This document shows positions 1 to 64,000 of a stretch of 64,000 nucleotides of DNA, one piece after another. The stretch covers positions 1,392,001 to 1,456,000 of the forward strand of contig NC_022792.1 of assembly GCF_000504085.1 (NCBI RefSeq), given 5' to 3'. Under the pieces are notes generated by a model. The model had not been told where the DNA came from. It worked only from the letters and a program-made list of their open reading frames with translations, and ran no database searches. The stretch is from Pseudothermotoga elfii DSM 9442 = NBRC 107921. GTDB lineage: Bacteria; Thermotogota; Thermotogae; Thermotogales; DSM-5069. Made by a program: the position numbers and the translations under genes. Positions within the stretch are counted from its first letter, which is position 1, and each line of letters opens with the position of its first letter.

Positions 1-396
1 AGTGATTTGGTTTATAAGACTGCTGCGGAGATATTTACAACTCAATGGTTGTATGATATTTTTTCTTATTACCAGACTCGCTGAAAATAGCCGGCAAATC
101 AGAGGCCTAAATATATGATAGGTGCATCCACCTTTTGGATTAGCAGGATCAAAAAGTACACAGATATCCTCTTCTGTAGTTCTCTCAAGCTTATCAAGCC
201 ACTTATCTAAAAGATTCATCTGGGAAAAATGAACTGCCAGCGGTATAAACTCAAGAATAGTTGCTTCTATATTGCACGAAGGCGTGTTGCAGCATTCTTT
301 GCAACCATTACAGGAAGGAAAGGTTTTTTGAATCTGGTTGAGTTCTTCATATAATTTGAGTATCTGGTTTGAAAGATCAGTTATCCGATCTATCAT
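1..396 (-). CDS. YkgJ-like CxxCxxCC cysteine-cluster protein (3' end cut by window edge)
   Basis: The reading frame is open from an ATG at 396 leftward to base 1 with no stop, so the C-terminus lies outside the window. The visible 132 residues carry the hallmark CNGCKECC near residue 29, i.e. CxxCxxCC, and further cysteines (GGCTYH, RPLICRLF, LSCKYL). This pattern belongs to the YkgJ family, thought to bind a metal or Fe-S centre; some members have been linked to protein lysine methylation, but the function is generally unsettled. No membrane segment is visible. The ATG has only a weak ribosome site (gaggatt). No neighbour on the same strand is visible, so context says little. Confidence 0.75.
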   Translation of the reverse strand, partial: MIDRITDLSNQILKLYEELNQIQKTFPSCNGCKECCNTPSCNIEATILEFIPLAVHFSQMNLLDKWLDKLERTTEEDICVLFDPANPKGGCTYHIFRPLICRLFSASLVIRKNIIQPLSCKYLRSSLINQIT

Positions 397-921
397 TTAA
401 TCCTCTCAGTAATCGATCAAATCAGTTTTTCATTACACCAGATTGAGATAAATATGAAAAATCAAATTGTAATTTGTAAAAAAAATAAGACATCCCATTT
501 TTCTTTATTAGATTAGTGCCAGTGCTTACCGATAATTATATTATTTGAGCTTCTTACTTATGAATCAACTCTGAGTTTTGTGTCATGAGCCTGCTTTTCT
601 GTTATAAATGTCTAATTTGATTCTGTTTAAATGAGCTTTTGAAAGAGACAACGCCTATGCAATATAATGTACCTTATATTGCATCAGTGAAATTCATTCG
701 AATGCTTTATTCAAAAGCTGCTTCACAATAGCTAACACTTAACATATTTGAGCAAATTTTCTATGCACTATATTCTGGTGTACGTACTCAACAGTAATTT
801 ATAATCCATTGTTATTTTCCAGATTTACCAAGTCGTAATATACATGTCAACAGTGATTCATTATGCAAAGATAATCTTTTATTAGAAATCGATATTTTTT
901 TCACGAAAGGGAGGTGCAGGT
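397..921. other. gene-free stretch with palindromes
   Basis: No convincing gene is seen in these 525 bases. Short open frames here have no family signature and no ribosome site. The stretch contains a nested palindrome group at 634-719 (listed separately), a consensus-like TATAAT at 800-805 with no good -35, and a strong GGGAGGTG ribosome site at 909-916 that serves the TusA gene. It probably holds the promoters for the leftward gene at 396 and the rightward sulfur operon. Confidence 0.6.
634..719. repeat. nested inverted repeats, candidate regulatory site
   Basis: AGCTTTTGAA at 634-643 is exactly repeated in inverted form as TTCAAAAGCT at 710-719. Inside lies a perfect 9-bp inverted repeat GCAATATAA (659-667) / TTATATTGC (674-682) with a 6-base loop, and a perfect 10-bp palindrome CATTCGAATG at 695-704. 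There is no T-tract, so this is not an obvious terminator. An operator or an RNA structure for one of the flanking genes is the likely reading. No known regulator can be assigned from sequence. Confidence 0.4.
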
Positions 922-1161
922 ATGGCAAAGTATCAAGTGGCAAAAAGTCTGGATGTTCGTGGAGAAGTCTGTCCTGTTCCAGATGTTGAAACAAAAAGAG
1001 CCCTGAAGGAAATGAAACCAGGAGAAATTTTGGAAGTATGGATCGACTATCCCATGTCCAAAGAGAGAATCCCTGAGACAGTCAGGAAATTGGGGCATGA
1101 AGTTCTGGAAATTGAAGAAGTTGGCAATAGCGAATGGAAAATCTACATTCAGGTCAAGTAG
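922..1161 (+). CDS. tusA: TusA/SirA-family sulfur carrier protein
   Basis: A 79-residue TusA-fold protein with the family motif CPVP; the sulfur-accepting cysteine is C17 in RGEVCPVPD. TusA proteins carry sulfane sulfur as a persulfide and pass it to further carriers (DsrEFH/TusBCD) for thiolation or sulfur metabolism. The length is normal for the family. Start ATG follows a strong GGGAGGTG site. It is first of five closely packed genes (TusA, YeeE, DsrE, DsrF, DsrH), and the TusA domain fused to the downstream regulator (3250-3798) is clearly its paralogue (shared DYP-SKERI segment). The assignment to the fold is firm; the exact donor and acceptor are inferred. Confidence 0.92.
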   Translation: MAKYQVAKSLDVRGEVCPVPDVETKRALKEMKPGEILEVWIDYPMSKERIPETVRKLGHEVLEIEEVGNSEWKIYIQVK

Positions 1162-1177
1162 AAGGAGGTGACTTTCC

Positions 1178-2173
1178 ATGGTTTGGGCAGGGCTTTTAGT
1201 AGGCTTCATATTTGGAGTGATTCTTCAGCGGGGCAGAATTTGTTTTAATTCCGCGTTCAGAGATATTTTAATCTTTAAAGACAACTATCTTATGAAACTT
1301 GCAGCACTCGCCATAGCCCTCGAATCGATCAGCCTCCTTCTGTTTGCTCAAACTGGACTTATAGCATTAAATCCTCCTGCTCTCAATTGGTTGGGAAATA
1401 TCCTGGGCGGTTACATCTTTGGACTGGGTATGGTTTTAGCAGGTGGCTGTGCTTCTGGAGTAACCTACAGAACCGGTGAAGGCATGACTACAGCTTGGTT
1501 GGCAGCTATTTTCTATGGACTAACTGCATATGCAACAAATTCTGGACTTTTCTCACCATGGAAGAAATGGATCAGCACTTTCAACGTTGTTGTACAAAAT
1601 AATCAATCAATTTATGCGCCAAAAACAGGACCAACCCTGGCAACCGTTTTGAATATTAACCCATGGATTGTTGCCCTAATCTTTGCTGCTCTGCTGATTT
1701 GGTATGCTTTTGGAACAAAAACTTCTGAAAGATCAACAAAATTGAACTGGATCGTTGCCGCAATCCTCATAGCGGTACTCGCACCGATTGCTTGGTGGAC
1801 GAGTGCAAAAGCAGGGAGAAATTACGGACTTGGCATCACAGGTGGTTGGGTTAATCTCTTCAGTGTCTACACCAATAATAAACCACTCTCCTGGGATGGC
1901 GCAGAAATAATAGGTATTATTTTGGGGGCACTTATTTCTTCTATCGCCGGCAAAGAATTCAAGCTAAGAATGCCCAAAAACCCAAAAACCTATTTGCAAG
2001 TCATTGTTGGTGGAATATTCATGGGTTTTGGAGCTGCAACAGCTGGCGGATGCAATATCGGGCATTTTCTAACGGGCGTTCCCCAGCTGGCTATATCTTC
2101 TATATTAGCCTCTATATTCTTCATACTTGGTAACTGGACAATGGCCTGGATATTGTTTGGCAAGGAGAGATGA
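1178..2173 (+). CDS. YeeE/YedE-family transporter, probable thiosulfate uptake (TsuA type)
   Basis: A 331-residue polytopic membrane protein of about nine to ten hydrophobic segments. It has the repeated YeeE/YedE architecture: QRGRICFNSAFRD near the N-terminus, AGGCASGVTYRTGEG in the middle and AGGCNIGHFLTG near the C-terminus. These contain three conserved cysteines, which in the characterised thiosulfate transporter TsuA line the substrate path. Start ATG at 1178 follows GGAGGTGACTTTCC. It lies 16 bp after tusA and 3 bp before dsrE. In characterised systems TsuA works with a TusA-like partner, as here. Thiosulfate specificity is inference from family and context. Confidence 0.85.
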   Translation: MVWAGLLVGFIFGVILQRGRICFNSAFRDILIFKDNYLMKLAALAIALESISLLLFAQTGLIALNPPALNWLGNILGGYIFGLGMVLAGGCASGVTYRTGEGMTTAWLAAIFYGLTAYATNSGLFSPWKKWISTFNVVVQNNQSIYAPKTGPTLATVLNINPWIVALIFAALLIWYAFGTKTSERSTKLNWIVAAILIAVLAPIAWWTSAKAGRNYGLGITGGWVNLFSVYTNNKPLSWDGAEIIGIILGALISSIAGKEFKLRMPKNPKTYLQVIVGGIFMGFGAATAGGCNIGHFLTGVPQLAISSILASIFFILGNWTMAWILFGKER

Positions 2174-2176
2174 TTT

Positions 2177-2533
2177 ATGAAAATAACAATACAAGTGATG
2201 GTTCAACCTTACACTTATGAAGATATTGACACTGCAATCAAAATTGCTGAGGCAGCTGTTGAAAAAGGACATGAAGTAACTTTATTCCTATTTGCAGATT
2301 CGGTAATTTGCGTGAATAAAAATATCAAACCACTTAAAATTGATAGAAATATTCCTGAAAAACTCAGAACTTTGATTAATTCAGGAAAATTGAAAGTTGA
2401 TATCTGTGGCATTTGCATGGATTATAGAGGTATAAAAGAAGATATGATCATAGATGGTGCAAAACCAAGTGGATTGCCAGAATTAGCAGCACTCTTATCC
2501 ACAACTGATAGGTTTATAAATCTGATGGCCTGA
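2177..2533 (+). CDS. DsrE/TusD-like sulfur relay protein
   Basis: A 118-residue soluble protein of the DsrE/DsrF superfamily. The N-terminal strand-helix region and GHEVTLFLFADSV are typical. The conserved sulfur-binding cysteine of the DsrE/TusD branch is most likely in CGICMDYRG (residues 77-85), close to the position of Cys78 in E. coli TusD. It is therefore the probable persulfide-carrying subunit of a DsrEFH-type complex with the next two genes. It starts 3 bp after the transporter stop (ATGATTTATG; ATG at 2177). A DsrC/TusE partner is not visible nearby. Confidence 0.83.
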   Translation: MKITIQVMVQPYTYEDIDTAIKIAEAAVEKGHEVTLFLFADSVICVNKNIKPLKIDRNIPEKLRTLINSGKLKVDICGICMDYRGIKEDMIIDGAKPSGLPELAALLSTTDRFINLMA

Positions 2534-2543
2534 GGTGGGGAAA

Positions 2544-2897
2544 ATGAGAAAATTACTTTTTGTTGCTTACCAGTCCCCAGTGGGAAGCATATGGGTAAAC
2601 GAAGCATTTAGAACAGCGTTTGGAATGTATGGAGAAGATCTTGAGCCAAGTGTTCTTCTCTTAGATGAAGCCTGTATTGCTCTTTCAAAAAACACCAGAC
2701 CTGAATCTCTCGGTTTGTTACCACTTTCTATATGCCACAAATACATAAAACGATACGCTACCAAAGTTTATGTTCTAAAAGAGGACATTGAAAAATTCAG
2801 CATAAAAGAAATAGAGGAAAACTTTGGAGCACAGATAATAGAGAAAAAAAGCCTGCCTGATTTCTTTCACGGCTTTGATTACGTGATCTTCATGTGA
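2544..2897 (+). CDS. DsrF/TusC-like sulfur relay protein
   Basis: A DsrE-superfamily protein of 117 residues from the ATG at 2544. I prefer this start over the in-frame GTG at 2535, because that GTG is part of the ribosome site GAGGTGGGG placed just right for 2544. Features typical of DsrF/TusC are LLFVAYQSPVGS at the N-terminus, the VLLLDEACIALSKN segment, and the C-terminal DYVIFM. It lies between DsrE- and DsrH-like genes, so it is probably the middle subunit of the heterohexameric sulfur-transfer complex. Confidence 0.8.
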   Translation: MRKLLFVAYQSPVGSIWVNEAFRTAFGMYGEDLEPSVLLLDEACIALSKNTRPESLGLLPLSICHKYIKRYATKVYVLKEDIEKFSIKEIEENFGAQIIEKKSLPDFFHGFDYVIFM

Positions 2898-2906
2898 GGT
2901 GATACA

Positions 2907-3170
2907 ATGGCATTAATACTTGTCAAGTACGGAGTTGATCACCCTGTTGAGAAACTTAAGATCGAAAATGCTAAAGCCGGAGATAAAATCGTACTTATCC
3001 AGAATGGTGTTTTTTGGGCTCTTAAAAAATACGAGACAAAAGCAAAGATATTTGCAATCAAAGATGATTTTCTTTCAAGAGGGTACAAAGAAGAAGATTC
3101 ACAGGTTCCATTGATTGATTATCCACAATTTATTGAACTTGTTGAATCTGAGCCACAGTTTATAGGTTAA
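2907..3170 (+). CDS. DsrH/TusB-like sulfur relay protein
   Basis: An 87-residue protein of the DsrH/TusB family (LILVKYGVDHPVE at the start, GDKIVLIQNGVFWAL in the middle, LIDYPQFIELVE near the end). Start ATG follows GTGAGGTGATACA. It completes a DsrE-DsrF-DsrH set in the same order as classical dsrEFH and tusDCB. The protein contains no cysteine at all, so unlike some DsrH proteins it cannot itself carry persulfide sulfur and is probably structural in the complex. Confidence 0.8.
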   Translation: MALILVKYGVDHPVEKLKIENAKAGDKIVLIQNGVFWALKKYETKAKIFAIKDDFLSRGYKEEDSQVPLIDYPQFIELVESEPQFIG

Positions 3171-3172
3171 TA

Positions 3173-3181
3173 TGGTATAAT
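3173..3181 (+). promoter_or_regulatory. extended -10 promoter for the HTH-TusA gene
   Basis: TGGTATAAT is a perfect extended -10 element (TGN-TATAAT) just after the dsrH stop codon; no good -35 is present. The predicted start point, near 3188, would place the inverted repeat 3191-3216 at the very 5' end of the transcript. Confidence 0.55.
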
Positions 3182-3190
3182 AGCAATATA

Positions 3191-3216
3191 GATGCCGCGA
3201 TAGCCATCGCGGCATC
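3191..3216 (+). promoter_or_regulatory. GC-rich perfect inverted repeat: terminator or operator
   Basis: GATGCCGCGA (3191-3200) and TCGCGGCATC (3207-3216) form a perfect 10-bp stem with a 6-base loop. It lies 20 bp after the dsrH stop and 33 bp before the HTH-TusA start. It could terminate the sulfur operon, but no T-tract follows (tcaattaatc). Its position just downstream of an extended -10 fits an operator for autoregulation of the HTH-TusA gene equally well. Confidence 0.5.
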
Positions 3217-3249
3217 TCAATTAATCAATTAAAAGGTGATAATCCACAC

Positions 3250-3798
3250 ATGAAAAGATCTGATCTGGTCGAACTTTTTAAAGTGCTGGCAAACCAGAAA
3301 CGTCTTGATATACTAACTCTTCTTCTTGATAGCTGTTTAACTGTCAATGAAGTTGCTCAAAAACTTGGTATTAATATTTCAACAGCCTACAGATATCTAA
3401 CCCAAATGTACAAACAAGGTATACTTTCTGTAATCAAAACACCAGATGGTGATCGTTTTGATTTCTCTTCTAAACATATGCTTAGAGTTATTGAGGAAGC
3501 TATTAATTTCATATCAGACAAGCGTGGAACACCTGTTTTTGAACCCATTTATTATAACGATACCAATCTTTTTAAACCGAAAAGGGTTCTTGATTTTAGG
3601 GGTGAAACCTGTCCCATACCAGAATTAACTACAAGGAGAGAGTTGAAAGAACTGACCAATGGTGAAACATTGCTGGTTATAGTAGATTATCCCCTCTCCA
3701 AGGAAAGGATTATAAGTTTTTGCAGAAAGATGGGTTATAAAGTTATCGCCGTGGATGACAAATTAGATTCGAAAATCTACATAGAAAAAACTGGATAA
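3250..3798 (+). CDS. transcriptional regulator: ArsR-like HTH fused to a TusA domain
   Basis: A 182-residue two-domain protein. Residues 1-85 form a winged helix-turn-helix of ArsR type (LFKVLANQKRLDILTLL, then LTVNEVAQKLGINISTAYRYLTQM). After a short linker, residues 111-180 are a complete TusA/SirA domain with the sulfur-accepting motif CPIP (C121). The HTH carries no clear metal-binding cysteine pair. The TusA part resembles the carrier encoded at 922 (RGE-CP-P, DYP-SKERI, KIYI). ATG at 3250 follows AAAAGGTGATAATCCACAC. The simplest reading is a sulfur-responsive regulator of the adjacent sulfur operon that senses persulfidation at C121 or contact with DsrEFH. Architecture is seen; the role is inferred. 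Confidence 0.85.
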   Translation: MKRSDLVELFKVLANQKRLDILTLLLDSCLTVNEVAQKLGINISTAYRYLTQMYKQGILSVIKTPDGDRFDFSSKHMLRVIEEAINFISDKRGTPVFEPIYYNDTNLFKPKRVLDFRGETCPIPELTTRRELKELTNGETLLVIVDYPLSKERIISFCRKMGYKVIAVDDKLDSKIYIEKTG

Positions 3799-3834
3799 TC
3801 TTTGTGCCCTATTCATCATTTTTGGGTATTGAAA

Positions 3835-3857
3835 GCTCCCCCCATAGGAAGGGGAGC
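3835..3857. terminator. hairpin between convergent genes
   Basis: GCTCCCC (3835-3841) pairs with GGGGAGC (3851-3857) across a 9-base loop. It lies between the rightward HTH-TusA gene and leftward hppA, whose stop is at 3869. T-runs on both sides are short, so it is a weak bidirectional terminator at best. Confidence 0.45.
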
Positions 3858-3868
3858 GGAATTATTTC

Positions 3869-6010
3869 TCAAAAGATGCTGAATTTCTGGAAAAGTGGGG
3901 CAAATATTAGAGAAATAACAGCCATTATTTTGATAAGTATATCGAGACTCGGCCCAACTGTATCTTTCAAAGGATCTCCTACTGTGTCCCCAACAACGAG
4001 AGCAGAATGCTCCTGGGAACCTTTGTTCAATCCCTCTATATTACCTTGTTCGAGATACTTCTTGGCATTATCCCATGCACCACCTGCATTTGCAGTGAAA
4101 AGCGCCAGCATTATACCACTGAGCGTCGTTCCTACAAGCAAACCCCCAACAAATTCGACTCCAAGCAGAAATCCGCTCAATACAGGTGTAACAATAGCTA
4201 TCATCGCAGGAAGAGCCATCTGTTGAAGTGCACCATCAGCACTTATTGAAATACACCTTTGATAATCGGGTTTTTCGGTTCCATCAATTATTCCTGGTCT
4301 TTCTTTAACTTGCCTTCTTATTTCATCTACCATCTTCGAAGCTGCTTTCACGACAGCTTCAATCAGTATCCCGCTGAAAAGATAAGGCAAAGCTGCACCG
4401 AGAACTGCTCCACCGAGAGTTCGTGCGTTTATAATATTTAGATTCAACAGCTCACTGATACTTTTGACGTATTCACCAGGTGAAGCCTGTGAAAACATGT
4501 ACGAGGCAAACAAAGAAAGGGCGGCAAGTGCTGCTGACCCTATTGCAAAACCTTTACCTATCGCAGCAGTGGTATTTCCTACCATATCAAGCCTGTCTGT
4601 AATTTGCCTGACTTCTGGCTCGAGCCCAGACATTTCACTTATTCCCCCTGCATTATCCGCTATAGGCCCATAAGAATCTACTGTTACGGACATAGCCACA
4701 AATGAAAGCATTCCTACCGCTGCCATTGCAACTCCATAAAGTCCAGCAAAATGATCTGCAGCCAGGATAGCTGCAAAAAGCATAAGACATGGTAAAAAAG
4801 TACTCATCATACCCAGCGCAAGGCCACCACTTATAACCATTCCTGTTCCCTGCATGGATTTATGGCTTAGTTTTCTCGTTGGTGAGAAATCATCTGAAGT
4901 ATAGTATTCCGCAAGTAATCCTATTATTATACCCGCCGCAATCCCAATTATAGCCGAAAAATACGCAGAAAACGGTCCGTAACGAAACCCGAAGGATTCA
5001 AGATTATTTTCTCCCGACAGAGAAAATTTTGTATAGAAAAAGTTCCCAACTATTGTCAAAAGAGCAGAAAGAAACAGAGCAAAATTAAGTTCTGCATGAG
5101 GTTTATTGGAAGACTTTTTAAATATGACAAACATTACACCGGCTATGCAAGAAAGCAATCCAATTAGCGCAAATCCTATAGGATAGCTAATGAGCTTGAT
5201 CACAAGTTCAGTATGCTCTGTTGATGTCAGAACAAAGATATAAGAAGCTAGTACGATAACAGAAAGAATCGAACCAACGTAGCTTTCAAGCAAATCAGCT
5301 CCTAAGCCAGCCACGTCTCCAACATTGTCCCCAACATTATCTGCAATTGTTGCTGGATTCCTTGGATCATCTTCTGGAAGCCTCAGTTCCGTTTTTCCAA
5401 CCAGATCAGCTGCCATATCAGCAGCTTTCGTGTAGACTCCTCCACCCACTCTATCAAACATTGCTATTATTGAACATCCTAACGCATATCCTGAAAGTGT
5501 CATTGTAATTGGGATGAAATTGATACCAAGATAATTACGAACAATAACCAGCTGCTCTGGCTCTAATTGATGTCTGAAAATCGTCATAACAACTATAAAG
5601 CCCAGCAACGCAAGACTTCCCACAGAAAGGCCCATGATCGAGCCACCCTGAAATGCCGTCTTCAAAGCAGGACCAATTTTTTTGTGCTGCCTTGCTGCCT
5701 CTGCGACACGCACATTTGCCCTCGTTGCTGCTTTCATTCCTAAATAACCAGCCAGAGAACTCATAAGAGCACCTATCAAAAATGCAATGGATACATACCA
5801 AGCAGTTAATATTCCCAAGATTATCGCTATTACCACAGCGTAAATGGCCACTTTTTTGTATTCATGATTGATAAAAGCGTCTGCTCCCTCTCTTATTCGC
5901 AATGATATCTCTCGCATGTACTCTGTTCCTTCAGGTTTCTTGAGCAATCCTTTAAAATTGAAAAAGACTACAATCAGACCAAAAAGGGGAATCAGAAACA
6001 TCAGCATCAT
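3869..6010 (-). CDS. hppA: membrane-bound proton/sodium-translocating pyrophosphatase, K+-dependent type
   Basis: A membrane pyrophosphatase of 713 residues with about 16 hydrophobic segments, hydrolysing PPi to pump H+ or Na+. Substrate-site motifs are present: GGGVYTKAADMAADLVGK, EDDPRNPATIADNVGDNVGD and the C-terminal DNAKKYLE. The segment GNTTAAIGKGFAIGSAAL has alanine at the position that is lysine in K+-independent enzymes, so this is the K+-requiring class; the T. maritima relative pumps Na+. I start at the ATG at 6010 because GGAGGAG lies just upstream, and the longer frame to 6088 has no ribosome site. It is transcribed alone, divergent from the methyltransferase gene. Confidence 0.95.
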   Translation of the reverse strand: MMLMFLIPLFGLIVVFFNFKGLLKKPEGTEYMREISLRIREGADAFINHEYKKVAIYAVVIAIILGILTAWYVSIAFLIGALMSSLAGYLGMKAATRANVRVAEAARQHKKIGPALKTAFQGGSIMGLSVGSLALLGFIVVMTIFRHQLEPEQLVIVRNYLGINFIPITMTLSGYALGCSIIAMFDRVGGGVYTKAADMAADLVGKTELRLPEDDPRNPATIADNVGDNVGDVAGLGADLLESYVGSILSVIVLASYIFVLTSTEHTELVIKLISYPIGFALIGLLSCIAGVMFVIFKKSSNKPHAELNFALFLSALLTIVGNFFYTKFSLSGENNLESFGFRYGPFSAYFSAIIGIAAGIIIGLLAEYYTSDDFSPTRKLSHKSMQGTGMVISGGLALGMMSTFLPCLMLFAAILAADHFAGLYGVAMAAVGMLSFVAMSVTVDSYGPIADNAGGISEMSGLEPEVRQITDRLDMVGNTTAAIGKGFAIGSAALAALSLFASYMFSQASPGEYVKSISELLNLNIINARTLGGAVLGAALPYLFSGILIEAVVKAASKMVDEIRRQVKERPGIIDGTEKPDYQRCISISADGALQQMALPAMIAIVTPVLSGFLLGVEFVGGLLVGTTLSGIMLALFTANAGGAWDNAKKYLEQGNIEGLNKGSQEHSALVVGDTVGDPLKDTVGPSLDILIKIMAVISLIFAPLFQKFSIF

Positions 6011-6205
6011 ACATCTCCTCCATAACGTAAGAATGTGGTATGATCGAAACATATTCAAGCTCAGATGCCATTTTTTGCTTGCTATCAAAAAATTTTACTC
6101 TTTGCATAGTTAAGTTAAGATGGATGGAATTTAATTTACGCTTAATACCATATCTTGGTTAATTTAAGATGAGATCGTTTTTCCTTATAGGAAAGGAGAA
6201 TTAAA

Positions 6206-6952
6206 ATGATTCAAAATAGCTGGAGATATTTTTTCGATGAATACGCAGAAAAATACGATAATGAGATTTTTACAAAGAATACAAAAGCAGAAATAGATTT
6301 TATTGAACAGGAACTCAACATACCCGCAGGTTCTTTCATACTTGACGTTGGCTGCGGGACAGGAAGACATTCAATAGAGCTTGCAAAACGAGGTTATAGT
6401 GTAAAAGGTATCGATATATCTGAAAGAATGCTGAGTATTGCCAGAAAAAAATGTGAAAAAGAAAGTGTCTCTGTAGACTTTATCCAAGCAAATGCAGTAG
6501 ATTTCAAAGTAAACAAATTATACGATGCGTGCATCTGCCTTTAAGGGGCTTTTGGACTTCTATCCGAAGGTGAAGATCCTTTTGACAGAGATATAATGAT
6601 TCTCAAAAATATAAACAAAACTCTAAAGACAGGGTCAAAATTTATATTTACCGCTTTAAATGGTCTCAGAATGATCAGATTGTTCAACGATGAAGATGTC
6701 TCTAAGGGGAAATTTGATCAATTAGCAATTGTCGAGAGCAGTCCAATGTCAGATTACCTTGAAAATGCTCCGGACAGCATATTTTTGAGAGAAAAAGGTT
6801 TTATAGCAAGCGAACTTGTTTACATGTTGAAAATAGCAGGTTTTCTTGTTGAAAATATCTGGGGAGGTACCGCCGGTTCCTGGAACCGCAAACCACTCAG
6901 AATGGATAAGATAGAATTAATGGTAGTGAGCAAAAAAGAAAGAAAATGCTGA
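6206..6952 (+). pseudogene. class I SAM-dependent methyltransferase interrupted by one in-frame stop
   Basis: The frame from 6206 gives a typical methyltransferase N-terminus with SAM motif I (ILDVGCGTGRHSIELAKRG) and motif II (VKGIDIS). It then hits a TAA at 6542-6544 in the segment that usually reads like ICL-EGAFGLL. Translation continues in the same frame for 136 codons (GAFGLLSEGEDPFD, then FIFTALNGLRM, then IENIWGGTAG-like C-terminus) to a stop at 6950-6952. Nothing else is damaged and the ribosome site (GGAAAGGAG) is intact. This is one recent nonsense change or a sequence error; readthrough is less likely. TAA rules out selenocysteine. An independent C-terminal start at 6596 lacks a ribosome site. 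Confidence 0.8.
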
Positions 6953-6968
6953 TGTAATCTTCTGCTTT

Positions 6969-7646
6969 TCAAAACGTAGAAAAACTCAGAATCTTACCGT
7001 CTCTTATAGTAAGCACACGATCTGCTCGCTTTGCTATTCGTTCATCATGAGTAACGATTACCAGTGTTGTTCCATGTTCATTCCTGATTCTTTCAAGCAG
7101 CTCTATTATGCCAAGTCCGGTTTCTGAATCGAGATTTCCGGTTGGTTCATCAGCCCATATTATATCTGGATTGTGAATAATCGCTCTTGCTATGGCCACC
7201 CTCTGCTGTTCACCACCTGAAAGCTGAGATGGAAACCTGTTGATTTTTTCTGATAAACCAACTTTTTTCAGCATTTCAAGAGCTCTATTCCTTGCCTCAG
7301 TATGTTTCACGCCGAGAATCTTAAGAGGCAATTCCACATTCTCAATAGCAGTAAGCACAGGTACCAGGTTGAAAAATTGGAAAATGAAACCCATATATTT
7401 TGCTCGAAATTGCGTTTTTTTCTCTTCACTCATCGAATGAAAAGCCACCCCATTGAAAAAAATCTCACCGCGTGTCGGAGCATCAATTCCAGAAAGACAA
7501 TTAAGCAACGTGGTTTTGCCAGAACCAGATGGTCCAAGTATGGCAAGAAACTCTCCGTGCTCTATGGTAATATTTATGCCTTTAAGAGCCTGTACAGCCC
7601 CTTCTCCTTCACCATAGATTTTCCACAGATTTTTTACTTTTATCAT
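6969..7646 (-). CDS. ABC transporter ATP-binding protein, LolD/MacB type
   Basis: A 225-residue ATPase with Walker A GPSGSGKTT, Q-loop region FIFQFFNLVP, signature LSGGEQQRVAIARA and Walker B IIWADEPTGNLDSET. The LVPVLTAIENVELPL stretch is typical of the LolD/MacB/FtsE-like group that pairs with FtsX-type permeases. I choose the ATG at 7646 because AGGAGG touches the upstream ATG at 7652 with no spacing, whereas 7646 has six bases. It lies 10 bp after the large permease gene, its evident partner. Confidence 0.93.
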   Translation of the reverse strand: MIKVKNLWKIYGEGEGAVQALKGINITIEHGEFLAILGPSGSGKTTLLNCLSGIDAPTRGEIFFNGVAFHSMSEEKKTQFRAKYMGFIFQFFNLVPVLTAIENVELPLKILGVKHTEARNRALEMLKKVGLSEKINRFPSQLSGGEQQRVAIARAIIHNPDIIWADEPTGNLDSETGLGIIELLERIRNEHGTTLVIVTHDERIAKRADRVLTIRDGKILSFSTF

Positions 7647-7656
7647 TTTCATCCTC

Positions 7657-10275
7657 CTAATCAGGCGCTCTCAACGCTTCCACTGGGCTGGTTCGAATCA
7701 CCAAAACCGGCAAGGTTACTACCAGGGATATAATCATGTAAATCGCCAAAATCAAGCCAGCAAGTTCCCAGATTGGTACTGAAAATTGACCTGAACCAAA
7801 TATCGAAAAAATAAAATTGGAAACGTCTTTTGATTCAAGATATCCAGCGCAAATACCAGTAATTATACCCATGGACGCTACTATAAGATTTTCCAAAATA
7901 AAGGCTGCACTAAGGCTTTTACCAGACATCCCTATAGCCCTTAATGTTCCCGACATTCGTTTTCTAACTATCACATTGCGCAACGAATAAAATGCTATAC
8001 CACTAAAACCACTTATCAAACCAAAATATAATAAAGTCACACCTGTCTGAATAAGAAGATCAATACCAGAAAAAACTCGATTAAGCTCTTCTTTAATATA
8101 GATTGGAAAATCAAATCTCTTTCTGTAGAAATCCTTTACCTGCATAACATTAGCTGGATCCACTCTGGAAATTATCACCGGAATCAATCTGACTTTCTCT
8201 GGAATACTGTTTATCGATGCAACATATTTCACAGGTACCATAAGCTGGCGCATATCAAAAGTGTCCACAACCCGAAAAGTCATATTCTCGGTTTCACCAA
8301 ATCCAAAAGGTGATTTTACCTTACCCGTAATTTGCAGAGATCTTGCTCCTTCAAAATCCCCTACAACTATCGTACCGGGTTCAAGTAACTGCTCCCTCCA
8401 TCTTTTATTTGTTTCGATGGAAACAACAGCATCTTTCAAAAAATTGTCATCCACAAACGCAATAAGATCGTCGTTAAATTGTGCAACATAAATCTTTGAA
8501 GGATTCTGCAAATCTTTCGAAAGATCTGGCTCCCCTTTCGACAAAACCAGTTTCAAAGGATTGTATATCACCATCAAATCATAGCCAAAAAGCCCCGTCT
8601 TCATTCTTTCCAGAACAAATTTTTCCATATTATATGGTACAACAAGAACCAAAGTCATCATGAAAACTATCAAACTGAACATCGAAGCAATGATAAATGT
8701 ATTTTTTCGATTTCGCTCAACGTAGGATAAAGCTATAAATGTGGAAACAGACCCTTTTTTCATCCATCTTGAAAATATCTTTCTCAAAGGAGAGATAAGC
8801 GACAGAAACAAAAACCAGCTGCCTATAAAAAACGAAGCGCCTCTTTGCAAGATGTCCCATACCGTGGCAGATTGAGTTAATGGAAAATAGATGAACGACA
8901 CCAGAAATATACCCATACCAAGACTGAGAAAAGTCGTTGGAAATACAACAACTCCACCAAGCGCCGCAATTAAAAAGAAAAATAACCAGAACTTCGGATA
9001 TATGAGAATCATAACCATCGATAAAACTATCATTGAACCTCCTGATATTTTTCGTTTCCATCTTTGTGTCCTTACACGACTTTCTGTTCTAAGCATTTCC
9101 ACAGGTGGATGATGCGTGATAGCCCTGATCTTTAGAATAAAAATTATTAGAGGTATTACAAGCCCGCCAAGAATACCAGTAAATACTGTGAGAGGAGAAA
9201 CGTAAAGAGTAAGATCTGAAAACCCTATGTAGAATTCACTCATCAATGTGCCTGAAATTGTTCTTAATCTGCGTAAAAGAAAATCTCCTAAAAAAGTTCC
9301 CATTATTCCCCCACAGAGGCCGGCTATTAGAAAATAAATTAATCCTTCATAAATCAATATGGCCGATAAGTGCCCTGTTTTCATTCCAAGAATTCGTAAT
9401 GTGACCATTGTTGTACTTCTCTCTTCGACGAAACTCTGTGCAAATACATATACCAGTATAAACGAAGCGATAACTGAGAAACTGCTGAAAGCAATAGTTA
9501 AATAGCCAAGTGTTCTATTTGCCGGTGAATTTAATAATTGAAACTTCATTGCCACAGCCTTCACTTTCAGTTCTTCGGATATCCAATCTGTCGTTGCTTT
9601 ATGTTCTTCTATAGATCCTTCAAGTCGCATATAGATTTTTGTTGGGAATCCCCCTACCCCCTGAAAATCATCGCGATTTATGAAAACTGTTCCTGCATAC
9701 TGAAGATTTTCCCCTCGAAAATTCAAGAAGCCATCAGTAGAGATCTTAACTACTTTGAACTGTTTCTGGCCTCTGCCCATGTCCAGTGCGACGAAATCAT
9801 TTTCTCTTATATTCATTATCTGAGCAAGTTCTTTCGACAAAAGTATATTATTCGAAACCAGTTCAATTTTTTCTTCGACAAAGTAACTCAATTCTTCCGG
9901 AGAAGTAGCTATCACGAGACAATCAAGAATTTTACCGCCATATTCAATTTGAGCAATACTTTCAGAGACTGGCAAAACCGATAAAATTTTCTGGTGTTTT
10001 CTCAAAATATCGACAATCTGTTGATCAAGTGGAATTTTGAAGAATATGTTGTTTCTTCTGTTTTCCACATAAGCATCCGCACAACCAAAATTTTCTGCAA
10101 GACTCCTTTTTATCCACCTTCCTATAGAGTCATTCAAAGACAGTCCACCTACAAGAAGCATCGAAGGTACCCCTATCCCAAAAATGAGAACAAAGACTGA
10201 TTTGAACCTCATCAAAAAATTCCGGGAAGCTATTTTAAAAACAACTTTGAGCAGTTTGATCACTTCCTTTCGCAT
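7657..10275 (-). CDS. FtsX-family ABC permease, large duplicated form
   Basis: A protein of up to 872 residues with one N-terminal membrane segment, a periplasmic MacB-like domain, three membrane segments, a further cluster of hydrophobic segments, a second large extracytoplasmic domain and three C-terminal membrane segments ending in SPVEALRAPD, typical of FtsX permeases. The duplicated layout suits a single permease working with the downstream ATPase, exporting lipids, lipoproteins or peptides. The start is uncertain. The ATG at 10275 has no good ribosome site, while AAAGGAAGTGATC, nearly the full complement of the 16S 3' end, begins six bases inside the frame and would suit a start a few codons later (for example CTG). 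Confidence 0.88.
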   Translation of the reverse strand: MRKEVIKLLKVVFKIASRNFLMRFKSVFVLIFGIGVPSMLLVGGLSLNDSIGRWIKRSLAENFGCADAYVENRRNNIFFKIPLDQQIVDILRKHQKILSVLPVSESIAQIEYGGKILDCLVIATSPEELSYFVEEKIELVSNNILLSKELAQIMNIRENDFVALDMGRGQKQFKVVKISTDGFLNFRGENLQYAGTVFINRDDFQGVGGFPTKIYMRLEGSIEEHKATTDWISEELKVKAVAMKFQLLNSPANRTLGYLTIAFSSFSVIASFILVYVFAQSFVEERSTTMVTLRILGMKTGHLSAILIYEGLIYFLIAGLCGGIMGTFLGDFLLRRLRTISGTLMSEFYIGFSDLTLYVSPLTVFTGILGGLVIPLIIFILKIRAITHHPPVEMLRTESRVRTQRWKRKISGGSMIVLSMVMILIYPKFWLFFFLIAALGGVVVFPTTFLSLGMGIFLVSFIYFPLTQSATVWDILQRGASFFIGSWFLFLSLISPLRKIFSRWMKKGSVSTFIALSYVERNRKNTFIIASMFSLIVFMMTLVLVVPYNMEKFVLERMKTGLFGYDLMVIYNPLKLVLSKGEPDLSKDLQNPSKIYVAQFNDDLIAFVDDNFLKDAVVSIETNKRWREQLLEPGTIVVGDFEGARSLQITGKVKSPFGFGETENMTFRVVDTFDMRQLMVPVKYVASINSIPEKVRLIPVIISRVDPANVMQVKDFYRKRFDFPIYIKEELNRVFSGIDLLIQTGVTLLYFGLISGFSGIAFYSLRNVIVRKRMSGTLRAIGMSGKSLSAAFILENLIVASMGIITGICAGYLESKDVSNFIFSIFGSGQFSVPIWELAGLILAIYMIISLVVTLPVLVIRTSPVEALRAPD

Positions 10276-10334
10276 TTCACATTAAAGTTCTCATCTCAAT
10301 TAAGATAGTACAATAAAAGTTAGAAGGTGATACT

Positions 10335-11075
10335 GTGAATCTGAAGGTCTTATGCAATGACAAAGCCAGAGAAGGTTTTTACAGTGAGCACGGACTTTCA
10401 ATCTTGATTGATGACAAAATACTCTTTGACACAGGACAAACTGATGTTTTCCTGAAAAATGGCCGCATAATGAATATTGATTTTGAAAAAATAGAGAAAA
10501 TCATAATCTCACATGGCCATTACGATCATGCCGGAGGGTTGAAATACTGGGATAATGTAGATGCAACCGTGTATATTCATAAAGAAGCAGTTGTTCAAAA
10601 ATACAGTCAGAACAAACCTGCAGGCATCCCATTTGAGCTGGAAAAAACAGGGTTGGAAATCAGATATCTGCGGGATGATATAACAATTGATAAAATTCAA
10701 TTCATTAATTCTGTACCTTTATTCGAGAATATAATAGACAAAAATTTTACAAAAAATGGTGAATATGACTTGTTTGAAGACGAAATAAATATTGTTATAG
10801 AGGATAAATTATTTACTGGCTGTGCACACAGAGGAATCGAAAACATAATAGAATATGTTCTTGAAAATAGAAAAGTGAACTATGTTATCGGTGGATTTCA
10901 CCTGGTGAATTCGCCCTTAGGACGGATCGAAAGAATAGCAAAACTTTTTTTCGAAAATGACTTATATATCATACCACTTCATTGTACTGGTCGGGATGCT
11001 GTAGAAATTTTCAAGAAAAAACTGAAAGAGAAATGTGTGATTTTACAAGCTGGAGATGAACTCAGGTTACCTTAA
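10335..11075 (+). CDS. metallo-beta-lactamase-fold hydrolase
   Basis: A 246-residue protein of the MBL superfamily. The metal motif SHGHYDHAGGL (HxHxDH) is near residue 58, a further histidine follows in TGCAHRGIENI, and the C-terminal GGFHLV and LHCTG segments complete the family pattern. The layout and N-terminus (EHGLSILIDD, ILFDTGQ) match the dihydropterin/aminobenzene-phosphate synthase-like MBL proteins of archaea and Thermotogae. The substrate is not known. The start is GTG at 10335 with GAAGGTGATACT upstream. It is divergent from the FtsX gene, and TACAAT at 10309-10314 may be its -10. Confidence 0.85.
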   Translation: MNLKVLCNDKAREGFYSEHGLSILIDDKILFDTGQTDVFLKNGRIMNIDFEKIEKIIISHGHYDHAGGLKYWDNVDATVYIHKEAVVQKYSQNKPAGIPFELEKTGLEIRYLRDDITIDKIQFINSVPLFENIIDKNFTKNGEYDLFEDEINIVIEDKLFTGCAHRGIENIIEYVLENRKVNYVIGGFHLVNSPLGRIERIAKLFFENDLYIIPLHCTGRDAVEIFKKKLKEKCVILQAGDELRLP

Positions 11076-11082
11076 AAAACAT

Positions 11083-11712
11083 CTACTTATTCAGATCACA
11101 GATAAATTTTTCAACGACGCTGATGAATTGAGAGGCATTCATCGTACCTGCAAGGAGTTTCCCATAAATTTCATTTTTTCTGAGTTGTTCAGCTATTTTA
11201 TATTCCTCTGAATACATCGAAAGGTAAGTTTGCCAGAGGCCCCCTCTATTTATGTAGTCTTTATCACGCATGAAACCAAATAACACGGCCTGCATTTTCT
11301 CAAGCTTTTTATTCTGAACAATGTTGATTTTCTTTTTTCCATAATATTCCGTAACACCGTATAAATTCAATCCGCCTCCCACCCCATCTTTCATACCGTA
11401 AACCACATTTCTTATACCAGACATGTAAATTGCTCCAAAACACATAACACATGGTTCCATGGAAGTATAAATAACATAATCAGAAATTTCCATATTGTCT
11501 GGGATTCTCTTCATTGAAACGAGAGCATTTAGTTCAGCATGTGCAATACTGTTTCCAAAAACAGGGTATCCAGAAAAATTGCTCTCATGAATCGCGTTCC
11601 TTCCTTTTGATATTATATTTCCCGAACCATTCACAATAACACAACCTATCGGAAGAGACCCCATTTTAAGCGCATCAATGCAAAGTTGTACTATTTCATT
11701 AATGTAATTCAC
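11083..11712 (-). CDS. cytidine/guanine-type nucleoside deaminase family protein
   Basis: A zinc deaminase of 209 residues with the family signature HAELNAL for the first zinc ligand and catalytic Glu and EPCVMCFGAI for the two cysteine ligands. The core resembles TadA and guanine deaminases (MGSLPIGCVIVNGSGNIISKGRN), but about 50 extra C-terminal residues exceed the usual 150-160, so I do not call it tadA. I choose the GTG at 11712, six bases after AGAAGGAGG; the ATG at 11739 lies upstream of that site. It converges on the MBL-fold gene with a 7-bp gap. Confidence 0.82.
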   Translation of the reverse strand: MNYINEIVQLCIDALKMGSLPIGCVIVNGSGNIISKGRNAIHESNFSGYPVFGNSIAHAELNALVSMKRIPDNMEISDYVIYTSMEPCVMCFGAIYMSGIRNVVYGMKDGVGGGLNLYGVTEYYGKKKINIVQNKKLEKMQAVLFGFMRDKDYINRGGLWQTYLSMYSEEYKIAEQLRKNEIYGKLLAGTMNASQFISVVEKFICDLNK

Positions 11713-11746
11713 GCAAAAACCTCCTTCTGCAACAACCATATTTTAA

Positions 11747-12835
11747 CAAACGTATCATGAACATCTACAATGGTCTATATCATCACATCCAGCATGCACG
11801 TCTCATCTAATCGCTCATACAGCAAAAGGTAAGGGAATATCGTTCGCAGAAAACAAAAAATGGCATCACACAGAACAAATACAATCAGAATCTTTTAAAA
11901 ATGACCTTGAATGGTTTGCAGGTGTCTGCCGTGTTGTGAAAGCTTTGAAAAAAGTTAGAATAGGCGCTATTGGTGCAAGACCAGGTGCTTTCAACACCGT
12001 GAGATTTTCTGAAAAGCTTCTTGAACAAATGAATATAAGTGTTGAAACAATTGATCTCTCAGAAGTCATATTTAAAGTGGACGAAATTTCTGATGATAAT
12101 GACAGAGTGATTGAAAAAATCAAGACAATGAAAAATATCTACCACACTCAAATTGTTCCAGATAGCGCTTTGGTCAGTATAGCAAAGCTTTCGGTGATTA
12201 TAGAAGAGTGGATTTCAGAAAACGATCTGGATGCCACAGCAATTCAATGTTGGACTATTCTCGAGAAGAAACTCCATATCACACCGTGCGCAGTAATGAG
12301 TATGATGAGCGAAAAATTAAAACCCAGTGCCTGTGAGGTCGATGTAATGGGTGCACTTTCAATGTATATTTTGCAGAGCGCGTCAGGTAAACCTTCAGCT
12401 TTAGTTGACTGGAATAACAATTATTTAGAAAATGAGGTTATGCTCTTCCACTGCGGAAATTTTCCGCCATCTCTGTATGAATCTGTAGAAATACGTTATG
12501 CAGATGTCATAGGAACTACTGTTGGAAACCAAAACGCATACGGAGCCTGTGCTGGAAAGATAAAAAGTGGTCCTTTTACATTTCTCAGATTATCAACTGA
12601 AGACATAAATGGTTCTGTAAAAGGTTATGTTGGTGAGGGTGAAATATTATCACAAAATCCAAAAACTTTTGGCTCAAGAGGTATTGCAAAGATATCTAAT
12701 TTAGACGGGCTCATGAACTATATATGCCTTGAAGGATTCGAACACCACGTGGCAATTAACTTGTCCCGAATAGCAAAATCAATCAAAGAAGCTCTTGAAA
12801 GATACATGGACATAAAGATCTATTTGCACAAATAG
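11747..12835 (+). pseudogene. L-fucose/L-arabinose isomerase-like protein, N-terminally truncated
   Basis: From about 11855 the frame reads as the middle and C-terminal part of an FucI/AraA-type sugar isomerase: DLEWFAGVCRVV, then RIGAIGARPGAFNTVRFSEKLL, VDVMGALSMYILQ, LFHCGNFP, and FEHHVAINLS with the conserved histidines. Family members are about 430-500 residues; this frame gives about 360 at most. Upstream, the frame is open back to a TAA near 11744-11746 but offers no ATG, GTG or TTG until a GTG at 11936 inside the conserved CRVV-KALKK segment, with no ribosome site. The N-terminal Rossmann-like domain is missing and the leftward deaminase begins at 11712. It is most likely a deletion remnant. 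Confidence 0.72.
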
Positions 12836-12910
12836 ATACAATTCTAAAAAAGACAGAAACTGGATATCTTTTTCCTTTTTATTACAGTTTAGTTCAAACA
12901 AAATTTTCTG

Positions 12911-12940
12911 TAGACAGCAGAGGGTTGTTTGTATTAAAAT
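12911..12940 (+). promoter_or_regulatory. promoter of the arsR-cadA operon
   Basis: TAGACA at 12911-12916 and TAAAAT at 12935-12940 are separated by 18 bp. The predicted start point falls inside the operator that follows. Confidence 0.6.
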
Positions 12941-12943
12941 AAC

Positions 12944-12963
12944 AGTTGAACAGTTGTTCAACT
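12944..12963. promoter_or_regulatory. SmtB/CadC-type operator
   Basis: AGTTGAACA-GT-TGTTCAACT is a perfect 9-bp inverted repeat with a 2-bp centre. It matches the TGAACA-N2-TGTTCA core known for metal-responsive ArsR/SmtB/CadC repressors. It covers the predicted transcription start and ends 14 bp before the arsR start codon, as expected for repression by the encoded regulator. Confidence 0.8.
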
Positions 12964-12977
12964 ATCGGAGTGATGAT

Positions 12978-13343
12978 ATGAGGAAAAACAAAAATACATG
13001 TTCTATAGAGAAAATTCACAACAAAACCGTTAAGAGTGTTTTAGAAAAACTGGAAGATGAAGAAACAGTCTATAACATGGCTACGCTCTTCTCCACCTTC
13101 TCAGATTCAACTCGTCTGAAAATTCTACTGTGCCTTTCAAGGGCAAAATTATGCAGTTGTGACATTTCAGCAGCGGTGAATATATCCAAATCAGCAACTT
13201 CTCATCAAATGAGAATTTTGAAGATGACAAAACTCGTAAAAGCAGAAAGAAAGGGTAAGCAAATATTCTATTCGCTTTCCGATGAGCATGTCAGTATACT
13301 TCTTCAAGCTGCACTTGAACATGTAAAGGAGGGAAAAAAGTGA
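12978..13343 (+). CDS. ArsR/SmtB-family metal-sensing repressor, CadC-like
   Basis: A 121-residue winged-helix repressor (FSTFSDSTRLKILLCLS, then NISKSATSHQMRILK). The CSCD motif in helix 3 (LCSCDISAAV) corresponds to the metal-binding ELCVCD box of CadC and related Cd/Pb/Zn sensors; additional cysteines and histidines at the N-terminus could complete an alpha3N site. The ATG at 12978 follows GGAGTGATGAT. It overlaps the start of the P-type ATPase gene (GTGA), so repressor and pump form an autoregulated operon under the operator at 12944-12963. Confidence 0.9.
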   Translation: MRKNKNTCSIEKIHNKTVKSVLEKLEDEETVYNMATLFSTFSDSTRLKILLCLSRAKLCSCDISAAVNISKSATSHQMRILKMTKLVKAERKGKQIFYSLSDEHVSILLQAALEHVKEGKK

Positions 13344-15379
13344 AAAAGCGCTATGAAATAAAAAATCTTCACTGCCCTGATTGTGCAGCAAAAATTGAAA
13401 ACGCACTAAAAAATTCGGAGGGAGTTAAGAAAGCAACCCTGAATTTTTCTCTTGGAACTCTTGATATTGAATGTGAGGAATTTGTTGATGTGAAAAAAAT
13501 AATAAAATCTGTTGAGGAAAACGTGGAAATATCCGATGAAAAGAATCACAACAAGCACAAACAACTTACATTTATAATACTTTCTTCAGCCCTACTTGTG
13601 CTCTCTCTAATAACCGGAATATGGTATTTTGCAATTGTTTCTTATTTGATAAGTGGTGCAGATGTCATAAAAAAATCTATTTCAAATATTAGAAAAAGGT
13701 CGTTCCTTGATGAAAACTTTCTGATGAGTGTGGCAACAATAGGCGCTATTTTGCTGAAAGAATTTCCTGAAGCCGCCGCGGTTATGGTTTTTTATAAAAC
13801 AGGTGAGTATTTCCAGGACCTGGCAGTAGATAAATCGAGAAAATCTATAAAATCTCTGATTGAATCTACACCGAAACACGCCTGGTTGGTAAGTGGCTCA
13901 CAGCTACTTGAAACAGATCCTCAAAAACTTGAGCCCGGGCAAATTGTTCTGGTAAAACCCGGGGAAAAAGTGCCTGCCGATGGAATAGTTGTTGAGGGAG
14001 ATGCTTACATAGATAGTTCACCAATTACAGGTGAATTTATTCCAAGACATGTTGCTATTTCGGATAGCGTTCTTGCAGGAACTATAGTGAGGGAAAGTTC
14101 TTTGAAAATTAAAGTTACAAAGAAATACTCTGATTCATCTATGGCAAATATATTGAAATTAGTTGAAAGTGCTTCAGAAAGAAAAGCAAAGACAGAAAGA
14201 TTCATTACAACTTTTGCGCGATATTACACGCCTGCGGTAGTAATAACAGCTGCGCTGATATCTTTCCTGATCCCTGTAATACTGAATGAATCTTTCAACC
14301 AATGGATTTACCGTGGATTAATACTCCTTGTAATATCGTGCCCATGCGCTCTTGTACTTGCAATCCCATTAACATATTTTGCCGGTATTGGAAAATCTTC
14401 AAAACGAGGAATTTTGATAAAGGGAGCAAGTTATCTTGATACTCTGGCCAATATCAAAAACATTGTGTTTGATAAAACAGGAACTCTGACGCATGGTAGC
14501 TTTGAAATAACGAATATTAACAGTGTAAACGGTTTTTCGAAAGATGATCTGTTGATGTACTCTGCTCATGCTGAGGCTAATTCAAATCACCCCATAGCTC
14601 GGTCTATACTGAAACATTTCAAAAAGATAGATCATTCTCTTATAAAAAATTTTCATGAGCTGAATGGATTTGGCGTAACCTGCTCGATAAATGGGAAACT
14701 CGTCCATGTAGGAAACGACAAACTTCTTCACAGAGAAAATATTCCCCATCCAGAAACTGTTTGCAAACTTGACGAGAAATCAACTGTCCATGTTTCAGTA
14801 AATAGACTGTATGCAGGGAACATTTTGCTTGCGGACAAACTAAAAGAAAGTTCCAGAAAAACAGTTGATTTACTCAAAAGCAAAGGATTATCAGTTTACA
14901 TGTTAACAGGGGACAATGAAAGCGCCGCAAGAGAGATTGCAGAAAGACTTTCAAACATAGATTATTACTCTGAATTGCTCCCCGAAAACAAAATAGATAT
15001 TCTTGAGAAAAAGATATTAAAAAGCGGAAAAACAGCGTTTGTTGGAGATGGTATAAATGATACTCCAGCACTTGCTCGAGCAGATGTTGGAATAGCAATG
15101 AACGGTTTTGGCAACGATGCTGTTGTTGAGATAGCAGATGTGGTTATCATGGGAGCTGAACCAATTAAGATTGTGGAATCTATAAATATAGCCAGAATGA
15201 CCAAGAAAATAGTACTTGAAAATATCTTTTTTGCGATCACAATAAAACTGCTATTTATGTTTTTTGCTATAACAGGTAAAGCAACCATGTGGCAGGGAGT
15301 TTTTGCAGATACCGGCGTGGCACTTTTATGCGTGCTTAACTCGCTAAGAGTACTTTTCTCGAGAAAAACAGAAATTTGA
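13340..15379 (+). CDS. cadA: P1B-type metal-exporting ATPase (Cd/Zn/Pb type)
   Basis: A P1B ATPase of 679 residues. An N-terminal heavy-metal domain has NLHCPDCAAK (CxxC at residues 10-13), followed by about eight membrane segments, the membrane metal motif SCPCALVLA (C334-P-C336), phosphorylation motif DKTGTLTHG (D378), HP in NSNHPIARS, the TGDN motif and GDGINDTPAL. CPC plus the HMA domain and the CadC-like partner point to export of Cd2+, Zn2+ or Pb2+ rather than copper. The GTG start overlaps the repressor stop, with GGAGGG seven bases upstream. Confidence 0.93.
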   Translation: MKKRYEIKNLHCPDCAAKIENALKNSEGVKKATLNFSLGTLDIECEEFVDVKKIIKSVEENVEISDEKNHNKHKQLTFIILSSALLVLSLITGIWYFAIVSYLISGADVIKKSISNIRKRSFLDENFLMSVATIGAILLKEFPEAAAVMVFYKTGEYFQDLAVDKSRKSIKSLIESTPKHAWLVSGSQLLETDPQKLEPGQIVLVKPGEKVPADGIVVEGDAYIDSSPITGEFIPRHVAISDSVLAGTIVRESSLKIKVTKKYSDSSMANILKLVESASERKAKTERFITTFARYYTPAVVITAALISFLIPVILNESFNQWIYRGLILLVISCPCALVLAIPLTYFAGIGKSSKRGILIKGASYLDTLANIKNIVFDKTGTLTHGSFEITNINSVNGFSKDDLLMYSAHAEANSNHPIARSILKHFKKIDHSLIKNFHELNGFGVTCSINGKLVHVGNDKLLHRENIPHPETVCKLDEKSTVHVSVNRLYAGNILLADKLKESSRKTVDLLKSKGLSVYMLTGDNESAAREIAERLSNIDYYSELLPENKIDILEKKILKSGKTAFVGDGINDTPALARADVGIAMNGFGNDAVVEIADVVIMGAEPIKIVESINIARMTKKIVLENIFFAITIKLLFMFFAITGKATMWQGVFADTGVALLCVLNSLRVLFSRKTEI

Positions 15380-15385
15380 TTAATG

Positions 15386-15406
15386 TGCGGCCCCAATGGG
15401 GCCGCA
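15386..15406. terminator. strong hairpin between convergent operons
   Basis: TGCGGCCCC (15386-15394) pairs perfectly with GGGGCCGCA (15398-15406) across AAT. It lies 7 bp after the cadA stop and 5 bp before the stop of the leftward GH1 gene. It is very stable but has no T-run, and probably separates the two convergent units. Confidence 0.65.
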
Positions 15407-15410
15407 TCGC

Positions 15411-16883
15411 TCATCCCAATCTCCATATATCGTATGGCGAGTTCAAATAGTGCAGAAAAATTTTCGATGTATGAGATTTAGCAATTTCCCTGAAAATATA
15501 CATTGATGGTCTTGGAATGAACTTCTTAGTATTGTAATCGGTTTCAGCAAGTCCAAATCGCATATGATAACCTCGCGCCCACTCATAGTTATCCACTATC
15601 GACCAGTGAAGATATCCAGCAACATCCACTCCTTCTTCAATTGCCTTTTCTGTTGCATAAAGATGTCCCACCAGATAATAAGGTCTGAGACAATCTCTGA
15701 AATCTGCTATACCATTTTCACTCACAATTATCGGTAATTTATAGTGTTCATACATCTGCTTGAGAACCTTGAGCAAACCTTCTGGATATATTTCCCATCC
15801 AAAATCACTCACTGGTCTCATGTCTCTTGAATAACCGCCAGCTTGGCAGTTGTATCCAAACCCTTCAACTATCGTCCAGTCAAGAGAAACCGGGCCAAAA
15901 TTTATGGATTCTGTTCTTTTTATTACAGTTCTGGTGTAATAATTCACACCAAGAAAATCAAGCTTATTTTTCATATCTTCTCTTTGCTGAAAGAAAATCT
16001 TTCCAGAATGAATCATATCCAGAAAAGAATAATTCATTAATTGTGTGGCATTTTCTTCAATTTCTCTATCATTGTCGATAGATTCATACACAGACGCCGA
16101 ATAGATTATTCCAACGGGTTTTTTACTGATTGCTTTAATGGCGTCGTAAGCCCTCGCATGAGCTTCTGCCTGGTTCAAAAGGCTGTTCATGTACATTTGT
16201 GGATCAAAATAGGATGGTGGAAAACCAAATCTACTCATTATATATCCCATCTGGCTTACAACATTCGGCTCATTCATTGTACTGTACATATCTACCAGAT
16301 CATCGAATTTCCAGGCTATATAAGCAGCAAACTTGGCAAATTCGATCACCGTTTTTTTGTTAACCCAGCCTGTTCTTTCCGTTGATTTCCCCCTATGCAC
16401 TGCCACAGGGTCATGTATCCATAGTGGAAGCGTGAAATGAGATAAATTGAGGATTACTTTCAAGCCACGATCTTTCATGTCTTTCAAAATAGATCTGTAA
16501 TGATCCACGGCATTTTTATCCGCCAGTTCGTCAAGTTCTTTAAGTGCCTCATGAGTTACCCCAATTTCAGTTATCTGTTCATCACCTTTTACCTGGACAG
16601 ATATGCTGAATGTCTCTTTTGGGAAAATTCTCGACCATTCTATGTTTATTCGAAGTGCGTTCATACCAAAATCAACTGCAAGCTGATGTAGATTTGCGTA
16701 GTTGCGCCAGTAACCAACGCCATACTCTGGTAAATGTCCACTCACTGCTCCTGTGATAATATTTTCAGGTTCTCTAACCCAGACAAACCAGTCAGTGTTA
16801 AGGTCAACATCTTCTTTCTCGCATCCCATTTCAACCTGAAAGCCAGCCATTGAAGCCCCAAAAAGAAATTTCTCTGGAAACAT
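15411..16883 (-). CDS. family 1 glycoside hydrolase, archaeal LacS-like beta-glycosidase
   Basis: A GH1 enzyme of 490 residues. The N-terminal FPEKFLFGASMAGFQVEMG is the family signature; TMNEPN carries the acid/base glutamate (about residue 205) and VSENGIAD the nucleophile. The segment NTDWFVWVREPENI-TGAVSG, the length and HWSIVDNYEWARGYHMRFGL resemble the archaeal LacS/beta-glycosidase branch more than the usual bacterial BglA branch. The ATG at 16883 follows GGGGGAG. No signal peptide, so a cytoplasmic enzyme acting on imported oligosaccharides. It is last in a leftward operon after two transporter genes. Confidence 0.92.
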   Translation of the reverse strand: MFPEKFLFGASMAGFQVEMGCEKEDVDLNTDWFVWVREPENIITGAVSGHLPEYGVGYWRNYANLHQLAVDFGMNALRINIEWSRIFPKETFSISVQVKGDEQITEIGVTHEALKELDELADKNAVDHYRSILKDMKDRGLKVILNLSHFTLPLWIHDPVAVHRGKSTERTGWVNKKTVIEFAKFAAYIAWKFDDLVDMYSTMNEPNVVSQMGYIMSRFGFPPSYFDPQMYMNSLLNQAEAHARAYDAIKAISKKPVGIIYSASVYESIDNDREIEENATQLMNYSFLDMIHSGKIFFQQREDMKNKLDFLGVNYYTRTVIKRTESINFGPVSLDWTIVEGFGYNCQAGGYSRDMRPVSDFGWEIYPEGLLKVLKQMYEHYKLPIIVSENGIADFRDCLRPYYLVGHLYATEKAIEEGVDVAGYLHWSIVDNYEWARGYHMRFGLAETDYNTKKFIPRPSMYIFREIAKSHTSKIFLHYLNSPYDIWRLG

Positions 16884-16896
16884 AAGATCTCCCCCT

Positions 16897-18183
16897 TTAC
16901 AGTTTTGATTTTCCAAGTGCGATCATTTTATTTTCAAGAGATTGAACATCTTTTGAAAAATAGATGGACAGGATCATCAAAAAAACTGTGCAACCGAACC
17001 AAAAATACGCTGAGATTTTCATAGCGATGCCAAGAGAACCAAAAACTATTGACAAAGCTCCTCCAATCCACCTACCCACTCCTGTACCAAGTGAATCTGT
17101 AAGATTAAAAATTGAAAAAATTCTTCCTCTATCCTGAGGCTCGTTTACATTGATCAGCATGAATTTCACATTCGGTCCAGTAATACTATCTGTCATGGCC
17201 GCAAACAATCCAAGAGTCCCAAGTACAAATAAACCACCTGGCCCTGTTGCGTGATAATCAATTGTAATAATTGTTAGCAATACTCCTGCTGCAGTACTGA
17301 TGCCGCAAAAAACAGGTAGTATGGATCTGGACCGTTTATATAACTTTGTGCCTATCCACCCACCGACAACCGTCCCAAGAATATTTCCTAAACCGAAAAC
17401 GAGAAAGACGATCGTTGCAATCTCGACAGATAAACCTCTTTCTCTTCTGAAATACTCAACTAAGAAATACGGGATTGCTCCCCATGGCACAGTACCGAGA
17501 ATTCCTTGAAGAAATAAAAAGAGGTTTGTCTTTATAGTGACCAACTTTGCATAATCTCGAAATTTTGGAATTTTCGGATAAGTGTAACCAGCCCTCACGA
17601 GTTCACCAATACCCTTCTCAAATGCACCACGCTTCGGTTCTTTTAGAACAAAAAAAGCGGCTATGGTGAGAAAAACATTTGGTAGAGAAACAATGACAAA
17701 TGGAATCCTCCATCCAAAACTTGGACCAACAAAGCCCCCAATAACCATACCGAGAATATTTCCAATTGATATAGCCGACGTCAAGAAAGCAACTATTTTT
17801 CCTCTGCTCACTTCATCAAACATATCTGCGACAAGTGAATAAACGATAGGAAAACTTGCACCAACCCCTATGCCGGTTAGCGCTCTCCAGAGAAAAAGCT
17901 GGGAAAAAGAACCAGAAAAAGCCGTCATCAAGCACGGTATTTCTCCAACAAGTACAGAGTAAAGCAATAAGTTCTTCCTGTTAAATTTGTCTGCCAGATA
18001 TCCCCACACCAAACTTATAAGAGCTCCTATTACTGTGAATATAGCCCCAACCAGTCCTATCTGAGCGTCACTAACACCAAATTCTTCTTCAATCATCCCT
18101 ATAGTTGGAGACATTACCATTTGATCTGCGTTCAACAGAATAAGCAAAACCATCAAGAAAAAAACTACCCAGAAAGACTTCAA
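16897..18183 (-). CDS. MFS transporter
   Basis: A 428-residue major facilitator protein with 12 predicted membrane segments. The loop motif WGYLADKFNRKNLL between segments 2 and 3 is the MFS A-motif, and GIGVGASFPIVYSLVAD resembles sugar and anion porters. The start is TTG at 18183, seven bases after GGGGGAGGTG. It lies 13 bp before the GH1 gene and 15 bp after the EamA gene in one operon, so a role in moving the glycosidase's substrate is possible but unproven. Confidence 0.88.
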   Translation of the reverse strand: MKSFWVVFFLMVLLILLNADQMVMSPTIGMIEEEFGVSDAQIGLVGAIFTVIGALISLVWGYLADKFNRKNLLLYSVLVGEIPCLMTAFSGSFSQLFLWRALTGIGVGASFPIVYSLVADMFDEVSRGKIVAFLTSAISIGNILGMVIGGFVGPSFGWRIPFVIVSLPNVFLTIAAFFVLKEPKRGAFEKGIGELVRAGYTYPKIPKFRDYAKLVTIKTNLFLFLQGILGTVPWGAIPYFLVEYFRRERGLSVEIATIVFLVFGLGNILGTVVGGWIGTKLYKRSRSILPVFCGISTAAGVLLTIITIDYHATGPGGLFVLGTLGLFAAMTDSITGPNVKFMLINVNEPQDRGRIFSIFNLTDSLGTGVGRWIGGALSIVFGSLGIAMKISAYFWFGCTVFLMILSIYFSKDVQSLENKMIALGKSKL

Positions 18184-18198
18184 ATTAACACCTCCCCC

Positions 18199-19020
18199 TT
18201 ATTTTATAAACAGAGCAACAATTATAATCGCAGTTCCAACAAATTTGAATATTCCCACAGGCTCAGACAGAATTAAAAAAGCAAAGAAGCTCGCCACAGC
18301 TGGCTTCAGATAGAATACCAAACTGGCTCTGCTTGGTCCAAGCTTTTCCACAGCTTTGAAAAAGGTAACATAAGCAAGCCCGGTAACAAAAATGGCCGAA
18401 TAAAGCAATATTATCCAGCCATTAAGTGCCACTTCCGGGATATCGAGCTTACCTGCGAGCAATAAAATCGCCCCATAGACTATCCCGGCAAACAATGTGG
18501 AAAATGCTGTAGCGTTCATTGATCCGTACTTCAAGGTAAAATCTTTCATCAAAACCGTATAAAGAGCAAAAGTAATAGCCGCACCGACACCGCAAATTAA
18601 ACCAAAAGTACTATCTCCTTCAACTTTGCCATAGGATAAAACAAATATACCTATCAAACCAACAACAACACCAACAAATTTTTTAAAATTGAGTTTTTCC
18701 TTTCCCAAGGCAAATGCAAAAATACTTACAAACAGAGGATTAGTCGCCACCAAAGTAGCTGCAGTCGATGCATTAGAAAACTTAATCGACAATTGCAGCA
18801 GAGACATCGAAACAACACCATTCAGGCAACCTATCAGTGCAAGCACCCCGGCATCTTTAAGTGAGATCTTCTTCTTTGCAAAAATTACGAGAAAAATACC
18901 TCCGACAAGAAATCTGAAGAATGTCAAAAAAAATGGATCTACCTGCTGCATTAGGGGTTTTGTGAGCACTTCCATAGAAGACCACATTAAAAGCGAGAAC
19001 AGCAGATACACATATACCAA
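18199..19020 (-). CDS. EamA/DMT-superfamily transporter
   Basis: A 273-residue protein with ten predicted membrane segments and two EamA repeats (FLTFFRFLVGGIFLVIFAKK in the first, LGPSRASLVFYLKPAVASFFAFLILSEP in the second). This family exports or imports small metabolites; the substrate cannot be read from sequence. The start is TTG at 19020, with GGAGTGAATTGGC upstream overlapping the end of the HD-GYP gene (6-bp gap). Second gene of the leftward operon that begins at 21006. Confidence 0.87.
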   Translation of the reverse strand: MVYVYLLFSLLMWSSMEVLTKPLMQQVDPFFLTFFRFLVGGIFLVIFAKKKISLKDAGVLALIGCLNGVVSMSLLQLSIKFSNASTAATLVATNPLFVSIFAFALGKEKLNFKKFVGVVVGLIGIFVLSYGKVEGDSTFGLICGVGAAITFALYTVLMKDFTLKYGSMNATAFSTLFAGIVYGAILLLAGKLDIPEVALNGWIILLYSAIFVTGLAYVTFFKAVEKLGPSRASLVFYLKPAVASFFAFLILSEPVGIFKFVGTAIIIVALFIK

Positions 19021-19026
19021 GCCAAT

Positions 19027-21006
19027 TCACTCCTTTGAATTTTTATCAATCTCCTGCTCCATAATCTTCAAAAACACATTAACAACAACTGGATCAAACT
19101 GGGTTCCAGAGTTCATCTTTATCTCTTTGATAGCATCCTCTTTAGATAAACGTGGCCTGTAAGGCCTGTCACTTGTCATGGCGTCAAATGCGTCAACAAC
19201 AGATATTATTTTTGATTCAACAGGTATCTGCTCACCTCTTAAGCCATCTGGATAACCACTGCCATCGTATCTCTCGTGGTGGTGACGTACTATTTTTGCT
19301 ATATCGCTTAAACCGGCTTTTTCAAGTAACTCCGCGGCAACTACGGGATGTTTTTTCACAAGCTCATATTCGTGGGGAGATAACTTTGACGGCTTACGCA
19401 GAATTTCCCTTGGTATTGCCAATTTTCCGATATCATGAATCAAACTTGCCCAATAAACTTTTGCTATTCTCTCACCCTCAAGATTCAGATATTCGGCTAT
19501 CTTTACAGCGTATTTTTGTGCCCGAGAAGAATGTTCCACTGTATACGGTTCGTGATAGCTCAAAGCCGAAAGAAGAACATCTATTACCCTCTGATGCATT
19601 CTTTGCTGCTCATTTTCGTAATTTCTTATTGTGATGAAAGCTTTCAGGGCACTTGCAGCTGCTTCTACAAGCTTGAGAAATTCCTCAGAAAGTTTCCGCT
19701 CAGAATGATTGAAAAGCAACAGAAGTAACTTTTCATTAGCTGTCAAGCAAAGAGTTTCTGAAACTTTTCCCAATTCGGGAAATTCAAATTCTTTCGGAAT
19801 CCCATCAAATCTACCATCATTTGCGCTGAAAAAATCTACATTCAAAATGTGTTTTGTTCCAGTGGATGTTTGTAAATAGCATGTATTTTCGCTAACAACC
19901 GCCGTTGAGCAATCTGGTAAAATGGAATTCAAAATTTCCAGTATATCTTGATAAAATTGCTCATTCTCGGTATCTGTAACGAGCCGATTAAACAAATTCA
20001 TAGATCGTGCAAAACGCCGGATAGAGATTTCAAGATCTTCTAAGGTTTTTTCAAGTTCCTCATTTATAGCTCTGATTTCCTGATCCTGTGCCCGTATTTC
20101 CTCGTTGGCAGATGTGAGCTCTTCATTTTTTTTATCCAGATCACTCACAATTTTCTCAAGTTGCTGAGTACGCCTTTGAACAATTTTTCTCAGAGAAATT
20201 ATCCAGAGTGCAAGTAAAGCCACCCCGAAAATTGATAGAATCAAAATTGTGCTTAACCATCGAGGTATTACTTTTTCTTCAACGTAGGTTCCGAGATACC
20301 GTGAAATTAGAGTATTATATCGAGATGAATCAGATTTCAATGAAGATAGATAATTGTCAATCTGCTCGGTAAGAACGTGATTTTGTTGAGCCCCTTTTGG
20401 AAAAGCAAAACGCAACTCGACAGGGGAAAAAACAACTCCGCTTATTTTTAGAGAATATCGCTTAGCATTTTTTGCAGCGAATATTCTGCTCACAATCGCA
20501 ATGTCTGCTAAACCATCTTTTACAGCTTTCAGAGCTTCTTCGTAATCCTCGACAACGAAAAATCTCAACTGAAAATTAAAGTCACCAGCCTGTCTCTCTA
20601 AATAATCTGCATAGACATCTTTTTCAACTACTGCAATAATTTTATTATCCAAATCTAAAAAACTATCAATTTGCTTTTTTGAGCAGGCAACACCCCAGTT
20701 CAATATAACAGACTCTCTGTTGTAATCGATAATTTTTGCTCTTTCCTCAGTAAACGCCACAGCAGTCATAAGGTCTATTTTTCCTGCTTGTAAATTATCC
20801 AAGAGTTGTGAAAATTCTCCATAAACATATTCAACTTGCCAGTTATTTGCATTTGCAATTTCCTGAATTATCTCAGAATACAAACCAGAAACTTTTCCAT
20901 CCATGAAATCAATTAATGGTGGATTATGATAAACGCCTATTTTTAAGCTTACAGAAAAGATCGTACACGTACAAAATATAAGTAAAACGATTACTCGAAA
21001 TTTCAT
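19027..21006 (-). CDS. periplasmic-sensor HD-GYP phosphodiesterase
   Basis: A 659-residue membrane signalling protein. A signal peptide is followed by a family 3 solute-binding domain (about 20-240; LKIGVYHNPPLIDFMDGKVSGLY), one membrane segment (WLSTILILSIFGVALLALW), a coiled coil (about 280-335), a degenerate GAF-like region and a C-terminal HD-GYP domain with HDIGKLAIP, HH-RYDGSGYPDGL and FDAMTSDRPYRP. HD-GYP proteins degrade cyclic di-GMP. The binding domain suggests that an amino acid or similar small ligand outside the cell controls it. I choose ATG 21006 with GAGGTG seven bases upstream. It leads the operon with EamA, MFS and GH1 genes. Confidence 0.9.
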   Translation of the reverse strand: MKFRVIVLLIFCTCTIFSVSLKIGVYHNPPLIDFMDGKVSGLYSEIIQEIANANNWQVEYVYGEFSQLLDNLQAGKIDLMTAVAFTEERAKIIDYNRESVILNWGVACSKKQIDSFLDLDNKIIAVVEKDVYADYLERQAGDFNFQLRFFVVEDYEEALKAVKDGLADIAIVSRIFAAKNAKRYSLKISGVVFSPVELRFAFPKGAQQNHVLTEQIDNYLSSLKSDSSRYNTLISRYLGTYVEEKVIPRWLSTILILSIFGVALLALWIISLRKIVQRRTQQLEKIVSDLDKKNEELTSANEEIRAQDQEIRAINEELEKTLEDLEISIRRFARSMNLFNRLVTDTENEQFYQDILEILNSILPDCSTAVVSENTCYLQTSTGTKHILNVDFFSANDGRFDGIPKEFEFPELGKVSETLCLTANEKLLLLLFNHSERKLSEEFLKLVEAAASALKAFITIRNYENEQQRMHQRVIDVLLSALSYHEPYTVEHSSRAQKYAVKIAEYLNLEGERIAKVYWASLIHDIGKLAIPREILRKPSKLSPHEYELVKKHPVVAAELLEKAGLSDIAKIVRHHHERYDGSGYPDGLRGEQIPVESKIISVVDAFDAMTSDRPYRPRLSKEDAIKEIKMNSGTQFDPVVVNVFLKIMEQEIDKNSKE

Positions 21007-21054
21007 CCGATGCACCTCAACAACAAAGTTTAACACAATTACAATCAGGCACAG

Positions 21055-21083
21055 TTGTTAAGTTAGAATCTATATTGTATAAT
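21055..21083 (+). promoter_or_regulatory. sigma-70-type promoter of the ABC/purine operon
   Basis: TTGTTA (21055-21060) and a perfect TATAAT (21078-21083) are spaced by 17 bp. The predicted start near 21090 lies about 22 bp before the ATG of the binding-protein gene. Confidence 0.75.
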
Positions 21084-21111
21084 TTTAAAAACCAGTGTGG
21101 GAGGGATGTTC

Positions 21112-22140
21112 ATGAAAAAGCTTTTTTTGATGGTATTCATCTTAACTGTGATTTGCAGCAATATCTTTTCAGCGGGAAAACTTAATGTTTCAACATGGGG
21201 TTTCAACCTCGATTTACTTGACAAAAACATTTCAAAACCGTTTTTCGAGAAATACGGTGTAGAAATAGTGCGCGAAATTGGCAACAACTCAGTTAGATTA
21301 ACGAAACTGATCTCCCAGAAAAATAACCCAGTAATAGATGTGGTTCATTTTGTTGATTACTACGCCGCTCTTGCCTTAAAAAATGGTCTCCTTCAGCCAA
21401 TCGACATTAGCAAATTAAGCAACTACAACGACCTGTATGAATTTGCCAAAGATCCGTTAGGAAACCATTATGGTATTGGCTATACTGTTTACAGCCTTGG
21501 AATCGTCTATAGAACTGACAAAATAAAAAGACCTGTTACTTCTTGGAAAGATTTCTGGTCAGAAGATGTTGCAGACCACATAAGCCTTCCAAACATTACA
21601 ACGACACAGGGTCCGGCACTCATGATGCATTTCAATAAAATCTTTGGACAGGATGCATACGATCCCGAACTCAACGCCGCTTTTGAAAAAGTTGTACAGC
21701 TATCAAAAAATGTTGTTACTTTTTACAATACGTCGTCAGAGCTGATCAATCTGTTCAAAATGGGCGAAGTCTGGATGGCACCTGTTACGAGATTCTCATG
21801 GGGCCAATTTCTTGAAACAGGTTTACCGTTAGCATGGGTTATACCAGAAGAAGGCATGCTTGGATTTCTCAATGTCGTCTGCATAATAAATGGTGCAAAG
21901 AACATGGAAAGTTCTTATAAATATATAGATTTCATTATAAGCCAAGAAGTTCAACAGGCTGAAGCTATGGATTTAGTGGACTCCCCTGTAAATGTGAAAG
22001 TATCTGTACCACCAGAAATAGCAGAAAAATTAACCTATGGAAAAGAACACATAAATTCACTTGTATTTTATGATGCGAATTTTATCGTTGAGAATTACGA
22101 TAGATGGATTGATAAATGGAACAGGATGATAGCTCAGTAA
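21112..22140 (+). CDS. ABC transporter periplasmic binding protein, PotD-like
   Basis: A 342-residue extracytoplasmic solute-binding protein. A cleavable signal peptide (MKKLFLMVFILTVICSNIFSA) precedes LNVSTWGFNLDLLDKNISKPF, the fold seen in spermidine/putrescine-type binding proteins; GYTVYSLGIVYRTDK and the SWKDFW segment are typical of that group. There is no lipobox. ATG 21112 follows GGGAGG with good spacing. The gene heads a tight operon with two permeases, an ATPase, a nucleoside phosphorylase and adenine deaminase. The ligand could be a polyamine, or a purine nucleoside or base given the downstream genes. Confidence 0.87.
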   Translation: MKKLFLMVFILTVICSNIFSAGKLNVSTWGFNLDLLDKNISKPFFEKYGVEIVREIGNNSVRLTKLISQKNNPVIDVVHFVDYYAALALKNGLLQPIDISKLSNYNDLYEFAKDPLGNHYGIGYTVYSLGIVYRTDKIKRPVTSWKDFWSEDVADHISLPNITTTQGPALMMHFNKIFGQDAYDPELNAAFEKVVQLSKNVVTFYNTSSELINLFKMGEVWMAPVTRFSWGQFLETGLPLAWVIPEEGMLGFLNVVCIINGAKNMESSYKYIDFIISQEVQQAEAMDLVDSPVNVKVSVPPEIAEKLTYGKEHINSLVFYDANFIVENYDRWIDKWNRMIAQ

Positions 22141-22958
22141 TGAGAAAGTATTTTCTCATCCTGCCAGCCATACTTTTTCTGATAATTTTTTTCGTTTTAC
22201 CATTAACATTTGTAATAACACAGAGCATTTATCAGCCTGATAAAGGATGGAGTGTTGACAGCTATTCAAAGTTTTTCACACAAAAAGTATCTCGAAATGC
22301 TTATACAAGGAGCCTTACTATAGGATTGCTCGTGACTGCTGTCTCACTCCTTACTGGCTATCCAGCAGCCATGGCGATATCAAACATTAAAAATGATTCA
22401 CTCAAAGGCTTGCTAATGACATTAATTGTATTTCCCCTCATGACAAATTCTGTTGCCAGAACCTTTTCATGGCTCGCTGTACTTGGAAGAGAAGGCCTGG
22501 TGAATAATCTATTGGCAGCACTTGGAATACTTGACAATCCTGTGAGGCTCTTGTACACACCCGGTGCAGTTTTTTTCGGTCTGTTACAACTTTTCCTTCC
22601 GCTGATGATAATATCTCTTGTAAGCGCACTTGAAAACCTTCCAAAAGAAGTACCCCTTGCAGCAAAAAGCCTTGGCGCAAACGGCTATAATTTGTTTTTT
22701 AGAATCTATCTTCCTCTAACTTCTGAAGGAATTGTTAGTGGATGTACATTGGTATTCACAGGTTGTATAACAGCTTATGTCACCCCTGCTGTACTTGGTG
22801 GAAGTCGCGTTTTGATGTTAAGCACTCTTTTATACCAAAAGGCATCAGTTACACTTGACTGGAATATGGCAACAGTTATAGCAGTGATTATGTTTCTAAC
22901 CACCCTCTTAATAAATTACATTTCTCGAAAACTCAGCAATCTGGGAGTGAGCAAATGA
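22140..22958 (+). CDS. ABC transporter permease, PotB-like
   Basis: A 272-residue inner-membrane permease with six predicted segments and the EAA loop (LPKEVPLAAKSLGANGYNLFFRIYLPL) that contacts the ATPase. I start at the ATG at 22140, which overlaps the binding-protein stop (TAATG); a longer frame from 22116 would run inside the preceding gene. It pairs with the following PotC-like permease, which it overlaps by four bases. Confidence 0.88.
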   Translation: MRKYFLILPAILFLIIFFVLPLTFVITQSIYQPDKGWSVDSYSKFFTQKVSRNAYTRSLTIGLLVTAVSLLTGYPAAMAISNIKNDSLKGLLMTLIVFPLMTNSVARTFSWLAVLGREGLVNNLLAALGILDNPVRLLYTPGAVFFGLLQLFLPLMIISLVSALENLPKEVPLAAKSLGANGYNLFFRIYLPLTSEGIVSGCTLVFTGCITAYVTPAVLGGSRVLMLSTLLYQKASVTLDWNMATVIAVIMFLTTLLINYISRKLSNLGVSK

Positions 22959-23734
22959 AGATTAACAGATGGATTCTTCTTGCTCTAATCGTCGTTTTAG
23001 TCATCTTGCTTGGGCCGTTTCTGGTAATTTTTCTGGCATCTTTCGAACCAACTTCATCGCTCAGATTTCCTCCAACAGGCTTTACTCTGTCCTGGTTCAA
23101 AAAAGTGATTAATATGCCTATGTTTCAGAAAAGCTTTCTCCTCAGTTTGAGGTTGGCTCTACTATCTTCAGCCGTTTCGTTACTACTTGGTGTGCCAGTT
23201 GCTTATGTGACAGCAAGATATGACTTCAGGGCAAAACGTTTTCTGGAATTCATTACAACCCTGCCTGTCATAATACCCGGCTTAGTAGCCGGGCTTGCAT
23301 TACTCAGATTTTTTGTGCTGTTAAATGTTTTTTCAATTGAAACAACCCTTTTGATAGGGCATACTGCAATAGTTTTACCGTATGTAGTAAGATCAACTTT
23401 GTCAAGTCTTGTAAATCTTCCTGGATCTATAGAAGAGGCAGCAAGAAGCCTTGGGGCCAACCATCTCAAAACCTTCTTTCTTATCGTCTTACCCAACATA
23501 AGAACAGGTATTATTTCAGCTTTCATAATGACTTTCATAACATCTTTTAACAATGTTCCTGTATCACTTTTCCTAACAGGACCGGGTGTTAATACACTGC
23601 CTGTCGTTATGATGACTTATATGGAATATTACTATAATCCAAGCATAGCCGCACTTTCAACCATTCTCATAGGTGCAACACTGTTAATTGTTCTTCTCGC
23701 ACAAAAACTTTTTGGGATATCAAAAATGATGTGA
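22955..23734 (+). CDS. ABC transporter permease, PotC-like
   Basis: A 259-residue permease with six predicted membrane segments and the EAA loop IEEAARSLGANHLKTFFLIVLP. The N-terminal FLVIFLASFEPTSSLRFPPTGFTLSWF is typical of the second permease of polyamine-type importers. The ATG overlaps the stop of the preceding gene (ATGA), a coupled pair. Acts with the ATPase encoded immediately downstream. Confidence 0.88.
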   Translation: MKINRWILLALIVVLVILLGPFLVIFLASFEPTSSLRFPPTGFTLSWFKKVINMPMFQKSFLLSLRLALLSSAVSLLLGVPVAYVTARYDFRAKRFLEFITTLPVIIPGLVAGLALLRFFVLLNVFSIETTLLIGHTAIVLPYVVRSTLSSLVNLPGSIEEAARSLGANHLKTFFLIVLPNIRTGIISAFIMTFITSFNNVPVSLFLTGPGVNTLPVVMMTYMEYYYNPSIAALSTILIGATLLIVLLAQKLFGISKMM

Positions 23735-23743
23735 GGGATGAAA

Positions 23744-24814
23744 ATGGCATTCTTACAGTTGCAGAACATCTCAGTCGCATATCAGAAAAACCTTATGATT
23801 TTGGAAGACCTCAACCTTCAGATTGAGAAAGGCACATTTCTATCATTACTCGGACCGTCTGGATGTGGAAAGACAACTACTTTAAGGACTATAGCCGGTT
23901 TCCTGACACCAATAAAAGGGAAGATCCTTCTTAGAGGAAATGATTACACACAGATTCCCCCACACAGAAGAAACATGGGAGTGGTTTTTCAAAATTATGC
24001 TTTATTTCCACATATGAATGTTTTTCAAAACGTTGCATTTGGATTGAAAATGCGAAAATTGAACAAAAATGAGATAGATCAAAAAGTCAGAAAAGCAATA
24101 GCTCTGGTTGGTCTTTCGGGGTTTGAAGAAAGATCGGTTACACAGCTTTCCGGAGGGCAACAACAGAGAGTTGCAATAGCGAGAGCCGTGGTTATAGAGC
24201 CGGATGTACTCCTGATGGACGAACCTCTTTCAAACCTGGATGCAAATCTCAGATTAGAAATGAGAAATGAAATAAAGCAACTGCAAGAGAAACTGGGTAT
24301 CACCACCGTATATGTTACACATGACCAATCAGAGGCGGTAGCTTTGTCAGATCAAATAGTAGTGATGAAAAACGGAAAAATCGAACAAATAGGAAACCCG
24401 GAAAATGTTTTCGCCAATCCTGAAACAGCATTTGTTGCGAAATTCATGGGTTTTCAGGAATTGATAAAAGGTGTTGTAAAACAAATAATCGAAAATTTCG
24501 CATTTATAATCACTGAAAACAGAATCATCAGAGCTCGTATGATCACACCTTTGAAATTAGGAGAAAAAGTTGTTCTGTTTTCCAGACCCAAAAAAATAAA
24601 ACTGGTGAAAGATGATGGCGAAAACAGGTTTAGTGCAACTGTGATATCTAAAATTTTTCAGGGTGATAGTGTTGCAATTATTTTGAAAATAGGTGAAAAA
24701 AGATTTGTAGTCGAAATTGAGCCATCACAGGCTGAGCAATTTTTTGAAAACCAAAATGTCTTCTTGCATATACTCTCAGAAGATTTAATTGCATTGAAGG
24801 AGGAAGATGAATGA
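23744..24814 (+). CDS. ABC transporter ATPase, PotA-like
   Basis: A 356-residue ATPase with Walker A GPSGCGKTTTLR, Q-loop GVVFQNYALFPHM, signature LSGGQQQRVAIARA, Walker B VLLMDEPLSNLD and H-loop VYVTHDQSEA. The C-terminal part from about residue 240 is a TOBE-like regulatory domain, as in PotA/MalK proteins. I choose ATG 23744 because GAGGG lies only one base from the ATG at 23738. It overlaps the nucleoside phosphorylase start by four bases. Confidence 0.92.
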   Translation: MAFLQLQNISVAYQKNLMILEDLNLQIEKGTFLSLLGPSGCGKTTTLRTIAGFLTPIKGKILLRGNDYTQIPPHRRNMGVVFQNYALFPHMNVFQNVAFGLKMRKLNKNEIDQKVRKAIALVGLSGFEERSVTQLSGGQQQRVAIARAVVIEPDVLLMDEPLSNLDANLRLEMRNEIKQLQEKLGITTVYVTHDQSEAVALSDQIVVMKNGKIEQIGNPENVFANPETAFVAKFMGFQELIKGVVKQIIENFAFIITENRIIRARMITPLKLGEKVVLFSRPKKIKLVKDDGENRFSATVISKIFQGDSVAIILKIGEKRFVVEIEPSQAEQFFENQNVFLHILSEDLIALKEEDE

Positions 24815-25560
24815 GTCTGCAAAAACACATAAGATGTAAACCGGGCGATGTGGGGGAGTATGTTCTTATACCCGGGGACGAATCGCGGGCTGCTAAAATA
24901 GCCGAAAGATTAGAAGATGTTAGAAAAATATCTGAAAATCGTGCCTATCATGTCTACACTGGTAAATTAAGAGGAGTAAAAGTAAGCGTCTGCTCAACAG
25001 GCATAGGTGGTCCATCTGCCTCCATAGCTATTGAGGAATTGATAAAAATTGGGGCAAAAACTCTCATAAGAGTTGGCTCTGCAGGCTCAAGACAGTCTTA
25101 CATGCCCATAGGTTCTCTGGTAATTGCTACTGCCGCTTACAGAGGAGAAGGAACATCTCATGCTTACGCACCTTCAGCTTTCCCTGCTGTAGCTGATTTG
25201 CAGGTCACTTCTTCTCTCATTAAAGCAGCGGAGTCGTTGGGTTATAAATATTACAGTGGTATTGTTTACACGAGAGACGCCTATTATGTGCAGGATGAAG
25301 GCTTAAACAAATTTTTAACCGATAGCGGGATCGTTGCTGCAGAGCAAGAATGCTCAATAGCTTTTATTCTTGGTACAATCAAACATGTTCGGGTAGGTGC
25401 AATTCTGGCAACCGATTCTAATATATGGTTGAATCCCCAGCCGCCACTTGAGGAAAAAGAAAAACTTTTCTCTAAAGCAGAAAAAAAGGCAATAGATGTT
25501 GCATTAAAAGCAATAGATATACTGATTGAGGAGGATAAACTTGCAAAGAAAAATCTTTAA
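24811..25560 (+). CDS. purine/uridine nucleoside phosphorylase
   Basis: A 249-residue enzyme of the PNP/UDP phosphorylase family. Visible motifs are LIPGDESRAAKIAE at the N-terminus, VSVCSTGIGGPSASIAIEEL for phosphate and ribose binding, TLIRVGSAGS, and the base-recognition region GIVAAEQECSIAFILG. It cleaves nucleosides with phosphate to base plus ribose-1-phosphate. Whether purine or uridine is preferred cannot be decided, though the following adenine deaminase favours purines. Coupled to the ATPase gene by ATGA, and its 3' end overlaps the next start by 20 bp. Confidence 0.88.
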   Translation: MSLQKHIRCKPGDVGEYVLIPGDESRAAKIAERLEDVRKISENRAYHVYTGKLRGVKVSVCSTGIGGPSASIAIEELIKIGAKTLIRVGSAGSRQSYMPIGSLVIATAAYRGEGTSHAYAPSAFPAVADLQVTSSLIKAAESLGYKYYSGIVYTRDAYYVQDEGLNKFLTDSGIVAAEQECSIAFILGTIKHVRVGAILATDSNIWLNPQPPLEEKEKLFSKAEKKAIDVALKAIDILIEEDKLAKKNL

Positions 25561-27199
25561 AAATGCCCTGATAGTTGATGTTATAAGACAGGTAATTTTT
25601 AAAGGATGGTTCTCTGTTAACCAGGGTAGATTTGAATTTGTTGAAGAAGGGGAAGTAACAACAAATGAACCTTGCCAGCTAATTGATTTGAAAGAAAAGT
25701 ATGTTGTACCCGGCTTCATAGATGCTCATATGCATGTTGAAAGCAGTTTGGTAACATGCAGTAGTTTTGCAAAGGCTGCTCTCAAACATGGAACAGCAGC
25801 TGTTCTCCACGATCCCCATGAGATAGCCAATGTTTTTGGTGCTGACGGTGTGAAATTTATGATTCAGGATGGAAATAATCAACCATTGCGGTTTTACTGC
25901 GCCATTCCAAGTTGTGTCCCTGTGACAAGAAAAAAACTCGAAACAGCAAATTCGTCAATTGATCCTGTTGATGTAGAAGAACTGTCAAAATTAGATCGGG
26001 TAATTGCCTTGGGAGAAGTTATGGATTATCTTGGCGTTATCGAGGAAAACGAAAAACTGATGAAAATCATAGAAGTTGCCAGAAAAAATAAATTGTTAAT
26101 AGAAGGACACAGCCCAACTTTGAGGGGGGAAAAACTATCAAAATATATAGCCGCAGGCATCGGCTCTGATCACACTCTGACGAATCCAGATAAAATCAAC
26201 GAACAACTCTCGAAAGGTATGCATGTTATGATACAGGAAAAATCCCTGAGTGAAGAAAACATCAAATCGATCATGAATTTTCCAGATAGATCACGTATTC
26301 TACTGGTCACAGATGACGTTATTCCAACAAGACTTGTGAAAGGGCATCTCAACAAAATTGTCTCCCTCGCGATCAAAAACGGCTGGAAACCGTTAGATGC
26401 AATAGCATCTGCAACAATAAGACCAGCCACATATATGAAAATAAGCGATATGGGCTCCATATCTCCCGGGAAAATCGCAACATTTTTTACAACAAAAGAT
26501 ATTACAGAGCTTTCAGTGGAAAATTTTTATTGCGAAGGAACCGAGCTCTCCGAGCTCGTTTTCAAACCAGCCCAATTTTCGAATTTACCAGAAACTATAA
26601 AGATTAAAAACATTACCACAGATGCTTTTAAACTGACAAATGTAAAAGACGGGAAAAGAAAGTTAAATGTAGTAACTATGAATCAATTCAACACTCTGAC
26701 CGGCTTGATTAACGAAACAGTTTCTGTTAGAGATGGTATAGCTGATGGTGATTATGTCAATGTGTGTGTTTTCAGAAGGAGAGAGGAATCTCTAAAAGGT
26801 CACGTCGGATTGCTGAAAGGTTTTGGGTTAACCAAAGGAGCCATTGTTTCCAGTTTTGCGCATGATTCTCACAACATAGTAGCTGTGGGAAAATCAATTG
26901 ACCACTTGAAAAAAGCCACAGAAGAATTACTTGATATGAAAGGTGGCATGGTGTTTTTTGATGGAGAAAACCTGTTAAAACTTCCACTCGAAATCGGCGG
27001 GGTCATAACCTCAAATGAAGTTGAAAAAGTGGCTGGCAAACTTGATGACATTGAAAAATCCCTCAGAAAAAACGGTGTTAAGCACAAGAATCCCATTCTT
27101 TTTCTGACAATCCTTGCTCTGACAGTCAGCCCAGAATTTAAATTTTCAGACCTTGGAATAGTTGATACAGAAAATTCCCTGCTAATGGGCAATCAATGA
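25541..27199 (+). CDS. ade: adenine deaminase
   Basis: A 552-residue amidohydrolase of the Ade family that converts adenine to hypoxanthine. Metal and family motifs are VVPGFIDAHMHVESSLV, HDPHEIANVFG, LGEVMDYLGV, IEGHSPTLRG and GIGSDHTL. The C-terminal FAHDSHNIVAVG and GG-VFFDGE segments are characteristic of bacterial Ade. The best start is TTG at 25541, six bases after GAGGAGG, overlapping the phosphorylase gene. It closes a transport-phosphorolysis-deamination set for purine salvage. Confidence 0.92.
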   Translation: MQRKIFKNALIVDVIRQVIFKGWFSVNQGRFEFVEEGEVTTNEPCQLIDLKEKYVVPGFIDAHMHVESSLVTCSSFAKAALKHGTAAVLHDPHEIANVFGADGVKFMIQDGNNQPLRFYCAIPSCVPVTRKKLETANSSIDPVDVEELSKLDRVIALGEVMDYLGVIEENEKLMKIIEVARKNKLLIEGHSPTLRGEKLSKYIAAGIGSDHTLTNPDKINEQLSKGMHVMIQEKSLSEENIKSIMNFPDRSRILLVTDDVIPTRLVKGHLNKIVSLAIKNGWKPLDAIASATIRPATYMKISDMGSISPGKIATFFTTKDITELSVENFYCEGTELSELVFKPAQFSNLPETIKIKNITTDAFKLTNVKDGKRKLNVVTMNQFNTLTGLINETVSVRDGIADGDYVNVCVFRRREESLKGHVGLLKGFGLTKGAIVSSFAHDSHNIVAVGKSIDHLKKATEELLDMKGGMVFFDGENLLKLPLEIGGVITSNEVEKVAGKLDDIEKSLRKNGVKHKNPILFLTILALTVSPEFKFSDLGIVDTENSLLMGNQ

Positions 27200-27230
27200 T
27201 ATACTCTTCCTGATATCTGGAGGGAGTCAC

Positions 27231-27659
27231 GTGGGTAAAAAACTTGTTGTCAAAGATAGAGAACGATGTATAGGGTGTTATTCATGTATGTATGCATGTA
27301 GCAGGGCATGGCATAACATAATTGGCATAGAAAAATCTGCTATGAGGGTGAAAAATTACCCGGGTGTTGAAGGTGCTTTTTCAGTTCGAATATGCCAGGC
27401 ATGCCTCGAGCCAGAATGTGCTGAAATTTGCCCGACCGGAGCGCTGAAGCTATCAAAAAAAGGATATGGCGTTGAATTAGACCGAAAAAAATGTACTCAC
27501 TGTATGAGATGTGTTAAAGCTTGCAGTGCGGGTGCTCTTCAGTGGGATGATGAAACCCAGATGCCGTTACCCTGTTATCACTGTGGGGTATGTGTTATGT
27601 ATTGCCCGACAAACGTTTTAGATATGCAAGAGGTGGTAACAAATGTACAAAATGCTTGA
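27231..27659 (+). CDS. four-cluster ferredoxin-type electron carrier of an AOR-family enzyme
   Basis: A 142-residue protein with four cysteine clusters: CIGCYSCMYAC, CQACLEPECAEICPTGAL, CTHCMRCVKAC and CYHCGVCVMYCPTNVL, enough for four [4Fe-4S] centres. It resembles the ferredoxin-like YdhY/AOR-associated subunits. Its C-terminus overlaps the aldehyde ferredoxin oxidoreductase gene by 17 bp, so it is almost certainly the electron-transfer partner. GTG start at 27231 with GGAGGGAGTCAC upstream. Confidence 0.9.
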   Translation: MGKKLVVKDRERCIGCYSCMYACSRAWHNIIGIEKSAMRVKNYPGVEGAFSVRICQACLEPECAEICPTGALKLSKKGYGVELDRKKCTHCMRCVKACSAGALQWDDETQMPLPCYHCGVCVMYCPTNVLDMQEVVTNVQNA

Positions 27660-29418
27660 GATAGACCTCTGCACAGGTAAGGCTAAAGTGAAAGATATAT
27701 CTGATCTGTTTGCAAAATTCATAGGCGGAACGGGCGTGTTAACTTATCTTGCCCTTTCTGAATTCGACGAAAAACTCGACCCACTTTCTCCGTCAGCCCC
27801 GATTTTTCTGGGGATAGGTCCTTTCAACAACTGGTTCCCAAGTGCTTCAAAGACTGTTGCTTTATTCAAATCGCCACTTACTGGAGATTTAGGAGAGTCC
27901 CACGCCGGTGGAAGACTTTCCATGGCAATGTATGCATCAGGATTCCATGTCTTGAAAATAACGGGCAAATCTGAAAAACCCGCATATTTATCAGTAGACA
28001 ACGAACGTGTTGAGATAGTTAGTTGTAAATCACTCTGGGGTAGGAGCGCCCTTTCAACAGAAAGAATTCTTCGCGAAAAAGAAGATACAAGAAAAGGCAA
28101 AAAAAGCATAATTCGAATAGGACCTGCTGGAGAAAGATTATCACCCATAGCCTGTGTTACAGTAGACAGTTCAAGGCACTTTGGTAGACTTGGACTTGGA
28201 GCAGTGATGGGGTCTAAAAATCTCAAGGCTATCGTTATATCCGGAAATAGATATTTTCATATTGAAGATAAAAAAGAATATCAATCTCTTTACAATGAAC
28301 TTTTCAAGACACTCGCTTATTCTGAAACAACTTACAAATATAGAGACCTTGGCACAGCTGCAAATGTCATTCCTTTGTCAGAGATCCACGGGTTGCCAAC
28401 ACGAAACTTTTCGCAGGGCTTTTTTGAAAGTGCTGGAGAAATAAGTGGTCAGAACTTTGCCGATAATTTTTTAGTACAGCAGATATCCTGTACACATTGT
28501 CCAATTGGATGTATCCACGTTGCAACATTGAGAGAACTCTTCGCAGATCCACATATGTACAAAACTATAAAAGTGTCATACGACCATGAACTTATTTATT
28601 CAATAGGATCCAATCTAAGCATATCAAAAGCGGAGGACATCTTAAAACTTCTTCAGTTCATAGAAAAACAGGGCTGGGATGCGATAAGTATAGGCGTCAC
28701 TCTGGCATGGGCGACTGAAGCTTTTCAAAAAGGGATAATCAACCTTGCACATACCAATGGGATTGTTCTAAGCTTTGGCGACAGCAATACATATCTGAAA
28801 GTTCTGCAGAACATATCTGATGAATCAAATGAATTTTACAAAGATCTTGAAAAAGGAGTATATTATTGCGCCAAAAAATATGGGGGAGAAGATTTTGCTA
28901 TTCATTTTAATAAAAACGAAGCTCCTGGTTATATGACAGGCATAAATGCTTTTGTCGGATACTCAGTTGGTGTAAGACATTCTCATTTAGATTGCGCCGG
29001 ATACAGTATAGATCAAAAATTTTTAGGAAGGCAAAACGACCCTTCGAAAGAAACAAAACTCATGTACGAAGAATCCCTTATCAGGAACCTTACTAATTGC
29101 CTTGTAACATGCCTCTTCGCTCGAGGGACGTACAACATGCCTGTTATAGAAAAAGGCTTAAAAATTCTTGGATACGATGTAGATGCTAATAAATTGATAA
29201 AAATTTCGAAAATTGTACATGGTATGAAATACCTTTTGAAAGAAAAAATGGGCTTTAGATTTTCAGACCTGAAAATTCCCACAAAATTGACCAGTGTTTA
29301 TACAAGCAGAGGGTTGATAAATGAAAAAGATTTTCTAGAAAGAGTGAAATTTTACGCAGAATTTATAGAACAGGACAAAATCATGGCCAAGCAGTTTCTA
29401 TCTCATACAATTGATTGA
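27643..29418 (+). CDS. aldehyde ferredoxin oxidoreductase family, tungsten-pterin enzyme
   Basis: A 591-residue AOR-family protein. The N-terminal pterin-binding domain (GGTGVLTYLALSEFDEKLDPLSP, KSPLTGDLGESHAGGRL) and RFGRLGLGAVMGSKNLKAI-like segment are typical. The [4Fe-4S] ligands are C283, C286 and C290 (CTHCPIGC), with a fourth in NCLVTC (C486 or C490). Family members oxidise aldehydes or related substrates with a tungsten bis-pterin cofactor. The overlapping polyferredoxin suggests a WOR5/YdhV-like type rather than classical AOR. Start ATG at 27643 after GAGGTGGTAACAA. Substrate unknown. Confidence 0.9.
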   Translation: MYKMLEIDLCTGKAKVKDISDLFAKFIGGTGVLTYLALSEFDEKLDPLSPSAPIFLGIGPFNNWFPSASKTVALFKSPLTGDLGESHAGGRLSMAMYASGFHVLKITGKSEKPAYLSVDNERVEIVSCKSLWGRSALSTERILREKEDTRKGKKSIIRIGPAGERLSPIACVTVDSSRHFGRLGLGAVMGSKNLKAIVISGNRYFHIEDKKEYQSLYNELFKTLAYSETTYKYRDLGTAANVIPLSEIHGLPTRNFSQGFFESAGEISGQNFADNFLVQQISCTHCPIGCIHVATLRELFADPHMYKTIKVSYDHELIYSIGSNLSISKAEDILKLLQFIEKQGWDAISIGVTLAWATEAFQKGIINLAHTNGIVLSFGDSNTYLKVLQNISDESNEFYKDLEKGVYYCAKKYGGEDFAIHFNKNEAPGYMTGINAFVGYSVGVRHSHLDCAGYSIDQKFLGRQNDPSKETKLMYEESLIRNLTNCLVTCLFARGTYNMPVIEKGLKILGYDVDANKLIKISKIVHGMKYLLKEKMGFRFSDLKIPTKLTSVYTSRGLINEKDFLERVKFYAEFIEQDKIMAKQFLSHTID

Positions 29419-29670
29419 ATTCAAGATTTACAATTCAGATGCTATAAGGTAACCATTAAGTTAAAACCGCAAAAAAGAATATTTTTTCAAGAAAACATTC
29501 GCCTGTTTTGTTTGAAACTCTCAGAAAGTTCGAGATATCCTCCATTTGTGAATTTTTCACAATCGTATATTATATTATGGAAAAAATACCCGGGTAGAAC
29601 GCATGCGTATGTTGGGGAAAGTCTAATCTGTTGACAGCTATTTTGTAAAATGATAAAATGAAAAAGCGGT
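29419..29670 (+). other. intergenic stretch before the tRNA genes
   Basis: No gene is seen in these 252 bases. They contain a perfect ACGCATGCGT palindrome at 29599-29608 and, at the right end, the tRNA promoter listed separately. No clear hairpin-plus-T-run terminator for the AOR gene was found. Confidence 0.5.
29631..29659 (+). promoter_or_regulatory. promoter of the tRNA-Arg/tRNA-Lys unit
   Basis: A consensus TTGACA (29631-29636) and TAAAAT (29654-29659) are separated by 17 bp. The predicted start near 29666 leaves only about five bases before the mature 5' end of tRNA-Arg. Confidence 0.85.
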
Positions 29671-29745
29671 GCCCCTGTAGTTCAAAGGATAGAACGGCGG
29701 ATTCCTAATCCGCAAATGGAGGTTCGATTCCTCCCAGGGGCACCA
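29671..29745 (+). tRNA. tRNA-Arg (anticodon CCT)
   Basis: A complete cloverleaf: acceptor stem GCCCCTG / CAGGGGC, D arm with TAGTTCAAAGGATAGAAC, anticodon loop TTCCTAA (anticodon CCT, reading AGG), T arm GGAGGTTCGATTCCTCC, discriminator A and genomically encoded CCA at 29743-29745. Confidence 0.96.
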
Positions 29746-29752
29746 GGGAAAT

Positions 29753-29828
29753 GGGCCGTTAGCTCAGCTGGTAGAGCACCTGACTCTTAATCAGGGGGTC
29801 GCAGGTTCGAATCCTGCACGGCCCACCA
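29753..29828 (+). tRNA. tRNA-Lys (anticodon CTT)
   Basis: A complete cloverleaf: acceptor stem GGGCCGT / ACGGCCC, D arm TAGCTCAGCTGGTAGAGCA, anticodon loop CTCTTAA (anticodon CTT, reading AAG), T arm GCAGGTTCGAATCCTGC and encoded CCA at 29826-29828. It follows tRNA-Arg by 7 bp and shares its promoter. Confidence 0.96.
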
Positions 29829-29944
29829 GAGCAAGAGGAAGCCTTGCTTCCCACCCCGAGACAGAGTCGAAGGGGTTTAAAAAAAATCAGGCCGTAATGG
29901 GAGGCGGGCGTTTGCCCGCATATTTTTTTAATAAGGAGGTAGAG
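29829..29944 (+). promoter_or_regulatory. infC leader with hairpins, possible L20-type autoregulation
   Basis: Between tRNA-Lys and infC the leader can form GGAAGC/GCTTCC (29837-29851), then a stem ACCCC/GGGGT (29853-29876) enclosing an internal loop and a small GAC/GTC hairpin, then the attenuator at 29904-29929. infC-rpmI-rplT operons of other bacteria are autoregulated by L20 binding a leader that mimics 23S rRNA; this arrangement fits but the L20 site is not demonstrated. No separate promoter is clear, so readthrough from the tRNA unit may supply transcripts. Confidence 0.5.
29904..29929 (+). terminator. intrinsic terminator/attenuator just before infC
   Basis: GCGGGC (29904-29909) pairs with GCCCGC (29914-29919) over a 4-base loop and is followed by ATATTTTTTT (29920-29929). 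The infC ribosome site AAGGAGGT starts four bases later at 29933. A terminator this close to the ribosome site must be conditional or only partly effective for the operon to be expressed. Confidence 0.75.
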
Positions 29945-30463
29945 ATCATAGATAAAGAACAGGTATTGTTGAAGAATGAACAGATCAGATTTTCAAAAGT
30001 TCGAGTAATTGATTCTGATGGAAAACAACTTGGCATAATGTCTTCCAGAGAGGCTCTGGAGATTGCAAGAAGAAAGGGACTAGATCTGGTTCTTGTTTCC
30101 CCAAATGGTGATCCACCCGTCGTGAAAATCATGGATTTCGGCAAGTATATGTACCAGATTTCCAAAAGACAGAAAGAAGCAAGAAAAAAGCAGAAACAGC
30201 AGGAAATCAAGCAGATGAAATTCAGGCTGAAAATCGACGAGCACGATTACCAAACAAAACTAAAGCACATAAGAAGATTTCTTGGAAACGGTGATAAGGT
30301 AAAGGTTACAATCATGTTCAGGGGAAGGGAAATTACCTTTACAGAAAAGGGTAAGCAGATTCTCGAGAGAATAGCAAATGATGTCAGCGATATTGCTGCT
30401 GTTGAAACAGATGCCAAACTTGAAGGTCGGGACATGTGGATGCAACTCAAACCAAAGAATTGA
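29945..30463 (+). CDS. infC: translation initiation factor IF-3
   Basis: IF-3 of about 172 residues with both domains: LLKNEQIRFSKVRVID, PPVVKIMDFGKYMYQISKRQKEARKKQK (linker helix) and FRLKIDEHDYQTKLKH, then KVKVTIMFRGREI. No ATG, GTG or TTG lies at the expected place. The ribosome site AAGGAGGT (29933-29940) is followed by AGAG and then ATC (29945) ATA (29948) GAT AAA GAA. One of these two isoleucine codons must be the start, matching the AUU-type starts of infC elsewhere, through which IF-3 limits its own synthesis. An ATG at 29897 lies inside the attenuator and has no ribosome site. Confidence 0.93.
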   Translation: MIDKEQVLLKNEQIRFSKVRVIDSDGKQLGIMSSREALEIARRKGLDLVLVSPNGDPPVVKIMDFGKYMYQISKRQKEARKKQKQQEIKQMKFRLKIDEHDYQTKLKHIRRFLGNGDKVKVTIMFRGREITFTEKGKQILERIANDVSDIAAVETDAKLEGRDMWMQLKPKN

Positions 30464-30478
30464 GGGAGGTCAAAAAAC

Positions 30479-30682
30479 ATGGCAAAGTGTAAGATGAAAG
30501 TCAGCAAAACAGCATCAAAAAGGTTTAAGATCACAAAAAGCGGCAAAGTCATGTTTAACCATGCTCGCACGAGACATACCACGGGTAAGAGAAGACGTTC
30601 AGCCCTGAGAGTGCTCAGAAAGAAAGATGCTCTGGCAAAAGGTGACGAAAAGAGAGTAAAAAGGCTTCTTGGCGTAAAGTGA
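30479..30682 (+). CDS. rpmI: 50S ribosomal protein L35
   Basis: A 67-residue basic protein matching L35 over its whole length (KMKVSKTASKRFKITKSGKV, then HTTGKRRR). It is preceded by GAGGGAGGTC and lies 15 bp after infC and 16 bp before rplT in the universal infC-rpmI-rplT order. Confidence 0.97.
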   Translation: MAKCKMKVSKTASKRFKITKSGKVMFNHARTRHTTGKRRRSALRVLRKKDALAKGDEKRVKRLLGVK

Positions 30683-30698
30683 GAGGAGGAAGCAAACC

Positions 30699-31070
30699 AT
30701 GCGAATCAAAAGATCAGTGCATGCGAGAAAGAAAAGAAGAGAGAAATTTTTAAAATCTGCAAAAGGTTACAGGGGTGCTATAAAAAGAAGATACAGACTG
30801 GCTAAACAACATTATTACAGAGCAAAATGGTATGCGTACGCCGGTAGAAAGCTGAAGAAACGTGATTTCAGGAGTTTGTGGATTACAAGAATTAATATAG
30901 CAGCAAGACAGAATGGTTTAAAATACAGCCAGTTGATGCATGGACTGAAACTTGCAAATATTTCGGTCAATAGAAAAATGCTCGCCGAACTTGCGATAAA
31001 TGACCCACCGGCGTTTAGTGAATATGTCAAAATTGCAAAAGAACAACTTCAAAAAGAGGCTGTTAAATAA
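30699..31070 (+). CDS. rplT: 50S ribosomal protein L20
   Basis: A 123-residue protein with the L20 pattern: long basic N-terminal helix ([22 protein letters not shown]), [24 protein letters not shown]-like core and SQLMHGLK. It binds 23S rRNA early in 50S assembly and is the likely repressor of its own operon. Start ATG with GAGAGGAGG upstream. Followed directly by a strong terminator. Confidence 0.97.
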   Translation: [123 protein letters not shown]

Positions 31071-31095
31071 AAAGGCATCCGCTGGATGCCTTTTT
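31071..31095 (+). terminator. intrinsic terminator of infC-rpmI-rplT
   Basis: AAAGGCATCC (31071-31080) pairs perfectly with GGATGCCTTT (31084-31093) across GCT, and the T-run TTTTT (31091-31095) follows. It starts immediately after the rplT stop codon. Confidence 0.92.
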
Positions 31096-31096
31096 G

Positions 31097-31105
31097 TGTT
31101 ATACT
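31097..31105 (+). promoter_or_regulatory. extended -10 promoter for the hydrogenase gene
   Basis: TGTTATACT at 31097-31105 fits the extended -10 pattern (TGN-TATACT), just after the rplT terminator and about 45 bp before the GTG start. No matching -35 is seen because that position lies in the terminator stem. Confidence 0.5.
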
Positions 31106-31149
31106 TTATGTGAATACTTTAACAAGACTGTTCGCGAGGAGGGTTCACA

Positions 31150-32901
31150 GTGGCAAGCGTGTTAGTAGAGATCAACGGAAAGCAACACCAGGTTCCATCA
31201 GGTGCAACAATTCTGGAAGCTTGTAACCTCGCAGGTGTTTATATTCCAACACTTTGTAATCATCCAAGACTTGAACCGACTGGCGCATGCAGGGTTTGCG
31301 TCATAGAGGTTGAAGGGGCGAGAAACCTTCAACCGGCCTGTGCTACAAAAGTTCAAGATGGTATGAAAATTAAAACAAAGACAGACAGAGTGGAAAAGGC
31401 TGTGAAGTTCAATCTGGCTCTTCTTCTCTCAAGACATCCAAAAGACTGCATGACATGTGAAGTAAATGGTCGCTGTGAGTTTCAGGACCTCATTTATCGC
31501 TATGATATTCAGGATCTTTTTCCAAGCGAAGAAAAAACAAGTACCGTCTATGATGACAGTTCCCCATCAATAATAAGAGATCTTGAAAAATGTGTTGTCT
31601 GTGGTAGATGCGTAAGAGCTTGTTCTGAACTTCAGGGAATGGATATTTACTCAATGGTAGATAGAGGTTTTGAGACGCTTCCTCAAACTGCTTTTGAGAT
31701 GCCCGTTTATGAAACAGATTGTATTGCATGTGGACAGTGTTCGGCTTTCTGCCCGGTTGGGGCAATTACAGAAAACAGCAATGTGAGAAAAGTACTTGAA
31801 GAATTGGAAAGGCACGATAAAGTTCTTGTTGTTCAAACAGCTCCAGCTACAAGAGTCGCACTTGGTGAAGAGTTCGGACTTGAACCGGGAAGTATCTCAA
31901 CAGGAAAGATGGTTGCAGCTTTGAGAAAACTTGGATTTGACTATGTTTTTGATACAAATTTTGCAGCGGACCTAACAATAATGGAGGAAGGGTCAGAGTT
32001 TCTTGAAAGGCTTAAAAATGGGGGACCGTTCCCAATGTTCACCACTTGCTGCCCTGCGTGGGTGAATATGGCAGAAAAGCTCTATCCCCAATTTCTTAAA
32101 AATCTATCCTCTGCCAAATCACCACACCAGATGCTTGGTCCACTTGTGAAAACATATTTTGCAAAGAAAAAAGGTATTGATCCAGAAAATATTCTGGTAG
32201 TTTCCATTATGCCGTGCACGGCGAAAAAAGATGATATCATCAGACCACAACACATGGTGAATGGTATGCCTGGCGTCGATATAGTCCTGACAACAAGAGA
32301 ACTTGGAAAGTTAATCAAAATGAAGAAAATACCTTATGCCTCTTTGCCAGACGAAGAATATGATAGTCCGCTTGGAGAATCTACTGGAGCTGCTGCGATT
32401 TTCGGTGTAACTGGTGGTGTTATGGAAGCCGCTCTGAGAACGGCCTATGAGCTGGGATTGGGCAAACCTCTTCCAAAAGTTGAATTCACAAATGTTAGAG
32501 GTTTTGATGGCATAAAAGAAGCCACTATAGATTTCGATGGCAAGCAATTAAAAGTTGCTGTTGCCCACGGTGGTGCGAATGTTCGCAAGTTGCTCGATAA
32601 AATTACTTCCGGAGAAGTGTACTACGATTTTGTTGAAATAATGGCTTGCCCAGCTGGCTGTATAGGTGGTGGAGGACAGCCTAAGAGCCTTGATAAAAAT
32701 GTTTTGACAAGAAGAATGGAAGGTATCTACACCATTGACGAAAGAAGCACGATAAGAAAATCTCACGAAAATCCTTCTATAAAGAAACTTTACGAAGAAT
32801 TTCTGGAACATCCACTCAGCCATGTGTCTCACGAACTGCTGCATACGACATACGTAGACAGATCGAAAAAATCCAAAATACACGAGAAAGCCATGGCTTG
32901 A
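31150..32901 (+). CDS. [FeFe] hydrogenase, monomeric type
   Basis: A 583-residue iron hydrogenase. Domain order: 2Fe-2S plant-type domain (CNHPRLEPTGACRVC, residues 36-50), His-Cys cluster (HPKDCMTCEVNGRC), two [4Fe-4S] motifs (CVVCGRCVRAC, CIACGQCSAFC), then the H-cluster domain with L1 TTCCPAW (C300, C301), L2 MPCTAKKDD (C356) and L3 MACPAGCIGGGGQP (C500, C504). All H-cluster ligands are present; L1 has Thr for the usual Ser and L2 Asp for the usual Glu. No HydB/HydC-type subunit genes are adjacent, so it stands alone, like the clostridial enzyme. GTG start after GAGGAGGGTTCACA. Confidence 0.93.
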   Translation: MASVLVEINGKQHQVPSGATILEACNLAGVYIPTLCNHPRLEPTGACRVCVIEVEGARNLQPACATKVQDGMKIKTKTDRVEKAVKFNLALLLSRHPKDCMTCEVNGRCEFQDLIYRYDIQDLFPSEEKTSTVYDDSSPSIIRDLEKCVVCGRCVRACSELQGMDIYSMVDRGFETLPQTAFEMPVYETDCIACGQCSAFCPVGAITENSNVRKVLEELERHDKVLVVQTAPATRVALGEEFGLEPGSISTGKMVAALRKLGFDYVFDTNFAADLTIMEEGSEFLERLKNGGPFPMFTTCCPAWVNMAEKLYPQFLKNLSSAKSPHQMLGPLVKTYFAKKKGIDPENILVVSIMPCTAKKDDIIRPQHMVNGMPGVDIVLTTRELGKLIKMKKIPYASLPDEEYDSPLGESTGAAAIFGVTGGVMEAALRTAYELGLGKPLPKVEFTNVRGFDGIKEATIDFDGKQLKVAVAHGGANVRKLLDKITSGEVYYDFVEIMACPAGCIGGGGQPKSLDKNVLTRRMEGIYTIDERSTIRKSHENPSIKKLYEEFLEHPLSHVSHELLHTTYVDRSKKSKIHEKAMA

Positions 32902-32920
32902 ATTATTTTATATTGAATCT

Positions 32921-32950
32921 GCGGCGGGTTTTGCCCGCCGCTTTGTTTTA
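32921..32950 (+). terminator. intrinsic terminator of the hydrogenase gene
   Basis: GCGGCGGG (32921-32928) pairs with CCCGCCGC (32934-32941) over a 5-base loop and is followed by TTTGTTTTA. It begins 20 bp after the hydrogenase stop. Confidence 0.9.
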
Positions 32951-32973
32951 TAATAAATACGGGAGGCGATAAT

Positions 32974-33888
32974 ATGAAAAAAGTGTTTTTATTGGCGTTG
33001 CTGACATTGGTTTTCACAGCAAGTTTTTCTGTTACATTACTTGTACCATCCGGGCCTACTGTCATAAGCGTAGCCGCTCTCATTGAAAACAGAATAGCTA
33101 CCGAAGATTCTATAAAAATAGATTTTTGGCGAACTCTTGACCAGGTTAATGCTCAAATAACGGCTAAAACAGCTGATATGGTGATTTTACCTGTTTCGAT
33201 AGGGACATCACTTTATCTGAAAGGAGTAGACTTGAGATTAGCAGCTGTGACCCTCTGGAGCGGATTTTATATGGTTGCTAAGGATGTACAGATAAATTCC
33301 ATAGAAGATCTTAATGGAAAAGAAATCTATACTCCACAAGGAAAAGGGCAAACAGGGGACGTTTTGACAAGGCTTTTGATTGAAAAACATGGTTTGCAGA
33401 ATGTAAAGATCCAATATGCAGCGCAAAACGAAATAGTCGCATTAATGAGTGCAGGAAAAGTCAAAATATCGGTCCTTCCTGAACCATTTGTAACTCTGGC
33501 TATCCGAAATGCATCAGCTTCAATCGTATTTGATATGCAGGAAATATGGGCAGAAATCACTCAACTTCCACCCAGAGTCCCCATAACAGGTATTTTTGTG
33601 AGAGGAGATTTACTCAAAAACAGCGGCGAAATATTAAAGGTGCTTATGAATGTAAAAAAATCTATAGAATATGCCATGAATAATAAACAGGAGGTCATAC
33701 AGCTTTCGTCAAAATATCTTGGAAATATCAACCCGCTGGTAATTGAAGAATCACTTGGAAGAACCATTTATGAATATAAAACAGCAAAAGAATCAAAGAA
33801 AGAGATTATAGAATATCTGAAAATTGTGAATCAGATAGAACCAGTTGCAATACCTGAGATACCTGATGATGAATTCTTCGCGTTTTAA
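32974..33888 (+). CDS. NitT/TauT-type ABC transporter binding protein
   Basis: A 304-residue secreted binding protein with signal peptide (MKKVFLLALLTLVFTASFS) and the layout of the nitrate/sulfonate/riboflavin-precursor group (VTLLVPSGPTVISVAALIEN, DLRLAAVTLWSGFYMVAK, LNGKEIYTPQGKGQTGDVLTRLL, SVLPEPFVTLA). The usual ligand-diagnostic residues are not recognisable, so the substrate is open; sulfonates, thiamine precursors or riboflavin are all possible. ATG at 32974 with GGGAGGCGATAAT. First of three overlapping genes. Confidence 0.85.
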   Translation: MKKVFLLALLTLVFTASFSVTLLVPSGPTVISVAALIENRIATEDSIKIDFWRTLDQVNAQITAKTADMVILPVSIGTSLYLKGVDLRLAAVTLWSGFYMVAKDVQINSIEDLNGKEIYTPQGKGQTGDVLTRLLIEKHGLQNVKIQYAAQNEIVALMSAGKVKISVLPEPFVTLAIRNASASIVFDMQEIWAEITQLPPRVPITGIFVRGDLLKNSGEILKVLMNVKKSIEYAMNNKQEVIQLSSKYLGNINPLVIEESLGRTIYEYKTAKESKKEIIEYLKIVNQIEPVAIPEIPDDEFFAF

Positions 33889-34618
33889 GTGGCTTCTCAT
33901 TGGATTCATTCTCTTGATTTTCATATGGCAGGCAGTTTCTTTTCTTTTTAAATCATCGCTGGTGTTTCCTGCACCAGCTGATGTTTTTGAAGAAATCATT
34001 GAACTCATAAAAAGCGGAAAGCTTTTTATACAATTACTTCAAACTTTCTACAAAGCTTTTCTGGGGCTGTTCCTCGCTTTGCTGATAGGTTTGATTACTG
34101 GTTTCTTTGTGGGAATTTTTCAGGCGCTGTTTGAACTGTTACGCCCTGTTTTAATGGTGCTCCGATCTGTTCCTGTTGTTTCTTGGCTCAGCACGGTAAT
34201 ATTGTTGTGGGGCATAGGATGGAAAGGTGTGGTTTTTATCGTATTCATGACACTCTTGCCAGTTGTAATTTTCAACGTGGCTGAAGGTGTGAGATCAGTG
34301 GACATCAAATTAATCGAAATGGCCAAAGTTTACAATGTCCCACGGCCAAAGATGTTTAAATATATATACGCCGGCTCCGTTCTGCCATTTCTGCTCTCCG
34401 CTATAAATATAAGCATAGGAACAATGTGGAAAGCTGCTATCGTTTCCGAATATCTCATAGGCGATAGCGGACTTGGACTTCAAATCTTCCAGGCAAAATT
34501 TTATGTGGATACACCGAAGGTTTTTGCCTATACTGTAAGTGCGATATTTTTCGGTCTGCTGCTGGAAATAATATTTTACAATATCTGGGAGCGATTCTTT
34601 GGTGAAAAAGCTGTTTGA
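33866..34618 (+). CDS. NitT/TauT-type ABC transporter permease
   Basis: About 250 residues with six predicted membrane segments (SsuC/TauC-like: FPAPADVFEEI, LKTFYKAFLGLFLALLIGLITGFFVG-like N-terminal half, VDIKLIEMAKVYNVPRPKMFKYIYAGS as the ATPase-contact loop, IGTMWKAAIVSEYLIGDSGLG). The likely start is one of two adjacent ATG codons (33866, 33869) inside the 3' end of the binding-protein gene; no clear ribosome site, so coupling is assumed. It overlaps the ATPase gene by 20 bp. Confidence 0.85.
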   Translation: MMNSSRFKWLLIGFILLIFIWQAVSFLFKSSLVFPAPADVFEEIIELIKSGKLFIQLLQTFYKAFLGLFLALLIGLITGFFVGIFQALFELLRPVLMVLRSVPVVSWLSTVILLWGIGWKGVVFIVFMTLLPVVIFNVAEGVRSVDIKLIEMAKVYNVPRPKMFKYIYAGSVLPFLLSAINISIGTMWKAAIVSEYLIGDSGLGLQIFQAKFYVDTPKVFAYTVSAIFFGLLLEIIFYNIWERFFGEKAV

Positions 34619-35288
34619 GCTTAAAAGCGTTTCAAAAGATTTTGGAAAACTACGGGTTTTAAAAAATATAAACCTGACTTTTTACGAAGGAGAATCAATT
34701 GCGATAGTTGGAAAATCTGGTTGTGGAAAAACCACACTGCTAAGAATCATTGCTTCGCTTGATATGCCGTCATCCGGGGAAATTAAAAAATCCACAAACA
34801 AGATTGGTTACGTTTTCCAGGAAGACAGATTGATACCATGGTATACTGTGCTTGACAATTTACTTTTCGTCTGTAATGAGAAAAAAACAGCTTTGAGTGC
34901 CTTAAAATTAGTTGGCCTGGAATCTTTCCACAATTACAGACCAGCCAAATTAAGCGGCGGTATGAAGCAGAGGGTTAACTTTGCGCGTGCTATAAGCATA
35001 AAACCAGAACTGTTGCTCCTTGACGAGCCGTTTCAGAGCCTTGATTTACTCACAAAAACAAAGCTTATAGAAGATTTTTCTAATATTATCAAAAAACTTA
35101 ATATCAGTACTGTACTTGTCACTCATGATGTAAGAGAAGCAGTAAGTATAGCTGAAAAGATATATGTTTTAGCAGGCCAACCAGCTACAATTGTGGATGA
35201 AATAAAGATAGAACAAAGTCAGAAAGGTATGTTCAATCCCGGCTTTATAGAAATTGAAAAAAAGATTTTGAAACTTCAATCATCTTGA
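34599..35288 (+). CDS. NitT/TauT-type ABC transporter ATPase
   Basis: A 229-residue ATPase with Walker A GKSGCGKTTLLRI, Q-loop YVFQEDRLIPWYTV, signature KLSGGMKQRVNFARA, Walker B LLLLDEPFQSLD and H-loop VLVTHDVREA, all typical of SsuB/TauB-type importers. TTG at 34599 is seven bases after GGAG; the adjacent GTG (34602) is an alternative. The 3' end overlaps the tail of the convergent GIY-YIG-like gene by 13 bp, so no terminator separates them. Confidence 0.88.
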   Translation: MVKKLFELKSVSKDFGKLRVLKNINLTFYEGESIAIVGKSGCGKTTLLRIIASLDMPSSGEIKKSTNKIGYVFQEDRLIPWYTVLDNLLFVCNEKKTALSALKLVGLESFHNYRPAKLSGGMKQRVNFARAISIKPELLLLDEPFQSLDLLTKTKLIEDFSNIIKKLNISTVLVTHDVREAVSIAEKIYVLAGQPATIVDEIKIEQSQKGMFNPGFIEIEKKILKLQSS

Positions 35289-35662
35289 TTTAGAAATCCC
35301 TTGACTACATCAAAAAAACTGTCTATGTTTTCCACTCTGTATAAATTCGATTTTAATCTCAGATCAGTCGCTCCGAATCCTTGAACACCCTCAAAATACT
35401 TGCTCAAAGTTCTGGAAAGTTCCTCTTCTCGTTTTCCCGGATACATTACAACGGCTTTGATTTTCGCGAATTTCAGAAGATAATCTATATGCCAGTGCTT
35501 TTTCTTGTTTTTTCGTAAATGCCTGGAAACTCTTTGCCAAATACCATTCATAGCTGATCCGACATAGGCGTAGATATCTTCTCTGAGGAACCATTTGTTT
35601 TTACGAACAATTAGCTCAATTGACTGATCAACTTCAATAAGCAAAATATAGCTACCTTTCAT
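35276..35662 (-). CDS. DUF123 (GIY-YIG-related) putative endonuclease
   Basis: A 128-residue protein of the DUF123 family, a GIY-YIG nuclease relative common in archaea and Thermotogae. Visible pattern: YILLIEVDQSIEL, then YAYVGSAMNGIWQRVSRHLR and KKHWHIDYLL, then the final GFGATDLRLKSNLY. In some genomes the domain is fused to endonuclease III-type enzymes, which suggests DNA repair. Its ATG overlaps the stop of the fumarase-like gene (ATGA). Confidence 0.82.
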   Translation of the reverse strand: MKGSYILLIEVDQSIELIVRKNKWFLREDIYAYVGSAMNGIWQRVSRHLRKNKKKHWHIDYLLKFAKIKAVVMYPGKREEELSRTLSKYFEGVQGFGATDLRLKSNLYRVENIDSFFDVVKGFLNQDD

Positions 35663-36144
35663 TCTACCTCAACATGCTTTGTAGTTCCTCTCGAATCTAT
35701 AGTAACCCGCATAAGTAAATCTTCAACTTCAACCTCCATAACGGCATTACTTTTCAAATCTGAATAGGCAAGTATTTTAAAAGATTTTGCAACAGGTTTT
35801 TCCATAGCGGTAAACATAACTCTCCCGTATCTCTTGAAATAAAAGGGATTAGCCGAATTAGCCTTGGAAATAATCCCGACAGACCCAAAGAGAAAAATTT
35901 TTTCAAATAAATCTTCAAAATCCCTGGCGGATAGTATATTCAAAAAACCTTCCTTAATGCTGCCAAAACAGATCAATTCACCATTCATAAAATCGGGGAT
36001 CAACCCTTCAGCCCTTTCATAAAATATAATCCTTTCAAGTGCCTGCCTGCTCAGAACTGTCAATTTCCCGGTATATTTAACTATGTCAGATGTTTTGAGC
36101 TTCCTGATAACATTCAAAGATGCAGGGTATCTGATCACCAGCAT
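35659..36144 (-). CDS. divergent fumarate hydratase beta-subunit-like protein, orphan
   Basis: A 161-residue protein resembling the C-terminal (beta) domain of class I fumarases and tartrate dehydratases: LKTSDIVKYTGKLTVLSRQALERI near the start and LKSNAVMEVEVEDLLMRVTIDSRGT at the end match the order and spacing of that family. The expected catalytic alpha subunit with its [4Fe-4S] cysteines is not next to it, and the middle segment is poorly conserved. It sits between a DUF123 gene and an M50-like gene, so it may have a different role. Family placement is by pattern only. Confidence 0.6.
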   Translation of the reverse strand: MLVIRYPASLNVIRKLKTSDIVKYTGKLTVLSRQALERIIFYERAEGLIPDFMNGELICFGSIKEGFLNILSARDFEDLFEKIFLFGSVGIISKANSANPFYFKRYGRVMFTAMEKPVAKSFKILAYSDLKSNAVMEVEVEDLLMRVTIDSRGTTKHVEVE

Positions 36145-36157
36145 TTTTATGCTCCTT

Positions 36158-36778
36158 TCAACTGGTCACAAGATTCGTCAACTTGTCTATAAAATCCACA
36201 AAAGGATTCATTACAAGTGGCATAATCCATAAAACAAGTAAGGCAAGCATAAACAGGACACCATAAACTTCGTATTTTAGATACCATTCTGTGTAATTTT
36301 CAGGAAGAAGCGCTCCGAGAACCTTTGAACCATCGAGTGGCGGTATAGGAAAAAGTGAAAACAATGAATAAGTAAGACTAAACTTTGCAGCTTTATAAAG
36401 TGTTTCAAAGACATATTTGTTCTCGACTGCAGCAGCGTTTGCAAGATAACCATATATTACAAAACACAACACACCAACTGCAGGACCGCTTAGAGAAACA
36501 AAAAGAAATGTTTTTTTCTTTCCTCTCAAATTCCAAGGCCTGATTGGCACTGGCCTGGACCAGCCAAAATCAAGAAAAATAAAAGTGACAGTACCTATAG
36601 GATCGAGGTGAACAAATGGATTCAAAGAAACACGACCAACTTTTTTTGGAGTTTGATCTCCAAACATTAATGCTAACCTGGCCTTTATATATTCTCTTGG
36701 TGTAATTGCCATAATAACAGCTATAAAGCCTGTTATAGAAAGCTCTACAAATCTTTTTATCATGTCTAAGAGAGACAA
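36158..36778 (-). CDS. M50/site-2-protease-like membrane protein lacking the HExxH motif
   Basis: A 206-residue membrane protein of the M50 small-rhomboid-free group (YwhC/Rip3-like). Family features are retained: GDQTPKKVGRVSLNPFVHLDPIGT, GWSRPVPIRPWN, SLSGPAVGVL and FSLFPIPPLDGSKVLGALLP. But the zinc motif HExxH is replaced by REYIK (residues 28-32, context AITPREYIKA), so both zinc-ligand histidines are gone while the distal LDG aspartate remains. It therefore probably does not cleave peptides. TTG start at 36778, seven bases after GAGGTG; an ATG at 36763 is the alternative. Confidence 0.78.
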   Translation of the reverse strand: MSLLDMIKRFVELSITGFIAVIMAITPREYIKARLALMFGDQTPKKVGRVSLNPFVHLDPIGTVTFIFLDFGWSRPVPIRPWNLRGKKKTFLFVSLSGPAVGVLCFVIYGYLANAAAVENKYVFETLYKAAKFSLTYSLFSLFPIPPLDGSKVLGALLPENYTEWYLKYEVYGVLFMLALLVLWIMPLVMNPFVDFIDKLTNLVTS

Positions 36779-36851
36779 TCTCGAACACCTCAAAGTGATT
36801 CTATCACAGAAATTAACTGTATAAGAACTTCTTTCATCAAAATCAATATTT

Positions 36852-37079
36852 TCAGCGTTTTTTGATTGAAAGCAATTTCATTAATTTTACATCACAGAGA
36901 AGCTCTACAACACCTTTTGGCAAATTCATTAAAATAAGATCTTTCTCTATTTGAAGAACATCGAGAGGCGTGAGCTCACGAAAAATCTTGTTGAGTTGAT
37001 GCCTGATGAGAATCTCTTTTTTTGGATTTTGATATATTTTTAAAATGAGTTTTTCGACAATTTGTTTCTTATCCCTCAA
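36852..37079 (-). CDS. small stand-alone DUF438-like protein
   Basis: A 75-residue protein whose second half (FRELTPLDVLQIEKDLILMNLPKGVVELLCDVKLMKLL) resembles the first domain of DUF438 proteins, usually fused to hemerythrin or PAS modules. Here it is free. The start is TTG at 37079, with GAGGTGATTTC upstream. It is divergent from a Crp/Fnr regulator with only 63 bp between them; DUF438 domains and Crp/Fnr-type regulators are often linked to redox or nitrosative stress, which may be its context. Confidence 0.62.
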   Translation of the reverse strand: MRDKKQIVEKLILKIYQNPKKEILIRHQLNKIFRELTPLDVLQIEKDLILMNLPKGVVELLCDVKLMKLLSIKKR

Positions 37080-37098
37080 GAAATCACCTCTTTAGGAA

Positions 37099-37116
37099 GA
37101 ATATAAATATATATTC
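37099..37116. promoter_or_regulatory. palindrome between divergent genes, candidate operator
   Basis: GAATATA-AATA-TATATTC is a 7-bp inverted repeat with a 4-base centre, placed midway between the DUF438-like gene and the Crp/Fnr gene. Crp/Fnr proteins bind palindromes of about this size, but it does not match the TTGAT-N4-ATCAA Fnr box, so assignment is tentative. Confidence 0.4.
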
Positions 37117-37142
37117 GTTTTTGCGGTAACATATGATACAGA

Positions 37143-37844
37143 ATGAATCAATTAATTGAGGCTCTGGCAAAGACAAAATTGTTCAAAGGTTTGACTATAG
37201 GTGAAATTGAAGACCTTTTTAAGAGGTCCCGGCCAGTTTTGCAAAAATTCGCCAGGGATGAATACATAGCTCATGCAACAGAAACTTGCGATTATCTGAT
37301 GCTTCTTCTTTCAGGAGAAGTGGTTACTTACATGGAAGATAAAGAAGGAAAGATATTACAACTTGAGACTATCAAATCTCCAGACGTTCTTGCTTCTGCT
37401 GTACTTTTTTCAACTGATGCCGTCCTTCCTGTAGACATAGTTGCAAAGACAGATTGCAGGATTTTGTTTATCAGAAAAGATAAAATACTCGATTATTGTC
37501 AGAGAAACGAGAAATTTTTGAAAAACCTTCTTTGCGATATGGGAGATAGACTACTCTTTCTGGCAAAAAAACTTCACGAATTAACTTTTGGAACTCTGCG
37601 AAGCAGAATCGCAAAATACATTGTTCAACACGCAAAAGAAGATGAATTTATTTTGCCTGTTAGCAAGGAAGAATTAGCCAGATTTTTTGCTGTTCCACGA
37701 CCATCTGTCTCGAGAGTGTTTATGCAGTTTGAGAGAGAAGGTATTCTTATTCAAAATGGCAGGAAAATAAAAATACTTGACAGATCTTCGCTCGAAAAAC
37801 TTTCGGAAAAACTTGGAGATGATTATTCTTATGGTGAGCTTTGA
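37143..37844 (+). CDS. Crp/Fnr-family transcriptional regulator
   Basis: A 233-residue regulator: N-terminal cyclic-nucleotide-binding-type beta-roll (residues 1-115; LLLLSGEVVTYMEDKEGKI), long dimer helix, and a C-terminal winged HTH (LPVSKEELARFFAVPRPSVSRVFMQFEREGIL). There is no N-terminal cysteine cluster, so it is not an oxygen-sensing Fnr; the cAMP phosphate-binding arginine-serine motif is also not evident. The effector is unknown. The ribosome site before the ATG is weak. The 3' end overlaps the hydrolase gene. Confidence 0.87.
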   Translation: MNQLIEALAKTKLFKGLTIGEIEDLFKRSRPVLQKFARDEYIAHATETCDYLMLLLSGEVVTYMEDKEGKILQLETIKSPDVLASAVLFSTDAVLPVDIVAKTDCRILFIRKDKILDYCQRNEKFLKNLLCDMGDRLLFLAKKLHELTFGTLRSRIAKYIVQHAKEDEFILPVSKEELARFFAVPRPSVSRVFMQFEREGILIQNGRKIKILDRSSLEKLSEKLGDDYSYGEL

Positions 37845-38826
37845 ATACAGCAGAAAAATACCATCATTTTCGAGTGGATACATAATGAAAGGGAAAAATT
37901 TCAGGGCATCTGTTATGAAATTCCCCACGCTGTACGAAAAACCTTTTCCGGGCACCGAAACTGTCGAAGTTTACCAATTTGAACCGAAAGAAAAACCCGT
38001 CGGCTCTTTGATGCTCCTTCATGGCCTTGGAACCATAAATATACCCTTTTTGCTGTGGATGGCAATACATATTGCAAGTGCTGGAGTAACAACTTTTGTT
38101 CCGATACTTCCGGGGAATTTCACACGTACGGCAAACGGTTCCGTAAGTGGTAGAGATTATTTTTCGGCTGACATCGAGAAAATGACACGTTTCTGGGAAC
38201 ACGCTGTAGTAGATGCTCTCACTGTACTCGATCTTGCCAAAGAAAACAACTGGTGGCATAACAACAATTGTTTGGTTGGTTATTGCCTGGGGGGAATGAT
38301 TTCAGTAATTTTAACCGCCCTGAGTGAGGATTTTGACAGGACAATTGTCATAACCTCAGGTGGAGATGTTGCCACACTTATGTGGAAGTCACCAACCTTA
38401 GCTTACTTTAGAAGAGATATAGCCCGTGGTCTGGGCAAAGAAAGTAGAATGGATGACAAAAAATCATTGATAGAAAACTTTAAAAAAGATATTGACAGGC
38501 TTTCATCTTTTTCGAGCATTCAGCAGATGCTCCAATCAGACATCCATCCTTTATTAAAAATCGACCCTGTCGCATACGCCAAGTACACTCAACCTCAAAA
38601 AATGGTTTTCATAGAAGCCCTTTTTGACCGTGCTCTTCCCAAAGAAACAAGGAAAATCTTATGGCAGGCGCTTGGAAAACCGAAAAAATACATTATCCCA
38701 ACCGGTCATGTGACATGGCTACCTTTTCAATATTTTCTTGGAAGCCTTGTTCTCAAAGAAATGAACATAAAAGAATTGAAGAGAAAATTCAAACTTCTCG
38801 AAAAACCAAAAATAGAAGAAAAGTAA
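37831..38826 (+). CDS. alpha/beta hydrolase family protein
   Basis: A protein of about 331 residues with alpha/beta-hydrolase features: SLMLLHGLGTINIPFLLWM (oxyanion-loop HG), the nucleophile region GYCLGGMISVILTAL (G-x-C-x-G, so the nucleophile would be cysteine, not serine), and a C-terminal GHVTWLP histidine. The GxCxG elbow with HG-loop resembles dienelactone-hydrolase or PHA-synthase-like members. I choose the ATG at 37831, overlapping the regulator's 3' end with GGAGATGATT upstream. Substrate not known. Confidence 0.72.
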   Translation: MVSFEYSRKIPSFSSGYIMKGKNFRASVMKFPTLYEKPFPGTETVEVYQFEPKEKPVGSLMLLHGLGTINIPFLLWMAIHIASAGVTTFVPILPGNFTRTANGSVSGRDYFSADIEKMTRFWEHAVVDALTVLDLAKENNWWHNNNCLVGYCLGGMISVILTALSEDFDRTIVITSGGDVATLMWKSPTLAYFRRDIARGLGKESRMDDKKSLIENFKKDIDRLSSFSSIQQMLQSDIHPLLKIDPVAYAKYTQPQKMVFIEALFDRALPKETRKILWQALGKPKKYIIPTGHVTWLPFQYFLGSLVLKEMNIKELKRKFKLLEKPKIEEK

Positions 38827-39315
38827 TCATTTTTCCCTCACATACAGCAATTTGGGATTTAACATATACGGTATTCTATAAGATCCCCGAAGCTCTGAGG
38901 GAGTTGATGCAATCATATCAAATTCGAATTTTTCAATACATAAAGTCCAAACATCGTCTGAAGACCTTTTGAAATAAATAGGTGTTTGAGATCTGTATAC
39001 TACATTCACTCCGTCGTGCGCAACACGTTTCAAATTGTAGAGTTTCTCTTCTCTGTCGTATTGAACCAAATAATTAACAACTTTCATCTTATCATCCACT
39101 ATCTCTTCAAAAGCCAGCTTGTTTTCCATAACAGCTGCTGACGAAACCGATTTAGACCAGAAGTCGATCCTGAGAAAGTCTACCGTCATGAAAAAATCTA
39201 TGTCGTTTTCAATCTCTTCGCATACAGCTTTTGCGTGGTTCATCGTGGAATCAATTATAATCATTGAACTGATGAGAAAAACTGTTGATACTAATACATA
39301 CACAACAAATTTCAT
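38827..39315 (-). CDS. small protein with one N-terminal membrane segment
   Basis: A 162-residue protein of unknown family. It begins MKFVVYVLVSTVFLISSMIIID, a single membrane anchor or signal-like helix resembling a minor pilin/pseudopilin start, followed by a soluble domain of alternating strands (VNYLVQYDREEKLYNLKRV, WTLCIEKFEFDMI). It starts 8 bp after asd, with GGGGATAAT inside the asd 3' end, and could be transcribed with the methionine operon. Its stop codon directly abuts that of the convergent hydrolase gene. No function can be assigned. Confidence 0.65.
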   Translation of the reverse strand: MKFVVYVLVSTVFLISSMIIIDSTMNHAKAVCEEIENDIDFFMTVDFLRIDFWSKSVSSAAVMENKLAFEEIVDDKMKVVNYLVQYDREEKLYNLKRVAHDGVNVVYRSQTPIYFKRSSDDVWTLCIEKFEFDMIASTPSELRGSYRIPYMLNPKLLYVREK

Positions 39316-39322
39316 ACTCAGA

Positions 39323-40342
39323 TTATCCCCTGAAAATATTATAAATCTCTGCATTGAGAACTGCACACCCGGCAGCCCCTCTGATTGTATTATGAACAAG
39401 AGCAACGAGCCCAAACTGTTTGTTCGAATACTGTTTCAACCTGCCAACACTGACACTCATTCCACCACCAAGATCTCTGTGCAACTTCGGCTGCGGAGAA
39501 TCAACTCCTGTCAAATAAAAAACAGGTTTTTCAGGTGCGGTTGGAAGATACATTCCTTTAAGTGGTTGAAAATCTTCAAAAGCTCTCACAATTTCACTTA
39601 AAGTGGCCTTTTCCTGAGTTTTGATAGTTACAGATAGCATATGACCGTCAACAACGGCTACCCTGTTGCACTGTGCGAAAATATCGAGATTCGCCGGGTA
39701 TATTTTTCCATCTTTCAATCTGCCAAGTATTTTTTTTGATTCGGTCATGATTTTTTCTTCCTCATTTTTTATGAACGGCACAATATTGTCAATTATATCC
39801 ATAGATGGTACACCGGGATATCCCGCGCCAGAAATAGCCTGCATTGTGACAACATTTGCCTCTTCTATACCGAATCTATCCATTATGGGTTTAAGAACCA
39901 TTGTAAAACCTATCGTTGAGCAATTGGGGTTGGTAATTATTTTTCCTTTTCTCTTTTGAGTTTCGGTTATTTTCAAATGATCCAGATTAACTTCAGGGAT
40001 AATTAGAGGTACATCCTCGTCCATTCTATGGCTCGCGGCATTTGAGAAAACAATGTATCCTGCGTTTGCAAATTCCTCCTCAATTTCGCCTGCAACATCT
40101 GAAGGCAAAGCAGAAAACACATAATCACAATCTATATCAGGTGTGCATTTTTTTAAAACCATATCTCCTGCTTTTTCGGCTACAGGAACATTCAAGCGCC
40201 ATTGAACTGCTTCTCTGTACTTTTTTCCCACAGAATTATCAGAAGCTGCCAGAGCTGTTATCTCAAAAAATGGATGATTTGAAAGCAATTGAACAAATCT
40301 CTGTCCAACAAGCCCTGTTGCACCAAGAATAGCTACCTTCAT
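39323..40342 (-). CDS. asd: aspartate-semialdehyde dehydrogenase
   Basis: A 339-residue Asd that reduces aspartyl phosphate to aspartate semialdehyde with NADPH. The N-terminal GATGLVGQRFVQLL binds NADP; NPNCSTIG carries the catalytic cysteine, and the histidine lies in KLHRDLGGGMSVSVGR. The sequence type is the archaeal/fungal-like Asd branch (LLSNHPFFEITALAASD). ATG at 40342 with AGGAGGAGAATGGT. It sits 14 bp after the MTHFR gene in the methionine operon and provides the aspartate semialdehyde that the COG1900 protein would sulfurate. Confidence 0.94.
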   Translation of the reverse strand: MKVAILGATGLVGQRFVQLLSNHPFFEITALAASDNSVGKKYREAVQWRLNVPVAEKAGDMVLKKCTPDIDCDYVFSALPSDVAGEIEEEFANAGYIVFSNAASHRMDEDVPLIIPEVNLDHLKITETQKRKGKIITNPNCSTIGFTMVLKPIMDRFGIEEANVVTMQAISGAGYPGVPSMDIIDNIVPFIKNEEEKIMTESKKILGRLKDGKIYPANLDIFAQCNRVAVVDGHMLSVTIKTQEKATLSEIVRAFEDFQPLKGMYLPTAPEKPVFYLTGVDSPQPKLHRDLGGGMSVSVGRLKQYSNKQFGLVALVHNTIRGAAGCAVLNAEIYNIFRG

Positions 40343-40356
40343 ACCATTCTCCTCCT

Positions 40357-41295
40357 TTATCTATTGAAAACAGCCTCGAGCAAGGCTTTTGTGGATTGCC
40401 CTCTTCCCATTGTAAAAACATGCACACCTGGAGCTCCGGAACTCAAAAGCTTCTCAACCAGTTTTGCCATATACTTTGTTCCAATCTGAAATTCTTCTCT
40501 ATGTGTCTTTGCTTCTTGCATCTGCTTAACAAATGATTCTGGTATATTAACGAAAAATTTTCTTGGTATAGTGTAAATAGATTTCAAGCTTACAACGGGT
40601 TTTACCCCAGGAATAATAGGAACATTTATTGAAAGCTGCCGTGCACGCTCCACAAATTTTTTGTAAACATCAAAATCAAAAATCATTTGTGTGATTACAT
40701 AATCGGCACCAGATTCGATCTTTTTCTTTAAATACCTCATATCTTCTTCTATATTTGGTGCTTCAAAATGCTTTTCAGGATAACCCGCAACACCTATGCA
40801 AAAATCTGTTGGTTTCGCATTTTCACATGGATAAAGATATTCTCCCATATTCATATTTGAAATCTGTTTCACCAAATCTGAGGCATGCGAGTAGCTATCT
40901 TTTTCCTCTATCGTCTGATTCTCGTACTCGCCTCTAATGACAAATAAATTCCGAACGCCTATCAAGTGGAGGTCTATCAACATATCCTCTATCTGGTATT
41001 TGTTCATCCCAAAGCACAAAACATGTGGAACAACATCAATATTGTACCTGTTCATAAGTGCGGCGGTCATTCCCACGGTTCCCGGGCGTTTTACTTTGGG
41101 AACCTTTACAATCCCATCTTCGAGCTCCAAATATGTCATCTCTGGAGCATGTTTTGTAACATTGATAAATGATATTGGAAAGTTCATCAGTTCATCCAAA
41201 ACAGCGTATATTTCTTCTATATTCTGTCCTCTGTTTGGCGGCAAGATTTCTATTGAGAGTATCTGACCTTTTTTCACACAATCAATCACTTTCAT
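40357..41295 (-). CDS. metF: methylenetetrahydrofolate reductase
   Basis: A 312-residue MetF-type flavoprotein TIM barrel that reduces methylene-THF to methyl-THF, the methyl donor for MetH. Motifs: LSIEILPPNRG (catalytic Glu region), FINVTKHAP, HVLCFGMNKYQIEDMLIDLHLIGVRNLFVIRGE and GADYVITQMIFDFDVY. Start ATG at 41295 with GAGGATGGTGTTC, overlapping the 3' end of the COG2122 gene by 14 bp; the longer frame to 41319 lies inside that gene. Confidence 0.93.
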   Translation of the reverse strand: MKVIDCVKKGQILSIEILPPNRGQNIEEIYAVLDELMNFPISFINVTKHAPEMTYLELEDGIVKVPKVKRPGTVGMTAALMNRYNIDVVPHVLCFGMNKYQIEDMLIDLHLIGVRNLFVIRGEYENQTIEEKDSYSHASDLVKQISNMNMGEYLYPCENAKPTDFCIGVAGYPEKHFEAPNIEEDMRYLKKKIESGADYVITQMIFDFDVYKKFVERARQLSINVPIIPGVKPVVSLKSIYTIPRKFFVNIPESFVKQMQEAKTHREEFQIGTKYMAKLVEKLLSSGAPGVHVFTMGRGQSTKALLEAVFNR

Positions 41296-42031
41296 GAACA
41301 CCATCCTCTTCACGCTCAATCAATCTAAGCTCGTGTTCTCCTATTAGACCGAATTTATCCCCATAAATAACCAGAACAGTCAATACATATTCATTTAGAG
41401 CCTTGTTCAGAAGATTGCCAATATCTTCTTCCTTTTTTACTCTGTTACAATACGATGTTGCAAAAGCATCGGCAACAGCTGCCGTTTCCGAAACAACTGT
41501 CACTGCATCAGCGTTGCCAAAACTTATTGAATGTCCAACAGTGCCCGAAGAGGTACATATCCCCCATCGCCCCGGTGGAATCTCAAGCCCAATTTTGCCA
41601 GACAGAACTGAATTTCCAGCATATACAGATACCACTACCGGCTCAATATTTTTTACAAATATATCTCCCCCGTTTTCGATTAAAACTTCTTTGCAGCCAT
41701 ATCTTTCTATCAACAAATCTCCAATTTCATCAGCAATCGCTCCTGCAATAGAAGCCATAGGACCCACCCCGGCAAGTTTTGATGCTGAAAGCATTCTTTT
41801 TATAACACCTGATTCACTACTTATATCTACTGGCTTGAAGGAAACTAAAAACTTTGGATACCTCGAAATACATTCTCTGATCTGAGAGTGTATCTCAATG
41901 AGTGATTGATAAACGCCGTTTTTCATACTTTCGTCATATACATCAACACCAATCCATAAATCGGACTCCCTGTAAACAACCGTGAAACTTTTGAATCTTT
42001 TTGAATGCCAGCTTCTATAAAATCTATTCAT
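41282..42031 (-). CDS. COG2122/UPF0280 (ApbE-like) protein of homocysteine synthesis
   Basis: A 249-residue UPF0280 protein with ApbE-like pattern: MASIAGAIADEIGDLL, VLIENGGDIFV, GRWGICTSSGTVGHSISFGNADAVTVVSE and AAVADAFATSYCN. In Methanosarcina acetivorans the homologue MA1715 is needed, together with the COG1900 protein MA1821, to make homocysteine from aspartate semialdehyde and sulfide. Here it overlaps that partner's gene by 8 bp (ATGAATAG), strongly supporting the same role. No ribosome site precedes the ATG, so translation is probably coupled. Confidence 0.85.
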   Translation of the reverse strand: MNRFYRSWHSKRFKSFTVVYRESDLWIGVDVYDESMKNGVYQSLIEIHSQIRECISRYPKFLVSFKPVDISSESGVIKRMLSASKLAGVGPMASIAGAIADEIGDLLIERYGCKEVLIENGGDIFVKNIEPVVVSVYAGNSVLSGKIGLEIPPGRWGICTSSGTVGHSISFGNADAVTVVSETAAVADAFATSYCNRVKKEEDIGNLLNKALNEYVLTVLVIYGDKFGLIGEHELRLIEREEDGVHESD

Positions 42032-43346
42032 CTGGAGGTAATTTCACTCCCACCGGGCATGCATCAGAACACTGTAAACACATGGTACATTTCTCCCTGA
42101 GGAAAGTGAACTTTCCATCTACAAGCAAAAGTGCGTCGAAAGGGCATAAACTCACGCATGCACCACAGTCAACACATTCTGGTTTATCTTCTTTCTCAAT
42201 CTTGGCAGAAACTTCCTTAAGGCTTTTAATGGATCTCTCTTCGTTGAACAATTGAACAGGACTGGTTATCAAAAAAGTGCCACTTTCAATCCATGTTTTC
42301 AATACAGCTGCTATTTCGCGGGCCATGCTCAAGCTTGATATGGATGATGTTTTCACTTTTTTTCCTCCAATTTCTATATAGCCACTTCTGAGCTGAGCAT
42401 AATTAACACGCATGAGGGTTGGCCTGCCTTCTTTTCCATAATCTTTCACTTCTGTCTCTATTTGTTCGTTTCCGAGCGAAGCAAAAAAGGCTATTTCCTC
42501 ATTCAAAATTGGAATTGGTACTCCTATCCCTACAAACAGAGTCACACCATAACCTTTGAAATATGCAGCCTTTATGTATCTATGATTCATTTTCTTGGCA
42601 TCCCCAATTACAGAAATAGTTCTTGCTGCACTAATTGGTACTCCATATCTGTTAGTCTCAACATCATTTCTAAACTGAGTACCTGGCCATATTACATAGC
42701 CATCTGTACCGCATAAAAAGATTCTTGTTCCTAAACCTATTGTGTACATATTTGGATCTTTCAGCAGGGGACTTAATTCTCCTGATGTTGAGTAAGTCAC
42801 ATTCCCAAAATTTGGCAGCAACTTTCCCATATAGGTATATATAGTTAAATCAGAGCTGTTCGTCGCAGCAGCGTAATTTTGATAAGCATTTCTCGGATTA
42901 AAAAGGAAGAAATCATTTATAACCTCCTTGTTTATATAACCTTCAAACTGTTTTCTTGGATAACAATCTGTGCCTTTTCCAGAAGTTTTCAGTTGCAAAT
43001 TTTTCCCTTTAATCAAGGCTTCTATTATATGGGCACCACCAAATGTTTTATCTTCCTGAGATTCCTGAGTAGCTCCTACATATCCATCTACCGCGGCCAG
43101 ACCTCCGTAAACATCAACACCAGATAATTGGATTTTTTCCATGCGCATAGGTGGCATTGTGTGCCCGAAATTTATAAAAGCTCCACTTGAACACATCGGT
43201 GCGAAAGTCGCCGTGGTCACGACATCGACTTTTTTTGCCACTTCTTTTACGGATGATTCTCTGGCAAGCTGAACTACTTCTTCAGCTGTCATAACAACTG
43301 CTTCTCCACGCTTGATCTTCTCATTAATTTGCTCAACTGTTTTCAC
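42024..43346 (-). CDS. COG1900/DUF39 aspartate semialdehyde sulfurtransferase fused to ferredoxin
   Basis: A 440-residue protein: DUF39 domain (residues 1 to about 365) plus a C-terminal two-cluster ferredoxin (CVDCGACVSLCPFDAL, CTMCLQCSDACPVG). Candidate catalytic cysteines are C52 (APMCSSGAF) and C128 (GTDCYPRKQ), matching the two functional cysteines known for M. acetivorans MA1821. That family inserts sulfide-derived sulfur into aspartate semialdehyde, giving homocysteine without homoserine. GTG start at 43346 after GGAGGTGAGAGAT, overlapping lysC by 14 bp. The adjacent COG2122, asd and metH genes support the assignment. Confidence 0.88.
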   Translation of the reverse strand: MKTVEQINEKIKRGEAVVMTAEEVVQLARESSVKEVAKKVDVVTTATFAPMCSSGAFINFGHTMPPMRMEKIQLSGVDVYGGLAAVDGYVGATQESQEDKTFGGAHIIEALIKGKNLQLKTSGKGTDCYPRKQFEGYINKEVINDFFLFNPRNAYQNYAAATNSSDLTIYTYMGKLLPNFGNVTYSTSGELSPLLKDPNMYTIGLGTRIFLCGTDGYVIWPGTQFRNDVETNRYGVPISAARTISVIGDAKKMNHRYIKAAYFKGYGVTLFVGIGVPIPILNEEIAFFASLGNEQIETEVKDYGKEGRPTLMRVNYAQLRSGYIEIGGKKVKTSSISSLSMAREIAAVLKTWIESGTFLITSPVQLFNEERSIKSLKEVSAKIEKEDKPECVDCGACVSLCPFDALLLVDGKFTFLREKCTMCLQCSDACPVGVKLPPDE

Positions 43347-44685
43347 ATCTCTCACCTCCAAAAAATTCCTTATGAATAGCCCTTAAAGCATTGTCTCTAT
43401 CTCTGGTGTCTACCAGAAAATAGATAGTTACGTCTGAGGCACCCGCAGATATCATTTGTACATTTATGCATTGCTTGGAGACAGCAGAGAAAATCCTCGC
43501 AGCAACGCCATGCTTTTTTAGAATCCCGTCACCAACTGCTGCAATAAGAGAAATCTTTTCTTTATAGCATATATTTTCGACTTCGCTTATTTTCATCTTG
43601 GATGTTATTTTGCGGCATTTTTCTATATCCTGATGAGAGATGAGAACGTTTATGCTCGTCTGGGAAGTCACAACAGATTTTATGTTTATTCCTTCATTTC
43701 CAAAATTAGAGGCAATCTGTCCAAGAAGACCAGGAACACGCCCAACATTGGGCCCTTTGAATTGAATGATCGCTATATCATCAGTGAAAGATATACTTTT
43801 AATTATTTCATCTGTGACTGATCCGCTGGATGATATTACTGTGTCTGGATTTTCGATCGATCTGAAGGAATTTATATTGTAAATGTAAAGTGGGATGTTT
43901 TTTTTCTTAACAGGATCAACTGCAGAATGATGAAGTATTTTGGCACCAAAATAAGATAATTCTGCTGCCTCATCATAGGTAAGCCTGCTCACCGGCTGAA
44001 CTCCATCAACACATTTTGGATCGCACGTCATGAATCCAGAAACATCTTTGTATAAATCAACCCTTTCTGCATCTATACAGTAAGCTATGGAAGTTGCTGA
44101 ATAATCACTTCCCCCGCGGCCAAGAATCGTGATTTCTCCTTCATAAATGCCGTAAAAACCTGGAACTATATAATTCTTGTTGTCCTTAAAAAAATCTTTT
44201 AGATTTTTCTCACTGGTATATAAATCAATCGACGCGCTCTTAAATCTTCCATCTGTTAACAATCCAAATTGCTCTGGTAGGGCTTCTTCACATTGAAGCC
44301 CGTGATCATTAAAATAATGGCTCAGGAGCAGAGAAGAACACCTTTCTCCATGACTGACGACATGGTCATAAACAAAATCTGGTACTCGCCCAATTAATTT
44401 TGCTCCCATCAGCAGATCTCTTATCTGATAAACCCTTTCTTTTAAGTCGGAATATTCTCTATCCAGAAAATTTTGATAAATCGAATATAAATCAAAAAGA
44501 AATTCATCGATATCTATGTCTTTAATGACTTTCAACGCCCTGATTAAAGAATTTGTCACACCATTAACTGCAGAGACCACTAAAATAAAAGATCTGTCGT
44601 ACATCCTGACAACCTCAAAAATTTTCGAAAGATCATCTTTATTTTTCAAACTTGAGCCACCAAATTTGAGCACAACTTTTTTCAT
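43333..44685 (-). CDS. lysC: aspartokinase
   Basis: A 450-residue aspartate kinase with KFGGSSL at the N-terminus, VVSAVNGVT, GRGGSDYSAT and DPKCV-type active-site segments, and two C-terminal ACT domains (VGRVPGLLGQIASNFGNEGINIKSV; GVAARIFSAVSKQCINVQMISAGASDVTIYFLV). The ACT domains imply feedback control by an amino acid, presumably lysine, threonine or methionine. It overlaps metH by four bases (ATGA) and feeds the same operon's Asd. Confidence 0.94.
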   Translation of the reverse strand: MKKVVLKFGGSSLKNKDDLSKIFEVVRMYDRSFILVVSAVNGVTNSLIRALKVIKDIDIDEFLFDLYSIYQNFLDREYSDLKERVYQIRDLLMGAKLIGRVPDFVYDHVVSHGERCSSLLLSHYFNDHGLQCEEALPEQFGLLTDGRFKSASIDLYTSEKNLKDFFKDNKNYIVPGFYGIYEGEITILGRGGSDYSATSIAYCIDAERVDLYKDVSGFMTCDPKCVDGVQPVSRLTYDEAAELSYFGAKILHHSAVDPVKKKNIPLYIYNINSFRSIENPDTVISSSGSVTDEIIKSISFTDDIAIIQFKGPNVGRVPGLLGQIASNFGNEGINIKSVVTSQTSINVLISHQDIEKCRKITSKMKISEVENICYKEKISLIAAVGDGILKKHGVAARIFSAVSKQCINVQMISAGASDVTIYFLVDTRDRDNALRAIHKEFFGGERCENS

Positions 44686-47003
44686 CTTTCATTTTCCTTT
44701 CTGACTATTTTTTTACATATTTCCAGTGCCTTGAGGGCATCTTTTGCATACAATACACCAAATTGGTTCGCAAGTTGCTCATTCATTGAAGCACCACCAG
44801 CTATTACTACAACGCGCACGTTGTTCTTTTTGAGCAAATCAGAAACCTCTTTTACTTGTCCAACAGTGGTTGTCATCATAGCAGAAAGGCCAACTATATC
44901 AGGTTTTAAACGCTCGCACTCCGAGAGGATCTTTTGAGCTGGTACATCTTTCCCAACATCGTAAACTTCAAATCCACCGCTCTTTAAAACAGTCGCCACA
45001 ATTCTTTTTCCAATATCGTGTATATCCCCCTGAACAGTAGCAAGCAATACCTTGCCAAGCTTTGCCTGAGCTTCGCCAAGAAGGTTGTTCAGATAATCAA
45101 AAGCTGGCTGAACTGTTTCAGAAGCCAGAATCAAATGAGGAAGGTAAATAATACCCTTGGAATAAAGAGTCCCTATCTGCTCCATTGCCCTGGCAAGCAT
45201 ATTTTGACTTATATAAAGAGGCTCTTTTTCTTTCAGCGAATCTTTCACAAAATTCATCAATTTTTCTTTTTGCCCGCTCACTATTAACTTCACCAGTTCA
45301 TCTTCTATCACCTGCTCTGTTTTTGCAGGCTCTTTTCCTTTAAGTTGCAATGCGCCACGAAGGACATTCATTGTTGTTGCTTCCGCACTATTCAATATAG
45401 CCGCACTCAATCCTTTTTCGATACACAATGCGAGAAAAGCTGCATTGACACTCTCTCTGTTAGCAAGCCCAAAACTCAGGTTTGAAAGACCTATTGATGT
45501 TTTCAAACCAGCCCGGTTCATGAGTTCAATTGCTTTTAAAGTTGCATGATAATCATTTTTTGCGCCAGCAGGTAGCACCAGTGGATCAAAATAGACCCTC
45601 TCAAGATCAACATCATGATCTTTCAGAAATTCAGCAGTTTTCATAGCAATTTTAAATCTCTGCTGAGCTGTTTCAGGTACATGCTTTTCCATGGCAAGCA
45701 CAATCAACATACCGCCATATTTTTTTAAAAGTCTTATTCGTTCTTCGAGATGATCTTCTCTTGCAAAAGCTGAGTTGATCAACCCTCTTCCAGCATATTC
45801 TCTCATTGCACTTTCGAGGAAGTGGAGATTCTGTATATCGAACGAAACAGGGAGTGAAGATCTTTTGTCAAGTTCTACAATTGCTCGTCTAAAATGATCG
45901 TGAGTTAACAGTTTTTCTATCCCAAAATTCAAGTCTATAGCATCGCAACCTTCCTGCTCCTGAAGTTGAGAGAGTTCAACAACTTGCGAAAAATCCATCT
46001 GCTGAATCTTGGCTTGCAGCTTTTTTTTTCCACTTGCGTTGATTCTCTCACCTATTACTAAAAATGTGTCAGTAGGTCTCAAGATAGTTCTTGAAGAAAG
46101 ATATTGTTCTCTCTTAACTTGTCTTTTTCGGGGTTTTTGATTGCTTATATATTTGCACATAACCTTTATATGTTCAGGACCGGTACCGCAACAACCTCCT
46201 ACGATATTTGCCCCAAGTTCAATAAAATCTGCCATATAAACGGCAAATTCTTTCGGAGTGGTTTTATAGCTGAGTCTGCCTTTCTTGAGAATGGGCTTTC
46301 CTGCATTCGGCTCAACACAAAGTGGTTTCATGGAAAGCTCCGATAGCTTAGTGAAAACAGGCAACATTTCATCTGGTTCAAGTGAACAGTTTATGCCAAC
46401 CACATCAACATCGAGGTCATTCATGAGAGTTGCGAAAATCTCTACGGAGGTTCCACTGACTGTTTTTCCATCTGCTTCGAAAGTCATATGTGCTATCAGA
46501 GGTATTTCATGGGATAAATCACGAACTGCGATAATAGCAGCTTTAAGCTCTTTTAGATCTGACATCGTTTCTAATATTATTCCATCCACACCAGCTTCTA
46601 TAAGTAAAGAAGCCTGCTCTTTAAAAACCTCGTAAGCCTCTTCAAAATCGAGATCTCCGAGGGGACTTATGAAATTTCCTGTAGAAGATATATCGCCGAA
46701 AACAAATTTTCCACCAGAAACAGATTTTGCAATCTTAACTGCGTTAATATTAATCCTTTCTAAATCCTTTTCCAAATTGTAAGCACGCAATTTGAGCCTG
46801 TTGGCGCTGAATGTATTTGTCAATATTATGTCCGAGCCTGCTTCTATATATTCTCTGTGAAGCTTTTGAACCTCTTCTGGATCCTCAATATTCAAAAGCT
46901 CAATTAACCCGTTTACTCCTCTTTTAAAAAACTCTGTCCCATATGCACCATCAAGAAACAAAACTCTCTCCTGGAGCAACTGAAAAAATTCATTTCTTCT
47001 CAT
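44682..47003 (-). CDS. metH: cobalamin-dependent methionine synthase without activation domain
   Basis: A 773-residue MetH. Domains in order: homocysteine-binding barrel (LFLDGAYGTEFFKRG; zinc ligands in GINCS and GGCCGTGPEH), pterin-binding barrel (FLVIGERINASGKKKL, DAIDLNFG), cap helix domain, and B12 domain with GDIHDIGKRIVATVL carrying the cobalt-ligating histidine. The activation domain of E. coli MetH (about 1,220 residues) is missing and is supplied by the gene just upstream, the split form typical of Thermotogae. ATG 47003 overlaps that gene's stop (ATGA). Confidence 0.95.
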   Translation of the reverse strand: MRRNEFFQLLQERVLFLDGAYGTEFFKRGVNGLIELLNIEDPEEVQKLHREYIEAGSDIILTNTFSANRLKLRAYNLEKDLERININAVKIAKSVSGGKFVFGDISSTGNFISPLGDLDFEEAYEVFKEQASLLIEAGVDGIILETMSDLKELKAAIIAVRDLSHEIPLIAHMTFEADGKTVSGTSVEIFATLMNDLDVDVVGINCSLEPDEMLPVFTKLSELSMKPLCVEPNAGKPILKKGRLSYKTTPKEFAVYMADFIELGANIVGGCCGTGPEHIKVMCKYISNQKPRKRQVKREQYLSSRTILRPTDTFLVIGERINASGKKKLQAKIQQMDFSQVVELSQLQEQEGCDAIDLNFGIEKLLTHDHFRRAIVELDKRSSLPVSFDIQNLHFLESAMREYAGRGLINSAFAREDHLEERIRLLKKYGGMLIVLAMEKHVPETAQQRFKIAMKTAEFLKDHDVDLERVYFDPLVLPAGAKNDYHATLKAIELMNRAGLKTSIGLSNLSFGLANRESVNAAFLALCIEKGLSAAILNSAEATTMNVLRGALQLKGKEPAKTEQVIEDELVKLIVSGQKEKLMNFVKDSLKEKEPLYISQNMLARAMEQIGTLYSKGIIYLPHLILASETVQPAFDYLNNLLGEAQAKLGKVLLATVQGDIHDIGKRIVATVLKSGGFEVYDVGKDVPAQKILSECERLKPDIVGLSAMMTTTVGQVKEVSDLLKKNNVRVVVIAGGASMNEQLANQFGVLYAKDALKALEICKKIVRKENER

Positions 47004-47563
47004 ACACTTAACCACCCTATCATGCAAGTTGTAGTCTTTCTTGGAATCATTACACCACTCTCAAGAACTTTCACCTGATCTGCCCTCAAAAGTCTTTCAA
47101 CTATGTATTTATTCATACGCATATCAACATTGCCGTAACCAGGTGAAAATCTCATTGTGCCAGCTCCAAATTGCTCCCTGAATTTTCTGTCCACATTCTC
47201 ATTGAGCTTTTCGAGAGATTCAGAAGCCCATGAATCTATTATTAGAGATTCAAAGGTTTTACCAGAATCTGAATAATATTCGATCAGCATATCTATCTTT
47301 TTTCCAAGAGTCGACAAAAAAATCGTAATCTTTCCCACATTTTCGAAGGTATCTGGGATGAGCTCTTTTGGAAGCTCTGATTTTTCGAAGAATGAATACC
47401 ACACAACAGGATCTATCTGATCATATGCTTCCAGAAACAGTGAATTTATCTTCTTGATCAGCTGGTCTCTTGCCAACGTCGAGTATTTAGCACCCGCTCT
47501 GGCAAGAAATATTCTTTTGTCTGGCATACATTCTTCTTTCTCAGGCTTGTATGTATGTACCAT
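47000..47563 (-). CDS. MetH reactivation-domain-like protein
   Basis: A 187-residue protein matching the activation domain of cobalamin-dependent methionine synthase in stand-alone form, like T. maritima TM0269: ITIFLSTLGKKIDMLIEYYS, then MRFSPGYGNVDM, and ESGVMIPRKTTTCMIGW at the C-terminus. It helps reductive methylation of MetH cobalamin using SAM. ATG at 47563 with GGGGGAG three bases upstream, rather close; no better start is seen. It is the first gene of the methionine operon, directly downstream of the leader terminator. Confidence 0.87.
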   Translation of the reverse strand: MVHTYKPEKEECMPDKRIFLARAGAKYSTLARDQLIKKINSLFLEAYDQIDPVVWYSFFEKSELPKELIPDTFENVGKITIFLSTLGKKIDMLIEYYSDSGKTFESLIIDSWASESLEKLNENVDRKFREQFGAGTMRFSPGYGNVDMRMNKYIVERLLRADQVKVLESGVMIPRKTTTCMIGWLSV

Positions 47564-47577
47564 ATTCTCCCCCTTAC

Positions 47578-47609
47578 AAAAAAGGGGCGTTCCCATTTGA
47601 GAACGCCCC
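47578..47609 (-). terminator. leader terminator of the methionine operon
   Basis: On the minus strand GGGGCGTTC (47609-47601) pairs perfectly with GAACGCCCC (47592-47584) over an 8-base loop, followed by TTTTTT (47583-47578). It ends five bases before the first gene's ribosome site. This is a textbook intrinsic terminator in a leader, so expression must be controlled by attenuation. Confidence 0.92.
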
Positions 47610-47615
47610 TTCGAT

Positions 47616-47667
47616 ATTCTCCAAGCACACTTAAACGCCCGGAGAATCTTTCGGGGCGTCAGTGCGC
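47616..47667 (-). ncRNA. pseudoknotted leader RNA, candidate riboswitch for the methionine operon
   Basis: On the minus strand, P1 forms from GCGCAC (47667-47662) and GTGTGC (47630-47625), with one G-U pair. P2 forms from ACGCCC (47659-47654) and GGGCGT (47640-47635). The P2 loop segment ATTCTCC (47647-47641) pairs perfectly with GGAGAAT (47622-47616) just 3' of P1, a pseudoknot. ACGCCCC (47659-47653) can instead pair with GGGGCGT of the terminator (47609-47603), a 7-bp antiterminator. Folding of the pseudoknot would hide ACGCCC and let the terminator form. I do not see the SAM-I core, a T-box or B12 box. Ligand unknown; SAM, homocysteine or methionine are candidates by context. Confidence 0.7.
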
Positions 47668-47670
47668 ATT

Positions 47671-47679
47671 ATCATAGCA
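47671..47679 (-). promoter_or_regulatory. extended -10 promoter of the methionine operon
   Basis: Minus-strand TGCTATGAT (47679-47671) fits the extended -10 pattern TGN-TATNAT. The predicted start point, near 47664-47665, falls at the 5' edge of the P1 stem, so the transcript would begin with the structured leader. No clear -35 is visible. Confidence 0.55.
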
Positions 47680-47835
47680 TTTATTCTGAAAAAATTCTTA
47701 ATGACTACAGATATCATTTCACACTTCCTCTCACACATTTTTTTGATATTATATCTTCATAAGTTTTACGCATTTATTTTAATAAGGTAAACATAAACTT
47801 TCAGTACATCAATTTTCCATTAATCAGGTAATGGC

Positions 47836-48105
47836 ATGAAACTAAAAGTATTCAAAGAAACTACTCTGATAAATCCTGTTTGGTACTCAGAAAACTCAGG
47901 GGCAGGAGTGCTGTTAATTCATAGTTTTACAGAAAGCCCTCATGATAGCTTTATCTTTCAAAAATTCTAAAAGAGTTAACTGTGCCCGTTCCCAGGTTGT
48001 CTGGAACGGTGCAAATCATATAGATCTCCTGTATTCTTCATAGAAGGACTGCTGAGAAAATCTGTGGATTATATAAATCCAACAGTTATTTGCAAGAAAA
48101 TCAGA
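47836..48105 (+). pseudogene. carboxylesterase (alpha/beta hydrolase) remnant
   Basis: The ATG at 47836 opens a frame reading MKLKVFKETTLINPVWY, then GVLLIHSFTESPHDSFIF, the N-terminus of Est30-type carboxylesterases (family: GVLLIHGFTGSPHD), and stops at 47968-47970. Pieces continue in other frames: VPVPRLSGT (about 47980-48007), DLLYSS (about 48021-48038) and GLLRKSVDYIN (about 48046-48078), in the family's order. Several frameshifts and stops separate them, and the catalytic GxSxG region is not recognisable. It is a decayed gene; the right end is approximate. Confidence 0.7.
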
Positions 48106-48455
48106 GTGTTGTTGTAACAGAAACACCACAGGATTGAAACACGGTCGGGAGAGACTCGCAATCAAAAGAACAAATCTATTTAATCGAAAAAATTTGCCGA
48201 CCAATTTAAATTGCTGGATGCTATGCAAAAATTCATTTATCAGCAACGAGATTGGAAAAGATGAGGCAAAAATCTTTTCAAAATAGTTTGCCAAAAATTT
48301 GTAAAGAGTTCTTCCCTGGCTTCTGAAAAATTGATGAGTTTCCAGGTATGAATTTTGCAAATTAATCTTTTCTGATGGAATAATCTTTAAGTATACCGTT
48401 TCTTCACGTTATTGAGCCATCATCTGTAACAGATTAGTTTTATAAATTTGTTCGT

Positions 48456-49679
48456 ATGGCGAAATACTCTAATCCTTTCAGGGCTCTAAGAAATAAAAAC
48501 TACACACTCTTCTGGATACCCCAAAGTGTTTCTTTGATGGGTACCTGGATAGATACGACGTTGCGCGGCTGGGTCGCTGTTAACTTATTTCCGGAAGATA
48601 AAGCAGCGGGTTTTATAGGACTGATTGCGTTTTTAAAAGGTTTTCCAACAGTCTTATTATCGCCAGTAAGCGGGGTACTTATAGATTGGTTTGGACCGAG
48701 AGAGGTGCTTTTTTTAACACAACTTGCCGATGCAATAAATGCAACAATAATGGCATACCTCGTAAGTAAAAATATCCTGACTCCCGTTCAGTTACTGTTG
48801 CTGAGTGTTCTTATGGGAATATCAGGTTCCTTTTATTTGCCTTCAAGGAACACTTTTATTGGAAACATAGTACCTAAGAGTCATTTACCCAATGCACTTG
48901 CACTGCATTCTATGATATTTAACGTTGCAAGAATGGTAGGACCATCTATAGCCGGATTCGTGGTGAAATACTACGGGTTGACTTTCGGCTTTATCGTGAA
49001 TGCACTTTCATTCGTTCCTTTACTTGTAGTGCTTCCAACAATACCTTTAAAATATGAACACATTCCTCCATCCAAGCGAGCTTTTATAGCAGATTTAAAA
49101 GACGGCATCCAATTCACTGTTAAGAACAAAACGCTGCTGGTAACATTTGCTTCGCTTATGATATACGCCTTTTTTGGTATGCCATACAGCATGCTTATGC
49201 AGGCTTTCGCAAAAAGTGCGGTCAGAACAGATCTTGTAGGTTACGGTTTAATCATGGGGTCGATGGGGCTTGGAGCTTTTATAGGTGCTCTGGTTGCAGG
49301 AGGCATGGAACCAGAACAGGTCATATCTGTTAGGGAAGAATATCTCATACTTTTAATCGGGGTGAGTACACTTGCAACATCTATCTTTCCATCTATAGCA
49401 TATATCATGTCATTTATAAATGGTGCAGCACAGACAATTTTTTTCAACATAACAAACAGTCGCACACAGTTTGTTTCTCCGGGTAATATGAGAGGGCGTA
49501 CAATGTCTTTGTACGCCCTTATAAGCACTGGAGCATCGCCAACCGGTACATTCATTTTCGGCCTGATTGGAAATGTCATCGGTATCAAAAACGCTTATAC
49601 AATACTTGCATTTGTGATGATTTCTTACTTTTTCTTAAGAAGGACAATTGTGAACCACAAGATCAAATCAAATAACTGA
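48456..49679 (+). CDS. MFS transporter, EntS-like exporter group
   Basis: A 407-residue MFS protein with about 11-12 predicted segments. NPFRALRNKNYTLFWIPQSVSLMGTWIDTTLRGW is the classical start of the DUF894/EntS-like group, and LPNALALHSMIFNVARMVGPSIAGF is the matching middle motif. The substrate is unknown. No ribosome site is evident before the ATG at 48456, which is unusual here. The 3' end overlaps the convergent TauE gene by 17 bp. Confidence 0.87.
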   Translation: MAKYSNPFRALRNKNYTLFWIPQSVSLMGTWIDTTLRGWVAVNLFPEDKAAGFIGLIAFLKGFPTVLLSPVSGVLIDWFGPREVLFLTQLADAINATIMAYLVSKNILTPVQLLLLSVLMGISGSFYLPSRNTFIGNIVPKSHLPNALALHSMIFNVARMVGPSIAGFVVKYYGLTFGFIVNALSFVPLLVVLPTIPLKYEHIPPSKRAFIADLKDGIQFTVKNKTLLVTFASLMIYAFFGMPYSMLMQAFAKSAVRTDLVGYGLIMGSMGLGAFIGALVAGGMEPEQVISVREEYLILLIGVSTLATSIFPSIAYIMSFINGAAQTIFFNITNSRTQFVSPGNMRGRTMSLYALISTGASPTGTFIFGLIGNVIGIKNAYTILAFVMISYFFLRRTIVNHKIKSNN

Positions 49680-50391
49680 TGCCACTTACAATCACAGCAG
49701 CAAAAACTATAAATCTCAACCAGTTAGCACCTTTCTTTATAGCAAATCTCGCTCCCATAGAAGCACCAAGCATACTTCCAAGCCCAAGTATCAGTCCTGC
49801 CAATGGCTCCACTTTTCCATTGAGAACAAATATCAACAAAGAAATTGGTGTGTAGGCAAGCACTATGAAGACCTTGAGAGCATTATTTCTGACCAGGTCA
49901 AACCCAAGAAGTGTCGCAGTAAAAAATATGAAGAAAAACCCAACCCCAGCCTGAATAAACCCACCATACACACCTATACAAAAGAAGACAAAAGCAGTCA
50001 GAAAAACGTTGACGCTCTTTTTTCTCTCTTCAGTCCACATCTTTGGTTTTGACAGCAAAAAAACAGCCATAATGAGTAATACTACACCAACTATCTTTTT
50101 AAGCAGATCTTTGTTTATATCAACAACTATAGCAGTACCAACAATTGATCCAATAGCAGCCGGTACTGCATATAACAAGGCTGTTTTAACAGGTAAAACT
50201 CTGTTTTTATGAAAATTTCTCACTGCCACTATATTTTGAAGAAGAATAGCTATTCTGTTTGTGCCGTTTGCTATATCTATCCCCATGCCGAGCATAGTTA
50301 AAAGCGGAAGAGTTATAAGACTGCCGCCACCTGCCACAACATTCAAAAAACCAGAAGCTATACCGGATAGAAAAATAAGAATATAAAGCAC
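49663..50391 (-). CDS. TauE/SafE-family (TSUP) transporter
   Basis: A 242-residue membrane protein with eight predicted segments and the family motifs GFLNVVAGGGSLITLPLL near the N-terminus and GVYGGFIQAGVGFFFIFF in the middle. The family exports sulfite, sulfoacetate or related organic anions; given the sulfur genes in this window a sulfur anion is plausible but unproven. The start is GTG at 50391, following AGGAGTGATT. It is preceded by the M42 peptidase gene, whose stop lies 10 bp upstream. Confidence 0.85.
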   Translation of the reverse strand: MLYILIFLSGIASGFLNVVAGGGSLITLPLLTMLGMGIDIANGTNRIAILLQNIVAVRNFHKNRVLPVKTALLYAVPAAIGSIVGTAIVVDINKDLLKKIVGVVLLIMAVFLLSKPKMWTEERKKSVNVFLTAFVFFCIGVYGGFIQAGVGFFFIFFTATLLGFDLVRNNALKVFIVLAYTPISLLIFVLNGKVEPLAGLILGLGSMLGASMGARFAIKKGANWLRFIVFAAVIVSGISYLI

Positions 50392-50401
50392 ACAATCACT
50401 C

Positions 50402-51388
50402 CTATTTTTCAAGCAGGATTGACAAAAGCTTTGTCAGATTCTCAAAATCTTCAAGAGAAATATATTCAGCCTGAGAATGCAGATATTTAACAGCCAGTGT
50501 TACTGGTACCATCTTTGAGCCAAACTCCATTGCTGTTGATCCGTCTGTGCCTCCTCCCGTCACCCCTATTTGTACTGGAACACCGTTTGCATTTGCAAGA
50601 CGAAGTATTTTTTTCACCTCGTCATAACTCGCTATAGCACTGTTATCTGCCACTCTCAAAACAGGTCCTTTTCCACACATAACCGGTCCTGTCAAAGAAG
50701 AACAGCACGCGAAAGAATCCACAGCATAACACATATCGATTCTATTTCTCGAAACAAAAGCTTTGGCGCCTTTTAGCCCTATTTCTTCCTGAACAGTCCA
50801 GACAAAATAAATCTTCTTTTTGAGACTTTTCTTTATGATGTTTTTTAAAACATAGATTAAAGCTACACAGCCAAATCTGTCATCAAGTGACCTTACTGAA
50901 AGATATCTGTTGTTCAAAACACTGACGTGCTTCTTAAAAACAGCAAAATCAAAAACCTTTATTCCCATTTCTTCTGCTTCTTCTTTGTTGTGAGCACCTA
51001 CATCTATTCTCAGGTTTTCTGCTGATTGAATCCCCCCAAGATGTGGAGGAGTTATCCCTATAACGCCATCTACCACACCGGAATCTGTCACAACATTCAC
51101 ATGCTCCCCGAGCAAAAGTCGATCATCGAAACCACCAACTTTCCTGAATGTAAGGCATCCATCCGGCGTGATACCGGTTATCAAAAGACCTATTTCATCC
51201 ATATGAGCCATGATGGCAACTGATTCATTTCCTTCTCCAAGCTCAACTACAAGATTTCCAACATTATCTACCTTGTAATTCACACCGGGAAGACGAGATA
51301 TGACAAGATCCCTTATTTTTTCTTCCCTCCCGGAAATGCCAGCTGATAATGAAAACTCAATAAGCTCATCAACTAATGCCTTGTTCAC
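50402..51388 (-). CDS. M42-family aminopeptidase
   Basis: A 328-residue dinuclear metallopeptidase of family M42 (FrvX/TET-like). Metal ligands and catalytic residues are visible in AHMDEIG, RSLDDRFG, VQEEIGLKGA (EE pair), DSFACC and KYLHSQAEYIS. These enzymes form large complexes and trim short peptides in the cytoplasm. GTG at 51388 with GAGGTGATAGGC is preferred over GTG 51397, which lies within the ribosome site. Confidence 0.92.
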   Translation of the reverse strand: MNKALVDELIEFSLSAGISGREEKIRDLVISRLPGVNYKVDNVGNLVVELGEGNESVAIMAHMDEIGLLITGITPDGCLTFRKVGGFDDRLLLGEHVNVVTDSGVVDGVIGITPPHLGGIQSAENLRIDVGAHNKEEAEEMGIKVFDFAVFKKHVSVLNNRYLSVRSLDDRFGCVALIYVLKNIIKKSLKKKIYFVWTVQEEIGLKGAKAFVSRNRIDMCYAVDSFACCSSLTGPVMCGKGPVLRVADNSAIASYDEVKKILRLANANGVPVQIGVTGGGTDGSTAMEFGSKMVPVTLAVKYLHSQAEYISLEDFENLTKLLSILLEK

Positions 51389-51438
51389 GCCTATCACCTC
51401 ATGATTGATTATATCAAAATAGTTCGCACAATGAACAG

Positions 51439-52968
51439 TTACTCAAATGATCCCCATCTATCAAAAATTTTCTTTATAAATTTTTTTATTAAACCGACTG
51501 TAAGAATGAGAGTACCTGCAGGGAGAAAAACACCCACAAGGATTGTCATCAATTGGGAACTGAACAAATCGGAAAGCGTTTTTTTAGAAAACATATACAA
51601 CGAAAGTGGTAAGATCGAAGCAATGCTTAGAGCAAACGAAATCGCTTCAAGTAATATGACATCTTTTATATTGAGTATCCTTGATGGATTAGAAATCTCT
51701 ACCTTACGCGCTTCTTTCATAAAAAGATAAGATCCAAAGGTAGATGCAAATACGTACAGAATAAAAACAACAAAAATGATAGCGTAGATGCTCAATGGTG
51801 TATGAAAAAATGCCTGAAAAAATGCAGTCATACCGGCAAAAATAATTGTATAGATGAGCGATGGAATAATTATTTTTGGCATAATGAGCTGAGCACTTGT
51901 CAGAGGAAGTAACCGACAAAAAGGCCAGGTTTCGAACTCTTGCTTCATAAGCAAAGCTGAATTCATTGACGTGTACATTGTACTGATAACAATGGTGATA
52001 AGCATTGGTGAAACAAACCATCTGTTTGAAAAAGCGAAAATCAATCCAAATACAACCGGATAAATTATCATAAAAATTGACTGATGATGTCTAAAAACAA
52101 GCTTGAGATCCTTCCAGTAAAATCCGTTGAGGCCGGAATACTTTTTTGATACCTTCTTTTTTTTAGCAGATATTTCCTCGAATGTAAGCATCTCAGAGAC
52201 TCTCAGACAGAGAAACCAGCTGCCTGTACATAAAATGGCAAGATAGAAGGTGTAAATATATTCTCCAGAAATGGCAAGAATGGGCCAGGAAAAAATATTC
52301 ATTTTACTTAGGAAAATTTGGCCAATCTTCACAAATTTCTCTAAAGACTGCTGATTAGATACCATATCCGGAAACTGAATTGCGGTGAAAAGGGCAATTA
52401 ACGTCAAAATAATACCGATCACAGTAATTTTTTTTGCTGTTGATCGAGACATCCATAAACCCAGTAAAGATGCAAGTAAAACAGAAATAGACAAAAGAAA
52501 AAAGCACATTAGAAAAGCATTCAGAATGCCAAAGAGGATACTCTTCTTCATAATTAAGGAATAAATCGGCACAACAAATAAATATACGATCACAGTAAAA
52601 GATTGCAGAACAAGCGTGAGAATCATTTGATAAAAAACTATTGTAGATCTTTTGACAGGAAGCGTTAAAAGGAACTGTATTTCCTCGTTTCTGACAAAAG
52701 AGCTGACAAGACTTGGTACAAAAGATACAATGAATATTCCGCCCATCAAGATGGACCAATATGATAAAAACACCGTCGCAAGATTGTACTGACTTATCTG
52801 TATTTGCGAGGCAGATTTGAAGAAATCATAAAAAACAAAAGATATGGGAAGATAAGCAATTATGGATATGAAAAGAGAAAAAAAACTTCGAGACGATCTT
52901 TGTTTTCCAGTAAAAATACTTGAAGAACCTTTTAATCCGTATTTTAAAAGTATTATCAGCTGATTCAT
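51439..52968 (-). CDS. ABC-2-type transporter permease
   Basis: A 509-residue membrane protein with about 11-12 hydrophobic segments in two halves separated by a short cytoplasmic stretch (SAKKKKVSKKYSGLNGFYWKDLKLVFRH). The WKDLKLVFRHHQSI motif is common in ABC-2 exporters that pair with CcmA-like ATPases. ATG at 52968 with GGAGTTGTGAATA. It follows its ATPase by 3 bp. Export substrate not known. Confidence 0.85.
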   Translation of the reverse strand: MNQLIILLKYGLKGSSSIFTGKQRSSRSFFSLFISIIAYLPISFVFYDFFKSASQIQISQYNLATVFLSYWSILMGGIFIVSFVPSLVSSFVRNEEIQFLLTLPVKRSTIVFYQMILTLVLQSFTVIVYLFVVPIYSLIMKKSILFGILNAFLMCFFLLSISVLLASLLGLWMSRSTAKKITVIGIILTLIALFTAIQFPDMVSNQQSLEKFVKIGQIFLSKMNIFSWPILAISGEYIYTFYLAILCTGSWFLCLRVSEMLTFEEISAKKKKVSKKYSGLNGFYWKDLKLVFRHHQSIFMIIYPVVFGLIFAFSNRWFVSPMLITIVISTMYTSMNSALLMKQEFETWPFCRLLPLTSAQLIMPKIIIPSLIYTIIFAGMTAFFQAFFHTPLSIYAIIFVVFILYVFASTFGSYLFMKEARKVEISNPSRILNIKDVILLEAISFALSIASILPLSLYMFSKKTLSDLFSSQLMTILVGVFLPAGTLILTVGLIKKFIKKIFDRWGSFE

Positions 52969-52971
52969 TAT

Positions 52972-53730
52972 TCACAACTCCTTCACAATCGAAGCTATAT
53001 CCTCACCTTCAGTCGTTAACTGCAAGAAAACATCTTCAAGAGAAGCCTGGGAACTTTTAACATATTCGCGAAGTTGAGAAAGCGTTCCTTCAACTATAAG
53101 CTTACCTTTGTGTATTATCCCAATTCTTGTACACATCTTTTCTGCTATCTCCAGTACATGTGTTGTCATGAAAACAGTGCTTCCATCAGATGTATATTTC
53201 TGTAAAAGCATCTTCAAAATTTTTGCAGATCTTGCATCAAGGCCGACAGTAGGCTCATCAAGAAACAGAATTTCTGGCTTTCTCATCAAAACACTCACAA
53301 GATAAAGTTTTTGCTTCATGCCATGAGACATATCAGAAACCGCTTTCTGAAGAAAATCTATACTAAAAGCCTCACACAGCTCTTCCACACGCTGATTCAT
53401 CTTTACCTTGTCAAGTCGATAAATATCTCCAATAAAATTTATGAATTCGTACCCTTTCAAATTTGGATAGATCTTCGGTTCATCTGGAACCACACCAATT
53501 CTTTTCTTAATCTCTATCTCGTTAGATCTCATATCTATTCCAAGTATTTTTACCTCGCCAGAAGTTGGCTTCAGAGTCCCTGTGAGCATTCTTATAGTTG
53601 TGGTTTTCCCAGCGCCATTTGGCCCGAGAAAACCATAGATTTCTCCTTTCTCTACTGCCAAATTTACAGTATCAACCGCTTTCAGTTCACCGAATCTTTT
53701 TGTCAAATCAACTGTCTGTATCACAGCCAT
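52972..53730 (-). CDS. ABC transporter ATPase, CcmA/NatA type
   Basis: A 252-residue ATPase with Walker A GPNGAGKTTTIRMLTG, Q-loop GVVPDEPKIYPNL, a divergent signature MSHGMKQKLYLVSVL (SHGMKQ for SGGQQQ), Walker B ILFLDEPTVGLDARS and H-loop FMTTHVLEIAEK. The SHGMKQK signature is typical of ABC-2 exporter ATPases. ATG at 53730 after AAGGAGGCAAAATT. Confidence 0.92.
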   Translation of the reverse strand: MAVIQTVDLTKRFGELKAVDTVNLAVEKGEIYGFLGPNGAGKTTTIRMLTGTLKPTSGEVKILGIDMRSNEIEIKKRIGVVPDEPKIYPNLKGYEFINFIGDIYRLDKVKMNQRVEELCEAFSIDFLQKAVSDMSHGMKQKLYLVSVLMRKPEILFLDEPTVGLDARSAKILKMLLQKYTSDGSTVFMTTHVLEIAEKMCTRIGIIHKGKLIVEGTLSQLREYVKSSQASLEDVFLQLTTEGEDIASIVKEL

Positions 53731-53742
53731 AATTTTGCCTCC

Positions 53743-54981
53743 TTAAAGTTTGCTTGCGGCCAGTGTGGCAAGTTCAGATCTCTCACCTTTTGTAAGAGTT
53801 ATATGCGCAACAAGATGATTGCCAATTAGCCTTGAAGCAGCATAAACAAGTCCGTTGCTGTCTTTATCAAGATAAGGTGTATCTATCTGATAAGCATCTC
53901 CCAGAAGCACTATTTTTGCACCTTCGCCTACTCTTGTCAGAATAGTCTTCACCTCATGAGGAGTTAGATTTTGAGCTTCATCAACTATGATGTACTGATC
54001 TGGTATACTTCTGCCTCTTATAAAACTCAAAGCACTTATCTGCATAATATCTTTTTTGAGAAATTCTTTCAAATTCATCTGCACTCTGTCAAAGAGAAAC
54101 TCAAGATTATCCATCACCGGCTCTATCCATGGCTGCAACTTCTCTTCTATAGAACCTGGCAAATATCCAATATCTTTTCCCATAGGTACCAGTGGTCTGG
54201 TAACAATTATCCGCTTGTATTTCTTATCTTTGAGAGTTTTTTCAAGTGCACATGCAAGCGCTATTAACGTTTTACCCGTTCCTGCTATACCAATAAGCGT
54301 GACAAGTTTTACCTCATCGTCGAGCAAAGCATCCATCGCAAAAAGCTGTTGTTCATTGAGTGCGTGGATGCCCCAGATACTACTCGACAGGTCAATAGAT
54401 ATCCTCCTGAGTGTTTTGTTTCTCACCTTAAAATAACCTGATGGACTTTTTATATATTGATTCTCCATACTATCAAATTCCTGACCTTCTCTGAGTTCTT
54501 GGTGCACTTCCACATAACCAGATGGCAGAACCGAGAGGTCCGATCTATCAGTCAAATAATCCTGAGCCGCTATACCAAGCGCTGAAGCTTTCACTCTTAA
54601 ACTGATATCTTTACTCACCAGGATTGTTGGAACAGAAGAAGTTCTACCGAGTCTCAAAACGTAGCCAAGTATCCAGTTGTCAACATATTTTTCATAGAGA
54701 AAATCGGGAGTCTCTCTTTTGCCGTCAGTGATCGTCATGATACTTACTGTACCTGAATTTTTCAGTTTTATCCCTTTTGATAGATCACCCGTGAGTCTGA
54801 GTTTGTCAAGCTCTCTTATCACTTCCCTTGCTGATTTTCCGGCTGAATCAGACCTTCTTTTGAGCTTATCCAATTCCTCTATAACAGGTAAAGGCAGTAT
54901 AACGTTATTGTCCTGAAAAGAATATATAGCTTGCGGATCATGAATTAAAACATTTGTGTCAAGTACATAATTTTTCACCAT
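53743..54981 (-). CDS. PhoH-family ATPase with N-terminal PIN domain
   Basis: A 412-residue PIN-PhoH protein. The PIN nuclease domain starts with NYVLDTNVLIHDP (acidic residue D), with further acidic residues in VIEELDKLKRR; the PhoH ATPase domain has Walker A GIAGTGKTLIALA and Walker B YIIVDEAQNLTPHEVKT. These proteins are thought to act as RNA helicase/RNases. ATG 54981 sits six bases after GAGGGG; it overlaps the 3' end of the exonuclease gene by 7 bp. Confidence 0.92.
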   Translation of the reverse strand: MVKNYVLDTNVLIHDPQAIYSFQDNNVILPLPVIEELDKLKRRSDSAGKSAREVIRELDKLRLTGDLSKGIKLKNSGTVSIMTITDGKRETPDFLYEKYVDNWILGYVLRLGRTSSVPTILVSKDISLRVKASALGIAAQDYLTDRSDLSVLPSGYVEVHQELREGQEFDSMENQYIKSPSGYFKVRNKTLRRISIDLSSSIWGIHALNEQQLFAMDALLDDEVKLVTLIGIAGTGKTLIALACALEKTLKDKKYKRIIVTRPLVPMGKDIGYLPGSIEEKLQPWIEPVMDNLEFLFDRVQMNLKEFLKKDIMQISALSFIRGRSIPDQYIIVDEAQNLTPHEVKTILTRVGEGAKIVLLGDAYQIDTPYLDKDSNGLVYAASRLIGNHLVAHITLTKGERSELATLAASKL

Positions 54982-55550
54982 TCTTGACCCCTCCATGTAT
55001 GAACGAGTTCTTCGATTTGTGAGCCAGCGAGTTTGCGTGTCATCTTCAAAAACAACTTAGCTGTTGTTATTGCGTCTGTTAGAGCTCTATGATTTGGTTT
55101 TTCAAAACCAAATCTCTCGGCCAACCACGAGAGTGCTTTTTTCTCACCAAAGATTATCTCGGATATTTCCCTGGTGTCTATGTAGTCAATTGAAGGTGGA
55201 AATGTTCCGATTTCTTTTGCGGAAATATCTATGAAGGTTAAATCAAACTCAGCTCTGTGAAAAATCATTATTGATCTGCGCATAAAAGATCTCATTTGTC
55301 CGAAAACCTGTTCAATGGTTGGGGCATTCTCTATATCTTCATTGGTTATCCTGTGAATTTTTTCTATTGTTGCAGGAATTCTTATCTTTGGGTTCACGAG
55401 TGTGTGATAGATAGAACGATACAGTATTCTGCCTTTGTAAACGGGTACAATAGCAACTTCAACTATCCTATCGCCGTTCATAGGGTCAATCCCTGTTGTT
55501 TCAGTATCCATAGCACAAAAAAGGCTTTCGTTCAAAATCATGACTGTCAA
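54975..55550 (-). CDS. DnaQ-like 3'-5' exonuclease
   Basis: About 190 residues with the DEDD exonuclease motifs: ExoI AMDTETTG, ExoII HRAEFDLTFI and ExoIII NHRALTDA (DEDDh type). It is a stand-alone epsilon-like exonuclease for DNA proofreading or RNA trimming. The start is uncertain: TTG 55550 overlaps the MscS stop (TTGA) three bases after GGGAG, while ATG 55541 is 12 bases away. Neighbour of PIN-PhoH, hinting at nucleic-acid processing. Confidence 0.87.
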   Translation of the reverse strand: MTVMILNESLFCAMDTETTGIDPMNGDRIVEVAIVPVYKGRILYRSIYHTLVNPKIRIPATIEKIHRITNEDIENAPTIEQVFGQMRSFMRRSIMIFHRAEFDLTFIDISAKEIGTFPPSIDYIDTREISEIIFGEKKALSWLAERFGFEKPNHRALTDAITTAKLFLKMTRKLAGSQIEELVHTWRGQEW

Positions 55551-56329
55551 TTTCTCCCTTCTATGTGAACATCCATCTGTGGGAAAGGAATAGATATTCC
55601 ATTTTCGTCGAAAGTTCTCTTGATTCTCTGAGCCAGTGCATGCTGAGCTTCAAAATAATTTTCACGTTTTATCCAGTATAAAACCTCGAAATCTATTGAT
55701 GAATCAGCAAAACCGCTGAAAACTACAAAATTACTGACTCCTTCTTTTTCCACAAGGGGTTCCTCTTCAACACATTTCTGCAGAAGTTCAAGAACTTTTG
55801 AAAGATCCGAATCGTAAGAAACCGATATTTTCATGGACAGTCTTCTAACAGGGCCAGGCCAGAAGTGTGTTATCTTGCCATTCCAGACCTGCTTATTTGG
55901 GATAAGGATCTTCTTGCCATCGAACATTCTCAATATTGTATGATTGTAGTTGATCACTTCCACAACACCACTTGTACCATCGACGTCCACAACATCTCCT
56001 TCTCTTAATTTACCGGTGAGCAGCACCAGAATGCCCGATATGAAATTCGATAGTGGTTCTTGAAAAGCGAGACCAACAACAAAACCGGTTATTCCAAACG
56101 CAGTTAAATATGGTACGAGATTTATTTTCCATATATTCAGAATTACCATCAGCGAAATAACGACGGTAAACGTAGCGAGAAAAACTCTCACCGTGTTTTT
56201 CATCCTCAATTCTTTGCCAGCTACCTCAAATGTTTTGGCTATAGACTTGTACAAAAGTCTGTAAACAAGATATGAAACCACAATAGTAATAATTGATTCC
56301 AGGATTTTAATCAACAATTCCTTCGACAT
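55547..56329 (-). CDS. mscS: small-conductance mechanosensitive channel, MscS family
   Basis: A 260-residue MscS protein: two N-terminal membrane helices, then TM3 with the glycine/alanine pattern AFGITGFVVGLAFQEPLSNFISGILVLLTGKLREGDVV, followed by the cytoplasmic beta and alpha-beta domains (VEVINYNHTILRMFDGKKILIPN). It releases solutes on osmotic downshock. ATG at 56329 with AGGAGTTTTT. First gene of the leftward mscS-exonuclease-phoH group. Confidence 0.92.
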   Translation of the reverse strand: MSKELLIKILESIITIVVSYLVYRLLYKSIAKTFEVAGKELRMKNTVRVFLATFTVVISLMVILNIWKINLVPYLTAFGITGFVVGLAFQEPLSNFISGILVLLTGKLREGDVVDVDGTSGVVEVINYNHTILRMFDGKKILIPNKQVWNGKITHFWPGPVRRLSMKISVSYDSDLSKVLELLQKCVEEEPLVEKEGVSNFVVFSGFADSSIDFEVLYWIKRENYFEAQHALAQRIKRTFDENGISIPFPQMDVHIEGRN

Positions 56330-56385
56330 AAAAACTCCTCCCTTACTTTTTCAATTGTACTACAGCGTAGTTTTTACATAAAGAT

Positions 56386-56394
56386 TGCTATAAT
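56386..56394 (+). promoter_or_regulatory. extended -10 promoter of the kinase-HDOD-rbfA-truB operon
   Basis: TGCTATAAT at 56386-56394 is a perfect extended -10 element about 32 bp before the ATG of the kinase gene. No matching -35 is seen. Confidence 0.65.
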
Positions 56395-56426
56395 AAATTA
56401 AGAACAGCTCAAGAGGAGAGAGCATT

Positions 56427-57893
56427 ATGCCACTATCAGCAAGTTCTCAAAAAATTTACACACTGATTTCAAGCTTTATAAGACAGACAAGTAATGTAAA
56501 AGATCCGGAGACCTTGCTTGCTTCACTGATTAAAATCGTTCAGAAATTTGTCAACTGCGAATTAATTGCAATACTTGACAGCGATTTCAACCTTAGGATT
56601 TCTGACGGTGGTGAGTTTGCACCGGACAATGAACTGATGGAAATGATAAAATGGTCAACCAAAACACTTTCCTTTACATCTATACCAGAAGGAAGCAAAA
56701 TTGCTCTGATTTTTCCACTTGTAAAAGTGGATAGAATTCTCGGCGTGCTCATCGCTTATACACATGAAGAACCTGCTTTCGAAGTAATTGACACGATCCG
56801 CACATTTGCTTTTCTTTCTGCTACAGTGCTGGAAAATCTGGAGTTGTACCAGTCGCTCGAAAAGCAACACGAAGTTGTAGAAGAAACAATGAGATATATG
56901 CAGCAAATTTTTAACTCCTTTCCACAAATGGTTGTTGTTCTCGATTCAAATCTCAATCCCGTTTTTTCAAACCTTCAGTACGTTCATCACCAAAAAGATA
57001 GTGACCTGGTGAAAACTATAGAAAAAGTAGCCAGCACGGTATTAACTACAAAAATGCGGCAAATAATCGAAGTAGAGTTAAACGAATCTTTTTATTCAAT
57101 TATTGCGGAAAATGTGGAATATGAAGATCAACCGCAGGTACTGATAACCATTACCGATGTGACAAATACCAAAGAACTTGAAAAACTCAGGGCAGCAGAT
57201 AGACTAAAAACAGATTTCATAGCCACCGTTTCTCACGAATTGAGAACACCTTTGACTGCTATAAAGGCCTACACAGAAACAATTCTGGCTGATCCTGAAA
57301 GTATGGATAAAGATACTCTAACAGGCTTTTTGCAAATTGTATACAAAGAAAGCCTTCATCTGGAAAGTTTGTTGGATGAATTGCTCGATTTTGCAAAACT
57401 GGAACAAAAAGCTATGGTTCTCGAAAAAAGTAAATTTGATTTGACCGAGCTCATAATGCAGGTAATTCAATCAATGTCGGAGTTTGCCAGATCAAAAAAA
57501 GTGAAACTCCAATGTGGCAAAAGTAAGCCAATCTATATAGTTGCAGACCAGAAGAGAATTCGGCAGGTTCTGATAAACCTTATAAGCAACGGAATAAAAT
57601 ATAGCAAAGAAGAGGCCAGCGAAAAATACGTCAAGCTTTCAGCTGAGACTCACCAGGATTCAGTAATCATTTCAGTAGCCGACAATGGGATAGGAATAGA
57701 AAAACAACATCAAAATAAAATCTTTGAGAAGTTTTTCAGAGCAGATTCCGTTTCCGATTATCGAACAGAAGGAACAGGCCTTGGACTTGCGATAAGTAAA
57801 GAAATTGTTGAACTTCATGGGGGGCAAATCTGGTTTGAAAGCAAACCCCATGAAGGAACGGTTTTCTACGTCAAAATTCCACAGGGAGAGTAG
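56427..57893 (+). CDS. sensor histidine kinase (GAF-PAS-HisKA-HATPase), HK853-like
   Basis: A 488-residue kinase with no evident membrane helix. A GAF-like domain (about residues 10-140), a short coiled coil and a PAS-like domain (about 155-245) precede the HisKA helix with the phosphorylated H270 (ATVSHELRTPLTAIKAY) and a HATPase_c domain with N box LINLISNGIKYSKE, G1 DNGIGIE, F box FEKFFRAD and G2 GTGLGLAIS. The catalytic core and the rbfA-truB-ribF neighbourhood match T. maritima HK853. No response regulator gene is adjacent. ATG after AGAGGAGAGAGCATT. Confidence 0.93.
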   Translation: MPLSASSQKIYTLISSFIRQTSNVKDPETLLASLIKIVQKFVNCELIAILDSDFNLRISDGGEFAPDNELMEMIKWSTKTLSFTSIPEGSKIALIFPLVKVDRILGVLIAYTHEEPAFEVIDTIRTFAFLSATVLENLELYQSLEKQHEVVEETMRYMQQIFNSFPQMVVVLDSNLNPVFSNLQYVHHQKDSDLVKTIEKVASTVLTTKMRQIIEVELNESFYSIIAENVEYEDQPQVLITITDVTNTKELEKLRAADRLKTDFIATVSHELRTPLTAIKAYTETILADPESMDKDTLTGFLQIVYKESLHLESLLDELLDFAKLEQKAMVLEKSKFDLTELIMQVIQSMSEFARSKKVKLQCGKSKPIYIVADQKRIRQVLINLISNGIKYSKEEASEKYVKLSAETHQDSVIISVADNGIGIEKQHQNKIFEKFFRADSVSDYRTEGTGLGLAISKEIVELHGGQIWFESKPHEGTVFYVKIPQGE

Positions 57894-57896
57894 AAA

Positions 57897-58760
57897 ATGC
57901 ATTTCGAAGACATTTTGAGCAAAATTGAAGAGCTACCGACGCCGGATCCAATTGTACAGAAAATAATATCTGTCGCGTCTGATCCAAACGCTTCCGCCAA
58001 GGAATTATCCGAGGTCATTAAACTCGATGCGAGTTTAACTGTTCGAATACTGAGACTTGTCAACTCAGCGTATTATGGCTTGCCTCGCAAAATAGTGGCT
58101 TTGAATGAAGCCATAATGATCTTGGGATTTAAAACAGTTCGAAATATCGCTCTAAGTGTTTTCACCTACAGCTCAGTCTTAAAAGGAAATAAGAAATCCT
58201 CTATAAATCACATGCAACTTTGGAAACACTTTCTTGGTGTCGCGGTTGGCTGTGAGCTTCTGGCTCAAATGACAGGCTACCCCAACAAAGAAGAACTGTT
58301 CATAGCAGGATTACTTCACGATATTGGCAAAGTTGCACTTGACTACATTTCACCCGATGCATTCAGCGCTGTTGCAAAACTGACAGAGAACTTAGGAATC
58401 TCGTTCTCACAGGCTGAAGAAAAATTAAATCTTCCAAATCACGCCATGATAAGTGGTAAAATGATAGAGCAGTGGAATCTTCCAGAGATAGTAGTTCAAT
58501 CTGCCGCGGGTCACCATGTACCGAATAATTTTGCAGATTCTGTATATTCGGATGTAGTTGCCATGGTACACATATCTGATTTTTTTATCAATCTTATGAA
58601 ACACGGCAATTCGTATACTTACGGAGGTTTAAAGCTATCCTCTTTTGCCTTGAATATACTTGGTATAAAACCCCGCTTTTTAACCAATTATGCAGATAAA
58701 ATGAAAGATAAATTAAAGGCGGCGGAGGAATTTATGAAAATAGAACAGGAGGTGTCCTGA
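57897..58760 (+). CDS. HDOD-domain signalling protein
   Basis: A 287-residue HDOD protein: LPTPDPIVQKIISVASDPNASAKELSEVIKLDASLTVRILRLVNSAYYG and AIMILGFKTVRNIALSVF are the hallmark segments. It retains a HD pair in LLHDIGKVAL, unlike many HDOD proteins. It starts 4 bp after the histidine kinase gene (GGGAGAGTAGAAA ribosome site), so the two probably work in one pathway. Catalytic activity is uncertain. Confidence 0.9.
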   Translation: MHFEDILSKIEELPTPDPIVQKIISVASDPNASAKELSEVIKLDASLTVRILRLVNSAYYGLPRKIVALNEAIMILGFKTVRNIALSVFTYSSVLKGNKKSSINHMQLWKHFLGVAVGCELLAQMTGYPNKEELFIAGLLHDIGKVALDYISPDAFSAVAKLTENLGISFSQAEEKLNLPNHAMISGKMIEQWNLPEIVVQSAAGHHVPNNFADSVYSDVVAMVHISDFFINLMKHGNSYTYGGLKLSSFALNILGIKPRFLTNYADKMKDKLKAAEEFMKIEQEVS

Positions 58761-59120
58761 ATGAGACCTGATTACAGAAAAGCTATGCTTGAATCTGAAA
58801 TCATGAAACTTATTACTGAAGCTTTGAGAGAAGCGAAAGATCCAAAGATCTCCGGACAGATCATAACTATCTCCCGTGTAGAACTATCAAATGATAAAAG
58901 ATTTGCTGATGTTTATGTCAGTGCCATGGGTGATAAAGATGAACGGGTTAAAACTGTTGAGTATTTGGACAAAATAAAAGGTTATTTCAGAACATATTTA
59001 GCCAACAACCTTGATCTGTACACGGCGCCTCAAATTAGATTCAAGGAAGATCCGGGAATTGAAGCCAGTGTGAGAATACAGGAATTGCTTAACAAGATTA
59101 AGGAGGAAGAAACTCAGTGA
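58761..59120 (+). CDS. rbfA: ribosome-binding factor A
   Basis: A 119-residue RbfA with the KH-like pattern: MLESEIMKLITEALREAKDPKISGQIITISRVELSNDKRFADVYVS and ELLNKI. It acts in 16S rRNA 5'-end maturation and cold adaptation. Starts directly after the HDOD stop with AGGAGGTGTCCTGA, and overlaps truB by four bases. Confidence 0.95.
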   Translation: MRPDYRKAMLESEIMKLITEALREAKDPKISGQIITISRVELSNDKRFADVYVSAMGDKDERVKTVEYLDKIKGYFRTYLANNLDLYTAPQIRFKEDPGIEASVRIQELLNKIKEEETQ

Positions 59121-60049
59121 TTCCAAATGGGATCTTGCTTGTTGACAAGCCAGAAGGAATTACTTCTCACGATGTAGTCAATGAAGTGAGAAAAAAGCTG
59201 TGTGTGAGGAAAGTCGGGCATGCAGGAACACTTGATCCGTTTGCAACAGGGCTTTTGATAATCGGTGTCGGAAATGGGACAAGAGTACTCGAATATCTGA
59301 TGAACCATGAAAAAGTTTATCGGGTGAAAATGAGGCTTGGGATAATAACAGAAACCTTCGATATTACTGGCGAAATTGTTGAAAAAAGGCCTGTAAATGT
59401 CACTGAATCGCAGATTATTGAGGTTCTAAAATCCTTTACAGGAACTTATAAACAAGTTCCGCCAGCCTATTCTGCTCGAAAATATAAAGGTGAGAAACTG
59501 TACGAGCTTGCAAGAAAAGGTAAAATAATAAGATTACCACCCCGGGAAGTGACTGTATATGAAATAAAAGATATCTCTGTTGAAGGTTGCGATATTTCAT
59601 TCACAGCAAAAGTCTCACCGGGTACTTACATAAGGTCTTTATGCATGGACGTTGGATATGCCCTGAATTGTGGAGCAGTAGCAGTTGAACTGAGAAGACT
59701 ATCAACAGGCTCGTTCAGTGTTGATGAAGCTATAGATGTTTTCAAAATCGATGAACTGGAAATTCTAAAGCATTTGAGAAAACTATCATCAATTCTTGAT
59801 TTTCCGAAAGTGATTCTTAAGAGAGAAGCTCTCGGGAAAGCTTTTAACGGAGCAAAAATTAAAGTAAGTGATATAGAAAAATTCGAAGAATTCGAAAAAA
59901 ATAGTCTGGTTCAGGTGATATTTAGCAACGAACTGATATGCATAGCCAGAACCGAGAGAAAATCATCGTTTATAAGAACATTGATGAAAAAAGAAGCTGA
60001 TGAAAACCTTTTGAAACCTCTGAAGGTTTTCAGGGGGAATCTTACGTGA
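59117..60049 (+). CDS. truB: tRNA pseudouridine55 synthase
   Basis: A 310-residue TruB with GILLVDKPEGITSHDVV, GHAGTLDPFATGLL (catalytic aspartate), YRVKMRLGIITETFDITGE and SPGTYIRSLCMDVG, ending with a PUA-like region. It makes pseudouridine-55 in the T-loop of tRNAs. GTG start overlaps the rbfA stop (GTGA) with AAGGAGGAAGAAACTCA upstream, the usual rbfA-truB coupling. Confidence 0.96.
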   Translation: MIPNGILLVDKPEGITSHDVVNEVRKKLCVRKVGHAGTLDPFATGLLIIGVGNGTRVLEYLMNHEKVYRVKMRLGIITETFDITGEIVEKRPVNVTESQIIEVLKSFTGTYKQVPPAYSARKYKGEKLYELARKGKIIRLPPREVTVYEIKDISVEGCDISFTAKVSPGTYIRSLCMDVGYALNCGAVAVELRRLSTGSFSVDEAIDVFKIDELEILKHLRKLSSILDFPKVILKREALGKAFNGAKIKVSDIEKFEEFEKNSLVQVIFSNELICIARTERKSSFIRTLMKKEADENLLKPLKVFRGNLT

Positions 60050-60789
60050 AGAAGTCAGCTGTAACTGTTGGTGTTTTTGATGGTGTTCATCTTGGTCATC
60101 AAAGATTGCTGAAAAGAGTCCAGCAAATTTCAGAGGAATATAAAATAACAAGTACTGTCTATGTGGTTTCTTATCCATTTGATTTCTTCGACGAAAACTT
60201 TGAAGGATTAATAATGCCTATATCTTCAAGAGTAGCTGAGATTTCAAGATTTGCCCAATATATAGAAGTTCTTGATCTACTTGAAATAAAAGATATGCCG
60301 GCAGAAGATTTTTTCAAAGAATATTTATCTGATGCCGAATTTCTGGTTGTTGGAGAAGATTTCAAATTTGGCAAGAATGCAACCGGAGATATAGAACTCT
60401 TGAGAAGATTGTGCTCACAAAACGGCACCAAACTGGAGATTTTCAGTGATATAACTGATCTGAAGGGTAACAGAATAAGCAGTTCTTTACTGAGAAAACT
60501 TATACAGCACGGAGATATAGATAATGTTTCAAAGCTCTTAGGAAGAGATTATCTGCTGGAATTCGTTATAGAAAGCATAGACGAAAATTCAGATAAGATG
60601 CATTGCTATTTAAAAGCAGATGAAAAAATTGTGTTACCAAAAGAAGGTGTTTTTGAGGTTTTCGAGGAATTATTTGGAATAACTGGGCGTGTCCAGTTTG
60701 GCAAAAAAATTATATTCACTGCGCCAAAAACGCCTCTAGCAGTAGGTAGTATGATGCAATTAGCCTTCAAAAGGAGGTTGGCGAATTAA
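60046..60789 (+). CDS. RibF-like FMN adenylyltransferase without recognisable flavokinase motif
   Basis: A 247-residue protein matching the N-terminal FAD synthetase half of RibF: VTVGVFDGVHLGHQRLLKRV (nucleotide-binding HxGH), VVGEDFKFGKNATGD and ISSSLLRKLIQHGDIDNVSKLLGRDY. Bifunctional RibF is about 290-310 residues and its flavokinase half contains a GFPTAN-like motif; here the remaining 70 residues show none. So FMN adenylylation is likely and riboflavin phosphorylation doubtful. GTG start overlaps truB (GTGA) after GGGGGAATCTTAC. Confidence 0.82.
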   Translation: MKKSAVTVGVFDGVHLGHQRLLKRVQQISEEYKITSTVYVVSYPFDFFDENFEGLIMPISSRVAEISRFAQYIEVLDLLEIKDMPAEDFFKEYLSDAEFLVVGEDFKFGKNATGDIELLRRLCSQNGTKLEIFSDITDLKGNRISSSLLRKLIQHGDIDNVSKLLGRDYLLEFVIESIDENSDKMHCYLKADEKIVLPKEGVFEVFEELFGITGRVQFGKKIIFTAPKTPLAVGSMMQLAFKRRLAN

Positions 60790-62658
60790 ATGACAGTAGG
60801 TGTCGTGACAGGCATAAATAATTCGACCCCATATAGATTTTTTGTGCGGTTGTATCAATCACAAAATCAACCCACTCATATGGTTCAGATAGATGATGTT
60901 GTGAAAGTAGTTTTCTCTTACAAACCGTACGGAGAAATTGTTTATTATGGAATTGTTACTGAAATTAATGCAAAATGGGATTTTGGTCCTAATTCAGGCT
61001 ATGAAGAAGAAATAGCTCTAAAAGGTCTTTCACCAGCATTTGTTTTTTATACAGCTACCATAACAACCACGCGCATGTTGAGAAAAGAAAAAGGCAAGCT
61101 CATTTCTGATGCACCGCAGGTACCCCCGCCACCAGGCACCGAGGTTTTCATGGCAAGTGAAGAAGAGATAGATATCGCTTTTGGATTTGACGAACTTATC
61201 AAACAACGTATGGCAGTACCTATAGGTGTTTTTAAAAATGGTAGACCTGCTTATGCTGATATCAGATATATTCTTGGCGAAAATGGTGCACATATAAACA
61301 TTTCTGGACAATCTGGGGTTGCATCCAAAACTTCTTATGCGACATTTCTTGTGAAATCTTTTCTCGATACTGGTAGAAGGCTCCGTGAAGACAATGAATT
61401 GATGGGATATCTGTCTCGCTCACGATTTGTAATTTTCAATGTAAAAGGCGAGGGGCTACTTTTCTTAGATAAATGGTCAAAAGATTGGCGAAATTCTCAG
61501 CAAGACGAATCAGGAAAAGAATGGGTAAAAATGTACGAAGCAATGAAAATTAAACCTCAGCCTTTCGAAACTGTGAAATTTTACGCGCCAAGGAAATCAA
61601 AAAAGACGTTAACACCATGGTCAAACAAAAGATATGATGGTGTATTTGCATATGGTTGGGATTCTATTGACATCTTCAAAATGGGGTTATTTGAGCTGAT
61701 GTTCGATCCTGAAGAGCTTGAGTCAAATCAAAACCTCCAGCTTGCTGTAACAACCGTTCAGGAATTTTTCTACGAGCGGCTTGAAGAAGCCATCAGAATG
61801 GCTATTAAATTCTGCAAAGCCAACAACTGCATCACATCATCAAACAGCGATGAAGTGATCCTCCGCACAGCTATTTCAAATGGCTTCGATATAGTTACCC
61901 AGGCAAAAATTCCCGAAGGGATAGACAACCTGATAGAAATGTTTTCTAAGGACGAAGAACTCTCCAAAAAAATTGAAGAGGAACTCAGAGGAAAAGCCAC
62001 TATTTCCGCAATGATTAGAAGATTAAAATCTATAAAAAATATAGGTATGGACCTGATCTGGGCAGAAACAAACTTTTTATCTGATGAACTTGGTCTGAAA
62101 GACCAACACAGAATTGATTGGGATAAACCAGGTCAGGTCACAGTAATAGATATTTCAAAATTAAGACCAAGAATTCAATCTTTTGTTGTGGGCGCTGTAC
62201 TTGTTGAAATTATGAGATCGCGAGAAGAAAAAACAGACCAAGATCCTGTTTTTATATTTCTCGATGAACTCAACAAATATGCCCCGCGGCATGGGGGCGG
62301 ACCTCTTGGAAATATCTTCAGAGATATAGCAGAGCGCGGCAGATCATTCCGCGTGATACTTATAGGCGCAGAACAGACGGCTTCTGAAGTAGATTACAGA
62401 ATAATAACTCAGTCCTCAACCACAGTAGTTGGGAGGCAAAAAGGAGCAGAACTGGAAAAACCGGAATATTCTCATCTAACAACTGAGCAAAAACAAAGAG
62501 CATCCCTTTTACAACAAGGCGAAGTTATAGTCGATCAGCCTTTTATGCGAATCCCTATAACTGTTCGTTTTCCATTGCCAGCATGGTGCACAAGGGAAGA
62601 TGGCTTCTACGAGCTGGATAAGGAAAAACTCGAACAAATAGAGAAAAAACTCTTTTGA
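60790..62658 (+). CDS. HerA-like ATP-binding protein (DUF87 type)
   Basis: A 622-residue ATPase of the HerA/FtsK-like group: an N-terminal barrel region (residues 1-100), a P-loop in ISGQSGVASKTSYATF near residue 175 that departs from GxxxxGKS (SKT instead of GKS), and Walker B VFIFLDELNKYAPR near 500, followed by IGAEQTASEVD. It could be a DNA-translocating motor; no NurA nuclease is adjacent. AGGAGG is 12 bases before the ATG, longer than usual. Confidence 0.8.
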   Translation: MTVGVVTGINNSTPYRFFVRLYQSQNQPTHMVQIDDVVKVVFSYKPYGEIVYYGIVTEINAKWDFGPNSGYEEEIALKGLSPAFVFYTATITTTRMLRKEKGKLISDAPQVPPPPGTEVFMASEEEIDIAFGFDELIKQRMAVPIGVFKNGRPAYADIRYILGENGAHINISGQSGVASKTSYATFLVKSFLDTGRRLREDNELMGYLSRSRFVIFNVKGEGLLFLDKWSKDWRNSQQDESGKEWVKMYEAMKIKPQPFETVKFYAPRKSKKTLTPWSNKRYDGVFAYGWDSIDIFKMGLFELMFDPEELESNQNLQLAVTTVQEFFYERLEEAIRMAIKFCKANNCITSSNSDEVILRTAISNGFDIVTQAKIPEGIDNLIEMFSKDEELSKKIEEELRGKATISAMIRRLKSIKNIGMDLIWAETNFLSDELGLKDQHRIDWDKPGQVTVIDISKLRPRIQSFVVGAVLVEIMRSREEKTDQDPVFIFLDELNKYAPRHGGGPLGNIFRDIAERGRSFRVILIGAEQTASEVDYRIITQSSTTVVGRQKGAELEKPEYSHLTTEQKQRASLLQQGEVIVDQPFMRIPITVRFPLPAWCTREDGFYELDKEKLEQIEKKLF

Positions 62659-62668
62659 AGGTGAGAAA

Positions 62669-64000
62669 ATGATCTTTCGAAACTGTGCTGTCTACAGAAA
62701 CGGTAATTTTGAAAAAAGTGATCTATTTGTTGAAAATGGTATCTTCACCGATAGCTCATCTGGACCTGTTATAGATCTTTCAGGAATGTATGTCATGCCC
62801 GGTTTCGTGGATTCTCATGCGCACATTCTGGGTGTTGGTCAAAAATGTGAACATCTAAATCTTGAAAAAATCTGCTCCCAGGAAGAATTGTTCCAATTGT
62901 TGATAAAACAAGACAAAAAAATAATTCTTGGCAGAGGCTGGAGTGAACAAACTCTCGGAGGTTATCCAGATAAAAAGATGCTTGATAAAATTCAAAAACC
63001 AGTTGTTCTAACACGAAAGTGTGGGCATGTGGCTGTTTTGAATCAATCTGCTATGAATCTGATCAATATGTATAAAGAAGATGGAATTTTCAAAGAGGAC
63101 GAACTGGAAAAAATCAGAGGACGCTTGAACAACGAAGATGCCGAAAGGCTTTTTAAAATTGGCGAGGAAGAGTTCTTAAAACACGGAGTCACATTTGTTC
63201 ACTCGGACGACCTTCATGGCTTGAGCTGGGACGAACTGAAAAGAATTCTCAAAAAATCAAGGATCAGAATTTTTGAAAAACTTCATTTTTCCAGAATAGA
63301 AGATTTAGAACGATTCAACGAATTCGGAGTTTTGACAGAAAGAGTTTATGTAAAAGGCGTGAAAATATTCGCAGATGGATCTCTTGGCGGTAAAACCGCA
63401 TATCTCAGCAAACCTTATGCGGATGAGAAATCCTACAGAGGCATGTGTTTGGCAAACTCACAGCAAATAGAGAGATTTGCTGAAATATGCAGCAGAAAAA
63501 AAGTTCAGTTATGTATACATGCGATAGGCGATGCTGCAGTCCATGAAGTGGCAATGGCACTCAAAAATTATCCGAAAAACAGACTTATACATGCTCAGCT
63601 AATAGATGAAAAAGACCTAAAATATTTAAAAGACACCTATTTTTGTGTGCAACCACATTTTGCATTTGAAGATCAGGAATTAATATCACGAAGAATATCT
63701 AAGGAATTTTATGGATTGAAGTACGATTTCTTGAAATTATTCAAAGAAGGATACAGGGTAACCTTTTCGACTGACGCACCTGTTTCACCACATGACCCCA
63801 AATATGTAATTGAATCAGCTCTAAGGATGGGATTTCACCTCATGGATGCAATAAATTTGTACACATATGCTTCTTCAGAAACAACTGGTCTGAGGAATAT
63901 TGGCAAAATAGAAATAGGTTATGCAGCTGATTTTGCAATTTACGAAAAAAATCCATTGAAACTGGAAGATGATCCGATAGCCGTGTACGTTCATGGAGAA
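62669..64000 (+). CDS. YtcJ-like amidohydrolase (3' end cut by window edge)
   Basis: The frame is open from ATG 62669 (GAAGGTGAGAAA ribosome site) to the window edge, 444 codons. Amidohydrolase_3 features: VMPGFVDSHAHILGVG (first metal histidines), KIFADGSLGGKTAYLSKPY, LCIHAIGDAAVHEV, STDAPVSPHDPKY (metal aspartate) and GYAADFAIYEKNPLK near the end. It hydrolyses an unidentified amide or cyclic amide. Only the last few residues are probably missing. Confidence 0.88.
   Translation, partial: MIFRNCAVYRNGNFEKSDLFVENGIFTDSSSGPVIDLSGMYVMPGFVDSHAHILGVGQKCEHLNLEKICSQEELFQLLIKQDKKIILGRGWSEQTLGGYPDKKMLDKIQKPVVLTRKCGHVAVLNQSAMNLINMYKEDGIFKEDELEKIRGRLNNEDAERLFKIGEEEFLKHGVTFVHSDDLHGLSWDELKRILKKSRIRIFEKLHFSRIEDLERFNEFGVLTERVYVKGVKIFADGSLGGKTAYLSKPYADEKSYRGMCLANSQQIERFAEICSRKKVQLCIHAIGDAAVHEVAMALKNYPKNRLIHAQLIDEKDLKYLKDTYFCVQPHFAFEDQELISRRISKEFYGLKYDFLKLFKEGYRVTFSTDAPVSPHDPKYVIESALRMGFHLMDAINLYTYASSETTGLRNIGKIEIGYAADFAIYEKNPLKLEDDPIAVYVHGE

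Follow-up and report, generated by a model that had tools for sequence, protein, structure and literature searches.

A candidate sulfur-responsive regulator of Thermotogota that joins an ArsR-type winged helix to a TusA domain

The 64,000-nucleotide stretch of the Pseudothermotoga elfii genome analysed here (the window) encodes a protein, REG, in which an ArsR-type winged helix is fused to a TusA domain. We propose for REG the role of a local, one-component regulator that serves the neighbouring tusA-yeeE-dsrEFH operon: incoming sulfur would be loaded onto residue C121, and REG would then activate transcription from an inverted repeat upstream of tusA, here called motif A. We consider this reading rather probable. 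It draws on features of the sequence, namely the fusion itself, its co-occurrence with the operon, C121 together with a set of docking residues, motif A with its fixed spacing to the -10 element, and a Rex-type site in the same promoter region. From these features we infer DNA binding by REG, the modification of C121, the source of the sulfur, and the sign of control.

Architecture of REG and its neighbouring operon

The initial annotation had described an ArsR-like winged helix fused to a complete TusA domain with a CPIP motif, and this description holds. A single open frame (3250-3798) contains both Pfam domains, each scoring above its cut-off (Table 1). The match to PF01022 (HTH_5, ArsR; 31.9 bits, cut-off 22) assigns the protein by profile to the ArsR/SmtB family, and the match to PF01206 (TusA; 69.6 bits, cut-off 28.6), along with the presence of the CPxP cysteine, assigns it to the TusA superfamily. 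The scores against two NCBIfam models, the ArsR metalloregulator NF033788 (33.9 bits) and the E. coli-type TusA equivalog NF001423 (40.1 bits), fall below the respective cut-offs of 55 (curated) and 78. An AlphaFold model built from 29 aligned sequences (mean pLDDT 87) consists of a winged helix, a long helix (residues 75-91), a linker of low confidence (approximately residues 91-110), and a TusA fold. When the model was compared with the PDB using Foldseek, the N-terminal half matched SmtB, CzrA, and HlyU best (PDB 1smt, 1r1u, and 4k2e), which have the winged helix fold in common with REG but not the TusA domain, and the C-terminal half matched YeeD and TusA.

REG had also been placed directly after a TusA-YeeE-DsrEFH operon whose TusA is a paralogue of the sensor domain. 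Both statements are borne out: the operon occupies positions 922-3170, 79 nt separate it from REG, and its free TusA shares 49% identity with the domain fused in REG. The hairpin lying in this gap was considered as an operator for autoregulation of REG and dropped, as GC-rich hairpins found at the same place in other f1 genomes and in Thermotoga-like ones mostly have T-rich tails and look like terminators. Upstream of the operon and in the opposite orientation, the minus strand of positions 1-396 encodes a putative zinc- or iron-chelating protein with a CxxCxxCC motif (PF03692).

Table 1. Features of the window around REG and the tusA-yeeE-dsrEFH operon
Feature	Position	Strand	Basis or remark
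Motif A, inverted repeat TTTACCAAGTCGTAAT, candidate operator of REG	824-839	+	Shared upstream of tusA in relatives
Promoter-like pair TCAACA-17-GATAAT	847-875	+	-10 at 38 bp from motif A centre
Degenerate Rex-type site, 9 of 12 positions	889-906	+	Relatives have TTGWGA-N6-TCWCAA there
tusA, paralogue of REG sensor domain	922-1161	+	Profile match, sequence comparison
yeeE/tsuA, thiosulfate transporter	1178-2173	+	NF052577 TsuA, 590.7 bits, cut-off 400 (NCBIfam)
dsrE (TusD-like)	2177-2533	+	Profile match
dsrF (TusC-like)	2535-2897	+	Weak model match
dsrH (TusB-like)	2907-3170	+	Profile matches
GC-rich hairpin between dsrH and REG	3190-3217	+	Terminator-like in relatives; T-rich tail weak in window
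REG, ArsR-type winged helix and TusA domain, 182 aa	3250-3798	+	Open frame, Pfam, structure model, homologues
HTH_5 (ArsR) domain, residues 16-60	3295-3429	+	Pfam
TusA domain, residues 113-180	3586-3789	+	Pfam
CPIP motif, starting with C121 (codon 3610-3612)	3610-3621	+	C121 kept in 36/36 aligned homologues

Distribution of REG and YeeE among Thermotogota

Proteins matching both domains of REG were found in 37 of the 103 Thermotogota genomes searched, which shows that the fusion is no frame artefact; the count includes G080, a 78%-complete genome with a broken REG frame, and two further genomes (G035 and G101) have fragments at contig ends. YeeE, scored as present at E<=1e-20, occurs in 41 of the 103. 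REG is found in 36 of the 41 YeeE-positive genomes compared to 3 of the 62 YeeE-negative ones (both 36, YeeE alone 5, REG alone 3, neither 59; Fisher 7e-19, kinship ignored). The same tendency is seen by genus, with REG in 15 of 18 YeeE-positive and 1 of 20 YeeE-negative genera (both 15, YeeE alone 3, REG alone 1, neither 19; p 1e-6, kinship again ignored). Both genes are patchy inside genera. YeeE without REG is found in G031, G037, G052, G064, and G086, and REG without a YeeE match in G087, G092, and G101, one of which has a contig-edge fragment only. Because the YeeE of G086 (L094, 3034-4047) is an orphan, a distant homologue with 38% identity and without TusA, Dsr, or REG neighbours, REG accompanies 36 of 40 operons of the tusA-yeeE-dsrEFH type. 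The gene lies on the same strand, 4-86 nt past dsrH, at 22 of the 37 loci and nearby on the other strand at 10; it opens the operon in two, there is no dsrH in the locus in two, and one holds the broken copy.

Two loci have lost operon genes. The whole of L077 (G077) is in decay: yeeE and dsrEFH are gone, TusA has CHVP for CPxP, and REG is without its helix-turn-helix. G087 (L082, 4683-5117) keeps REG but has no yeeE, and the beginning of its tusA appears to run into the end of dsrE in a single frame of 144 residues, as if by deletion. A scan of a collection of genome contigs returned five loci that each match only the helix-turn-helix half of REG. In a tree of TusA domains, the 40 operon TusAs group together (support 0.944) to the exclusion of all fused domains, which are not a single clade under midpoint rooting. 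A gene for MnmA, the tRNA 2-thiouridine synthase, lies near the operon in opposite orientation in some genomes of the window's family (L038 and L041, and by sequence similarity L039), so that the TusA-DsrEFH relay, which is TusABCD-like, may also feed tRNA thiolation.

The tusA promoter: a candidate operator and the probable sign of control

Two regions, 600-900 and 3170-3250, had been proposed for DNA binding by REG. The first holds a conserved candidate operator (824-839), whereas the second contains the terminator-like hairpin and, by eye, no copy of motif A. The consensus of motif A is an inverted repeat, TTTACCA-NN-TNGTAAY. When each clade was scored with itself left out of the training set and compared with dinucleotide shuffles, p<=0.05 was obtained for 29 of the 32 tusA upstream regions of REG-positive operons, from seven clades; with the same scoring, the motif was not recovered upstream of tusA in the REG-positive L051, L056, and L088. 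None of the four intact REG-negative operons, which represent two lineages, has a convincing motif A: p was 0.67 in L062, 0.93 in L064, and 0.35 in L090, and the 0.050 of L063 comes from a Rex-like stretch on the minus strand without the ACC core. In operons that begin with REG (L059-L061), where the recognition helix of the protein differs, motif A was not recovered upstream of tusA, where L060 and L061 gave p values of 0.57 and 0.63 and the 0.04 of L059 stems from a minus-strand match lacking the ACC core; nor was it significant upstream of REG itself in L059 and L060 (p=0.28 and 0.41). A stretch noticed by eye in L060, CACCATTTTGTAAC, about 40 bp before TAATAT, was not counted as motif A.

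In the P. elfii genome, the 16-base motif of the window occurs perfectly only once, at 824-839, and all 22 other matches have three mismatches. A strict form of motif A has 16 exact matches in the 103 genomes. Ten of these lie at tusA promoters of REG-positive genomes, as the sole match in each, and six lie elsewhere (two in G036 and one each in G084, G026, G039, and G013). Since a reversed control also gave 16 matches in the 103 genomes, the strict motif is informative through its position only. A search for a wider regulon with this motif in the 103 genomes found none, and because the ten strict matches at tusA promoters are each the only one in their genome, REG looks like a local regulator with a single target. 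The first candidate for an operator, a palindrome at 657-684, was dropped because it is absent from the tusA upstream regions of the relatives examined and occurs once in its own genome. This palindrome has 11-bp arms, lacks any second match in the genome with three or fewer mismatches, and overlaps the -10 of the strongest sigma-70-like match in the region (639-668).

The decayed L077 keeps motif A (p=0.047) although its REG has lost the helix-turn-helix, as might be expected if another factor bound the motif, with REG acting elsewhere or its TusA domain serving only as a structural or dimerisation module. We regard this as improbable, given that motif A accompanies REG in six clades and is unconvincing in the four intact operons without it, and that C121 is invariant.

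The geometry of the promoters bears on the sign of control. It was analysed in 29 distinct promoters (30 sites, less one duplicate; L051 and L088, where no site was found, were excluded). The distance from the centre of motif A to a -10-like hexamer matching at least five of six positions is exactly 40 bp in 13 promoters from three families, and 38-41 bp in 18; the next commonest offset in the range of 20 to 61 bp is shared by four promoters, against a background of some 0.01 per position. At a distance of 16-18 bp, a -35-like hexamer (at least four of six positions) is present in four of the 29, including the window (TCAACA, four of six, 17 bp). Activation is favoured by this near-fixed placement of motif A just upstream of a promoter that is usually without a -35, and the position and spacing of the operator thus suggest that REG is an activator. 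This is an argument rather than proof, because many -10 boxes of the f1 genomes match at four of six positions only, and it is weaker in the window because of the -35-like box there. Most characterised ArsR proteins are repressors, which counts against the activator reading.

Control could also have the opposite sign, with the thiol form of REG repressing from motif A and persulfidation of C121 releasing it, as in SoxR and sHdrR of Hyphomicrobium. The ArsR fold, which is closest to SmtB, CzrA, and HlyU, and the -35-like box of the window promoter would fit such an arrangement, as would the finding that sulfur-bridged SoxR loses DNA binding (PMC12423496; articles with PMC numbers are cited throughout from excerpts of their text). 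Yet motif A sits at a near-fixed distance to the -10 and on the upstream side of the -35 position, most promoters have no -35 within 16-18 bp, and the position of a repressor is already filled in most relatives by a Rex-type site. Repression is therefore an alternative that we take seriously but think rather unlikely.

The Rex-type site, motif B, has the form TTGWGA-N6-TCWCAA. In most relatives it follows the -10 directly, at no more than 100 nt from the ATG, and matches at 10-12 of its 12 positions. The match is complete in L042-L044 (p=0.002) and in L050, amounts to 10-11 positions in most others, and drops to nine in the window, L083, and L084. A first reading of motif B as a CRP/FNR-type site was replaced by Rex, because the half-sites equal those of the Thermotoga maritima Rex operator used for crystallisation, TTGAGA-AATTTA-TCACAA (PMC8836258); TTGAGA and TCACAA recur identically in the Thermotoga-like tusA promoters L042-L044. 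Unlike REG, Rex would be a second regulator of the same promoter. The initial annotation had anticipated neither this site nor an operator geometry that points to activation. The genome of P. elfii encodes two Rex-type N-terminal domains, and a Rex-regulated operon with TusA has been reported in Caldicellulosiruptor (PMC8579813, in part). Because the site in the window is degenerate, the case for a Rex input (NADH/NAD+) is weaker for P. elfii.

The tusA-yeeE-dsrEFH operon of many relatives includes or borders on a gene for dihydrolipoyl dehydrogenase, located past dsrH or close to it and often accompanied by a gene for a lipoyl protein of the GcvH type (L051, L053-L058, L060, L063, L064, L073-L086, and L088-L090; the families were tested in L054, L073, and L089, and assigned by N-terminal sequence in the others). 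The lipoyl genes and the Rex-type site together suggest that carrier-bound sulfur is reduced by a lipoyl route driven by NADH. The GcvH homologue in the window's genome is located in an apparently ordinary glycine-cleavage cluster.

The TusA domain as a proposed sulfur sensor

The view of REG as a sensor-regulator put forward in the initial annotation agrees with its architecture, its co-occurrence with the YeeE operon, the conserved candidate operator upstream of tusA, and the invariance of C121. In an alignment of 36 REG sequences, from which the broken L080 was excluded, C121, P122, and P124 are each present in all 36. C121 is the only invariant cysteine; C29, the commonest cysteine of the helix-turn-helix, is found in 20 of the 36, and no other cysteine is general. 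REG thus lacks the two conserved cysteines of the ArsR domain by which SqrR, BigR, SoxR, and sHdrR are defined (PMC12423496). The absence of this pair, and of any invariant cysteine in the winged helix, makes it very improbable that REG senses metals or dithiol redox state like other ArsR proteins and carries its TusA domain as a mere passenger, an idea for which the weak match to the NCBIfam metalloregulator model could be cited.

The fused domain has the signature of YeeD/TsuB. YeeD, a TusA-like protein that docks on the transporter, uses its CPxP cysteine to decompose thiosulfate, and YeeE binding by YeeD of Spirochaeta thermophila needs E15, V16, C17, D42, Y43, E48, and R49 (PMC11073785, in part). 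The REG equivalents are E/Q119 (28 E, 8 Q), C121, D146, Y147, E152, and R153, with the last four conserved in 36, 35, 36, and 36 of the 36 sequences; the position of V16 is variable, with T, I, S, M, or L, or with V kept. E. coli TusA has D, R, and D in the alignment at the positions of Y147, E152, and R153. Unlike E. coli TusA, the fused domain therefore resembles YeeD in keeping the docking residues, and since the signature is that of a thiosulfate-decomposing protein, the signal may be thiosulfate acting directly, in place of the persulfide delivered to C121 by the operon's relay that the initial annotation had suggested. We infer that C121 takes up sulfur as a persulfide or a thiosulfate adduct.

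The conservation of D146, Y147, E152, and R153 would also be expected if the TusA domain of REG sat on YeeE and the state of transport, rather than sulfur loading alone, released or retained REG, as proposed for SoxT1B-SoxR, where the YeeE-like SoxT1B signals to SoxR (PMC11582611, in part). The same residues may, however, be kept only for persulfide chemistry or for the fold, the V16 position varies, and three REG-positive genomes are without a YeeE match, one of them with just a contig-edge fragment. We consider such a transporter-docked sensor unlikely.

Returning to activation by sulfur-loaded REG, the following mechanism can be envisaged. The winged helix of REG, presumably as a dimer, would bind motif A, centred about 52 bp before the predicted transcription start of tusA. 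Thiosulfate would enter through YeeE, and the TusA domain of REG would accept sulfur in either form on C121, whether by docking on YeeE, by reaction with thiosulfate, or by transfer from free TusA. Loaded REG would then most likely activate the promoter, which usually has a -10 and no -35, and the Rex-type operator just past the -10 would add a second condition in most relatives, high NADH. A more specific version, in which the YeeD-type domain docks on YeeE, C121 is loaded, and the operon is switched on, forming a two-input gate with Rex, is possible but doubtful. If true, it would mean that a transcription factor has taken over a sulfur-carrier protein as its input domain and that, with Rex, the gate opens when a sulfur acceptor is present and there are electrons to spare.

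Parts of this system have known counterparts. SoxR and sHdrR of Hyphomicrobium denitrificans have an ArsR fold like REG and respond to sulfane sulfur derived from thiosulfate, and the gene for SoxR has those for a YeeE-like transporter and TusA close by, which recalls the REG locus; in contrast to REG as proposed here, they are repressors with two sensing cysteines in the ArsR domain, and their TusA is a separate protein (PMC10451225 and PMC12423496). YeeD/TsuB, which works with YeeE/TsuA, shares with REG the CPxP cysteine, the DYPLSKER docking segment, and the kind of operon (PDB 8j4c and 8k1r), but occurs free in the cytoplasm and has no DNA-binding domain (PMC11073785). Whether TusA is the sulfur donor to SoxR and sHdrR is stated to be an open question in the available text of PMC11582611. 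REG combines a donor domain and a DNA-binding domain in the same chain. As it offers just one candidate cysteine and its candidate operator is defined, the idea of TusA as donor becomes testable with a single protein, a 40-bp probe, and a single point variant.

Searches of an open-access library turned up no account of a DNA-binding protein that uses TusA as its sensor; the excerpts of PMC5882156, PMC3840689, PMC9774590, PMC8579813, and PMC10451225 make no mention of a TusA-fused regulator. ArsR-type sulfur sensors, free TusA, and YeeD are already known.

A link to expression comes from T. maritima, whose yeeE, in one transcription unit with dsrE and tusA homologues, is 42.6-fold up with thiosulfate and slightly up with S0 (PMC9431562, in part). 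T. maritima TusA (PDB 1jdq) is identical over 72 aligned residues to the TusA of L042-L044 and L046, all operons with REG, and its sequence leads us to expect REG in T. maritima as well. If our reading is true, REG would explain the induction of yeeE, for which the cited part of that study names no regulator. REG suggests that the heat-loving Thermotogota sense incoming sulfur by loading it directly onto the gene switch of the uptake operon that this switch probably controls.

Follow-up and report, generated by a model that had tools for sequence, protein, structure and literature searches.

Bacterial control of methionine genes is usually credited to the S-box and other SAM riboswitches, to T-boxes or to MetJ/MetR. 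Methionine is an awkward amino acid for attenuation, since it is also the first residue of any leader peptide. In Streptomyces lividans, a leader peptide with several Met codons, metL, has been predicted before metNIQ; the authors find no typical Rho-independent terminator and describe the termination as unclear (PMC8079986). The uORFC-8-2 motif before cysS, found computationally in Rhodobacterales, combines an upstream ORF carrying tandem cognate codons with hairpins and a terminator, as does the leader described here, but its codons are Cys codons and its hosts are Rhodobacterales (PMC8632094). For methionine leader peptides or attenuators, our search of the open literature returned only S. 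lividans metL; an earlier prediction is possible in the survey of Lopatovskaya et al. (2010).

Here, we analyze the leader of a methionine operon in a 64,000-nucleotide stretch of the Pseudothermotoga elfii genome (hereafter, the window). We are highly confident that the leader works by methionine-specific, ribosome-mediated transcription attenuation.

The operon and the leader ORF

The seven genes downstream of the leader include those for methionine synthesis:

47000 to 47563, minus strand: first gene, MetH reactivation-domain protein (PDB 1j6r 'methionine synthase', E=2.5e-20; Shine-Dalgarno at 47567-47575; no Pfam match to this gene)
44682 to 47027, minus strand: methionine synthase (S-methyl_trans, pterin-binding and two B12-binding domains)
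43333 to 44685, minus strand: aspartokinase (AA_kinase and ACT)
42024 to 43361, minus strand: homocysteine biosynthesis enzyme HcyBio with 4Fe-4S
41282 to 42031, minus strand: PRK04334-like (UPF0280/ApbE-like) protein, with matches below the curated cut-offs
40357 to 41319, minus strand: methylenetetrahydrofolate reductase (MTHFR)
39323 to 40342, minus strand: aspartate-semialdehyde dehydrogenase

At the sequence level, the region upstream of these genes holds a short leader ORF with its own ribosome-binding site:

47748 to 47755, minus strand: GATATAAT, probable -10 element of the actual promoter, lying 78 nt ahead of the Met-Ile-Met codons
47724 to 47732, minus strand: Shine-Dalgarno GAGAGGAAG of the leader ORF
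47631 to 47717, minus strand: leader peptide ORF MISVVIKNFFRINAMIMRTDAPKDSPGV, 28 codons plus TAA, with homologous in-frame ORFs in relatives
47667 to 47675, minus strand: control codons ATG ATA ATG (Met-Ile-Met), ATG-ATR-ATG in every member

The ORF begins with the ATG at 47717 and ends with the TAA at 47631-47633, which places its stop codon in the 3' side of the P1/P2 hairpin, that is, in the 3' arm of what had been taken for an aptamer. The preliminary description had the operon promoter open straight into the element. The 10-nt block in question, TATGATAATG (47667-47676), has no -35-like hexamer and is the Met-Ile-Met codon run itself, in frame within an ORF that has its own Shine-Dalgarno and an upstream TATAAT. 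The promoter probably lies at that TATAAT (47750), from which a translated leader would be produced; the -35 of this likely promoter is weak, and each of the eight leaders checked has a TATAAT or TATACT 70 to 87 nt before its control codons. The T preceding the codons and the ATA codon of TATGATAATG are conserved at the nucleotide level beyond coding need, possibly as a pause site or a second promoter.

RNA helices, terminator and antiterminator

The following helices are formed by the leader RNA or are predicted to compete within it:

47661 to 47667, minus strand: P1 5' arm GCGCACT, covarying pairs, start of the 1:2 hairpin
47625 to 47631, minus strand: P1 3' arm AGTGTGC, covarying pairs
47654 to 47659, minus strand: P2 5' arm ACGCCC, covarying pairs
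47635 to 47640, minus strand: P2 3' arm GGGCGT, covarying pairs
47653 to 47659, minus strand: antiterminator outer helix 5' arm ACGCCCC (the P2 5' arm plus 47653)
47636 to 47647, minus strand: antiterminator inner stem 5' arm ATTCTCCGGGCG, containing the supposed pseudoknot strand
47616 to 47627, minus strand: antiterminator inner stem 3' arm TGCTTGGAGAAT
47603 to 47609, minus strand: GGGGCGT, the switch point, serving as 5' arm of the terminator and as 3' arm of the antiterminator outer helix
47578 to 47612, minus strand: intrinsic terminator hairpin with T6, stem GGGGCGTTC/GAACGCCCC

P1 (GCGCACT/AGTGTGC), P2 (ACGCCC/GGGCGT) and the terminator with T6 had been proposed before, and all are present, conserved and covarying. 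Their pairs are 93% formed in 18 distinct sequences; 10 pairs are changed on both sides and 31 cells are compensated, where shuffles give 10.0 +/- 3.0. These counts lean towards the modelled structure because the 18-sequence alignment was fitted to it. Sliding the partners abolishes the signal. The leader folds at -48.5 kcal/mol (z = -7.3), and none of 200 shuffles is as strong.

The proposed alternative 7-bp pairing of ACGCCCC with the terminator arm GGGGCGT is also present, and this outer antiterminator helix covaries. It is absent from the covariance model and was scored on a 20-sequence alignment, the counts being uninformative on five sequences alone; it is 97% formed, with 3 pairs changed on both sides, a value reached by 7 of 500 shuffles. 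When the transcript is folded as the polymerase leaves the terminator 5' arm, all five closest leaders adopt a long nested antiterminator of -32 to -37 kcal/mol, with ACGCCCC...GGGGCGT as its outer and ATTCTCCGGGCG...TGCTTGGAGAAT as its inner helix; in these five the 3' arm region of the inner stem reads ACTTGGAG or GCTTGGAG. When a ribosome is placed over the first Met codon, this antiterminator stays intact; placed over the stop codon, it reduces the fold to -10 to -13 kcal/mol, with the terminator free to form (folding of the same five leaders). Most of the 24 folded leaders, among them Trp and His versions, show the ON fold; for several of the 24, a misplaced terminator boundary makes the result unusable as a test. 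The minimum-energy fold of several full-length leaders retains both the antiterminator inner stem and the terminator, which means that the choice must be made kinetically. The 1:2 hairpin, antiterminator and terminator with its U-run are mutually exclusive helices, and the earlier claim of a cis-acting, mutually exclusive termination switch before a methionine-synthesis operon is supported.

Distribution of the leader

Within the genus, the leader with its start codon and in-frame ATG-ATR-ATG occurs in all four genomes, and it is also found in Coprothermobacter platensis. At the equivalent site the three other genomes of the genus encode VGNFGTYHFEKNVMAMIMCIYAPGGSPGF, VKSLGIFIHFENNVIVMIMCIHAPGGAPGI and MRYVQTVISSGVCDTIMIMRIDAPGGIPGI, each followed by a stop codon and each with GGAGG at a constant 7 nt before the start codon. 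The N-terminal halves of the leader peptides are unrelated in sequence across the genus, and the frame is nonetheless kept. Met-Ile-Met, the next 11 codons and the stop align without gaps, and indels occur after the stop. In other genera of the family, the leader was not found in the 300 nt upstream of homologous genes at six loci.

C. platensis belongs to another phylum. Its leader, ending in SMIMCGNALGGAPGV and a stop codon, lacks a clear Shine-Dalgarno and precedes an operon of identical seven-gene composition. Leaders ending in SMIMCTNAPGGAPGV occur in two further genomes, which makes three in Coprothermobacterota in all. The C. platensis leader and the whole of its operon are closely similar to those of the genus. 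This similarity suggests horizontal transfer.

A first covariance model was built from five leaders and searched against 103 Thermotogota and nine Coprothermobacterota genomes. Over all models, leaders were found in at least six Thermotogota families, in one of them as weaker cases, and the genes after strong matches are always methionine genes (metH/MTHFR, HcyBio, aspartokinase or metQNI). With the first model, leaders ending in NMIMCTSAPQNSPGV, SMMMYGNALVSSGA and VMMMYRNALVFPPGG precede metQNI, the second of these in nine genomes of one genus; those ending in NMIMCGYAPVFSPGV and SMMMCGDARDFRAG precede HcyBio, and one ending in YMMMRHTPPKLGGRV precedes aspartokinase. A refined model added NMMMCRPLSVLWGVF before metQNI, DMMMRWKAPGSCPPVCRL and VNMMIMCGMWKNWPPLSFAV before aspartokinase-HcyBio, and weaker ones; all of these peptide endings are followed directly by a stop codon. 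Strong matches of the refined model stop at E=4.5e-8, followed by a gap to 1e-4. Among 390 genomes, in which many other families were represented by one or a few members each, strong matches are confined to Thermotogota and Coprothermobacterota. The weak matches outside both phyla (models R1-R3, E ~1e-4 and worse) were, wherever read, ordinary gene-end terminators with no Met runs.

Since the earlier models contain the Met codons, a third model, R3, was built from the bases after them as a control for ASCERTAINMENT. Across the 103 genomes, 11 of 11 untrained R3 matches with E<1e-4 carry ATG-ATR-ATG (MIM or MMM) directly before the modelled part, nine of them from one genus, so that not all are independent. 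Four more MMM leaders are among the weaker model matches, as are leaders with His, Trp or aromatic codon runs. A codon run matching the amino acid of the operon stands at a fixed place before helix 1. In other families TATGATAATG becomes TATGATGATG, by which Met is kept and the resemblance to a -10 is worsened.

Leaders reading SDMIMC were seen in three genomes of one genus, with marginal model scores (E 0.01-0.07). Behind two of them lies a 169-aa gene of unknown family (MRVQIGGPILGTSRFRRYD...), their position hinting at a methionine-related role for this gene.

Parallel leaders for other amino acids

The same layout occurs with other codons. In the source genome, outside the window (1995688-1995787, minus strand), the leader MKCFILSRDVRSNIMWWWYCPDSVG, closed by a stop codon and followed by a terminator, precedes a trpB-like gene; the WWW run before a trpB-like gene recurs in a second genome. 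An HHH leader (LHHHQNAPG; MDCLCAQIDLQNNSIINLHHHQNAPGVTPPGLF and a stop) precedes the his operon of another genome, in which the first gene is HisZ-like and further his-like genes follow. These Trp and His versions are without TATGATAATG. Aromatic-rich leaders, YFYFWYW(KDT) and AYAYWWF, stand before an ABC transporter in four genomes; the transporter, which includes an ITQIVDHPALN substrate-binding protein, is possibly a Trp or aromatic uptake system. Possible Trp leaders ending in NIINWWWHL(G) and a stop, with a terminator, were also noted in two genomes. The codon run changes with the pathway and the scaffold stays, as expected for attenuation but not for a riboswitch.

Proposed mechanism

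The sensor is taken to be the translating ribosome, because a conserved ORF is preceded by a Shine-Dalgarno, its Met codons keep a fixed place, and Trp and His versions stand before Trp and His genes. The ORF, the placement of its codons, the covarying alternative helices and the association with methionine genes are observed, and from them ribosome stalling and an in vivo response to methionine would follow in this way. Transcription would start upstream, and the 28-codon leader peptide would be translated behind the RNA polymerase. Under a shortage of Met-tRNA, the ribosome would stall on AUG-AUA-AUG and cover the P1 5' arm; with P1/P2 blocked, ACGCCCC and the inner stem would pair with the terminator 5' arm region as the antiterminator, and the operon would be read. 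When Met-tRNA is plentiful, the ribosome would reach the UAA in the 3' side of the hairpin and mask the inner stem of the antiterminator, and the terminator would form. With no ribosome, P1/P2 would form and termination would be the default. As a counterpoint, methionine limitation also lowers initiator fMet-tRNA, and weaker leader translation is expected; reduced initiation on the leader should then favour default termination.

Alternative explanations

A nascent peptide responding to Met or SAM within the exit tunnel, rather than empty Met-tRNA, could also arrest the ribosome on this leader. In favour of this, the genus and Coprothermobacter have a similar C-terminal APGGxPG[VIF]; against it, the RNA pairing dictates this part of the peptide, and other families (YMMMRHTPPKLGGRV, NMMMCRPLSVLWGVF, VNMMIMCGMWKNWPPLSFAV) have lost it and keep only the Met codons. 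We consider peptide arrest very improbable.

The preliminary description favoured a riboswitch in which P1, P2 and a 7-bp pseudoknot form an aptamer for SAM, SAH, Met, cobalamin or folate. A compact conserved hairpin does lie directly before the terminator and a methionine operon, and the complementary 7-mers ATTCTCC/GGAGAAT are present. No known Rfam family accounts for the leader: scans at gathering and permissive thresholds gave nothing relevant, with no riboswitch (SAM, SAH, THF, cobalamin) or T-box at the gathering threshold in the window and 20 related loci, and sub-threshold matches near the leader at chance level. The 7-mers are, however, not independent evidence of a pseudoknot, because these strands are also partners within the nested antiterminator. 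The pseudoknot was rejected as a separate helix, its pairing being indistinguishable from the antiterminator inner stem; among the three helices proposed, P1 and P2 covary in related leaders, and support for the pseudoknot independent of other pairings was not found. By geometric reasoning, the pseudoknot would be hard to combine with P1, since the 13-bp P1-P2 stack would need to be bridged by only 2 nt (UU). The unpaired loop and tail nucleotides diverge across families, and the element is an ORF with conserved Met codons on a scaffold that also carries WWW and HHH before Trp and His genes, which points to the ribosome rather than a ligand. We regard a ligand-binding riboswitch here as extremely improbable.

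That TATGATAATG is a second, internal promoter of a short terminated small RNA, with the Met codons incidental, is scarcely credible: the 10-nt block resembles a -10 and is conserved in the genus and in Coprothermobacter, but it has no -35 and is replaced elsewhere, the frame, Shine-Dalgarno and stop are conserved, and the Trp and His versions do without it. Methionine-specific attenuation by the translating ribosome remains our preferred explanation.

Comparison with known systems

SAM-I (S-box) and other methionine regulatory RNAs likewise control methionine operons, often by transcription termination, but they sense ligands and are not translated. A search for SAM-I (RF00162) in 45 Thermotogales genomes found none. 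A deep-branching phylum appears here to control methionine genes by classical attenuation, on the scaffold of its Trp and His leaders and in common with Coprothermobacter. We lean towards the view that Thermotogota, which apparently lack SAM-I, have in Met-codon attenuation one of their major methionine regulators, and that it moved with the operon into or out of Coprothermobacterota. If true, this would be the first well-supported family of Met-specific leader-peptide attenuators, despite the fact that starvation depletes the initiator tRNA too; how a Met switch separates a shortage of elongator from one of initiator tRNA is a testable question. The locus also illustrates that a leader ORF can mimic a pseudoknot riboswitch.

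S. lividans metL resembles the present leader in placing a Met-codon leader peptide ahead of a methionine importer, and differs in its sequence, MSTTSDRTPATEATTTPGARCMCRRMCAF, and in being leaderless; a family or covariation is not described in the accessible part of that report (PMC8079986). With the classical attenuators (trpL, hisL, leuL, thrL, pheL), the leader shares regulatory codons in tandem, placed immediately ahead of helix 1 or inside it, a stop codon in the 1:2 region, a mutually exclusive antiterminator and terminator with a U-run, and an amino-acid operon downstream. In contrast to them, the control codons here are Met codons and the hosts are Thermotogota and Coprothermobacterota, and the sequence shows no relation to the leader families of Rfam (cmscan gave no match). 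The mechanism is a known one, classical ribosome-mediated attenuation; its specificity is new and its distribution wide.
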